Shown: piece by piece, positions 1-37,993 of the stretch
Numbering within the stretch: position 1 is the first letter of the stretch
Layout: the number at the start of each line of letters is the position of its first letter
Origin: a virus
Virus record (IMG/VR): IMGVR_UViG_3300006101_000027
Location: 1 to 37,993 of that record
Strand: one strand, 5' to 3'
DNA: 37,993 nt
Translations under genes and position numbers: made by a program
The notes under the pieces: generated by a model
The model's database searches: none
What the model saw: the letters and a program-made list of their open reading frames with translations, nothing else
Told to the model about the DNA's origin: nothing

Positions 1-24
1 GAAAACTTTAGACTTTAGGTGAAT

Positions 25-303
25 ATGAACGACGACACCGAAGACCGCTCCGCCAGACTCATTGAGAGCCTTGGCAATTTGATGGGCGAAAACGAAATTG
101 AAGCGCGTAAATCTATGGGCGACGCTCAATACGAAGAAGTGATTGGTTTTATTCGAGCCAACAACTCTTTGTCTATTGCACAAGCCGCAGTTCACGTTGA
201 ACTTGTAAAGTCTTCTTCTTTTTTGCGCAACGCATCTGCGTTGGCAATTCTTGTTGGAACCATCCTTGCAACTGCATGGTCTTTTGTTTCCTGGTTTAGT
301 TAA
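25..303 (+). CDS. small membrane-anchored protein of unknown function, upstream of terminase
   Basis: I do not recognise a family. The product is about 92 residues: a charged, acidic N-terminal two thirds (probably helical) followed by one hydrophobic segment in roughly the last 25 residues (NASALAILVGTILATAWSF), which looks like a C-terminal transmembrane anchor. The ATG at 25 has AGGTG just upstream (17-21); an in-frame GTG at 19 is an alternative start. Its stop overlaps the terminase ATG by one base (TAATG), so the two are probably translated together. In many phages the small terminase subunit sits here, but a C-terminal membrane segment argues against that role and no DNA-binding motif is visible. 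Confidence 0.7.
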   Translation: MNDDTEDRSARLIESLGNLMGENEIEARKSMGDAQYEEVIGFIRANNSLSIAQAAVHVELVKSSSFLRNASALAILVGTILATAWSFVSWFS

Positions 304-1832
304 TGGCTGCAAATTTCGGTAAGTTTATTTCGGACTCGGTAAAACCGCCCGAAGTAGATGTATTTGGAATTCTTGGTTACGTTCCCACTGAACGCCAGCA
401 AGTTTTTCATTCAGCCTCAGCCGAGCGGGTAGACGCCATTCTTTATGGTGGTGCTGCCGGTGGTGGTAAGACAGCAGCGTTTCTTATGGACGCGCTTTAC
501 AACGCCGCAAACTTTCCGGGCATGAAGATTGGTTGTTTCCGTCGTTCATACCCAGAGTTAGAAGAATCTTTTTTGGCTCAGTTAGCCAAGTGGAATTATG
601 GTCGAGACCTTAATGCCAAGTGGAACTCAACCAACAAAGTTCTCAAATTTGCTAACGGTTCTATAATCAACTTTACCTATGCAGAAAACTTGGTAGACGC
701 CTCCCGAATCCTCGGTGGTGAGTACCAAGCCTTCTACATTGACGAAGCCTCGCAAATGATGCCTGCTGTTATTCAGCACATTGAAGAGCGACTTCGTTCA
801 GGTAGCCGACTTGTTCCGGTCATTGGACTTCGACTTGCCACCAACCCTGGTGGCATTGGTCACAAGTACCTTAAAGACCGTTTCATTAATCCGACTAAGC
901 GTGGTAAGTTTCGCCATGAAGAAAAAGTAGGCGACGGGAAAAACACCCGAAGCGTTGCTTTTATTCAGGCAAAGGTTACAGACAACCCTCACGTTAACGA
1001 GGGATACCACGCAGTTCTTGACTCTATTCCTGACCCCCGGCGCCGTGCTGCAATGCGAGACGGTGACTGGGACGCCATGGTGGGTCAGTTCTTTGAGCAG
1101 TGGCAATACTCCAAGCACGTCGTTCCTTCTTTCCCTATCCCGAAAGAATGGCCGCGTTACGCTGGTATTGACTATGGCTTCAAAGACCCTTTTGCCGTTG
1201 TTTGGGTTGCACTGGACAACGATGGTCGTATGTGGGTGTATCGAGAAATTTGCGTTTCTGGCTACAACTCAGACGAACAAGCCCGACTTATTATTGCCAC
1301 CGAACAGGGTGCGGGCGAAGCAGAAGTTATTCGAGTTGCCGACCCTTCAATGTGGGGCAGTCGAGGAACACCTCTTTCAATTGCTGACGACTACGGCTTA
1401 AACGGCTGTGGAATTATGCCAGCAAACAATGACCGAATTAATGGTTGGGCTAGGGTGCACCAGTACCTAAACGACGCGCCCGCCTGCGAAATGCACCGGT
1501 TGCAAGGTTGGGACAAGTGCCCAATGCTTCATGTTTTTGAAGACAAGTGCCCTCAGTTTATTGAGCAAATTCCTGCACTCCCCAGAGATGCGGCAAAGCC
1601 CGATGACGCTGTTACTCGCGGCGTTGACGACCACATTGCTGACGCACTGCGTTATGTGTGTATGTACGCTGGTGTTTATGCTCGACCCGTAATTTACGGT
1701 GATGACACATCGATTTTCAAGACGCGTGTTCCTGATACAATGGTTATTGTAAAAGAAGACGAGGCCCCTCCACTGAGGCAACCAAACTTTGGTGGTCTTT
1801 ATGTTGGAGATTTTGGGCTTAGTCCCTTTTAA
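303..1832 (+). CDS. terL: terminase large subunit (ATPase and nuclease)
   Basis: This is the DNA-packaging motor: an ATPase that pumps DNA through the portal and a nuclease that cuts the concatemer. The 509 residues match the normal family length. The N-terminal ATPase has a Walker A motif GGAAGGGKT at residues 49-57 and a Walker B FYIDEA at 144-149, where D147 and E148 would bind metal and catalyse hydrolysis. The C-terminal RNase H-like nuclease shows the usual acidic residues, D290 in YAGIDYGFKDP and D447 in DDHIADALRY. The start overlaps the previous stop and no strong ribosome binding site is seen, so translation is probably coupled. It is followed directly by the portal gene, the standard order. 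No small terminase is recognisable in the window; it may lie just to the left. Confidence 0.95.
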   Translation: MAANFGKFISDSVKPPEVDVFGILGYVPTERQQVFHSASAERVDAILYGGAAGGGKTAAFLMDALYNAANFPGMKIGCFRRSYPELEESFLAQLAKWNYGRDLNAKWNSTNKVLKFANGSIINFTYAENLVDASRILGGEYQAFYIDEASQMMPAVIQHIEERLRSGSRLVPVIGLRLATNPGGIGHKYLKDRFINPTKRGKFRHEEKVGDGKNTRSVAFIQAKVTDNPHVNEGYHAVLDSIPDPRRRAAMRDGDWDAMVGQFFEQWQYSKHVVPSFPIPKEWPRYAGIDYGFKDPFAVVWVALDNDGRMWVYREICVSGYNSDEQARLIIATEQGAGEAEVIRVADPSMWGSRGTPLSIADDYGLNGCGIMPANNDRINGWARVHQYLNDAPACEMHRLQGWDKCPMLHVFEDKCPQFIEQIPALPRDAAKPDDAVTRGVDDHIADALRYVCMYAGVYARPVIYGDDTSIFKTRVPDTMVIVKEDEAPPLRQPNFGGLYVGDFGLSPF

Positions 1833-1846
1833 AGAAAGATAACCAG

Positions 1847-3385
1847 ATGGCTATTACATCTTTTAGAAGGGGTCTCGAGGAGGCCGCAAACACCTTCGAT
1901 GAAATCTTAGAGGCTCGACCCAAGAGCAGCCCCAAGCGTGCCGGCTATGCAACCGGTGTGCCTATTGGCGGCTCAACAGAAGTCAACCCCGGAGAAAACG
2001 TAACGGCTGGTACGCTTGACCGTTCTACGTTTATGCAACAGTTGTTGCAGGCTTACCTTGCGTGCCCATGGTCGTCAGCCGCTATTGACACTATTGCTCG
2101 CACCGCAACCGCCGGTGGTCTTGAAGTATCTTACGAAGGCGGCATGACTGGCCCCACAAAGACTCCAAATGCCCCTGAAGAAGTCAAGCGAATTCAAGAA
2201 CTTTTAAAGTATGTAAACCCAAGTGACGACATTCGCCAGTTAATGCGACAAATCATTACTGACTTGTTGATTTTTGGCGACTCGTTTACTGAGGTTGTTT
2301 GGGTTATGGGCGAGCCAGTGGCTTTGTACCCGCTTGACCCCAACACAATGACTGTTCTTGCTGATGAGCACGGTGTTATTAACGGGTACTACCAAAAGAC
2401 CCCGACAAACCGTGAAGCGCGATTCAAGCGTCACGAAGTTATTCACGTGAAGTTTGACTCCCCAGGTGCAACGCTGTATGGCGTTTCTCCTACACAGAAG
2501 AATATTCTTCCTATTACTTCGTGGCTTTTTACTGCTGCTCTTGTCAAAGAGACAATGAAGCGCGGTGACCCCTTGCGTGCCCACGTTGACTGGCCTATCG
2601 CTTTGCCTGAAGCAGAGATGAAGAAACTCCAGCAACAGTACGCAATCCGAAATCTGGGTGCTAGGAACATTGGTAATTTGTTTGAAACCAAGGGTGGCGC
2701 GGTCGTCACCGAAATGGGAACAAACCAAATTAGTAATTGGCTGAACACCCTACAGCAGCGCCGTGATGAGATTCTTTCTGGTTACGGTGTACCTCCATCA
2801 AAGGTCGGCGTCATTGAAGCCGGTAACCTTGGCGGTGGTACGGGAACTCAACAAGACAAGACTTTCCGTGTAAACACGGTTGGCCCTATTCAGGAACTTG
2901 TCCTTGAAAAGTTTTCGTTTGCTCTTTTGTATCAGGCACACGGAATTACCGACTGGACTCTTAAGTTCGGTGTTGTTGACTGGCGAGACGACGAAGTTAT
3001 TGAACTTATTCGTGACCAGCGCATTCGCAACGGTACCTGGACTCTTAACAAGGCACGTTCGGACATTGGTGAACCACCAGTGGACGGCGGTGACAACCCG
3101 CTTCTCGTTGACCGTCAGAACATGGTTCTGTGGTCTGACCTCGAGCAACTTTCGGCTGCAAACCTTGCAGTTGTAAAGGCTCAGGGAAGCCCAGTCAATA
3201 TGCCCCAGCCTCCCAACACTAACCCTGGCGCTCCCGCTGGTGCTGGTGCAAAAACCCCCAAGTCTGCGGTAAGCCCTTCATCGGCAAAGCCAAAGACAAG
3301 TCAAACGCCGGCAACTCTTGACGCGCCCAAAGCGCCTTCAGGAACCGAAGCATATTTGCAAGAGGATGACGAAAATGGCGGATAA
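1847..3385 (+). CDS. portal protein
   Basis: This protein would form the dodecameric ring at one capsid vertex through which DNA enters and leaves and to which the tail attaches. At 512 residues it has typical portal length. The stretch from about residue 290 to 360 (NWLNTLQQRRDEILSGYGVPP, then a glycine-rich loop and QQDKTFRVNTVGPIQELV) resembles the clip/stem region of HK97/SPP1-type portals, where a residue pattern R-x-E-I-x-x-x-[FY]-G-V-P-P is common. The C-terminal 80 residues are rich in Pro, Ala and Lys and probably disordered. It follows the terminase by 14 nt with AAAGA upstream of the ATG. Assignment rests on these motifs plus position between terminase and protease. Confidence 0.9.
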   Translation: MAITSFRRGLEEAANTFDEILEARPKSSPKRAGYATGVPIGGSTEVNPGENVTAGTLDRSTFMQQLLQAYLACPWSSAAIDTIARTATAGGLEVSYEGGMTGPTKTPNAPEEVKRIQELLKYVNPSDDIRQLMRQIITDLLIFGDSFTEVVWVMGEPVALYPLDPNTMTVLADEHGVINGYYQKTPTNREARFKRHEVIHVKFDSPGATLYGVSPTQKNILPITSWLFTAALVKETMKRGDPLRAHVDWPIALPEAEMKKLQQQYAIRNLGARNIGNLFETKGGAVVTEMGTNQISNWLNTLQQRRDEILSGYGVPPSKVGVIEAGNLGGGTGTQQDKTFRVNTVGPIQELVLEKFSFALLYQAHGITDWTLKFGVVDWRDDEVIELIRDQRIRNGTWTLNKARSDIGEPPVDGGDNPLLVDRQNMVLWSDLEQLSAANLAVVKAQGSPVNMPQPPNTNPGAPAGAGAKTPKSAVSPSSAKPKTSQTPATLDAPKAPSGTEAYLQEDDENGG

Positions 3386-3506
3386 CCCCCAGCAACCTAT
3401 TATGATAAACGGGCAAGTTTTTTACAGCGAAGGCCAGCCGGTATATCCGTTTCTTGGTCTTACCGCCGCTAAAGCGGCAGCATTGGTCGCCAAAGAAGTA
3501 GGATAA
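3375..3506 (+). CDS. 43-residue hypothetical protein overlapping the portal gene end
   Basis: This very small reading frame starts at the ATG at 3375, 11 nt inside the end of the portal gene, and ends at 3506, one base before the next gene. The product (MADNPQQPIMING...) ends in an alanine/lysine-rich helix (TAAKAAALVAKEVG). The tight fit between portal and the next gene, with no spare bases, supports that it is real. I do not recognise a family. Many phages carry such tiny proteins between portal and protease without known function. Confidence 0.55.
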   Translation: MADNPQQPIMINGQVFYSEGQPVYPFLGLTAAKAAALVAKEVG

Positions 3507-3507
3507 T

Positions 3508-4020
3508 ATGGGCCAGTACCCATCGCCAAGGGTTTATCACGCTGGCTACATGGGGCAAGCGGGTGCGTTTGCAGTGCACTCTCAATATCCTGCTGGTTCT
3601 CAAACGTACGCTCAGTTGCTTGCAGAACGTAATAACCTTATTGCAGCCCGAGCGGCCAAAGGCTATTATCACAAAACCTCTGCCGCAGTGTCCAAGGCTC
3701 GCAATCATCAAAGCGTAGTCTTCCGAGGCAACCTTGCCCGTAACCGTATTTACGGTATGTACTACTTAGCCTCCATTAAGCAGCACGCTGCTGGTGTGAA
3801 AATTGTTAATTTTCGACAAAAGGCTAAAATTAAAAAGCCCTCTATCAACGGGCGTTACAAAAAATTTAGTGGTGAACTTGCACCGGGCAGATTTCTTCAG
3901 CGAACTGCTTGGGGTAATGCAAAAAAGCCAAGTTTTAAAAACAGAATCAAACCACGCTCTAGGCGATTTCGTACCGTTAAAAAATGGCGCGGACATGGCA
4001 AGCGATTTGTTCCTCTGTAA
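3508..4020 (+). CDS. strongly basic protein of unknown function in head module
   Basis: The product is 170 residues. The N-terminal 60 residues are rich in Tyr, Gly, Gln and Ala, and the C-terminal half is strikingly basic: many Lys and Arg, including KKPSFKNRIKPRSRRFRTVKKW near the end. It lies between portal and prohead protease, the place where minor head proteins (for example the SPP1 gp7/MuF type) are often found, but I see no MuF motif. The charge suggests contact with DNA or with acidic scaffold regions. AGGA precedes the ATG. The role is unknown. Confidence 0.7.
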   Translation: MGQYPSPRVYHAGYMGQAGAFAVHSQYPAGSQTYAQLLAERNNLIAARAAKGYYHKTSAAVSKARNHQSVVFRGNLARNRIYGMYYLASIKQHAAGVKIVNFRQKAKIKKPSINGRYKKFSGELAPGRFLQRTAWGNAKKPSFKNRIKPRSRRFRTVKKWRGHGKRFVPL

Positions 4021-4046
4021 CATCATTATTCACCAAGGTAAAAATC

Positions 4047-6332
4047 ATGGCAGACGGCTTTTCGCCTCCTCAACAAGTACGAGCAAACGCAACGCGTTCT
4101 CTTGAACTACGTAGAAAACATGGCCGTGGTATGACGGCGGTTGGCGTTGCGCGTGCTCGAGACCTGTCTAATGGCAAGCACATATCTGCTGACACCATTA
4201 AGCGTATGCATTCGTACTTTGCTCGCCATGAGGTTGACAAGAAGGGCAAAGACTGGGCAAACCAGTCCAACCCATCTGCCGGCTACATTGCGTGGCTTGG
4301 CTGGGGTGGAGACGCCGGACGTTCTTGGGTTAATGGGATTATAAAGAAACTTGACACCAAAGAATCTCAGGAGAACTCAACTATGGCTTCAACCAAGGCC
4401 GCTGTAATCAAGGGCATTTTTCTAAAGCCTGGCGTTTCCAAGAACCGCCGACTTTACACAAAGGGCAACATTGCTAAGGCCGTTCAGCGCATGAACGAGC
4501 ACTTGGCTAAGGGTGACGGAATGCCACTAAACATGGCTACAAGTCACGCTGCCGCCTTCAAGGACGATGCTACATCAACCGTAGGTCGCATTACCGCCGT
4601 TAGTCTTTTGCCCGATGGCTCCGCCTCGTTTGAAGCAGAGATTGCCAATACCGCTCATGGTCGCGACGTTGCCAACCTTGCCGCTGGTAAGTTTATCAAG
4701 GGTGTTTCTATTCGTGGTCAGTGGATGGGTGAGCCTCGCGCTACCGTTCACAGTGATGGCGAAGAAGCAACTACCGCCGACGACCTTGAAATTCACGGCA
4801 TTGACTTTACCAACAGCCCTGGTGTTGAAGGTGCGGAAATTCAGTACGCAAACCTTTCCGAATCGTATAACCGTCTTGCAATTTTTGAGTCTGTAGAAGA
4901 CGTCGAAATTGTTGAGAAGTTTGAGCCGGTAGTAGACACTGAAGAGATTATCCGCAACGCTGTTGAGTCCGCTCTTGAAGAACTGGCCGAGGCCAAGGAC
5001 CCTAAGAAGCCATACGGTGACGTTACTTACGCCGACCCTGGTTATCAAAAGGACAAGAAGAAGCGTTACCCAATTAACGGTGCTGGACATGTTCGTGCCG
5101 CTTGGTCTTACATCAATCAGCCTGACAACGCAAACCTTTACACCGCGGCTCAACTTGCTCGAATTAAGTCTCGAATTAAATCTGCCGCTAAGAAGTTTGG
5201 CGTAAACATTGTTAGCGAACACGCAAACCTTGTTGCCGACTTTCAGGAAATCCTTGAGGCGTATGCTTCAATTGCTCTTGTCAACGACGACGACAGCATC
5301 AGCATCACCGGGTACGCAACAGACCCTCACCAGTTGAAGGTTGTTGCCAACCGAATCGCGTTTGGCGCTATTGCCGCTATGCACGCAATTGACCCCGACG
5401 ATGACGGTGACATTTACCTTTCTAAGCCTGACTGGTCACAGGTTGATGCCACCGGCGACGCTAGCGGCATGGGACCAGAGGATGATGACATGATGACAAC
5501 TGCATCTGGAGCCAGCGGTGCTGGTGCCGATGACAATAACATGGAATGCGCAGCCTGCGGCACTGAATGTGCCGAAGATGCAATTTTCTGCCACAAGTGC
5601 GGCACAATCGTACCTGCAAGTCCTGTGGACTTTGATGGTTGCGATGGCTGTGGAATGTCTATTCCGCAAGACGCCATGTACTGCTCAACCTGTGGCAAAC
5701 CTGTATCACAGGCAGAGTCGAGCGACGATGCCCTTAACCAAACAGAGGAGGAAGTCATTATGACTGACGACCAGACTACTGCTGAGGCCCCGGCTGAGGA
5801 AATTGCGCTCGAATCGACCGCTACCCGAACGCTGACCGACGCAGACCTTAAGGCAATGGCGGCTATTTTTGCCACAATACTTAAGCCAGTTGAATCAACA
5901 CCCGAAGAAGTAGCCGCTGAGGTTGCCCCCGAGGAAGAGGCCGCAGAGGCCCCCGCCGAGGAAGAGGCCGAAGTTGCTGCTGAAGAATCCATCGAATCAC
6001 AGGAGAACACCGTGAGCGAAAATCTTTTCACCGCTGAACAAGTTCAGGCAATGATTGCGGAGGCCGCCAAGTCGGCTGCTGAAGCCGCTGTTGCTGAAAC
6101 AAAGAAGAGCGCCGTTGAGGCATACCGTAACGGTGGGGCAACCTTCCGTAAGGGCTATGTCAGCGGCAGTTCAACCGGAAACGACGCCTCTGACCTGTCA
6201 GAGTCGGAGGAACTGGACCCTCGTAAGTTGTCAGAAATGACTTCTTCGGCGTTCCGCAAGGTCCAGGCAGAGACATGGGGCTCGACTCCATTCTTTGCGC
6301 ACAAGTTTGCACAAGCCGACCGCGGCTTCTAA
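4047..6332 (+). CDS. prohead protease/scaffold polyprotein with double zinc ribbon
   Basis: The reading frame encodes 761 residues from the ATG at 4047, which has AAGG eight bases upstream; an ATG at 3984 is in frame but has no ribosome binding site and lies inside the previous gene. Domains in order: 1-105, a conserved phage domain (HGRGMTAVGVARARDLSNG, GWGGDAGRSWV); 113-290, an XkdF-like putative serine protease fold with candidate catalytic His in MATSHAAAF and Ser in FIKGVSIRG; about 325-395, a domain resembling DUF6582 (YGDVTYADPGYQ, HVRAAWSYINQ); 501-549, two zinc ribbons (C501, C504, C515, C518 and C532, C535, C546, C549); 572-655, very acidic Glu/Ala-rich; 656-761, helical scaffold-like end. 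It precedes the major capsid gene, as expected for a protease plus scaffold. Three internal in-frame starts have good ribosome binding sites. Protease class is by resemblance. Confidence 0.85.
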   Translation: MADGFSPPQQVRANATRSLELRRKHGRGMTAVGVARARDLSNGKHISADTIKRMHSYFARHEVDKKGKDWANQSNPSAGYIAWLGWGGDAGRSWVNGIIKKLDTKESQENSTMASTKAAVIKGIFLKPGVSKNRRLYTKGNIAKAVQRMNEHLAKGDGMPLNMATSHAAAFKDDATSTVGRITAVSLLPDGSASFEAEIANTAHGRDVANLAAGKFIKGVSIRGQWMGEPRATVHSDGEEATTADDLEIHGIDFTNSPGVEGAEIQYANLSESYNRLAIFESVEDVEIVEKFEPVVDTEEIIRNAVESALEELAEAKDPKKPYGDVTYADPGYQKDKKKRYPINGAGHVRAAWSYINQPDNANLYTAAQLARIKSRIKSAAKKFGVNIVSEHANLVADFQEILEAYASIALVNDDDSISITGYATDPHQLKVVANRIAFGAIAAMHAIDPDDDGDIYLSKPDWSQVDATGDASGMGPEDDDMMTTASGASGAGADDNNMECAACGTECAEDAIFCHKCGTIVPASPVDFDGCDGCGMSIPQDAMYCSTCGKPVSQAESSDDALNQTEEEVIMTDDQTTAEAPAEEIALESTATRTLTDADLKAMAAIFATILKPVESTPEEVAAEVAPEEEAAEAPAEEEAEVAAEESIESQENTVSENLFTAEQVQAMIAEAAKSAAEAAVAETKKSAVEAYRNGGATFRKGYVSGSSTGNDASDLSESEELDPRKLSEMTSSAFRKVQAETWGSTPFFAHKFAQADRGF
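4369..4385 (+). promoter_or_regulatory. internal ribosome binding site and start at protease domain
   Basis: AGGAG at 4369-4373 lies nine bases before an in-frame ATG at 4383 (residue 113 of the long frame). Initiation here would make the protease without its N-terminal domain. The start coincides with the domain boundary (STMASTKAAVIKG), which supports real use. Confidence 0.6.
5744..5762 (+). promoter_or_regulatory. internal ribosome binding site and start for scaffold-only product
   Basis: AGAGGAGGAAG at 5744-5754 is the strongest Shine-Dalgarno-like sequence in this gene and sits at ideal distance from an in-frame ATG at 5760 (residue 572). Initiation here would give a product of about 190 residues beginning MTDDQTTAEAP, lacking protease and zinc ribbons: the expected form of a separate scaffold, as in lambda C/Nu3. 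Confidence 0.65.
6001..6014 (+). promoter_or_regulatory. third internal ribosome binding site with GTG start
   Basis: AGGAG at 6001-6005 precedes an in-frame GTG at 6012 (residue 656) by six bases. The product would be about 106 residues, starting just after the acidic Glu/Ala stretch. The protein sequence over this site (ESQENTVSEN) resembles that over the first internal site (ESQENSTMAS), because both encode a GGAGAAC-type segment. Confidence 0.45.
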
Positions 6333-6380
6333 GCAAAGTATTACCAACCCCCTATCCAAAATATTTAAGGAGAATTAGCC

Positions 6381-7931
6381 ATGGCTAACGATTTGGAAGA
6401 GGCCCTTACTGCCGCGGGTGCTGCTGCACTCGTACAGAAGCAGATTGACCCAGTTTTGCTTGAGTACCAGCGCCGTTATGCGCCACTGGTTCGCTCGCTG
6501 CCTACGGTCAAGTGGGGCTCCACTGTTTACTACTTCAACAAGCGCACTAACCTGCCTACCGGTGGATTCGTTTCCGACGGTGGCGCTCGTAGCGTTACTG
6601 TTTCTAACTACGCCCAGGAGAACTTTCAGATTCGTCTGCTCCAGAGCGTTGGTGCTGTTACAGGTTACTCGCAGGCTGTTACCGCAGACCTGATTGGCGA
6701 CCTCCGCGCCCGTGAAATCGAGGGTGCTGCCCGCGGTCTTTACTGGGACATGGAAACGGCTATCATTTGGGGTGCCGAGGCTCCCACAACTGCTGGTCCG
6801 TACCCTCAGTTCGACGGTCTTGACGTCATCTGTGCTTCGTTCACATCTGCTTCGACCGGTGGCCCTTCGCAGGGTATTGGTGGCGGTACAATCGACAACT
6901 ACGGTGGTGCCTCTGGCTCGACTGGTTGGGCTGGCGCTTCGTACAACCCATGGACTGACGGTGTTGACCAAAACGCCATCAACATGGCTGGTGGGAACCT
7001 TGCTCTTGGTTCGCTTGACCTTCTCATCGACCTCGTGGAAAGCAACGTTGCCGAGCCCGTGGAGAACTCCGAATGGATGTTCCTCATGTCGCCCGCTGCC
7101 AACAGCCGCCTTTCGCAGTTGCTTGTCAACCAGCAGCGTTTCGTTGACCAGGTTGAGATTGCTTCGGGTCTGATTGTTCCCACCTACCGTGGCGTTCCCA
7201 TTGTCAAGTCTTCGTTCTTGGCTCCTCGTACCAACAAGATGGGCGCAGTCACAACGACTATTTCCGGAATCACTGGTACTTTGAACGGTACCTACGGTTA
7301 CGTTGTGGCTCCCGTCATTGCTCGTTTTGGTGAAATCCAGGGCTCGACTGCTGCTTCTGCCGCTCCTTCGACCGGTGGTGTTAAGTTGTCTTTCTCGACC
7401 CCCACGGGTCCTGAAGGTTCGCAGCCTACGCACTACAAGGTTTACCGCACCGCCGCTGGTGGCTCGCAGAGCGTGAACACCAACTTTACCCTTATCGGTA
7501 TGGTTGACGCGTTCTACACCGACAGCACTGGTAACATTTGGCCTACAACCGTCATCACCGACACAGGCTCTGCCCTTGTCCCCAACGACGGTACGCACGC
7601 TATTGGCACCGCTCCCACCTCGTACTACTACGCCAACCCGGGTCTTAACCCGCTGACGTCTAACGGCGAGCAGAGCATCTACCTCATGTCACGTGACCCG
7701 AACTACATTGTTCGTCCTCACGTTCGTGAGATGCAGCCTGTCAACGTGTTCCCGACCACTGCTTCGCCCGACAGCCTGCCGTTCGCCTTTGTTGCGGACA
7801 CCACGCTCGCCGTTCGTGCTCCAAAGTACATTGGTCGCTTGGCCAACGTTCGTGCCGCTCTCGACAGCACTTCTGGTAACGGTTACACGCCGACCAACAC
7901 GTCGTACACGCCTAACTTCATCGTTGACTAA
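6381..7931 (+). CDS. major capsid protein (HK97 fold) with Fn3/Ig-like insertion
   Basis: This is the shell protein: 516 residues, strong ribosome binding site (AAGGAG at 6367-6372), and position just after protease/scaffold. The N-terminal half (YFNKRTNLPTGGFVSDGG, a long helix around RAREIEGAARGLYWDMETAIIWG) fits the N-arm and spine helix of an HK97-type coat protein, and the end (RDPNYIVRPHVREMQPV, APKYIGRLANV) fits the P domain and beta-tail. Residues about 286-403 look like an inserted beta-sandwich (THYKVYRTAAGG is typical of Fn3-like domains), which would project from the capsid surface. GC content is among the highest here (33 G/C in the 60 bases from 7141). A 17-bp hairpin follows the gene. 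Confidence 0.9.
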   Translation: MANDLEEALTAAGAAALVQKQIDPVLLEYQRRYAPLVRSLPTVKWGSTVYYFNKRTNLPTGGFVSDGGARSVTVSNYAQENFQIRLLQSVGAVTGYSQAVTADLIGDLRAREIEGAARGLYWDMETAIIWGAEAPTTAGPYPQFDGLDVICASFTSASTGGPSQGIGGGTIDNYGGASGSTGWAGASYNPWTDGVDQNAINMAGGNLALGSLDLLIDLVESNVAEPVENSEWMFLMSPAANSRLSQLLVNQQRFVDQVEIASGLIVPTYRGVPIVKSSFLAPRTNKMGAVTTTISGITGTLNGTYGYVVAPVIARFGEIQGSTAASAAPSTGGVKLSFSTPTGPEGSQPTHYKVYRTAAGGSQSVNTNFTLIGMVDAFYTDSTGNIWPTTVITDTGSALVPNDGTHAIGTAPTSYYYANPGLNPLTSNGEQSIYLMSRDPNYIVRPHVREMQPVNVFPTTASPDSLPFAFVADTTLAVRAPKYIGRLANVRAALDSTSGNGYTPTNTSYTPNFIVD

Positions 7932-7972
7932 TCTAGTCAATTGGTTGCTTAGGTTTAAGTAGCACACATTTT

Positions 7973-8019
7973 CAACATGGCGGGCGGGGCCCCTCGTTCC
8001 TCCCCCGCCCGCCATGTTG
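7973..8019 (+). terminator. 17-bp perfect hairpin after the capsid gene
   Basis: CAACATGGCGGGCGGGG (7973-7989) pairs perfectly with 8003-8019 around a 13-base loop. It lies in the 109-base gap between the capsid gene and the next start. No T-run follows (GATTTATCG), so it may be a weak or partial terminator, or an mRNA 3' end stabiliser that keeps capsid mRNA abundant relative to downstream genes. It could act on both strands. Confidence 0.7.
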
Positions 8020-8040
8020 GATTTATCGAAAGGTTTTGAA

Positions 8041-8346
8041 ATGGTTTTGTTAGCAAAGAAAGAACTAGGCGGCGCTGCCGGCTACGTTTGGGACAAAGTT
8101 GGTGACGAGGGTGCTTTAGAAATTCACCCACGACTTGCTCAAGAACTCCTCTCAATTCCCGGAGAACTTTTTTACGTTGTCGAAAAGGCAGTAAATAAAG
8201 TTGAAGAAGTATTTACGGAAGTGGTCGAAAAGGCCCCCGTTAAGAAGACGGCACCCAAGGCACCTGTCGTTGAAGAAAAGGTCGGAGACGACCTCTCAGA
8301 CGCCTTACAAACAGCATCATCAACCAAGCGACGCACGAAGGAATAG
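8041..8346 (+). CDS. small hypothetical head protein with charged tail
   Basis: The product is 101 residues from the ATG at 8041; an upstream ATG at 8014 lies within the hairpin stem and is unlikely. AAAGG precedes the chosen start. Residues 1-60 look folded (GALEIHPRLAQELLSIPGELFYVV); residues 60-101 are low-complexity and rich in Val, Glu, Lys and Pro, ending SSTKRRTKE. It sits between capsid and head-tail connector. Small proteins here are often head-tail joining or capsid-associated, but I cannot assign a function. Confidence 0.7.
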   Translation: MVLLAKKELGGAAGYVWDKVGDEGALEIHPRLAQELLSIPGELFYVVEKAVNKVEEVFTEVVEKAPVKKTAPKAPVVEEKVGDDLSDALQTASSTKRRTKE

Positions 8347-8352
8347 GTCATC

Positions 8353-9039
8353 ATGGCAAATAACGGGTCACAATATTCGGACCCCGTTGCTCTTGCCACG
8401 GTAGCCGATTTCTCAAAGCGTTACCCAGAGTTGGTGGTTGATTTAGACCCAACGACTATTGCAGATATTCTTGTTGAAGCCACGGCTCACCTTGAAGATA
8501 TTACTGGTCGTCGTCTGGCTCCATTTACGGGCCACATTTATCAAGACCGTCTCTTTGGAATCGACCCCGTAGAGTACGGCAATAACGCAGACATGCCTAT
8601 GGACATTTATGGTTCATTGGGTATGTCACAGGCTATTGCCCTTGGTGCTTCAACACTTGTTCGCCACTTTTGGCTTGACCAGTGCGCACCGGCATACCCT
8701 GAACTATGGACATACAACATTCAGTCCATGAAGATTTTTCGCACATACGGTGACTACCAGCCCATTGACTTTCTTCACGGCGGCGTTCGCGGCCCTGACG
8801 TTACTGACGGGCACGTATGGATTCGCTTGGGAACTTTTGCTCCCGAGGGAAGCCGTATTGAAGTCATCTATGACGGCGGCTACACAAACGGCATTCCGGC
8901 ATCACTTCGACGCGCCTGCCTTTTCCAAGCCGCCAAATTCATCATGCTCGAGTTTGAACCACAGACTCGTCGAGAGATGAACCTTGATGAAATTGAAAAG
9001 CAAATTGACAAGTTGATTGGCCCCTGGGTCCGCGGCTAA
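8353..9039 (+). CDS. head-tail connector/adaptor protein
   Basis: The product is 228 residues. The N-terminal part (VALATVADFSKRYPEL, TTIADILVEATAHLEDITGRRLAPF) has the pattern of helical head-completion adaptors such as HK97 gp6 and SPP1 gp15: a helical bundle in which a segment around [AS]xxxIExxTGR[RK] is common. The C-terminal part (IRLGTFAPEGSRIEVIYDGGYT, then helices with IPASLRRACLFQAAKFIMLEFE) also fits this family, where the phrase YxGGY...IPxxLxxA is typical. It would dock onto the portal ring and close the head after packaging. Its stop overlaps the next start (TAATG). Confidence 0.75.
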   Translation: MANNGSQYSDPVALATVADFSKRYPELVVDLDPTTIADILVEATAHLEDITGRRLAPFTGHIYQDRLFGIDPVEYGNNADMPMDIYGSLGMSQAIALGASTLVRHFWLDQCAPAYPELWTYNIQSMKIFRTYGDYQPIDFLHGGVRGPDVTDGHVWIRLGTFAPEGSRIEVIYDGGYTNGIPASLRRACLFQAAKFIMLEFEPQTRREMNLDEIEKQIDKLIGPWVRG

Positions 9040-9839
9040 TGACTGTTGGCGCAAGAGCAAATGGTCAAAAGGGCGCATTTGGCGGCTCAGCCCCAAAGAA
9101 ACTTCAGTACGGAAACGCAAACGCATCTAAAGTTGCTGAAACGGCTTTTCGTGAAGTTGCTGCTCGTTTAGAACTTATCAAGATTCACCTTGAAGACCCA
9201 GAGCCCGCATTTAACGCAATGGCGGCTGAGTTCGGTTTGATGGAAGCAGACCGCTTTCTTCACGATGGTTATTCCAGCACATTTGGTGGAAAAGTTTGGC
9301 AGCCAACTGACAAGAAAACTATTGCTAAAAGAAAATCTGAGGGTGGAAACCCTCAAGACCAGACTCTTTTAAACTTTGGTTATCTCGCTCGAGCCGCCTC
9401 TAACCCAGAGTTGAGTTACGTTGGCAACAAAGCAGTCAAACTTATAATTGACCCGCGCCGAGAAGGCGGAAACGAAAAGTATAGCCGTGGCAAAAACTAC
9501 GGCGTTTTTGCGCAACTTGGTATGGGCAATAATCCTCGACGTCCCTTTGTTGAGATGACACCTAAGTTTGTAAAAATGGCAAATGAAATTCTTCGGTTTT
9601 ACGTTCTTTACGGAACCGCAGAAGAAATCAAAAAAGAACAAATTAAAGTTCCTTCAAACTCTTGGCTTATGCAGTCAACCAAAGAAGATTTGCGCAAATT
9701 TGAAAAGCGAATGGAACGCAAAAAGGCTGGCATGATGCCATTTGGCGCAAGTCACATCATTCAGCAAGAAGGCGTTAAGCCCTACAAGCGCCAAACAACA
9801 ACAGTTGGCGGCAAATCACTTGGTAAGAGGGGCTCCTAA
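9039..9839 (+). CDS. tail completion/virion morphogenesis-like protein
   Basis: The product is 266 residues. The central part resembles the phage virion morphogenesis family (P2 gpS/Mu gpG type) and the related HK97 gp10 group: GGKVWQPTDKKTIAKRKSEGG followed by LLNFGYLARA, then YGVFAQLGMGNNPRRPFVEMT, matching the family pattern of W-x-P-L, G-x-L, then an HQFG-like segment and PRRPFL. These proteins sit at the head-tail interface or on the tail tube end. The flanks (1-30 and 220-266) are basic extensions. It is coupled on both sides (TAATG overlaps) to connector and tail-terminator-like genes. Confidence 0.7.
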   Translation: MTVGARANGQKGAFGGSAPKKLQYGNANASKVAETAFREVAARLELIKIHLEDPEPAFNAMAAEFGLMEADRFLHDGYSSTFGGKVWQPTDKKTIAKRKSEGGNPQDQTLLNFGYLARAASNPELSYVGNKAVKLIIDPRREGGNEKYSRGKNYGVFAQLGMGNNPRRPFVEMTPKFVKMANEILRFYVLYGTAEEIKKEQIKVPSNSWLMQSTKEDLRKFEKRMERKKAGMMPFGASHIIQQEGVKPYKRQTTTVGGKSLGKRGS

Positions 9840-10474
9840 TGGCTACAAAGCAATGGTGGACCGAATGGTCAACGCAGGACATTGGCGATGCCTTTGGCCC
9901 TGTATACGGTGGTCACACAGTTCAAGAAGCGTTTTATAACACTCTTCAAACTTGGCTCCCCACATACATTGCTGAATTCAACCGCGCACTTGGTAGCAAC
10001 GTTTTGATGGTGCCTTTTGAGTACCGTCACCGTCCCGAGTATCGCACGCTTCCCAAGAATTCCTCGGCGGCTATTTTAGTTACCGTTCCCGGAACCGCTG
10101 GTCAACCAGAAATTTTTCAGAACAATGTTCGTGCGCATTTTCACGTTGACGTAATGGTCTACATTTACGGTTCAATTGACTGGCAAGAAACAGAGGCGCT
10201 TACGCAGGCTTATGCCGCGTGCCTCCGAACTTGCATGGTTCAAAATCGCGCACTTGGCGGTATTGCTGAAACAACCATTTGGCTGGGCGAAGAATACCTT
10301 GAAGGTGAGCACAGTTCTACTCGAACAACCGGTGTATCGCACATTCGTTTTCTTGTTACCATTGCCAACGTAATGAACATCTACGGTGGCGTTGCAACTC
10401 CATCAGTTGCTGCTCCGGCAGCCGTGCCAGTGTCTCAGACCAAAAATATCACTGTGCAGAAAGAATCGCTATGA
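9839..10474 (+). CDS. probable tail terminator or neck protein
   Basis: The product is 211 residues, placed between the tail completion protein and the sheath, where myophages encode the tail terminator that caps the tube and sheath. The pattern (aromatic N-terminal helix QEAFYNTLQTWLPTYIAEFNR, beta strands around AAILVTVPG and RAHFHVDVMVYIYG, a helix with LTQAYAACLRTCMV, and a final strand THIRFLVTIAN-like) fits the small alpha/beta fold of the gpU-type terminators. The last 30 residues are Ala/Val/Pro-rich and probably flexible. The role is assigned by position and fold pattern, not by a diagnostic motif. Confidence 0.6.
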   Translation: MATKQWWTEWSTQDIGDAFGPVYGGHTVQEAFYNTLQTWLPTYIAEFNRALGSNVLMVPFEYRHRPEYRTLPKNSSAAILVTVPGTAGQPEIFQNNVRAHFHVDVMVYIYGSIDWQETEALTQAYAACLRTCMVQNRALGGIAETTIWLGEEYLEGEHSSTRTTGVSHIRFLVTIANVMNIYGGVATPSVAAPAAVPVSQTKNITVQKESL

Positions 10475-10728
10475 ATCAAATCACAATTCTTATCCAGTCG
10501 GACTATGTAGTTTATGACGACTTGGGGCAACCAATGGCGCAGGGAGAAATCCATGTGGTCAACGACACGCCGGTTATTGAGGACCTTATCTCAAATGGTC
10601 ACGCCAGCCTAGTTCCCGATGTAACGCCTCCGGTCGTTGCAGAAGAAGTAGCGCCAAAGGCCGCAACACAAACCAAAAATTCTAAGAATCAGGAAACTGT
10701 TTCTACTAGCCCAACAGGAGAAATCTAA
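10471..10728 (+). CDS. 85-residue hypothetical protein before the sheath gene
   Basis: The start overlaps the previous stop (ATGA) and the stop overlaps the sheath ATG (TAATG), so it is embedded in a coupled series. Residues 1-48 look folded with beta strands (ITILIQSDYVVYDDLGQPMAQ, TPVIEDLISNGHASLV); residues 50-85 are Pro/Ala/Lys/Thr-rich and disordered. The pattern of a short folded head plus charged tail recalls the small gene after the capsid (8041-8346), though I see no clear sequence identity. Function unknown. Confidence 0.65.
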   Translation: MNQITILIQSDYVVYDDLGQPMAQGEIHVVNDTPVIEDLISNGHASLVPDVTPPVVAEEVAPKAATQTKNSKNQETVSTSPTGEI

Positions 10729-12494
10729 TGGCTCAAGCCCCCGGTGTTAATATCACGGTGACAAGCAACACATCCAATGTCTCAGTCCAGAACCCTACGG
10801 GTACCTGGTTTGCGCTTGGAGTCGCTGCGGGTCCCGCAAACATCCCAGTTCCAATTCAGTCAATGAATGACTTCAACTCTGTTTTTGGTCAAATTGTTAA
10901 CGGTCAAATTACTGGTCGTTACTCATTGCCCAACATGAACAGCACGGCTCTTTACGACGCCCTTGATGTGTACTTCCGCGAAGGTGGTATGCAGGCATTT
11001 GTGGTGCGCGTTCAGCCCGCATCAACCGGTGTTGCCGCCACATCTGGCTCCGCTGGTGGCGTTTGGACTCTTACCGCTGGCGGTAAGGGCACATGGGCCA
11101 ACTCCTCGGGCGCATCTGCGGCTGGTGTTATCCTTACCGTAAACTTTATTTCGGCTGGTAACTACAGCGCAACCATTGCCTATAACGGTGTTACCAACGC
11201 TTCGATTACTGGTCTTTCGAGCGACACTGATGTTATCAACTGGGTGAACTCGCTGCCCTTGTATCAGGGCCTTGTGACCGCTTCTGCCGTTACCCCCAAC
11301 CCCGCTACCGTCACAGCAGCCTCGGCTACTGGTGGCGTGGTTACATACACCGCTGTCAACTCTTTCTCCGCTGGTCAGACAGTTACTATTGCTGGTCTTT
11401 CAACTGCGGCATTCAACCTTTCAAACGTTGTAATTGCAACCGCTAGCGGCACTCAGTTCACAGTGACCAACGCTGCAACTGGTACTGCTGTCACCGGCGC
11501 CTCGGCTACCGCTACGCTGATTTCTTCACTGCCCACAACCACTGTTACGCCTTTGACCGTGTACATGACTGGTGGCACTGACGTTGCAGTTGCAGACACT
11601 GACGTTACAGCCGCGCTTGCTTCGATTACTGAAGCGTATGGTCCCGGCCAGGTTTCGTACCCCGGCAACACAAACGCTGCCATGTACGTTAGCCTTGCTA
11701 ACCACGCTGCAAATAACAACCGCGTTGCCCTCTTGGATGCCCCTAACTCGGCTACAGCCGCCACACTGGTTTCGACAGTTACAACATTCCAAACAAACGT
11801 TGCCGTGGTTGACCCTTCATACGCCGCTTTCTTTGGTCCTTGGCTTTTGACCCCTGGCACGGTAAACACCAACCCTTCGACAACCAACCCATATGCGTTT
11901 ACGCGCACAGTTGCTCCAGTTGCCTTGGCCGCTGCCAAGATTGCTCAGAATGACGCCGGACACGATGCCAACGTTCCTGCTGCTGGCATTACGGGCGGAA
12001 ACGCCACTTACGTGACTGGCCTTACGCAGTTGTACGGTTCGTCTGACCGCGCAACACTCAATGCCGCTGGCGTCAACGTTATCCGTAACGTGGCAAACGT
12101 TGGCACAATTTGCATCTACGGATTCCGTTCTGCTGCTGTGAACCCCGCTTGGATTTACTTCAACAACGTTCGTTTCCGTATGCAGGTTGTTTCGCAGTTT
12201 GACGCCATTGCCGAAGGATTCGTCTTTCAGGAAATTGACGCCAAGGGCCAATTGTTTGGCAAGTTGGCCGGTGCGCTTGGCGCTCAATGCCAGGCTTATT
12301 GGTTGCGCGGAAGCCTTTATGGCGCCACCGCTGGTTCGGCATACGTTGTGAACACTGGTCCTACGGTCAACACTCCCGCCACAATTCAGGCCGGTCAGGT
12401 CAATGCAGTTGTTAGCCTCAAAATGTCACCCTTTGGTGAATTCGTTAACATCAGCATTGTTAAGTACGCCGTCACTGCAACGCTTCCTCAATAA
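10728..12494 (+). CDS. contractile tail sheath protein
   Basis: The sheath protein polymerises around the tail tube and contracts to drive it through the host envelope; its presence defines the virus as a myovirus. The 588-residue product starts APGVNITV and has SMNDFNSVFGQ and ALYDALDVYFREGGMQAFVVRV, the usual sheath N-terminal pattern (a field of the type F...G, then an FF-x-N-GG-x-x-x-[WY]-V-V-R-like motif). The C-terminal domain (RNVANVGTICIYGFRSAA, FQEIDAKGQLFGKLAGALGAQCQAYWLRGSL, SPFGEFVNISIVKY) fits the conserved sheath core. Residues about 185-266 are an inserted beta-sandwich module that recurs in a baseplate protein (32885-33105). Confidence 0.9.
   Translation: MAQAPGVNITVTSNTSNVSVQNPTGTWFALGVAAGPANIPVPIQSMNDFNSVFGQIVNGQITGRYSLPNMNSTALYDALDVYFREGGMQAFVVRVQPASTGVAATSGSAGGVWTLTAGGKGTWANSSGASAAGVILTVNFISAGNYSATIAYNGVTNASITGLSSDTDVINWVNSLPLYQGLVTASAVTPNPATVTAASATGGVVTYTAVNSFSAGQTVTIAGLSTAAFNLSNVVIATASGTQFTVTNAATGTAVTGASATATLISSLPTTTVTPLTVYMTGGTDVAVADTDVTAALASITEAYGPGQVSYPGNTNAAMYVSLANHAANNNRVALLDAPNSATAATLVSTVTTFQTNVAVVDPSYAAFFGPWLLTPGTVNTNPSTTNPYAFTRTVAPVALAAAKIAQNDAGHDANVPAAGITGGNATYVTGLTQLYGSSDRATLNAAGVNVIRNVANVGTICIYGFRSAAVNPAWIYFNNVRFRMQVVSQFDAIAEGFVFQEIDAKGQLFGKLAGALGAQCQAYWLRGSLYGATAGSAYVVNTGPTVNTPATIQAGQVNAVVSLKMSPFGEFVNISIVKYAVTATLPQ
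11290..11520 (+). repeat. dispersed beta-module, copy 1 (in sheath)
   Basis: This encodes SAGQTVTIAGLSTAAFNL, then about 16 residues later TQFTVTNAATGTAVTG. The same order with close sequence appears at 32885-33105 in a baseplate protein (SAGSVVSIAGLATSAFNL, TQFTVTNSATGTAVTG). Similarity is visible at DNA level too, but with many third-position differences, so the copies are not recent. Confidence 0.75.
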
Positions 12495-12520
12495 CTAGAA
12501 CTAGACACTAAGGAAAACAC

Positions 12521-13090
12521 ATGTCAACAACGTACAATAATACAGGTACCCCAACGTATTTCGGTTCAGAACAACAGTTTCTTGTATCGCTTACAATTCT
12601 GGCAAAACCTCTCGGCGTCACTCTTGCAAGCATTTTGGCCGGAAACACCCCTGTCACTTTCGACAAGTTCAGCGGCGGCGATGTTCAGAGCACAATCAAC
12701 AAGCACCGTCCTGGTGGCATGGGTCCAGAGATTTCGTTCTTGGCGTTGCCTACTTACTCGGACGTTACCATCACTAAGGCGTGGAACACGTCAATTGACA
12801 ACCTTATTTGGTCTGACCTAACGCAACTGATTGGTAACTCTATTGTTGCTGTTACCGTTCAGCCTTTGGACGACGGTGGTAACGCATGGGGTTCTGGTAC
12901 GGTTTACACCGGACGTCTCAACAAGGCCATGCCTGGTGGCACCGACTCAAACAGCAACAGCGTTCGTATGCTTGAGGTTGGTCTTTCGGTTGAAACCGTT
13001 GCTCTTACTTCTGCTTCGGCCACCACGGCCACAAGCCAGCCTAGCACTTCAATGGGTACATCGCTTTGGGGCACAACAGCCGTTATCTAA
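12521..13090 (+). CDS. tail tube protein
   Basis: The 189-residue product directly follows the sheath gene and precedes the chaperone pair, the standard place for the tube protein that stacks into the inner tail tube. It has features typical of tube proteins: mostly beta strands (VTFDKFSGGDVQSTINKHRPGGMG, SDVTITKAWN), a central helix (DNLIWSDLTQLIGNS) and a strand with VTVQPLDDGG. AAGGA lies eight bases before the ATG. The C-terminal 25 residues are Ser/Thr/Ala-rich. Identity of the tube rests on order plus the KxRPGGMG-type phrase that is common in myophage tubes. Confidence 0.85.
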   Translation: MSTTYNNTGTPTYFGSEQQFLVSLTILAKPLGVTLASILAGNTPVTFDKFSGGDVQSTINKHRPGGMGPEISFLALPTYSDVTITKAWNTSIDNLIWSDLTQLIGNSIVAVTVQPLDDGGNAWGSGTVYTGRLNKAMPGGTDSNSNSVRMLEVGLSVETVALTSASATTATSQPSTSMGTSLWGTTAVI

Positions 13091-13128
13091 TCTGATAACA
13101 TACTAACAAAATAAAACCTGGAGGAAAC

Positions 13129-13674
13129 ATGGTTGATTTTAAAATCGAGGGGCAGGACGAAATTCTAGTGACAGGCGGGGAAGTTGCCGACCAATTGGTT
13201 GAGACAACTCCCCTCTTGTCATTGAAGAAGCGTCGCGAACAAATTGTCAATGACTTGTACATTGACATTAAGGTTCCCCGCTGGGACAATCCCGAACTTT
13301 ACTTGCGCTTCAAGCCGGTCTCTGCTACAAAGTTGGGGCACACCATTGAGAAGTATCAAGCAAAGGCTAAAGCCGACAAGAACACAGACTGGTCATTTTT
13401 GGCTAACGCTGAGATGCTTCTTGACGCTTGTATTGGCGTATACGCCGTGATGAATGGCGACAAGGACAATAAATTGTCCTTGCGTCCCAACGAGCCACAC
13501 AGCCCCTGGACCCGCTTTGACGAGGTTATGGCTGACGCTCTTGGCATCGAGGCCGCACGCGCAACTGATGTTGTAGTTGCTACCTTTTTTGCAGAGGGCG
13601 ACTTGATTGAAACAGCCAATCGTCTGTTCCGTTGGAGCAACATTGCCAACAACGAGGCTGACGAAACTTTCTAA
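13129..13674 (+). CDS. tail assembly chaperone, short form (gpG-like)
   Basis: The product is 181 residues with a strong ribosome binding site (GGAGGA). It sits between tail tube and tape measure, where tailed phages encode assembly chaperones that bind the tape measure and recruit tube subunits. The sequence (LKKRREQIVNDLYIDIKVPRWDNPELYLRFKP, then a helical C-terminal part ANRLFRWSNIANNEADETF) fits the actinophage-type chaperone. In this family a longer form is made by ribosomal frameshifting near the end of the gene, and a reading frame without its own ribosome binding site does continue in the -1 frame (13671-13898). Confidence 0.8.
   Translation: MVDFKIEGQDEILVTGGEVADQLVETTPLLSLKKRREQIVNDLYIDIKVPRWDNPELYLRFKPVSATKLGHTIEKYQAKAKADKNTDWSFLANAEMLLDACIGVYAVMNGDKDNKLSLRPNEPHSPWTRFDEVMADALGIEAARATDVVVATFFAEGDLIETANRLFRWSNIANNEADETF
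13662..13674 (+). other. probable -1 programmed frameshift site
   Basis: The zero frame ends GAA ACT TTC TAA. The -1 frame has a stop at 13659-13661 and is then open to 13898, so the shift must take place between 13662 and the zero-frame stop. The sequence AAACTTTC lets tRNA-Phe re-pair perfectly from TTC to TTT when it slips back one base, with the stop codon in the A site giving a pause. It is not a perfect X-XXY-YYZ heptamer, because the preceding Thr codon would re-pair badly with AAC. Confidence 0.55.
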
Positions 13675-13898
13675 AAGCCCTGAGCGAAGACCCCTACGTT
13701 GAAGCCGCGGGGTATGCCGTTTACCTAGGCATGGAGTCAACAACTCTACTGAGCCAGGGCCCTGAAGATTATTTGATTAGCATGGCGGTAATCCAAAGTG
13801 CAATCAAATTAAAGAATTCAGAAAAAATCGAAGAAATCAAAGTTCTTGCTGAACTTATTGGCTACGAAGTTGCAAAAACAATAGCCAAGATTTTCTAA
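13671..13898 (+). CDS. tail assembly chaperone frameshift extension (gpT-like)
   Basis: This 75-codon segment lies in the -1 frame relative to 13129-13674. It reads LKALSEDPYVEAAGYAVYLG, then MESTTLLSQGPEDYLISMAVIQ, and ends with a charged helix and IGYEVAKTIAKIF. An ATG at 13731 is available, but nothing like a ribosome binding site precedes it, which favours production as a fusion of about 256 residues with the upstream gene. Fusions of this type with a helical C-terminal extension are the rule for tail assembly chaperones. It ends 40 bases before an intrinsic terminator. Confidence 0.7.
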   Translation, partial: LKALSEDPYVEAAGYAVYLGMESTTLLSQGPEDYLISMAVIQSAIKLKNSEKIEEIKVLAELIGYEVAKTIAKIF

Positions 13899-13937
13899 CT
13901 ACTAACCCCGCTTACTAACCAATTCGAGCGGCAGGAT

Positions 13938-13970
13938 GGCCGCTACCTCTTCGGGGGTAGCGGTTTTCTT
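13938..13970 (+). terminator. intrinsic (Rho-independent) terminator before the tape measure gene
   Basis: CCGCTACC (13940-13947) pairs with GGTAGCGG (13956-13963) around TCTTCGGG and is followed directly by TTTTCTTGTTT. Two G-U pairs can extend the stem at its base. This is a classic terminator shape. It lies only 17 bases before the chosen tape-measure start and would reduce transcription from the abundant sheath/tube/chaperone genes into the tape measure gene. Confidence 0.8.
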
Positions 13971-13986
13971 GTTTATAAGGTCAACT

Positions 13987-16900
13987 ATGAATGAACAACT
14001 TAGTTTTAATCTAGACGTACAGACGGGTGATGCCGTCAAGAACGTTGACGCCCTTCAGGTGTCGATAGATGACCTTACAAAGGTAATGGGCGATAACGTC
14101 AAGACAGGCGGCAAACTTGTCAAGACGATGGCGGACAACTCAAAGCAGACCAGTGTTCTAACTAAAGAACTGACTGACCTTATCAGGGTTATGAATGAGT
14201 CTGCTAAGGCCACCGAAGACAACACGGCTGCCACAATGCTTGGTGCCGAGGAGACCGAAAAAGCCACCGGCGCAATGAAGGCAGAAATTGCTGAGTTGCG
14301 TTTGCTTGTTACTTCTTTGAAGGAGGCCGCTTCTGCAACTCGAGAAGCCGCTGTCGCTGATGAAGAAATGGCAACGGCCAGCAAAGCCGCTACCGGTGAA
14401 AAAGCAAAAACAACGAGCATTCTTTCCAAGATTAGCAGCCTAGGAACTCCCGAATTTCTCAAGGCGGCAACTTGGAGCACATTGGCTGTGGGCGGCGTTG
14501 CTTACGAAGCAATTAAAAATTACACTCAGTTTAATGCTGCGTTAACGCAATCCATTACACAAGCCGGGCGAGCGCCAGGAAGCCTCCCCTTCTTAACCAA
14601 TGAAGCCGTCAACATTGCCAAAAACACTGGTATACACCTTACTGACGTAGCCAACATTCTTTACCGTGTTTCCTCCGCCACGGCGAGTTGGAACGGTGGG
14701 CTGGGCGCCACTAATAAGCAATTGGGGCAAATGGCTTCACAGGTTGCAAACCTGAACGTTCTTGGCGGCGTGGCCGGCGGCGCCCCTTCAGAACAATCTG
14801 CTCGAGTTATTGGCGCTATTATGAACGCCAACCTTCAGGGGATTGGTACCGACCCAAAAAAGGCTGCTGCCTGGGTTAACGCTGCTGTTGGTGGTGGTGA
14901 CATTAAGCAGTCGGAATTTATTTCCGCTATGGGCCGAGGGTTGCTTGCCTCGTTGTCTGCTCACAATATTTCAGCATCAAGTGGTGCTTCATTTGTAGAC
15001 CTTTTGACCACGTTGGGTACCCCTGGTTCTACTGCTGGTCAGTATGCTAAAACCGCCCTTACGCTTATGACCGCGCCCAGTGCGCAGGGTTCTGCCGCTA
15101 TGTCAATGATTGGCGTTAGCACCGGCCAGTTAGGTGCGTTGCTTTCGGGCAAGGGCGGAATTACCGCTGCCGCCGAATACTTGCACCAGGCTTTGCAACG
15201 CTTCAACCCATCTGCGTTCAAGGAAACAACTACCACAAAAGACGCGCAGGGAAAAAGCGTTGTTCTAACCGGTGCGGCTGCCGCTCGAGCCCAAATTGAA
15301 AAATGGGCAACCGGAACAATTCCGCAAAAAGTTTTGGACGAATGGACCGCTGGAAAACTTGGTTCAATGTCTGCCGCTGCTTTGGGCACCACAACCTCTG
15401 GTGCCAATGGAACAGCCGTTAGCGGTGCTCAATGGTTGAATACCCTTCAAAACCTTATCGTTACAAAAGCGTACGGTGGTTCGCGCAGTTCAGCAACCAT
15501 TGACGCCCTTATTATGCACCCAGGTGAAATTGCGGGTATTCAAGCGTACATTGACCGAAATTCAACGGAAAAGAAATTAAATCAAGACCTTGCTATTGCC
15601 AATGCCACTCCACAAGCCCAGTTCCGTCGCATGGAACAAACTTTTATGGGTCAAATGGTCAAGTTGGGTCAAGAAATTACGCCTACCGCTATTAAATTAA
15701 GCAAGGTTTTATTGGGCGTTGTAGACGGACTTCTTAAAATGAAGTTTGTTCTTGTACCATTGGTTACCGCAATTGGCATTATGGGTGCCTCTGCTTTAGT
15801 TATTAAGGGTGCTGGCGTTCTTCAAGGCGGTATGCGTGTTTTTGGTGCCGGTGCCGGTGCCCTCAGCCGACTCTATGGCCGCATTGCTGGCCCCGCTGAA
15901 GAAGGCATTGCTCGAACCGGTCCTGCAAAGTTTTTTGAATCGCTTAGTCGCGGTACTGGTATGTTTGCTTCATTGCAAACGCCTGCCGACAAAATGAATA
16001 TGGCTGCCGACAAAATGCTCGAGGCCGCTGGAATTAGCAAAAGTGTTGGCGGCGGCGGTGGCGGAAACCTCTTTAAGAAGTTGTTCAAACGAGGGGAAAC
16101 CACCGCTCTTTCTGATGCTGAAAAAGCGGTTGTGGGCAAGGGCGAATCTGCACTTGCTGGCGATGCCGCTGGTTTTGTAGCAAAGGAAGCCCTGCCTGTT
16201 GCGGAAAAAGTTGGTGGCGGACTTCTTTCTCGATTTGCTGGTGCTGGTCTTGGCGACCTTGTTGGCGGCGTGGTTGGCGGCCCAGTGGGCGCAGTTGTCA
16301 TGGCAACTGTTGGGCCTATGCTCATGCCATACATTGCCAAGGGTATTGGTTCTGCGGTTGGAGGCATTGGCCATCTTTTTGGTTCTTTGTTTAGCAGCAG
16401 CACCCCAAAAACCCCAGCGCCAAAGCCAATCTCTGTTGCGGGTGTTATGACCGGGCGGGCCGATTTGAGGTCTGAAATCCTTGTTGCACAAGCGCAAAAT
16501 CAAGGTATTGCTGCAAAGATTGCAGCGGGCACCGCCACGTCGGCAGACTACGCTTCGTTCTATACCAATACAGGCAACATCAGAAACTGGCAACAACAAG
16601 ACAAGTTGTTTGGCAACATGAGTGATGCGGCAAGTGCAAAAAAAGCACAATTGGCGAACCTTGCAACTTACAAAAGTTTGACAACGGAACAAGGCGCTTT
16701 AGGAAAATTTGTTGCAGCAATTAAAGGCGACCCAAATTTGCAGTATGGTAACAACGAAACAATGAAGCAATTTCTTGCGCAAAATCCAGATGCAATGGCA
16801 GGGTTGCCAAAAAATGCTCAAGCCGCGTTTGCAAAAATTATGAACAATTCAAGTTTGACCGGTGCGCAAAAAACCGCTCAAATTGCTGCGCTAACGCAAT

Positions 16901-17439
16901 CAACTCAATCGGCAATAAGCAATCAAATTTCAAAAATGCCAATGTCTCAAGCATTGAAAACTGTCAAGAGCATAACTGCTTCGCAATTGTCCGTAGATGG
17001 TCCGACTGCTTCGCTAACAAGAGAAGCATCTAAGAAAAACCTTACGGTTGCTCAAGCAACTTCTGACTATGCAAAACTTACACGCATGTCAATTCAATCG
17101 GCGCTTGATTCAAGAATGGACACAAAAGCGGCGGCGGCGCAAGCAAGTCTTGGAAACACACAAGCAGCGGCGGCCCTAAAAGTTGCTGCTGCAAAACTCA
17201 AGGCGCAGGCTGAAACATCTGCTGCTCTTGCCGAAAATGTTGCTTCAAAAAATAACTTGAATCAACAAAACATGACCGCTCTCGGTGCCGCTGTTGAAAC
17301 ATCGTTTACTAAAGCCATTACTGCGGCTGGCCTTACTCAGTCTGGCATGGCCACAGCATTCAGCACGGCTCTTGGGCACGGTGGTCTTTCGGGCGCAGTT
17401 TCAAGAATCATCAAACAGGGGATGACAGGAAAACCGTAA
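13987..17439 (+). CDS. tape measure protein
   Basis: This is the longest gene, 1150 residues, which fixes tail length. At the usual 0.15 nm per residue it predicts a tail of about 170 nm. The ATG at 13987 has AAGGT at proper distance; an in-frame ATG at 13936 would place the terminator inside the coding region and has no spaced ribosome binding site. Residues 1-150 are coiled-coil-like and rich in Lys, Glu and Ala; hydrophobic segments occur around residues 580-610 (LVPLVTAIGIMGASALVIKGAGVL) and 740-800 (glycine/valine-rich, GGVVGGPVGAVVMATVGPMLM), as is common in tape measures and possibly linked to membrane insertion. The 3' third (from about 16480) uses more A-ending codons (CAA, GCA, AAA) than the 5' part, hinting at a mosaic origin. 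Confidence 0.92.
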   Translation: MNEQLSFNLDVQTGDAVKNVDALQVSIDDLTKVMGDNVKTGGKLVKTMADNSKQTSVLTKELTDLIRVMNESAKATEDNTAATMLGAEETEKATGAMKAEIAELRLLVTSLKEAASATREAAVADEEMATASKAATGEKAKTTSILSKISSLGTPEFLKAATWSTLAVGGVAYEAIKNYTQFNAALTQSITQAGRAPGSLPFLTNEAVNIAKNTGIHLTDVANILYRVSSATASWNGGLGATNKQLGQMASQVANLNVLGGVAGGAPSEQSARVIGAIMNANLQGIGTDPKKAAAWVNAAVGGGDIKQSEFISAMGRGLLASLSAHNISASSGASFVDLLTTLGTPGSTAGQYAKTALTLMTAPSAQGSAAMSMIGVSTGQLGALLSGKGGITAAAEYLHQALQRFNPSAFKETTTTKDAQGKSVVLTGAAAARAQIEKWATGTIPQKVLDEWTAGKLGSMSAAALGTTTSGANGTAVSGAQWLNTLQNLIVTKAYGGSRSSATIDALIMHPGEIAGIQAYIDRNSTEKKLNQDLAIANATPQAQFRRMEQTFMGQMVKLGQEITPTAIKLSKVLLGVVDGLLKMKFVLVPLVTAIGIMGASALVIKGAGVLQGGMRVFGAGAGALSRLYGRIAGPAEEGIARTGPAKFFESLSRGTGMFASLQTPADKMNMAADKMLEAAGISKSVGGGGGGNLFKKLFKRGETTALSDAEKAVVGKGESALAGDAAGFVAKEALPVAEKVGGGLLSRFAGAGLGDLVGGVVGGPVGAVVMATVGPMLMPYIAKGIGSAVGGIGHLFGSLFSSSTPKTPAPKPISVAGVMTGRADLRSEILVAQAQNQGIAAKIAAGTATSADYASFYTNTGNIRNWQQQDKLFGNMSDAASAKKAQLANLATYKSLTTEQGALGKFVAAIKGDPNLQYGNNETMKQFLAQNPDAMAGLPKNAQAAFAKIMNNSSLTGAQKTAQIAALTQSTQSAISNQISKMPMSQALKTVKSITASQLSVDGPTASLTREASKKNLTVAQATSDYAKLTRMSIQSALDSRMDTKAAAAQASLGNTQAAAALKVAAAKLKAQAETSAALAENVASKNNLNQQNMTALGAAVETSFTKAITAAGLTQSGMATAFSTALGHGGLSGAVSRIIKQGMTGKP

Positions 17440-17440
17440 T

Positions 17441-18211
17441 ATGGCAACTAAAAAAAATAACCATCACCCAAAACATCATCTAACAATTCCGGCTGCATTA
17501 ACCAGCACCAAAACACAAGTAAAACTTACGCCTCAAGGCGCGGCGGCACCTCAGTATTTTGCTGTTATTGGAAACTTGATTGGTGATTCGCAACTTAGTC
17601 AGGTTTCGGGCTCGGGTGGTTGGCAAATTGTTGACCGTCCAAAAAACGTTGCGGCAACGCAATGGTACGACCGGTCGCCATTTCAGATTCAGATGACACT
17701 GTTGTTTGACAATAGCAACTTGCCCCATGGAAAAACTGCTTCGGACATGTATCAACAACTTATTAGTTGGGTTGACCCCATCCCAAACACGTATCAACCT
17801 CCAGTGTTTACAATTTCTGGTCCGGTTCCAGGCACGTCAACTTCAACCAAACGACGTTTCTGGTACTTGTATTCTTTTCAATTAGAAGCCGCTATTCGAG
17901 ATGGGCAAACTGGAGACATTGTACAACAGGGCGTGCAAATTACTTGTTATGAATTTAATAGCCCAATTCCAGGCGTTGCCAGTTTTGCCGAAATAGCAAG
18001 TCAAAAAACAAAAATTGCCAGCAAACCTTATTTGGTTGGACAAAATCAAACAATTCAAACAATCGCTCGAGGACCCAAGGGTTACAAAAGTTCTCAAAAA
18101 TACAACACTCTTAGCAGTTGGGTTGCAGCAACCAACACGTTAAACAACTTGCGAGACCCCAAAGATGCTACAGTTTTAAAACCAGGGACAACTATTAAGA
18201 TACCGGTATAA
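17441..18211 (+). CDS. LysM-domain tail/baseplate protein
   Basis: The product is 256 residues. The C-terminal 60 residues form a LysM-like domain (YLVGQNQTIQTIARG, then a Trp and LNNLRDPKDATVLKPGTTIKIP), where the final L-x-PG-x-x-[IL]-x-[IV]-P is the LysM signature. The N-terminal part is beta-rich (WQIVDRPKNVAATQWYDRSPFQIQMTLLFDN). In contractile phages and related injection systems a LysM protein (gp53/XkdP/Afp7 type) follows the tape measure and links tube and hub. It starts one base after the tape measure stop and overlaps the next gene (TAATG). Confidence 0.8.
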   Translation: MATKKNNHHPKHHLTIPAALTSTKTQVKLTPQGAAAPQYFAVIGNLIGDSQLSQVSGSGGWQIVDRPKNVAATQWYDRSPFQIQMTLLFDNSNLPHGKTASDMYQQLISWVDPIPNTYQPPVFTISGPVPGTSTSTKRRFWYLYSFQLEAAIRDGQTGDIVQQGVQITCYEFNSPIPGVASFAEIASQKTKIASKPYLVGQNQTIQTIARGPKGYKSSQKYNTLSSWVAATNTLNNLRDPKDATVLKPGTTIKIPV

Positions 18212-19614
18212 TGTCTACAAGACCAACAGGAAAAAAAACTGGCGCTAAAAGCGCAACGGCTGGCGTTACAAACAACGTCGCGGCTAACCCTGCAATGGTC
18301 CCGGTTAGCAAAAGTTCTATTCTAAAACTTCAAACGCTTCCAACTGGCATTGGCTTTGGCCCAAATGACCTTGCAGATTTTGTTACCCTTGACCCTGAAA
18401 CTGGCAAAATTTATCAACGTTTAGGGTATCACTACGAAGACGCTGTAACCGACGTCATTCTCCAGCAAAACATGCTGGGCACTTCAACTATCACTATCCA
18501 GTTGACTGACCCCACCCGTCAAATTCTTCGAGGCACCGGCCTTGGGAGTAATCAAGGTACTGGTGGGTATCTTTCGTTTGCGGAAATAGCAACTGCCACA
18601 AATAACAGCGGAGGAACCTCTGGCGGCGGCGGTCAAGGAATTAAACAAGGTTTGACAATCATTGTTGCGGGGCAGGGCAATAGCCGCACAATCCCTTACA
18701 TTGACTCAAGCCCTCTTGCCGCTGCATCAAACTACATCATTGACCCCAAAACAAAAAAGATTATTCAAAGCGCCAACAAATTGGTGTATACCCTTGTTCA
18801 ATTTGTAAAAGCATCAGACCAAGTTCAATTGATTTTTGAATCAGAAGCGGTATTCCGTTTGTCTCAACAACGAGGAAATGGTAGCGTTACCAGTATAACT
18901 AGTGCCGGCGTAACCCCGTTTGTGAAAAGCCTTGTTGAAGCATTGAACCCAGCCCCCGCAAATAGTTATTACTCTGACATAACTCTTGTTGCCCCCGATT
19001 ATAAACAAATTTGGAATTCTCTTACGGGTAATCATGGAGTTCCAATTATTCCGGTTGCCCTTGGCCGAGGCACAACCACAGACCCTTATGAAGATACTTG
19101 GACTGCCATTAGCCGCATCGCATCAAGTATTGGTTGGCGCATTTGGGAAAACGCTAACACCGTTTACTTTGGGCCCGACGAATTTTGGCTTGGTATTCTT
19201 CCTGGTCAAAATAATACTCCGCCAATCAACGCAATTAAAGGAACAACGGGGAGCAACATGCAAGTTATCTCTGAGTTCAATGATAAGATTCAGTTGATTG
19301 ACTTTGACTGGGACGTAGGTAAGCCATTGGGACAAGCAACGGTAACGTGCATGTTAGATGACTGGCAATTCGACATTGGCGAAATTATTGAAATAACCGG
19401 TTGCGGCATTGCAGACGGCCAATGGATGATTTCTTCCATGCAACGTGACGCTTTTCGTCCGCAAGCAACCGTGGTTCTTCAAGTGCCCATGCCATACGGT
19501 CAAGTATACGACCCAAGTTCGCAGCCCCTTGCTCCGTTCCCCATTGGAACTTCGTACAGTGCCGCAGCCTGGGCCGCTATTGCATCCGCCAACGCTGCAA
19601 CCCCGACAACATAA
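18211..19614 (+). CDS. baseplate hub protein (gp27/gpD/XkdQ-like)
   Basis: The product is 467 residues and follows the LysM protein, as XkdQ follows XkdP in PBSX. Residues 60-110 (GYHYEDAVTDVILQQNMLGTSTITIQLTDPTRQILR) look like the first hub beta-barrel; the middle (SIGWRIWENANTVYFGPDEFW) matches the segment in which gpD-like hubs read out a second barrel; residues 370-440 (VDWDVGKPLGQATVTCMLDDWQFDIGEIIEITGCGIADGQWMISS pattern) resemble the late-control gpD core, with G-x-W-x-[IV]-x-x-[MV]-x-R-D. It would form the trimeric hub that carries the spike encoded next. The C-terminal 40 residues are Ala/Ser/Pro-rich. Confidence 0.75.
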   Translation: MSTRPTGKKTGAKSATAGVTNNVAANPAMVPVSKSSILKLQTLPTGIGFGPNDLADFVTLDPETGKIYQRLGYHYEDAVTDVILQQNMLGTSTITIQLTDPTRQILRGTGLGSNQGTGGYLSFAEIATATNNSGGTSGGGGQGIKQGLTIIVAGQGNSRTIPYIDSSPLAAASNYIIDPKTKKIIQSANKLVYTLVQFVKASDQVQLIFESEAVFRLSQQRGNGSVTSITSAGVTPFVKSLVEALNPAPANSYYSDITLVAPDYKQIWNSLTGNHGVPIIPVALGRGTTTDPYEDTWTAISRIASSIGWRIWENANTVYFGPDEFWLGILPGQNNTPPINAIKGTTGSNMQVISEFNDKIQLIDFDWDVGKPLGQATVTCMLDDWQFDIGEIIEITGCGIADGQWMISSMQRDAFRPQATVVLQVPMPYGQVYDPSSQPLAPFPIGTSYSAAAWAAIASANAATPTT

Positions 19615-19616
19615 TA

Positions 19617-21626
19617 ATGAGAAGCCAAGACGCACTTACACTTTTACAGCACCAGTTAAAATGGCAAGGAAACATATTTGCCTCTGGTCGCCAATTTGAA
19701 GGCACGTATTACGGTGTTGTAGTTCAAACCGACGTCAGCACTGGCGACGGCGCAATTACTGCTGGCAATATGACAATCACAATCCCCAACTTGAGTGGCA
19801 CTCAGGTTTGGGGTCCTTTGCCATACCCAGGTTCTGTTGCACCTCCCATTGGTACCCCTTGTTCGTTAACATTCAACATCAACAATACGCCAATCGTGCA
19901 CAGTTTTATTGGTTTTGGCGGTGGGGGAAGCGGCACTCAAGGTCCACAAGGCCCACAGGGCCCACAGGGTGTTGGCGGCACAAACGCGTACTGGTCAGGA
20001 TTTTATGACACAACAAGCCAAACGGGCTCTACAAGTTCTGTAAACCTTGTTGCCATTCATAACACCGCGTTTGGCAACGGTATGACGCTTCTTAATCCTG
20101 GCTCAACAACGTTTGGCACAAATGCAGCCACTGCGGGCTCTGCCGTGCAGATTAACAACGCTGGAAACTACACCCTAACATACCAAGTGATGTTTGCCAA
20201 TAGCGGCACGCAAATTGCTAACGCCGACTTGTGGATTCGACTTAACGGCGTTGACGTACCAACAACAAATATTTATACAACGATTACAGGTTCACATTCT
20301 GGCACTAACGGCACCGCTCTTGCAACGGCAACGTTCAGCATTCCGGCAAACGCTGGCGATTACTACCAACTTTGCTGGGCCCCATCGTCAAGCAATGTTA
20401 GTATTTACGCAGTCCCAGCGCAAACCGGTCCGACTGTTCCTGCCGGCGACTCTGTATTGTTTGCCATTCAACAAATTGCTTTCTCTGGCCCGCAGGGTGT
20501 AACTGGCGCAACTGGCGCAACTGGCGCTACCGGCGCAACTGGTCCGCAAGGTTCGACAGGAGCGGCTGCAACGGTCAATGCTGGCACAACCACAACTGTT
20601 CCATATGGTACGCCGGCTTCAGTAACCAACTCTGGCTCACAAAGTGCCGCAGTATTCAACTTTTCCGTCCCCCAAGGTCCACAGGGTACTGCTGGAACTT
20701 CTGGCACCGCGGCAACTGTTTCAGTTGGAACAACCACTACGGGTGCGCAAGGTACGCAAGCAAGCGTAACCAACTCAGGCTCCTCCTCCGCAGCGGTTCT
20801 TAACTTTACGGTTCCGCAAGGATATCAAGGTGTTGGGTACACGCCAGTTGTAAACAATCAAGGCATTGCCTATGGGGCAAGTCTTGTCGGAACAACGTTA
20901 ACAATCTCCACTCCATTCAACAGTGGAAATCCTTACGGCTTTGGTGCTCTTCAGGTTGGTCAGCGAGTTCGCATTTGTGCTCAATCTGCGCCTACAACAA
21001 ACTATGCAGAAGGCATTTTGACAACTGTAGATGGAACGTTTCCGTCAAGCGCCTACGTTATTTTTACGGTTGACTATTCAATTGGTGACGGTGTAACTCG
21101 TAGCCCAAATACTCTTTTTCTTACGGGTGCAGTTGGCTCACAAGGCTACCAGGGCTACCAAGGAGCACAAGGATACCAAGGTATTCAAGGCGTTGTTACC
21201 ACTAACACTGGCGTACCCCCATCAGACACAACACTTCTTTGGCTTGACCAAACTGCTGCTGGAAACGGTACGCAGGGGCCGCAAGGCTACCAGGGTGGGT
21301 ATTTGCCTCAGGTCGGTACATCATCCGTCCCTAGCAGCGGTTTGCTTACCGTAACAGTTGGTTCCAATACTTCCGTTAAAATTACCAATACGTCTAACCT
21401 TACGGTAGCAATTACCATTTCATCAACGGGCGCCATAGACGGACAATCTCTTGTTGTTAGGTTCTACGATTTTTCTGCTTCTCCAGCAACCTTGTCTTGG
21501 TCAAACACGGAATCAAGCGCAGTTGCCCCGCCGGGTTTTTCTAACGGTTCGACTGTTTCTCCAATTACTGTTGGATTTATTTACAACGGGGCAACATCTA
21601 AATGGCGTTGTGTAGGCTACGTATAA
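19617..21626 (+). CDS. baseplate spike-like protein with collagen-like fibre segments
   Basis: The product is 669 residues. Residues 1-100 look like a spike OB-fold (YYGVVVQTDVSTGDGAITAGNMTITIPNLSG, YPGSVAPPIGTPCSLTFN), similar in layout to gp5/gpV-type proteins, which would fit its place after the hub. It then becomes a fibre: collagen-like G-x-y runs near 106-121 (GPQ triplets), 292-318 (GAT triplets), 351-365, 507-525 (GYQ triplets) and about 550, separated by beta domains. Residues 122-290 resemble a C1q/TNF-like jelly roll. Two copies of a shaft motif (ASVTNSGSQSAAVFNF, then VPQG) occur. The C-terminal domain ends ATSKWRCVGYV and is matched by the end of the 23561-25228 fibre. Translation is probably coupled to the hub gene. 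Confidence 0.75.
   Translation: MRSQDALTLLQHQLKWQGNIFASGRQFEGTYYGVVVQTDVSTGDGAITAGNMTITIPNLSGTQVWGPLPYPGSVAPPIGTPCSLTFNINNTPIVHSFIGFGGGGSGTQGPQGPQGPQGVGGTNAYWSGFYDTTSQTGSTSSVNLVAIHNTAFGNGMTLLNPGSTTFGTNAATAGSAVQINNAGNYTLTYQVMFANSGTQIANADLWIRLNGVDVPTTNIYTTITGSHSGTNGTALATATFSIPANAGDYYQLCWAPSSSNVSIYAVPAQTGPTVPAGDSVLFAIQQIAFSGPQGVTGATGATGATGATGPQGSTGAAATVNAGTTTTVPYGTPASVTNSGSQSAAVFNFSVPQGPQGTAGTSGTAATVSVGTTTTGAQGTQASVTNSGSSSAAVLNFTVPQGYQGVGYTPVVNNQGIAYGASLVGTTLTISTPFNSGNPYGFGALQVGQRVRICAQSAPTTNYAEGILTTVDGTFPSSAYVIFTVDYSIGDGVTRSPNTLFLTGAVGSQGYQGYQGAQGYQGIQGVVTTNTGVPPSDTTLLWLDQTAAGNGTQGPQGYQGGYLPQVGTSSVPSSGLLTVTVGSNTSVKITNTSNLTVAITISSTGAIDGQSLVVRFYDFSASPATLSWSNTESSAVAPPGFSNGSTVSPITVGFIYNGATSKWRCVGYV
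20502..20543 (+). repeat. 9-bp tandem repeat encoding GAT collagen triplets
   Basis: ACTGGCGCA occurs twice exactly and twice with one or two changes in direct succession, followed by ACTGGT. It encodes TGATGATGATGATG. Such short in-phase repeats can change copy number by slippage without breaking the frame. Confidence 0.8.
21135..21191 (+). repeat. Gly-Tyr-Gln collagen-like triplet run
   Basis: Nineteen codons encode GSQGYQGYQGAQGYQGIQG. Tyrosine in the X position of four-in-a-row G-x-Q triplets is unusual for collagen-like phage fibres, which normally use Pro, Ala or Thr. The same G-Y-Q unit recurs in the second fibre (near 23815, 23960 and 24003). Confidence 0.8.
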
Positions 21627-21627
21627 C

Positions 21628-22479
21628 ATGGCTTTTGCTTTTACCACTACACATGGCATTGTTTCTACCAACGGTCCTTACACCGTAATTACCTTTAAAC
21701 AATCCGACACCCTTGTTTGCTCAGGCACATTATCGGGAGCAACCGTCCTCATTGTTGGCGGCGGCAGTTCTGGTGGGGGTGATTTTTCTAAAGGTTCTTA
21801 TAACGGTCGTGGTGGGGGCGGTGGCGCAGGCGGCGTTGTTGCCCTTAGCGGCGTTACCCTTACTGGAAGTATGCCGGTTGTTGTTGGGCTTGGTGGCGCT
21901 GGCGTTGGCGCAAACAACAATGGCGGTAGTTCTTCTTTTGCAGGAGTAACTGCCGGAGGCGGCGGTTATGGTGGTTCAGGAAACGGAGTTGCCCAAAACG
22001 GAATCAGCGGAAGTAGCAGCACTGCTGGTGGCGGTAGCGGCGGTGGCGGTTATGGTTTCTATCCTTTTCCTAATGGAACTGGCGCCCCCGGCGGCCATGA
22101 CGGTGGATTAAATACCGTAGTTGGTGGTGGCGCAGGTGGCGGTGGTGCGGGAAATGTTGGTTCCAATAACGCTGGGACCACCAACGGTGGAGCCGGTGGA
22201 AACGGCGTAACATCTAACATCACTGGCAGTACCGTTTACTACGGTGGCGGTGGCGGTGGCGGAGACGGTGGCGGAACTGGTGGAGCAGGTGGTTTGGGTG
22301 GAGGGGCAGTTGGCGGTTCTGGCTTAAACGCAACACCTAATACGGGTGGCGGTGGCGGAGGCGACAGCGTTTTTAATACTAATATAGGCAACGGTTCCGG
22401 TGGCTCTGGAATTGTTATTGTTTCGTATTTAACGTTGTCAACCACTCAAGGAATTCTTTCAAATTTGGTGTCAGCATGA
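21628..22479 (+). CDS. glycine-rich adhesin-like tail protein
   Basis: The product is 283 residues. The first 45 residues are beta-strand-like (GPYTVITFKQSDTLVCSGTLSGATVLIVGGG), and the remainder is a long polyglycine-rich domain (GGGGGAGGV, GGGGYGGSG, GGGSGGGGYG and similar runs) ending in a hydrophobic strand IVIVSYLTL. This layout recurs in many phage tail-tip proteins, and polyglycine helices form the receptor-binding tip in the S16 gp38 adhesin. The sequence shows the composition, and the receptor-binding role is inferred. Its stop overlaps the ATG of the sulfotransferase gene (ATGA), so the two are translationally coupled. Confidence 0.75.
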   Translation: MAFAFTTTHGIVSTNGPYTVITFKQSDTLVCSGTLSGATVLIVGGGSSGGGDFSKGSYNGRGGGGGAGGVVALSGVTLTGSMPVVVGLGGAGVGANNNGGSSSFAGVTAGGGGYGGSGNGVAQNGISGSSSTAGGGSGGGGYGFYPFPNGTGAPGGHDGGLNTVVGGGAGGGGAGNVGSNNAGTTNGGAGGNGVTSNITGSTVYYGGGGGGGDGGGTGGAGGLGGGAVGGSGLNATPNTGGGGGGDSVFNTNIGNGSGGSGIVIVSYLTLSTTQGILSNLVSA

Positions 22480-23141
22480 ACAAGATTTATCACATTCACA
22501 CACCCAAAACTGGCGGTTCTTTTGTGCGCGTTAGGGTTTTGATTAATGTTTGCGAATTGATGCCAGAGGTTGCAAACCTTAACCTTCAATACGGTTTTCA
22601 CGCAGCATGGCAAAACGTAGACGATGAAACTTACCTTGTTTCTTCTTGGCGCGAACCCGCCGCTCGAACGGTTAGTCAATACACTTACAAAAATAACAAC
22701 CCTACGGTAGATGATTTTTTGTCTTGGTTTGAAAAAAATAAAGATGTGTTGTCTGACTATCAATCAAAAAATCTTTTGTTTGTTCCAAGCGAAAACATAA
22801 CAATGTCAATGTTCATTGACAATCCAGATTTTTTGTCAATTCAAGTTGACCGTGATGAAGTTATGCGTCGCATAGCAAGAATAAATCTATTTTTGCGTGA
22901 TGACCAGTTTCCTTTAAAGTCTGTAGAAATATTAGGCAATCGCATTTTGCAAGATTTTGGTTCAAGTGAAACGTTTCGCTATTGCTTTAATTACGACAAT
23001 GATGACCCCATAAACACAACAGACGCTTCATCAATAATTTATGGTTCCTTGACAAGCGACCAAATAGATTATCTAAACAATTTGAGCCCGCTTGATTACG
23101 AAATTTACAACACCCCAGAATTATTTTGGGACGGAAAATGA
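22476..23141 (+). CDS. PAPS-dependent sulfotransferase
   Basis: The 221-residue product would transfer sulfate from PAPS to an acceptor. The N-terminus carries the 5'-phosphosulfate loop HTPKTGGSF (residues 8-16; K11 would contact the 5' phosphosulfate), the form seen in carbohydrate sulfotransferases (HIPKTGGTS). The 3'-phosphate site is complete: WREPAARTVSQY at 58-69, matching R-[DE]-P-x-x-R-x-x-S-x-Y with R59 and S67 as the binding residues. The rest is alpha-helical and not diagnostic of acceptor. No signal peptide or membrane anchor is seen, so it should act in the cytoplasm. It overlaps the adhesin gene before it and the APS kinase after it (ATGA both times). It is AT-rich: 18 to 22 G/C per 60 bases in the stretches I counted, against 33 in the capsid gene. 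Fold assignment is firm, acceptor unknown. Confidence 0.88.
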   Translation: MNKIYHIHTPKTGGSFVRVRVLINVCELMPEVANLNLQYGFHAAWQNVDDETYLVSSWREPAARTVSQYTYKNNNPTVDDFLSWFEKNKDVLSDYQSKNLLFVPSENITMSMFIDNPDFLSIQVDRDEVMRRIARINLFLRDDQFPLKSVEILGNRILQDFGSSETFRYCFNYDNDDPINTTDASSIIYGSLTSDQIDYLNNLSPLDYEIYNTPELFWDGK

Positions 23142-23560
23142 TTATCCAAATAATTGGATTGCCTGGAGCGGGCAAAACTACTCTTGCAAGTGCAGTCTCT
23201 GAGTGGATTAACGCAATACATATAAACGCTGATGCAGTGCGCAAACATGTAAGCAATGACCTTGGCTTTTCTTTAGCCGACCGCGTAGAGCAAGCACGGC
23301 GTCTTGGCGGCATGGCTCGCATGTTTCAAGAACAAGGTCATAATGTTGTGGTTGATTTTGTGTGCCCGACCAAAGAAACTTGCGAATCATTTGGTAAGCC
23401 GGATTTTTTAATTTGGGTAGACCGAGTTAAAGAATCTAAATTTCAAGACACAAACGCAATGTGGGAAATTCCAAGTCATTTTGATTTGCGTATTCCGGCT
23501 GGATTGACCGTTAAAGAAGAGTTGCAAATGACTTTAGAACTTATTGGAGAGGGGCGGTAA
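23138..23560 (+). CDS. cysC: adenylylsulfate (APS) kinase, compact form
   Basis: The enzyme phosphorylates APS with ATP to make PAPS, the sulfate donor needed by the sulfotransferase next door. The start is the ATG at 23138, in ATGA overlap with the sulfotransferase stop. The 140-residue product has the P-loop GLPGAGKTT (7-15), the NADAVRKHV segment (30-38; D32 and R35 correspond to the APS/metal-binding DGDxxR motif), DLGFSLADRVEQARR (41-55), which is the family signature for APS binding, and DTN at 104-106. Cellular APS kinases are about 180-200 residues; this one lacks most of the lid region, like short phage and marine versions annotated as APS kinase. A related nucleotide kinase with another substrate is possible but less likely. 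No ATP sulfurylase is seen, so APS must come from the host. Confidence 0.82.
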   Translation: MIIQIIGLPGAGKTTLASAVSEWINAIHINADAVRKHVSNDLGFSLADRVEQARRLGGMARMFQEQGHNVVVDFVCPTKETCESFGKPDFLIWVDRVKESKFQDTNAMWEIPSHFDLRIPAGLTVKEELQMTLELIGEGR

Positions 23561-25228
23561 ATGTCTCAGTTGAAATATTTTGTCCCTGCTACAGGTTCGC
23601 CGTTTACGCCAACCGCCGTGTCAGGCACAACAATTACCGTTTCAAGCACCGCCAACCTTACGACTGGTATGTACGTTGAAAACGCCACTTACGGAATCAA
23701 CACAACCATCTCAAGCATTACCAACTCAACGCAATTTGTTGTTGCTTCATCAGCGGGCATTACAACATCCACGCCGCTAAACATCGGCTCTTGGGTTACC
23801 GCTGTCGTTGGACAACAGGGCTACCAAGGCTACCAAGGCAGCGCAGCAACGGTAAACGTTGGAACGACTTCTACCGTCTCCTATGCAACTGGCGCTTCGG
23901 TTACTAATTCTGGCTCACAAAGTACGGCAGTGTTTAATTTTTCTGTTCCTCAAGGCCCTCAGGGCTATCAAGGGCAGGCTGTTACCGGGCCGCAGGGGCC
24001 GCAGGGCTACCAGGGAATTGGTTATTACGGCGTAACATCAATTACCCAAAATACATTATCTACCGGTACATATTCTTTAACCTGGGCCGTTTCTAATAGT
24101 GGTGCTTTTGCAGTTGGTCAACGTGTTCGTGCCGCCCTTACATCACTACCTACTACTTGGGCGTCTGGAACAATAACAGCATTAACGGCGAACTCATCCA
24201 TTACCGTACTTATAGACACAACAAACGGAACTGCAACAACCGCCGGGCCATGGACTTTTAGCACCGATGGTCTTCCAGGGCCACAAGGCGTTACGGGTTC
24301 TCAAGGCTTCCAAGGTTATGGATATATTTTTGTTCCAACAAACTCATTTGCGCCTCAATTGGGTAGTTTTAATTTTAGCAATAGCACCGTAGGTTCTTAT
24401 TCAATTACCGCATATCAAACCGGAGGAAGAGTTCGCCTTGTTGCTACTTCATCTACTAGCGTTTATGTAGAAGGAATAAATACCGGCCCCACAGGTGGTT
24501 TTGGTAACAACACAAACGTAACCATTGACACAATTGGTAACAACGCTTATGGAACCGGTGTCTCTACAACAATTACTGCAACAACTCTTGTACAATCCGC
24601 CTACACTTGGCCAACAAATATTTGGGTTGGCGCTGTTGTAACGGTTGGAACCACTACCGCTACGGTTACATCCAACAACGCAACAACCTTGACGTTTACT
24701 GGCAACTGGTCGTCAACGACCCCGGCAAACGTATCCTCATATTCCATATCATTTTCTAGTTGGTCAATGAGCGTTGCTGGGAACGTAGGGCTACAGGGTC
24801 CACAAGGTACTGCTGGTTCGGGCAACATGTCCACAACTACTTACGACCCTGCGGCTATTGCTCAGCAGATTGTAGGAACCACTGCGGCACAAACTGTTAC
24901 CAACAAACGAATTACCAAACGAATTCTTTCTCTTTCTGCAAACTCTGCCACGCCCACAATAAACACAGACTCTTACGATGTTGTACACATTACGGCGCAA
25001 ACTGCGGCCATTACGTCGTTTACCACAAACCTCACTGGCACCCCTGTTGATGGAGACACTTTGCGAATCAGCGTTACTGGAACTACTGGCATTCCATTGA
25101 CATGGGGAACAAAGTTTGAGCCTTCAACTGCTACACTTCCTACAACAACCACTAGCACAACACGCCTTGACGTTGGTTTCTTTTGGAACACCGAAACATC
25201 AAAATGGCGATGCGTGGCAGTAGCGTAA
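23561..25228 (+). CDS. second collagen-like tail fibre protein
   Basis: The product is 555 residues and starts directly after the APS kinase stop. Residues 1-80 form a small beta module (TTITVSSTANLTTGMYV, SITNSTQFVVAS). Collagen-like G-x-y runs occur near 84-95, 129-153, 240-252 and 409-420, with GYQ and GPQ triplets. Between them are beta domains containing VGQRVRAAL-like and GGRVRLVAT-like strands that match the domain in the first fibre (VGQRVRICAQ). It also has the shaft motif ASVTNSGSQSTAVFNF. The C-terminus ends ETSKWRCVAVA, paralogous to the first fibre's ATSKWRCVGYV, and probably forms a trimerising tip or attachment knob. It is likely a host-binding side fibre. Confidence 0.78.
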   Translation: MSQLKYFVPATGSPFTPTAVSGTTITVSSTANLTTGMYVENATYGINTTISSITNSTQFVVASSAGITTSTPLNIGSWVTAVVGQQGYQGYQGSAATVNVGTTSTVSYATGASVTNSGSQSTAVFNFSVPQGPQGYQGQAVTGPQGPQGYQGIGYYGVTSITQNTLSTGTYSLTWAVSNSGAFAVGQRVRAALTSLPTTWASGTITALTANSSITVLIDTTNGTATTAGPWTFSTDGLPGPQGVTGSQGFQGYGYIFVPTNSFAPQLGSFNFSNSTVGSYSITAYQTGGRVRLVATSSTSVYVEGINTGPTGGFGNNTNVTIDTIGNNAYGTGVSTTITATTLVQSAYTWPTNIWVGAVVTVGTTTATVTSNNATTLTFTGNWSSTTPANVSSYSISFSSWSMSVAGNVGLQGPQGTAGSGNMSTTTYDPAAIAQQIVGTTAAQTVTNKRITKRILSLSANSATPTINTDSYDVVHITAQTAAITSFTTNLTGTPVDGDTLRISVTGTTGIPLTWGTKFEPSTATLPTTTTSTTRLDVGFFWNTETSKWRCVAVA

Positions 25229-25237
25229 GGATAGACA

Positions 25238-27196
25238 ATGGCCGCAACTACTTATTATGTTCGCAATACAAGCAACTACGCCAGTGCATCTGATACGGCA
25301 AATGGTGGAACCTCTCCAACCATTTTGGCAACTAGCACCACCGCCGCGGGCTCAAACAGCACTACCCTTGTTTCCCTTGCAAGCGTTTTTACCGCTTCAA
25401 TGGTTGGGCAAAACGTAAACATTAACAATGGTTCTTGGTATCTTATAACTGCGTACACTTCCGCAACAACTGTAACAATTTCTTACGTTTATGGAGCCAG
25501 TTTTACTGGCACAACAGGACTTACTTTTAATGTTGGTGGACCCTTTGCCACAATTACTGCCGCTCTTCCTAACTCGGCGGTAAACCCAATATATGCAAAT
25601 ACGGTGAACTCTCCAACTATTACTATTTATGTAGGCGCTGGTGTTTATCGGTATTCTACCGCTGCCTTCTTCAGCGGAATAAATTTAAACGTAATTGGTG
25701 ACGTTACTGGCGCCTACACAGGAGATGCTGGGGAGGTGGTAGCAACTTGGTTTACCGCCGACACTGGGGTAACTGGATATGCTGGGCAATGTGCTCTTTT
25801 TTACACAACTCAAACCACCATTTCAAACATTACTTGGATTGGCGGAACTGGCACAAGCACTACAAACGGTTTTATTTTTCAGACCTCACAACTACCCGCT
25901 ACTAGTGGAACTCAAATAATTTCAAACACCTCAACAACTCTTACAATCGGTGGCGTTAGTTGGGCAACAAATCAATGGGCAGGCTACATATTTGAAGTTG
26001 GTAACGTAACCTGTCTTGTTACCTCTAACACATCAAACGTCTTGACTTTTACAGCCGGTTTCAATAACCCTGGTTCTTTGTCTTATAGCACCAGCACTAC
26101 TTGGTATATGTTTGGCCAATTAGTTTTTCAAGATTGCGTTTTTAACGGAATGGCATCTTCTTCTAATATTACAATGTCTAACGGTTACGGAACGGGTTTT
26201 GTTCCATATGTTTTATATGACCGTTGCCTTTTAGTTGGAAAGGGAACAGCAAACAACGCAGTAATAACTCCGTATTTTTCTTTTGGTGGCTCTATTGTCA
26301 TTCAAAATAGCCTTATTATGGGCTGGGGTGGTTCCAACCATGCTGCAATTTGGGTAAGAACAAACGGTTCTTTGCAATATGCAAACATGTGTTACATAAA
26401 TAACTGCACAATTTTTGGCGCAGCGCAAGGTGTTTATTCTTCTGCCACAACAGCAGTAGGAATTGCAAACGTTTCTAATTCTTTTATTTCTGGTGCTGTT
26501 TATGGCGGTTACGGAAGCGGTACTCCTAACGCTATTACTGATGCTGGATACAACCAATGGTTTGGCGGTAGCGCTCTTAGCGGAATAACACTGGCCGGAA
26601 CCTCCTATCAAACCTACACTGGCAGTCCAAGCGGTTCTTCGCCTGCCATTGATTTTGGTCAATGGTCAAAAATCTCAAATCAAATTAGGCCCTTTGCTTC
26701 CCCCAGCAATGTATCCCCGTTGTTGGGTTTTGGCAATGCCAGTATCACTTACGCGGGAACCGTTACGCCAACGCCCACCTACGACGTTTTAAACCGTCCT
26801 AGGCCCTCTGGTGGAGGCTCATCAAAGTACACCATTGGATACGCAGAGCGACACGACTTTGCCGTGCAAGACCTTACAAACTATCCATCTGGCTACACCG
26901 CCTCGGGAAAACTTGTAGGCCCTGGAGACCAAATTGTCTACATTGCAGTTGACTCCGTTGCGCATACATTTGCAGTTCAAGTGTTGCAGAGTTTTACAGG
27001 TACGTCAACTGTCAGCATTTTGGCAAACCCTGAACTTGGCGTTGCGGCTCAGACTCTTTCAAACACTACGTCCGGCTCTTGGCAAACGTTGACATTTTCA
27101 TCTATTACCCCAACCAAACAGGGTTACATTGCTTTGCAAATTACGTCTAAAGACACCGCGGGCACGGGCACTCTTAACTTTGGAGCAATTGTCTAA
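25238..27196 (+). CDS. beta-helix-like tail fibre/tailspike protein
   Basis: The product is 652 residues with AAGGA before the ATG. The section around residues 100-135 (GGPFATITAALP, then TITIYVGAGVYR) is the typical entry of a right-handed beta-helix (pectate-lyase-like) domain. Following repeats such as TTISNITWIGGTG, FQDCVFNGMASSSN, VLYDRCLLVGKG, SIVIQNSLIMGWGG and CYINNCTIFGAAQG are successive rungs, and the C-terminal 90 residues form a beta-sandwich. Tailspikes with this fold often bind or cleave surface polysaccharides; I cannot identify a catalytic pair here, so binding alone is as likely. It is coupled to the next small gene (TAATG). Confidence 0.75.
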   Translation: MAATTYYVRNTSNYASASDTANGGTSPTILATSTTAAGSNSTTLVSLASVFTASMVGQNVNINNGSWYLITAYTSATTVTISYVYGASFTGTTGLTFNVGGPFATITAALPNSAVNPIYANTVNSPTITIYVGAGVYRYSTAAFFSGINLNVIGDVTGAYTGDAGEVVATWFTADTGVTGYAGQCALFYTTQTTISNITWIGGTGTSTTNGFIFQTSQLPATSGTQIISNTSTTLTIGGVSWATNQWAGYIFEVGNVTCLVTSNTSNVLTFTAGFNNPGSLSYSTSTTWYMFGQLVFQDCVFNGMASSSNITMSNGYGTGFVPYVLYDRCLLVGKGTANNAVITPYFSFGGSIVIQNSLIMGWGGSNHAAIWVRTNGSLQYANMCYINNCTIFGAAQGVYSSATTAVGIANVSNSFISGAVYGGYGSGTPNAITDAGYNQWFGGSALSGITLAGTSYQTYTGSPSGSSPAIDFGQWSKISNQIRPFASPSNVSPLLGFGNASITYAGTVTPTPTYDVLNRPRPSGGGSSKYTIGYAERHDFAVQDLTNYPSGYTASGKLVGPGDQIVYIAVDSVAHTFAVQVLQSFTGTSTVSILANPELGVAAQTLSNTTSGSWQTLTFSSITPTKQGYIALQITSKDTAGTGTLNFGAIV

Positions 27197-27393
27197 TGGC
27201 TTCCCCCAACCCAAACGCACTTAGGTACTGGCGTGAACAAGGAACCGTTCTTCCTCCGTACAACAGCGTTGCCTCAACCGGCACAAACGGCGAGCGGTAT
27301 TGGAGCAATCAAGGAACTGTAATGTTTCCCGGCATTTTCTTTGTTACGGCAACTCCCGTTACTTCGTCCGCCGGATTCTTTTCTTTTATGTAA
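27196..27393 (+). CDS. 65-residue protein with an internal repeat
   Basis: The product contains two copies of one pattern: ALRYWREQGTVLPPYN at residues 8-23 and ERYWSNQGTVMFPGIF at 33-48, followed by FFVTATPVTSSAGFFSFM. R-Y-W-x-x-Q-G-T-V is a phrase seen in small phage proteins near tail fibres, but I cannot name its function. Its position at the end of the fibre operon suggests a small virion or assembly protein. The start overlaps the stop of the beta-helix gene. Confidence 0.65.
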   Translation: MASPNPNALRYWREQGTVLPPYNSVASTGTNGERYWSNQGTVMFPGIFFVTATPVTSSAGFFSFM

Positions 27394-27397
27394 ATCC

Positions 27398-27426
27398 TTG
27401 ATTTTTTAACCTATATGGTGTATTAT
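27398..27426 (+). promoter_or_regulatory. sigma70-type promoter upstream of the glycosyltransferase
   Basis: TTGATT (27398-27403) and TATTAT (27421-27426) are separated by exactly 17 bases. They match the -35 and -10 consensus at 4/6 and 5/6 positions. The site lies in one of the few real intergenic gaps in the window (76 bases), about 44 bases before the ATG, which has its own GAGGGG ribosome binding site. No other promoter this good was found. Confidence 0.6.
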
Positions 27427-27469
27427 GTTTGTATGATGGGGCATTTACTGCCGCTCTGAGGGGAACGAC

Positions 27470-28705
27470 ATGATTAGTGTATTTACGCCAAGCCATAACT
27501 CTAAATTCTTAGATGATTGCTACGCTTCTCTAAAAGCGCAAACAATTGAGAATTGGGAATGGATTGTTCTCCTTAATGGTGGCGCTGAGTGGTCTCGTCC
27601 AGAGTGGGACGACCGTGTTCGAGTTGCGTATGCAGATGAAAAACTGCAAGGCGTAGGCGCACTGAAGCGTCATGCCGTTGAACTTTGTTCCGGCAGGATT
27701 CTTGTGGAACTTGACCACGACGACTTGCTTGCCCCCAACGCTCTAGAAGAAATTCAAAACGTTTTCAAGGACCCTTACACTGTCTTTGCTTACTCTGACT
27801 TTGCTCAAATTAACGAAGACGGCACCCCAAACCACCAGCGATTTGATGAATCATTTGGTTGGGAATACTATCAAGAGGGTGAGCATTTGGTCTGCAAGGG
27901 CCTCGAGCCTAGTCCGCACAATGTTTCTTACATTTGGTATGCCCCCAATCATGTCCGCGCTTTTTTAAAGTTTGCGTACGACACTGCGGGCGGATACGAT
28001 TCTTCAAAAAAAGTTCTTGACGACCAAGATTTGATGACGCGTCTTTACTTGATTGGCGGCTTTCACCACATTGAAAAGTGTTTGTACTACCAACGTGTAC
28101 ACACGCTAAACACGCAAAAAGACCCAGAGACCAACAAGTTTATTCAAGAAGAAACTGTGCGTCTTCATGGGCAAACCATTCAGCCCCTTTTGTTGAAGTG
28201 GGCCGAAGATGAAGGTCTTTTGGCTCTTGACCTTGGTGGGGCGCACAATCCTGCACCCGGTTACAAAACCGTCGACCTTAATGAGCCTGCTGATTTCTTA
28301 GGCGACATTTTTAACGTGCTGGGCGACATGGAAGACAATTCTGTAGGCGTTATTCGAGCCGTTGATTTCTGCGAACACATTTCAGATAAGATTCGATTGT
28401 GGAATGAGTTTCACCGGGTTCTTGCCCACGGCGGCATGGTCCTTAGCCTTACCCCCAGCACCGATGGCCGAGGCGCCTTCCAAGACCCTACGCACGTTGC
28501 GTTTTACAACGAAAACAGTTTTTGGTATTGGACAGACGACCAGTTTCGCCGGTTTGTCCCAGAAATTACTTGCAACTTTCAAGTAAGCCAACTTTTCACT
28601 CACTTCCCAAGCGAGTGGCACCAAGCAAACAATATCCCTTATGTCTGCGCCAACCTTATTGCAATTAAGGAAGGTCCGCGCCAGGGGGGCAGACTAGGAA
28701 TCTAA
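27470..28705 (+). CDS. glycosyltransferase family 2 fused to a methyltransferase-like domain
   Basis: The 411-residue product has two domains. Residues 1-220 are a GT-A fold glycosyltransferase of family 2: start ISVFTPSHNS, then WEWIVLLNGG, and the metal-binding DxD in VELDHDD (D82, D84), followed by the acceptor-side segment with KKVLDDQDLMTRL. Residues about 245-400 resemble a class I SAM-dependent methyltransferase: LALDLGGAHNPAPGYKTVDL, then VDFCEHISD, HRVLAHGGMVLSLTPS and the tail ending in NLIAIKE. Such two-domain proteins are found in other phages in or near tail genes. It lies between fibre and baseplate wedge genes, has its own promoter, and could decorate fibres or host glycans. 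No membrane segment is seen. Sugar and methyl acceptor are unknown. Confidence 0.85.
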   Translation: MISVFTPSHNSKFLDDCYASLKAQTIENWEWIVLLNGGAEWSRPEWDDRVRVAYADEKLQGVGALKRHAVELCSGRILVELDHDDLLAPNALEEIQNVFKDPYTVFAYSDFAQINEDGTPNHQRFDESFGWEYYQEGEHLVCKGLEPSPHNVSYIWYAPNHVRAFLKFAYDTAGGYDSSKKVLDDQDLMTRLYLIGGFHHIEKCLYYQRVHTLNTQKDPETNKFIQEETVRLHGQTIQPLLLKWAEDEGLLALDLGGAHNPAPGYKTVDLNEPADFLGDIFNVLGDMEDNSVGVIRAVDFCEHISDKIRLWNEFHRVLAHGGMVLSLTPSTDGRGAFQDPTHVAFYNENSFWYWTDDQFRRFVPEITCNFQVSQLFTHFPSEWHQANNIPYVCANLIAIKEGPRQGGRLGI

Positions 28706-29377
28706 ATGGCTGACGCTATTACAGAACTTACAGCAACATGGGTTGCAGGAAGCGGAATCCAATTAAATTGGACGGCGGCGAGCGACGTCACCAATGGCTC
28801 CATTTACCAAGTGTACGTACTAGCAAATGCCGACCAAACCATTCCTGTTTGGAACTTGTTTACCTCTCTTGCGCCAAACGTTGTGCGAGCAAGCGGAACC
28901 TCAAACCTTAGTTTGGTCGCCCCGGTCCCTTCGTATTTTTATAAGTTTCCTAACTTGACAAATATCCCCGCGTCGGTTGCCTTTAGCATTATTCACGTAG
29001 ATTATTTAAACGCAAGCAGCGTTCCGCTAAATATTTCAGTTTTTTCTCCGTCTGTAAACCCTGTCTATGGTCCGCCGCATTTTCAAAACAATTTTACTCT
29101 TGACCCTTTTGGTCAATTGTCCGTCAACCCTCAAGATTCTTACGAAGAAATATCTTCTTCAGTTGCAATGGTTGTAGGGGCGCTTATTGGCGAAAGAACA
29201 ATGCTTCCCGAGTTTGGCATTGAAGACCCAACCTTTACCGATATTGACACAGAATCTATTGAACAAACAATTCAACGTTGGGAGCCACGGGCCAACGCAA
29301 ATGTTTCAGTAGAATATGACGACAACAATAACGCTTCTTTAAGCGTATCAATCACCAGTAATTTGGGAAGTGACTAA
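28706..29377 (+). CDS. baseplate wedge protein (gp25-like) with N-terminal Fn3-like domain
   Basis: The product is 223 residues. The C-terminal 95 residues fit the gp25/gpW family: FQNNFTLDPFGQLSVNPQDSYEEISSSVAMVVGALIGERTMLPEFGI, where the E-R-x-x-x-x-x-[FY]-G motif is the family signature. Gp25 proteins are usually 110-140 residues; the extra N-terminal 125 residues (LTATWVAGSGIQLNWTAASDVTNGSIYQVYVLANAD) look like an Fn3 domain. It begins the wedge gene set and overlaps the J-like gene by one base (TAATG). It would connect sheath and wedge. Confidence 0.82.
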   Translation: MADAITELTATWVAGSGIQLNWTAASDVTNGSIYQVYVLANADQTIPVWNLFTSLAPNVVRASGTSNLSLVAPVPSYFYKFPNLTNIPASVAFSIIHVDYLNASSVPLNISVFSPSVNPVYGPPHFQNNFTLDPFGQLSVNPQDSYEEISSSVAMVVGALIGERTMLPEFGIEDPTFTDIDTESIEQTIQRWEPRANANVSVEYDDNNNASLSVSITSNLGSD

Positions 29378-32094
29378 TGGCATACATTAACGTACCAATC
29401 GTAACAGAAGCAGACGTACTTGTCCAACAGTCCCTTGCTTCTATCTCTGCCAATATTCCTGGTTGGATTCCCCGTGAGGGCAACCTCGAGGTTCTTCTTC
29501 TAGAACAGTTTGCTGCAATGTCATCAGAGGCCGCTAACGTGGCCTCTAACGTCCCTGACTCCATCTTTCAATACTTTGGTTCACTCATTGGAATTGTGCC
29601 AAATGCGGGACTTCAGAATCAACTGTATTCAACTTGGACTTTGGTTAGCAATGCTCCCGCTGGCGGTTATCAAATTGCGGCTGGAACAATTGTTGGCGTT
29701 TTTTACGCAGGTGCCTCTTACCAGTTTCAAACGGTAAACCCTCTTACAATCTCCGCAGGAACAAATAGCACGGCAGGCGTTTTGCTGGAAGCCGTCACTA
29801 CGGGTGCGGCTTACAACATTCAATCGTTTTCTGGTTTTGGCGCAAACGTAAACTCTTCTCCTACACCCCCGTTTTACATGCAACTGCAAACGCAAGATGC
29901 AAACATTTCAAGCGTTGTTATTACGGGAACCCCCGCAAACAATTCTAACCTTGTTGCCGGAACAGACCCTGAATCAACAGACGCATTTCTTTCTCGTCTT
30001 ACGGCTGAACTTCAATTGCTTGCCCCTCGGCCAATTACCCCGAGTGACTACGCTTTGTTTGCTCAAAACGTATCCGGTATTTACCGCGCACAGGCTTTTG
30101 ACGGTTTTAACTCGTTGACCAATTTATTTAGTGCGGCCAATGCAAACTTTACAACTGCTTCTACTTCGGGCTCAACGCCTAGTGGTTGGGGTGTGGTCGG
30201 AAACGGTACCGTAACGGCTGGTTTGCCTACGCTTTCTACGCCCGGAACAGCACCATCTAACTATCTTCAGTTTACAAGCACAAGCACTGCTCTTGTTAGC
30301 GCCGCCACCGTGCAAACTGCCACTATTGCAAAAGCCACAAGCCTTATTGTGACGGTTGGAACAGGCCCGTCTTTTAGCACCACAATCAGTTCGGTTGCCC
30401 CGGCCCTGATTATGATTACCGATTCAACAAACGGCAATGAAATTGCGGTTGTTACCGCAGCATCGGCAACCACTGGTTCGGGCTCCGCAACACAACAAAC
30501 ACTTACCATTGCGTCACCAGGACTAGCCTACGCGCACACAACGTCTGCAACCGTCAAGCAACTTCAAGCGGCTTCTGCCCCTGTTGCATCAAGTCTGTAC
30601 GCAAACTCTTACTGGTATCAAGCCGCTTCTGTAATTAAAGCCGCCGGCTCAGCCCCCGCAACTACGGCAACAGAAAAGCCATACATTGTTGCGGTTGCTA
30701 CGTACATTGATGGTTCAGTGCAAACATTTTCTTCATTGCCAACTTTGGACGATTCTCTTTACACGTACACGTCTAACTCCAAAGTTGTTACGTGCAACAT
30801 TGCGTCAACTAACGCCAACTCCACAAACGTTCTCGCTTCTGACCCCAGCGTTACCACAATTTACACAAACGCCAATCCATCGGCTCCGCGCCCATACGTA
30901 ACTAGCATTCAAATGTATATTGCTTTCTCAACTACTGAAACAAGCAAGACGCACACAATACCGTATGTTTCGCTTAATGAGGTTCAGTTGGACCTTACAA
31001 CGGCGCAAAGTCCAACGCTTACCACAAGCAATTACAACTTTATTCCTGATGCTACATTCCTTGACTACGAATACAGCAACGGATACGGCTCTTCTTGGAC
31101 CAACCCCAACGGCACGGTTATCCTTCCGGGAACTGGCGTGCAATATCAGGGAACCGGCTCTGCACTTGGTTCATCGTTAACGGTTAGTTCGCAAGCGTTC
31201 AACCTTTCCCACCTTGTCTCTGACACAACATCTACCTCAAGGGTTTACACGCTTTTTGCAACGGTCAACGCCACATACGCGGCATCATCAACTTATAGCA
31301 ATATTTCTATTCAAGTTGTAAACGTTGCAACATCCGCAGTTATCGCCACCGTTAGTCCATCGGCAGCCGCAGTGGTTACATTGCCAATTCAATTTACTCT
31401 TGCTGCTCCCGCAGACGTTCAGGTAAACATTGTTTTTGGGACTGGCCTTAATGTTCCTCTTGGCTCAAGCGTTATTGTTTCTAACGTTGCTGTTGTTTCT
31501 GGCGCTTACACGCTTACAAATCTTCCTGCGTTGAATCAATACAACTACACATGGACCCCCGGAGGGCTTTATAACCCCAACACGTACAATTACCCTCGTA
31601 CTGTTTCGGTTGTTCCCACAGACGCTAACGGACTTCCTGTTGCTCCAAGCATTGCGCAAAATCTTTCGTCCTACCTTGCAACTCGACGTGAAACAAACTT
31701 TACGGTTAATTCAATCAACCCTAATTATGTGCCGATTGACGTTCAATACACAATTTACGTTTCGCCCGCATACACCACAACGGCAGTGCAGACTTCTGTA
31801 AACTCTGCTATTCGCTCTTTTCTTAGCCCCGCAACATGGGCGGGCGGCACAAACTCGCCCCCTTATTGGAACGGTGCTGCGGTCTCGGTAAACGTTATGG
31901 ACCTTGCTTCAATCATCGGCCAAGTTGCCGGGGTTTCAAATGTTGTTTCTGTAGGCGCACGAACTTCGTACCCTACTGGTGGAACGTATCTCACAACAAC
32001 GGTTCCTTTGGTTGGGATTGCTCCGCTGCCGATTGCCAATACGATTACCCCAACGGTTTACGCTAACCCAAGCAACACGTTTACTGGACTCTAA
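29377..32094 (+). CDS. baseplate J-like wedge protein (gp6-like) with large insertion
   Basis: The product is 905 residues, more than twice the usual length of P2 gpJ. The start (VLVQQSLASISANIPGWIPREGNLEVLLLEQFAAMSSE) and the segment ESTDAFLSRLTAELQLLAPRPITPSDYALFAQNVSGIYRAQAF at about 200-240 belong to the J family, and the end (LATRRETNFTVNSINPNYVPIDVQYTIYVSP, then VMDLASIIGQVAGVSNVVSV) is the J C-terminal domain. Between about 243 and 740 is an insertion of several beta-sandwich domains, some with the layout of carbohydrate-binding modules (FTTASTSGSTPSGWGVVGNG..., YLQFTSTST). It is the core of the baseplate wedge dimer. Confidence 0.85.
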   Translation: MAYINVPIVTEADVLVQQSLASISANIPGWIPREGNLEVLLLEQFAAMSSEAANVASNVPDSIFQYFGSLIGIVPNAGLQNQLYSTWTLVSNAPAGGYQIAAGTIVGVFYAGASYQFQTVNPLTISAGTNSTAGVLLEAVTTGAAYNIQSFSGFGANVNSSPTPPFYMQLQTQDANISSVVITGTPANNSNLVAGTDPESTDAFLSRLTAELQLLAPRPITPSDYALFAQNVSGIYRAQAFDGFNSLTNLFSAANANFTTASTSGSTPSGWGVVGNGTVTAGLPTLSTPGTAPSNYLQFTSTSTALVSAATVQTATIAKATSLIVTVGTGPSFSTTISSVAPALIMITDSTNGNEIAVVTAASATTGSGSATQQTLTIASPGLAYAHTTSATVKQLQAASAPVASSLYANSYWYQAASVIKAAGSAPATTATEKPYIVAVATYIDGSVQTFSSLPTLDDSLYTYTSNSKVVTCNIASTNANSTNVLASDPSVTTIYTNANPSAPRPYVTSIQMYIAFSTTETSKTHTIPYVSLNEVQLDLTTAQSPTLTTSNYNFIPDATFLDYEYSNGYGSSWTNPNGTVILPGTGVQYQGTGSALGSSLTVSSQAFNLSHLVSDTTSTSRVYTLFATVNATYAASSTYSNISIQVVNVATSAVIATVSPSAAAVVTLPIQFTLAAPADVQVNIVFGTGLNVPLGSSVIVSNVAVVSGAYTLTNLPALNQYNYTWTPGGLYNPNTYNYPRTVSVVPTDANGLPVAPSIAQNLSSYLATRRETNFTVNSINPNYVPIDVQYTIYVSPAYTTTAVQTSVNSAIRSFLSPATWAGGTNSPPYWNGAAVSVNVMDLASIIGQVAGVSNVVSVGARTSYPTGGTYLTTTVPLVGIAPLPIANTITPTVYANPSNTFTGL

Positions 32095-32096
32095 TT

Positions 32097-33371
32097 ATGA
32101 CGGTAACCCTACCGAATAGTTACAACACTCAATCAATCTATAACACCGTACCTCAGTTTATTCAAGACCAAGATGCGGCCAATGGGTACCCGCTTTGGTA
32201 TTTCATTTATGGTGCCGCTTCTCAGTTAGACCAACTAGATATTCTTACTCGCAACAACGTAGGGCAAGGTATTCACGTTGAAGCAAACATTGGCAATTAC
32301 GCTACGTACAAAATTACTGACGCTCAAATTGCCTCCCCAATTGCTCCAAGCGACACAACAATTAACATTTTTGGCACAGACGCAACATGGAATGTTTTTA
32401 CTACAGTTCCGGCAACTTCTTTTCAAGTTCAACTAGTCAACTCTTTGTTGGGAACAGTTGAAACTATTTTGATTCCTGCCGGAACCTATGACTGGCTTGC
32501 CCCTGTTATAACAATTTCCGGTGTAACTCGTAACTACCCCACGGGTGGAAACGGATTGAGTTGGCCTGCTAGCACTGGTGCAGATGGAAGTGTTTATCTG
32601 AAAGACTGGGCCGGCGCAAGCGGTTGGTCGCAACTAATAGATATTCAACGTTGCCCTAACTATGCGTTGCCTTGGCTTGCTCAATTTGTAGGTTCTTCAA
32701 TCCCTACAAACTCAACAATGAACCGACAGCAAATGATTCAACACATTGAATCTTTGAGCGGTTTTAATCGGGCAACCTCGAGCGCCATTGTTCAGCAATT
32801 GATTCAAGTTATAAACGCTCAGTTGGTAAACACAGTTACGCCATTGTCTGAATCGCAAGTTATTGTGTTGGAAAACACGCAAACTACTTCATATACGGTT
32901 ACGGCGGCTTCCGCAAATGGGACAACGGTAACGTACACGTGCGCAAACTCATTGTCTGCCGGTTCGGTTGTATCTATTGCAGGTCTTGCAACCTCAGCGT
33001 TCAACCTTACAAACGCAACAGTTGCGTCGGCAACTTCAACGCAATTCACGGTGACTAACTCGGCAACTGGAACGGCGGTTACAGGGCAAAACGGAACGGT
33101 TACTTTGAAAGAACCGTATTCTTACAATTTTTCCGCCATGACCATCTTGTTGCCGTCTGTTTATTTTTCCCAATACTCGTATCAAAGCCTAACGAACAGC
33201 GCGGGTGGGGCATCCTCAACGTATGCGTCCCTTCAGTCTTACCTTGCAAGTATTGGTAATATTTACTTTGACCTTCAGGGCAGCAGCGTAGCAAGCAATA
33301 ACTCGCCATACGTTAACTTTGTTTACAGGTACCGGCCAGCCGGAATTCAAATCTTTATAGGAGGCTACTAA
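32097..33371 (+). CDS. baseplate protein (P2 gpI-like) with inserted beta-module
   Basis: The product is 424 residues and follows the J-like gene, the place of P2 gpI. The N-terminus (IYNTVPQFIQDQDAANGYPLWYFIYGAASQLDQLDIL) and the middle (WSQLIDIQRCPNYALPWLAQFVGSSIPTNSTMNRQQMIQHIESLSGFNRATSSAIVQQL) show the helical pattern of the I/gp7 family (W-L-A-x-x-[VL]-G, then R-x-x-I). Residues 264-337 form the beta-module also present in the sheath. The C-terminal part (VNFVYRYRPAGIQIFIGGY) ends with the strand pair common in this family. It probably links wedge and tail fibres. Confidence 0.75.
   Translation: MTVTLPNSYNTQSIYNTVPQFIQDQDAANGYPLWYFIYGAASQLDQLDILTRNNVGQGIHVEANIGNYATYKITDAQIASPIAPSDTTINIFGTDATWNVFTTVPATSFQVQLVNSLLGTVETILIPAGTYDWLAPVITISGVTRNYPTGGNGLSWPASTGADGSVYLKDWAGASGWSQLIDIQRCPNYALPWLAQFVGSSIPTNSTMNRQQMIQHIESLSGFNRATSSAIVQQLIQVINAQLVNTVTPLSESQVIVLENTQTTSYTVTAASANGTTVTYTCANSLSAGSVVSIAGLATSAFNLTNATVASATSTQFTVTNSATGTAVTGQNGTVTLKEPYSYNFSAMTILLPSVYFSQYSYQSLTNSAGGASSTYASLQSYLASIGNIYFDLQGSSVASNNSPYVNFVYRYRPAGIQIFIGGY
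32885..33105 (+). repeat. dispersed beta-module, copy 2 (in baseplate protein)
   Basis: This encodes SAGSVVSIAGLATSAFNL and TQFTVTNSATGTAVTG in the same order and spacing as at 11290-11520 in the sheath gene. A more distant relative, TTITVSSTANLTTGMYV, occurs at the start of the 23561-25228 fibre. Confidence 0.75.
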
Positions 33372-33373
33372 CC

Positions 33374-34786
33374 ATGTCAAGTGGAAAGACCACACGGGCC
33401 CAGGTGCCCTATCCGCTCTCGAGCGACACCGCTAACGTAGCCTCTGACATTCAGGCTGTTGCTAGTTTTATTGACACCAACATTCCCCTTTGGGCAACCA
33501 CTACAACAGGCTCAGCCCCAACCCCATCGGTCAACAGCACGGGTGGTGAATTCTGGTGGTGCTCTCTTGCTACGTCCTCAAACTACGGACTCAACTACTA
33601 CAACGGAACTTCTTGGGTAAACCTTGGTGCTGATTCTGTTTATGTAGGGACAACGGCTCCAGCGGTTGCCTTTCCTAGCCAAGTTTGGATTAATACCACT
33701 TACACAAATCCTTCAATTTCTTACTACAATGGTTCGGCTTGGGTTAGCGTTATTACTGGCACATCAACTAGCGGCCTTGTGCTTACTTCTGGCGCCTCGG
33801 GCTCAACGTATCAGTCTGTTCCCAGTTCTGCCGCCGCCACTACATCAACGCAAGGAATTGTACAACTCGCTGGAGACCTTGCCGGAACCGCATCAGCGCC
33901 TACTGTCACATCAGTTGCGCACGTTACCACGGGTACATTGCCGGCTGCAAATGGTGGCACTGGCGCCTCTGTAACCACGCCAACGGGCACGGGCGCAAAT
34001 GTTCTTGCCACCTCTCCCACTTTGGTTGGGCCAAACTTGGGAACGCCCTCAAGCGCAACTCTCACTTACGCAATTGGCCTTCCCTTGACAACCGGTGTGA
34101 CTGGAACGCTTCCGGTTGCTAATGGCGGCACAAACGCCACAACAGCGGCTGCGGCACTTACAAACTTAGGCGCAATGGCTGCCAACGTGACCGCCCTCCC
34201 AAGCGTTACTTCGGTAAACAACACTTTTGTTCCTTCAAGCCAAACGCTTTTGTACAGTGGAGGTCCCGCGGGGACGCCGAGCGCAATTGACTTAACCAAT
34301 GCAACAAAAATTTTAAATACTAATCCTGCTGGACGTATTTACACAGCAAACTCAACGTCAAAGACAACTGTACCAAGCACCACAAATACTGCAATTGTTT
34401 TTGACACAATTTCAGGTACTGGAACCTTTCTTGAAAACGGAATAACTGTTTACTCCGTTTCGGGAACAACATATGGTCTTACTGTTCCTTCCGCCGGTTG
34501 GTATCAAGTAAGTGGTTCAGCATTTTACAACGCCACAAGTAGCGGTATTTTTCAACTTCAAATTTGGGTTGGCTCGGTTTCGGGAACCTCCCCATCGGGC
34601 ACTCAATGGGGAACATCTCAATCCCCCGCAAACACGCTTGGAACTGCCGTTTCTTTGAGCGACACTGTTTACGCAAACGCTGGTGACGCAATTTTTATTG
34701 CAGCGCGTCAAAACAGCGGCAGCACACAAACCACGACAATTGGTAATGGACTCACTTACCTTGCCGTATCTCTTGTTAGCCAATAA
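33374..34786 (+). CDS. tail fibre protein with C1q/TNF-like tip
   Basis: The product is 470 residues, with GGAGG at 33360-33364 before the ATG. The N-terminus (VPYPLSSDTANVASDIQAVASFID) is a common virion-attachment segment of phage fibres. The middle is a shaft of repeats typical of fibres: GIVQLAGDLAGTASAPTV, TLPAANGGTGA, then GTLPVANGGTNATTAAAALTNLG. The last 140 residues (FDTISGTGTFLENGITVYSVSGTTYGLTVPSAGWYQVSGSAFYN pattern, then NAGDAIFIAARQ) fit a C1q/TNF-like jelly roll, a frequent trimeric tip for receptor binding. It ends the tail operon, before the lysis genes. Confidence 0.82.
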   Translation: MSSGKTTRAQVPYPLSSDTANVASDIQAVASFIDTNIPLWATTTTGSAPTPSVNSTGGEFWWCSLATSSNYGLNYYNGTSWVNLGADSVYVGTTAPAVAFPSQVWINTTYTNPSISYYNGSAWVSVITGTSTSGLVLTSGASGSTYQSVPSSAAATTSTQGIVQLAGDLAGTASAPTVTSVAHVTTGTLPAANGGTGASVTTPTGTGANVLATSPTLVGPNLGTPSSATLTYAIGLPLTTGVTGTLPVANGGTNATTAAAALTNLGAMAANVTALPSVTSVNNTFVPSSQTLLYSGGPAGTPSAIDLTNATKILNTNPAGRIYTANSTSKTTVPSTTNTAIVFDTISGTGTFLENGITVYSVSGTTYGLTVPSAGWYQVSGSAFYNATSSGIFQLQIWVGSVSGTSPSGTQWGTSQSPANTLGTAVSLSDTVYANAGDAIFIAARQNSGSTQTTTIGNGLTYLAVSLVSQ

Positions 34787-34798
34787 TAAAGGACAATA

Positions 34799-35347
34799 AT
34801 GACTATTGTAGACCACCGCAATGCCGAAGTCGCCTGGGCGCACTGGGCAGTAAAGAATCACCAGCACTTTAATTACTCAGAAGGCAATGACCGCATGAGT
34901 GCTATTGGTGTATGGCCAATCAAGTTCCCGGTCAACGCTGACTGCTCGAGTTCCTGCACGCTTTACGCATGGTGGGCAAATGCAAATGACCCCAACGGTC
35001 TTGGGTTTGACCACGAAGGATACACGGGCACATTTCTTAGCCACGAAGAACACATGACTCTTTGGATTAAAAATGGCAAAAACATTCCAGTTGAGCAAAT
35101 ACAAATTGGTGACCACGTTGTTTATGGAACCGGCACGGGCTGGCATGTGGCAATAATCGTGGAAATTCACGGCAACGACATTCTTACCGTGAGCCACGGT
35201 CAACAGGGCGGACCTGGTTACTGTTGGGTAAATCCACCCACTACGGTTCCTTCACGCGGCTTCCCCTCGGATGGTCGCCAGCCACAAACTTTTCTCCGCA
35301 ACATTACCGCTAACAACAAGCCAGTTCGGCTTCCCCCTGCCGCATAA
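34799..35347 (+). CDS. NlpC/P60- or CHAP-like cysteine peptidase, candidate endolysin
   Basis: The product is 182 residues with AAGGA before the ATG. The active-site Cys is probably C49 in NADCSSSCTLYAWWA, the usual D-C-S-[SG] phrase at the start of a helix. The His is probably H116 in GTGWHVAIIVE, and H133 in LTVSHG could be the third residue. GDHVVYG before the His is typical for these peptidoglycan peptidases. The family cleaves peptide bonds in the cell wall. It starts the gene set that also holds the small membrane proteins, hence a role in lysis is likely. No signal peptide is seen, so a holin would be needed for export. Confidence 0.78.
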   Translation: MTIVDHRNAEVAWAHWAVKNHQHFNYSEGNDRMSAIGVWPIKFPVNADCSSSCTLYAWWANANDPNGLGFDHEGYTGTFLSHEEHMTLWIKNGKNIPVEQIQIGDHVVYGTGTGWHVAIIVEIHGNDILTVSHGQQGGPGYCWVNPPTTVPSRGFPSDGRQPQTFLRNITANNKPVRLPPAA

Positions 35348-35352
35348 AGATT

Positions 35353-35730
35353 ATGAATTCAAGTTTTATTAACGGTTCAAACTTTTGGTTTAACTACATT
35401 GCAGCCATTGGTTTTGCCGCAGGCACAGTTTGGGCGATAGTCACATTTGTGCATCGTCGTTTTATTAAGCAAGTAAGCACTCTTGTCGGGAGGGAAGTCG
35501 AAAACGACCTTACTAAAAAAATCTCCTCAGAAGTTGAGCACATCTACAAAGAAACAACTCACAACGGCGGGAGCAGTATGAAAGACGCTGTAAGGCGTTT
35601 AGAAGAAAACACTGAAAAGGGTTTTCGCAAGATTGAAGAACAACAAGACGATTTGCGTCGATACATTGTAAAACTCGACAAAGCCTTAGAGCGTCATTTT
35701 GGTTACCACGAAGGCTTAGGAGATGAGTAA
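35353..35730 (+). CDS. membrane protein with coiled coil, holin- or spanin-like
   Basis: The product is 125 residues. One transmembrane segment spans about residues 11-33 (FWFNYIAAIGFAAGTVWAIVTFV), followed by a long charged helix (EVENDLTKKISSEVEHIYKET, then LEENTEKGFRKIEEQQDDLRRYIVKLDKALERHFG) that reads as coiled coil. This layout is common for phage proteins between endolysin and holin genes (XhlA-like haemolysin type). It overlaps the next gene by one base (TAATG). A role in lysis is inferred from the layout and its neighbours. Confidence 0.7.
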   Translation: MNSSFINGSNFWFNYIAAIGFAAGTVWAIVTFVHRRFIKQVSTLVGREVENDLTKKISSEVEHIYKETTHNGGSSMKDAVRRLEENTEKGFRKIEEQQDDLRRYIVKLDKALERHFGYHEGLGDE

Positions 35731-36104
35731 TGGCAAAGCATTGGGAATTCCATCCGAGCGTGCGCACGGGCAAAGACCGAACACTGGGGGAGCGAGCCGC
35801 CGACAGAATGCGCCTGGGAATGGGAACGTGGACATTTCTTGGGACGTTCCTGACCGGGATGGCGTTTTGGATTATCAGCGGCGGATTTGGTTCTGACCCT
35901 GCTCCGTTTTTTCGGTTAAACCTTGCGCTTTCAATGCTTGCAGGACTTCAAGGTTCCGTTCTTTTGATTGCCGCAAAACGCAGTGACAAAATCTCTGCGG
36001 AGTTGCAAGAGTTTCACCTCAAAACAACACTAGACCACGCTGAAATGCTTAGTGAAATTAAGCAACTTGTTGCTGGCGCCCCATCTACATCGGAGATTGC
36101 TTAA
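35730..36104 (+). CDS. DUF1003-like membrane protein
   Basis: The product is 124 residues. It has the layout of DUF1003: RTLGERAADRM, GMGTWTFLGTFLTGMAFWI, then DPAPFFRLNLALSMLAGLQGSVLLIAAKRSDK, with two transmembrane segments (about 30-52 and 64-83). DUF1003 proteins are usually bacterial membrane proteins of unknown function; the phage copy lies among holin-like genes, coupled to both neighbours by TAATG overlaps. The C-terminal 35 residues are helical and charged. It may take the place of a holin or antiholin. Confidence 0.75.
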   Translation: MAKHWEFHPSVRTGKDRTLGERAADRMRLGMGTWTFLGTFLTGMAFWIISGGFGSDPAPFFRLNLALSMLAGLQGSVLLIAAKRSDKISAELQEFHLKTTLDHAEMLSEIKQLVAGAPSTSEIA

Positions 36105-36403
36105 TGCACGTTTGGTTAGCCGTTGCTTTTTATTCAGTTATTGGCTGCGCTTGCATGGTAGTACGTGACGTACTTGCCACCATTTTGACCAAAGCAATCA
36201 ACACGCCGGGCAAACACAAACTTGCTGGTGATATGGATGGTCTTAGTGACATTGTAAACATTATTCTTGCTTCTTTTTCTGGCGTACAACTAATTCATCT
36301 TGGTTGGCCCGGATGGTTGGGTATTTTGCCAATCGGCATTGTCGGAAAATTCACTACCGAACGTGCAGCCAAATGGTCGCATGAAAACGTCACGGAAGGA
36401 TAG
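36104..36403 (+). CDS. small membrane protein, probable holin
   Basis: The product is 99 residues with two hydrophobic segments (about 3-26, WLAVAFYSVIGCACMVVRDVLATIL; and 50-82, VNIILASFSGVQLIHLGWPGWLGILPIG) and a short basic, hydrophilic C-terminus. Size, topology and placement between peptidase genes fit a class II holin. No family motif is recognised. Confidence 0.65.
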   Translation: MHVWLAVAFYSVIGCACMVVRDVLATILTKAINTPGKHKLAGDMDGLSDIVNIILASFSGVQLIHLGWPGWLGILPIGIVGKFTTERAAKWSHENVTEG

Positions 36404-36405
36404 CA

Positions 36406-37140
36406 ATGGCCACACGTGTTGCAGGATTTAGAGGCAAGGGCCCAGCGGCAAAACTCGCTATGGGAACTTTGTCAAATTACGTCAAAAGCACAATTGCCCC
36501 TGCTCCTCGTTCTTTTGATTATTCCTCTAGGGTTGCAAATTATCCAATGGCGCTCAATGATACGTATGGAGACTGCACCTTGGCTGGTGTTATTCACATG
36601 CTTCAATTAGCATACGCCGAAATTGGAGAAACTTTTGAATACCCCGGAGACGAGGCGGTCAAAGATGAGTATTTTAAATTGACCGGTGGTGCTGACGGCG
36701 GACTTGTCGAACATGATGTGCTACAAACTTGGATGAGAGATGGATTGTTCAACACAAAAATATCTGCGTACGCTCCCGTCAACATCAAAAATCAAAATGA
36801 AATGGCTGCCGCTATCTATTTGTTTGGGTCTGTCTACTTGGGCGTTGAAATGCCTCCTAGCGCCGAAAACCAATTTGAGTCTCACCAACCCTGGGATGTT
36901 TCCCAACCGCCGGAAGAGCCAACTGGAGGCCACTGCGTTGTGGCTACGGGTTGCAACGAAGCGGGTATTGAAATTATTACTTGGGGCTCTACGGAGTCAA
37001 TGACGTGGCAATGGTGGGAAACCTACGGCTCTGAAGCCTGGGTGGTTATCCCCGAAGCATTTACGGAATTGGACCACGGCCCCGTATGGAACGTAAACAT
37101 TTTGACGCTACAAGAGGACCTGAAAAATCTTGACAACTAA
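36406..37140 (+). CDS. papain-like cysteine peptidase family protein
   Basis: The product is 244 residues, with GGAAGGA before the ATG. Residues MALNDTYGDCTLAGVIHMLQLAY place a candidate nucleophile C57 at the start of a helix, as in C1/C39 peptidases, and GGHCVVATGCNEAGIEIITWGS places a candidate H176 on a strand followed by the segment in which papains have NSWG. Here that Asn is replaced by Thr192, so the usual catalytic triad is incomplete, and W193-G194 are kept. It may be a peptidase with altered third residue or an inactive binding domain. Location among lysis genes is suggestive, but the substrate is unknown. Confidence 0.65.
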   Translation: MATRVAGFRGKGPAAKLAMGTLSNYVKSTIAPAPRSFDYSSRVANYPMALNDTYGDCTLAGVIHMLQLAYAEIGETFEYPGDEAVKDEYFKLTGGADGGLVEHDVLQTWMRDGLFNTKISAYAPVNIKNQNEMAAAIYLFGSVYLGVEMPPSAENQFESHQPWDVSQPPEEPTGGHCVVATGCNEAGIEIITWGSTESMTWQWWETYGSEAWVVIPEAFTELDHGPVWNVNILTLQEDLKNLDN

Positions 37141-37648
37141 TTATAAACCTCAGCCGGGTGATGCAGTATTTGCACACACGCACAACAAATACGGTGCCAT
37201 GATTCGATTTGGCCAGGCTATCCGTTGGTGGAAGTATCGTTCGTGGAACCACATGGCCATTGTTGATTTTGTGGATGCCGATGGAACCATTTGGTGCATT
37301 CAAATGGCCCGTCGATGCGAGCGCGTAAAGATTCAAGACGTTGCCCCCGGTGGTCACGTCAAAATAATTTCTTGCCCTGACACGGTGAATCGCGACGAGG
37401 CAACCGCTTACGCTCGCAGGCAATTGGGCACTAAATACGGTGTGCTCACCATTATTAGCATTGCCGTCAACATTGTTTTGCCCGCATTTTTTCGTTTTGA
37501 CATTCGTACCGCAGACACCCTTATCTGCTCCGCACTTGTAGCACGGTCTTGGGAGCACGGCTCCTGGGATTGCCCAACCGACCCATTCGACATTACCCCT
37601 GCTGAGTTCGACGGCGTTCTCGGTGGTGGTGGCGTACAAATTTATTAA
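37130..37648 (+). CDS. permuted NlpC/P60-like (YiiX-type) hydrolase
   Basis: The product is 172 residues starting at a TTG at 37130, 11 nt before the end of the previous gene and preceded by GAGGA. The start of the protein has GDAVFAHTHNK and WNHMAIVDFVDADG, with candidate H41, and C133 appears late in TLICSALVARSWEHG. The order His before Cys is that of the permuted NlpC/P60 group (YiiX/YebB/LRAT type), which hydrolyses amides or esters, including cell-wall or lipid bonds. A hydrophobic stretch around 105-122 (GVLTIISIAVNIVLPAFF) may touch the membrane. It is the third cysteine-peptidase-like protein in 3 kb. Confidence 0.7.
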   Translation: MTTNYKPQPGDAVFAHTHNKYGAMIRFGQAIRWWKYRSWNHMAIVDFVDADGTIWCIQMARRCERVKIQDVAPGGHVKIISCPDTVNRDEATAYARRQLGTKYGVLTIISIAVNIVLPAFFRFDIRTADTLICSALVARSWEHGSWDCPTDPFDITPAEFDGVLGGGGVQIY

Positions 37649-37657
37649 GGAATAATT

Positions 37658-37993
37658 ATGACAACTTCCAACGCTCTTTTTAGCAACACCCCAAATCATG
37701 TTGTTGTTCCATACCCTGTATTTGTTGACACCACTACAGGTTCTATTCAACACTTTAATGGAACAACCAATACTCAAGTAGGTGGATTTGCGCCTGCATT
37801 TACTAGCAGTGTTCCATTCACGTCTGGCACGGCGGTGCAAAACACCGCTGCTTGTTTTGCCACGTACTACATCTTTATTGGCGGTGCCACAAGCGGTACA
37901 GTTCAAGTTGCTTTTGGTCCAACTAGTGCTTGTGCAAACGTAGTTATTCCTTCGTCTGCGGGCAACGCGGCAAACAACCACGCCATTACGGTG
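37658..37993 (+). CDS. hypothetical protein, 3' end cut by the window
   Basis: An ATG at 37658 with AAGGA at 37647-37651 opens a frame that stays open for 112 codons to the end of the window. The visible part (MTTSNALFSNTPNHVVVPYP, FVDTTTGSIQHFNG, FIGGATSGTVQVAFGPTS) is rich in small residues, Thr and Val, and looks beta-stranded, like virion or fibre proteins. No family is recognised, and the C-terminus is missing. Confidence 0.65.
   Translation, partial: MTTSNALFSNTPNHVVVPYPVFVDTTTGSIQHFNGTTNTQVGGFAPAFTSSVPFTSGTAVQNTAACFATYYIFIGGATSGTVQVAFGPTSACANVVIPSSAGNAANNHAITV

Follow-up and report, generated by a model that had tools for sequence, protein, structure and literature searches.

An overlapping gene pair for a predicted sulfotransferase and an APS-kinase-like protein in the tail module of an environmental phage, a candidate for fibre glycan sulfation

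The window, by which we mean the whole 37,993-base stretch of DNA analysed here, is an IMG/VR virus record whose plus strand encodes the structural module of a tailed phage, with genes for large terminase, portal, protease, major head protein, connector, tail tube and fibres. A 1167-aa gene lies at the position expected for the tape measure, and a gp25-like baseplate protein and further tail-region genes are also encoded. Judged from its terminase, portal, tail tube and gp25-like baseplate genes, the phage appears to be contractile-tailed.

In the tail region, with all genes on the plus strand, a collagen-like fibre protein of 669 aa with GPQG/GYQG repeats (19617-21626; PHROG tail fibre matches and a weak match to Pfam Collagen) is followed by a glycine-rich, adhesin-like protein of 283 aa (21628-22479; Pfam Gly_rich_2, 2.9e-16; phrog_2295, 8e-32). 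The ATGA at 22476-22479 is common to the glycine-rich gene and to ORF1 (22476-23141, ATG start, 221 aa), which encodes a predicted sulfotransferase. A second ATGA, at 23138-23141, is common to ORF1 and ORF2 (23138-23560, 140 aa), the gene of an APS-kinase-like protein. A mechanical ORF caller had chosen a TTG at 23126 as the start of ORF2, which we set aside for the ATG at 23138. The stop codon of ORF2 (23558-23560) is directly followed by the ATG of a second collagen-like fibre gene (23561-25228, 555 aa; PHROG matches to collagen-like families). Further downstream are a large protein of 652 aa without convincing family match (25238-27196), which we regard as fibre-like from its position between the fibre and glycosyltransferase genes, a fusion of a family 2 glycosyltransferase and a methyltransferase (GT2-MT; 27470-28705, 411 aa; Pfam Glycos_transf_2, 1.3e-13; Methyltransf_11, 8e-4, just below its cut-off), and the gp25-like baseplate protein, a marker of the tail module (28706-29377, 223 aa; phrog_5026, 4.6e-11). 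An earlier note on this DNA had placed the pair in a tail-fibre operon. Both four-base overlaps and the fibre gene right behind ORF2 are as it described them, and the flanking genes are indeed fibre-like; the pair, however, lies inside a phage tail module and not in a stand-alone fibre operon.

ORF1 contains the motifs PKTGGS at residues 10-15 (5'-PSB) and REPAARTVSQY at residues 59-69 (3'-PB), as previously read from the sequence. Searched alone, the window protein yielded nothing usable from Pfam, NCBIfam, PDB or 50,697 phage records and only a weak PHROG match (galactose-3-O-sulfotransferase, E 0.011); its class had no match among the isolated phages in the collection searched. Recognition was made possible only by a family profile built on IMG/VR relatives. 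In four relatives that are 30-35% identical to ORF1, residues K11, G13, G14, R59, P61, R64 and S67 are invariant, and over 21 family members H8, K11, G14, H42, R59, P61 and S67 are. With the family profile, heparan sulfate 6-O-sulfotransferase (HS6ST) ranked first (E 1.3e-3) with an alignment spanning both PSB motifs, and the 3-O and 2-O heparan enzymes followed with weaker scores. Pfam Sulfotransfer_2 does not match the window protein; it matches the relative in L003 (24.5 bits, cut-off 22) and six of the 21 family members at E 0.01 or better.

The AlphaFold (AF2) model of ORF1 (pLDDT 86.9, pTM 0.86) superimposes on HS6ST with a Z score of 12.5 (rmsd 4.2 over 192 residues) and on the 2-O enzyme HS2ST with 11.6 (VIA), and the 50 matches listed in this comparison were all sulfotransferases. 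Tyrosylprotein sulfotransferases appear lower in the list (Z about 7.5). A Foldseek search with the model was weak (best E 0.016). The invariant H42 lies within the sequence GFHAAW, which resembles a segment GLHADW in the HS6ST chain; for HS6ST, a histidine of this region has been proposed to act as the base, and H42 may be its counterpart. ORF1 thus resembles HS6ST and HS2ST, which are of the Sulfotransfer_2 type, in its fold, in the 5'-PSB and 3'-PB motifs and in this segment, and it shares with HS6ST a C-terminal stretch ending in DxxxY. In contrast to these enzymes, with which it shares about 15% identity, it is only 221 aa long, shows no membrane anchor by eye, lacks a Pfam match of its own, and is encoded by a phage in a fibre locus. 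Based on the family profile, the invariant PAPS-binding residues and the model, we identify ORF1 as a predicted PAPS-type sulfotransferase nearest to the heparan sulfate 6-O/2-O enzymes.

ORF2 carries the P-loop GLPGAGKT, NADAVRKHV and DLGFSLADR, again the motifs claimed before. It matches Pfam APS_kinase (PF01583) at 7e-15 (55.8 bits, cut-off 21.1; profile positions 4-88 of 152), and in a sequence search among solved structures APS kinases came out on top at about 1e-9, with local alignments ending near residue 80-96. The AF2 model (pLDDT 94.7) aligns over all 140 residues with APS kinases, with Z scores up to 18.8 and an rmsd of about 2; gluconate kinases come next (Z 16.2). Hence, the predicted folds of both proteins are those that the earlier note had named. 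As in CysC and the APSK domain of PAPS synthetase (PAPSS), the P-loop, NADxxR and DLGFxxxDR are present. ORF2 differs from CysC in being about 30 residues shorter than ordinary APS kinases, due to a reduced lid segment, in reading NADA for DGDN, and in staying below the cut-off of the NCBIfam apsK equivalog TIGR00455 (56.5 versus 138.7 bits). The full lid of APS kinases reads KGLYxKARxGxIxxFTG, and it is absent from all rows of the kinase family alignment. The P-loop and NADxxR are found in 77 of 77 distinct kinase domains and DLGFxxxDR in 71; the arginine after DGD/NAD and the DLGFxxxDR motif are of the APS-binding type known from APS kinases. With 34 alignment columns invariant in 23 family members and the motif set kept in most of the 77 domains, the short form does not look like the result of decay. 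As the equivalog cut-off is not reached, we file ORF2 as a divergent APS_kinase-family protein and not as CysC itself; from its sequence and model it probably works like an APS kinase. The missed cut-off and the shortened lid leave APS as its presumed substrate.

To evaluate the linkage of the two genes, we called genes in the kinase loci and compared 27 phage kinase representatives, all less than 80% identical to each other. A sulfotransferase gene lies directly upstream (gene -1) of 12 of these 27 kinases and at 2 of 389 other neighbouring positions (Fisher p 3e-14), and nine of the 12 overlap the kinase gene by four bases. Coarser clustering of the kinases gave the same picture (9 of 17). 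The enrichment is somewhat inflated, because some of the seed sequences for the sulfotransferase profiles came from genes next to the kinase; Pfam confirms many of the genes independently. The linked enzymes fall into several unlike classes, including that of the window, the Pfam-confirmed Sulfotransfer_3 and an FPRSGN-type, and a class with the motif NYKVGG immediately precedes the kinase in L017 and L052 and lies at a greater distance upstream in other loci. This linkage is the strongest result of the analysis, and it is mainly this recurrent pairing with unlike sulfotransferases that leads us to think that the kinase supplies PAPS. In a related lineage (L003 versus L091, NG86) dN/dS is about 0.21 for the sulfotransferase and 0.12 for the kinase, indicating purifying selection on both genes. 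Together with the Pfam APS_kinase match and the invariant motif residues, this argues that the gene pair is more than a chance arrangement. Records L001 and L002 carry the same two genes and were not counted as independent evidence, the L002 contig being 99.97% identical to the window over 31 kb.

In three lineages, represented by the window, by L003 with L091-L094, and by L023, the pair is located between fibre-like genes, which bears out the expectation that a pair with the same overlap would recur beside fibre genes in other phages. The earlier note had regarded other folds or missing linkage in related phages as arguments against its reading; with folds as predicted and linkage conserved, it stood up in those tests that were run. 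A sulfotransferase is present with six of the seven kinases that have a fibre-like gene within three genes. Half of the sulfotransferase-linked kinases are not near fibre-like genes; the pairs of L006 and L089 lie outside fibre loci. The window and the L003, L093 and L094 phages have the order fibre, glycine-rich protein, sulfotransferase, kinase, fibre, fibre and GT2-MT in common. Directly after the kinase, the L003 phage encodes a stretch 41% identical to the fibre protein at 23561-25228, and GT2-MT of the three phages is 60-61% identical to that of the window; of the remaining proteins of the window, few could be matched in the L003 phage. The repeats of the fibres differ, being mostly GNQG/GVQG/GFQG with few tyrosines in the L003 lineage, while the window fibres have many GYQG repeats. 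In L023, the protein encoded directly after the kinase (6414-7889, 491 aa) has cysteine-rich repeats (CCTGxN, NNCASS) that are unusual for a phage fibre.

The tail module of the window holds a glycosyltransferase. GT2-MT was considered as a specific partner of the pair and rejected: most of its relatives occur without a sulfotransferase, and we therefore treat it as part of the setting and not of the linkage. The syntenic relative L136 lacks everything that lies between the N-terminal portion of the first fibre gene and GT2-MT; that N-terminal portion matches a short protein of 149 aa in L136. According to our reading of the sequences, L134 (2-3236) and L139 (4777-8227) carry extra glycosyltransferase-like genes directly before GT2-MT. 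The gap in L136 and these extra genes indicate that the fibre and glycosylation region is variable and that the pair is one of its accessory parts. The additional glycosyltransferase-like proteins of L134 and L139 have repeat-rich C-termini.

The kinase family is common in IMG/VR, with at least 560 confirmed matches per scan. A long form of about 251 aa (L005, 2632-3387; L089, 5711-6466; and others) is fused to a small C-terminal domain, for which profile matches point to NMN adenylyltransferases and not to sulfurylases. The long form shares with PAPSS the order of a nucleotidyltransferase domain after a kinase domain, but its extra domain is small and NMN-adenylyltransferase-like, and the window kinase lacks it. 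The long form is also present in isolated Casjensviridae phages, whose annotation shows no sulfotransferase near it. In Stenotrophomonas phage Bhz60 (L114, 2553-3729) the long kinase directly follows a gene with a NADAR domain, which hints at an NAD-linked role in this branch. In cellular genomes, relatives were found in one contig of a Chitinophagaceae MAG and in SAR11 cells, all of them distant; at the SAR11 loci no sulfotransferase was detected, and in two SAR11 proteins examined the DLGF...DR motif, which is retained by the phage proteins, has been lost. At one SAR11 locus (L126, 5995-6793) the relative without this motif is followed by a separate gene for a 124-aa nucleotidyltransferase, and its neighbours read like metallopeptidase, oxygenase and enoyl-CoA hydratase. 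Taking the long forms, the Casjensviridae and NADAR neighbours and the SAR11 relatives together, some family members may do something other than make PAPS. Around some long kinases (L034, 4031-8772, and similar loci) genes resembling luciferase-type monooxygenases, 2OG oxygenases and flavin-dependent halogenases are found together with a Sulfotransfer_2 gene, possibly forming a modification island. A protein of about 225 aa adjoins the kinase in three unlike contigs (L006, 5592-6281; L074, 6419-7102; L079, 3345-4016) and has no Pfam match where tested.

We propose that the pair constitutes a sulfation module among the tail genes, in which the kinase makes PAPS and the sulfotransferase sulfates a sugar, most likely in a glycan on the phage's own fibres. 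We give this reading a probability of roughly 0.45. From the genes, their overlaps and predicted folds, the conserved cofactor residues, the recurrent adjacency and the fibre context, all established computationally, we infer APS as the substrate of the kinase, PAPS as the sulfate donor, a sugar as the acceptor and a fibre as its carrier. The phage kinase would phosphorylate APS made by the host to PAPS. The sulfotransferase, whose gene overlaps that of the kinase, would probably be translated in a coupled way with it and would pass the sulfate from PAPS to a sugar hydroxyl. The most likely acceptor would be a glycan attached to the collagen-like or glycine-rich fibres and built with GT2-MT, which is encoded 4 kb downstream; the proximity of GT2-MT, which the earlier note had not brought up, favours a sugar on a fibre. 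The acceptor would then share both its compartment and its gene block with the pair. A kinase of its own would benefit a phage in hosts with direct reduction of APS and a small pool of PAPS. The module had been called self-contained, a term we do not retain: the kinase would depend on a supply of APS, and a search for ATP sulfurylase in the window and four related contigs, which may be fragments, found none.

The main rival keeps the same enzymes and places the sulfate on a surface glycan of the host (capsule, O-antigen or a lipid-linked precursor), blocking re-adsorption of progeny or superinfection. We consider this somewhat unlikely. The similarity of ORF1 to polysaccharide sulfotransferases and the pairs outside fibre loci would suit a host glycan as well, and changes of host serotype brought about by phage glycosyltransferases are known (cited in a passage of PMC12619734). 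On the other hand, the window pair has its place within the tail module, with genes for fibres and for the baseplate to either side, co-expression with virion proteins would come late for altering the host, and no integrase or O-antigen-conversion gene was recognised among the window ORFs searched. Sulfation of a protein side chain without any sugar, for example of tyrosines in the GYQG collagen-like repeats, is quite improbable. Such repeats abound in the window fibres and tyrosylprotein sulfotransferases do occur in the fold list, though far down; the closest folds, however, are carbohydrate O-sulfotransferases, which makes a side chain the less likely acceptor, and the fibre repeats of the L003 lineage offer few tyrosines.

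Two further explanations concern the kinase. It might phosphorylate some other small molecule, with the sulfotransferase using PAPS of the host or being linked to the kinase in another way. The short lid, the score below the apsK cut-off, the gluconate kinases close behind the APS kinases by fold and the fusion of the long form to an NMN-adenylyltransferase-like domain are compatible with this, as are the isolated Casjensviridae, one with a NADAR gene beside the kinase, and the SAR11 loci. We nevertheless regard it as unlikely for the pair, in view of the retention of DLGFxxxDR in most phage kinases and its loss in the two SAR11 proteins, and of several unlike sulfotransferase classes located exactly at gene -1. 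In the usual reading of viral cysC, the kinase would be an auxiliary metabolic gene for sulfur assimilation of the host, and papers on lake viromes list cysC in viruses under this heading (PMC9611531, PMC8066274). In the window and the four related contigs, which are possibly fragments, no PAPS reductase was found, while the control of this search was positive in 14 of 14 genomes. As no ATP sulfurylase was found in the five contigs either, this role was dropped. It also fits poorly with a kinase whose partner in the tail module is an enzyme of a PAPS-consuming type, and we judge it most improbable.

The viral cysC genes and phage sulfotransferases described in earlier papers (PMC9611531, PMC8066274, PMC10580990, PMC8290583) belong to the same general enzyme classes and also come from environmental phages, but they were reported as isolated genes, in contrast to the overlapping pair in a fibre setting described here; the function of phage sulfotransferases has been stated to be unclear (PMC10580990). 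Searches of the open-access literature turned up neither the coupled pair nor sulfation of phage fibres, and one for a sulfotransferase together with a tail fibre returned no paper. Virion proteins of actinobacteriophages, namely capsid and tail tube, are glycosylated (Freeman et al. 2023, as cited in passages of PMC12619734 and PMC13313380), and genes for glycosyltransferases and methyltransferases are taken as its sign there. The passages concerned mention no sulfation; the modification of virions proposed here is deduced from gene content alone.

The recurrence of the pair in unrelated environmental phages suggests sulfation by some phages, either of their own fibres or of a host sugar. Tentatively, environmental phages would sulfate the glycans of their own tail fibres by dedicated, probably coupled genes, an undescribed virion modification that would alter receptor choice or shield the fibre. 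Sulfotransferases and cysC have been listed singly among the viral auxiliary genes of unclear role. The recurrent overlapping pair shows that both genes belong together and that they form part of the fibre locus in some of the phages. This leads to the testable proposal that some phages sulfate the virion or a host glycan. If virions are sulfated, a charged group would join the modifications known for them, which would bear on receptor binding and on the reading of viral cysC as sulfur metabolism.
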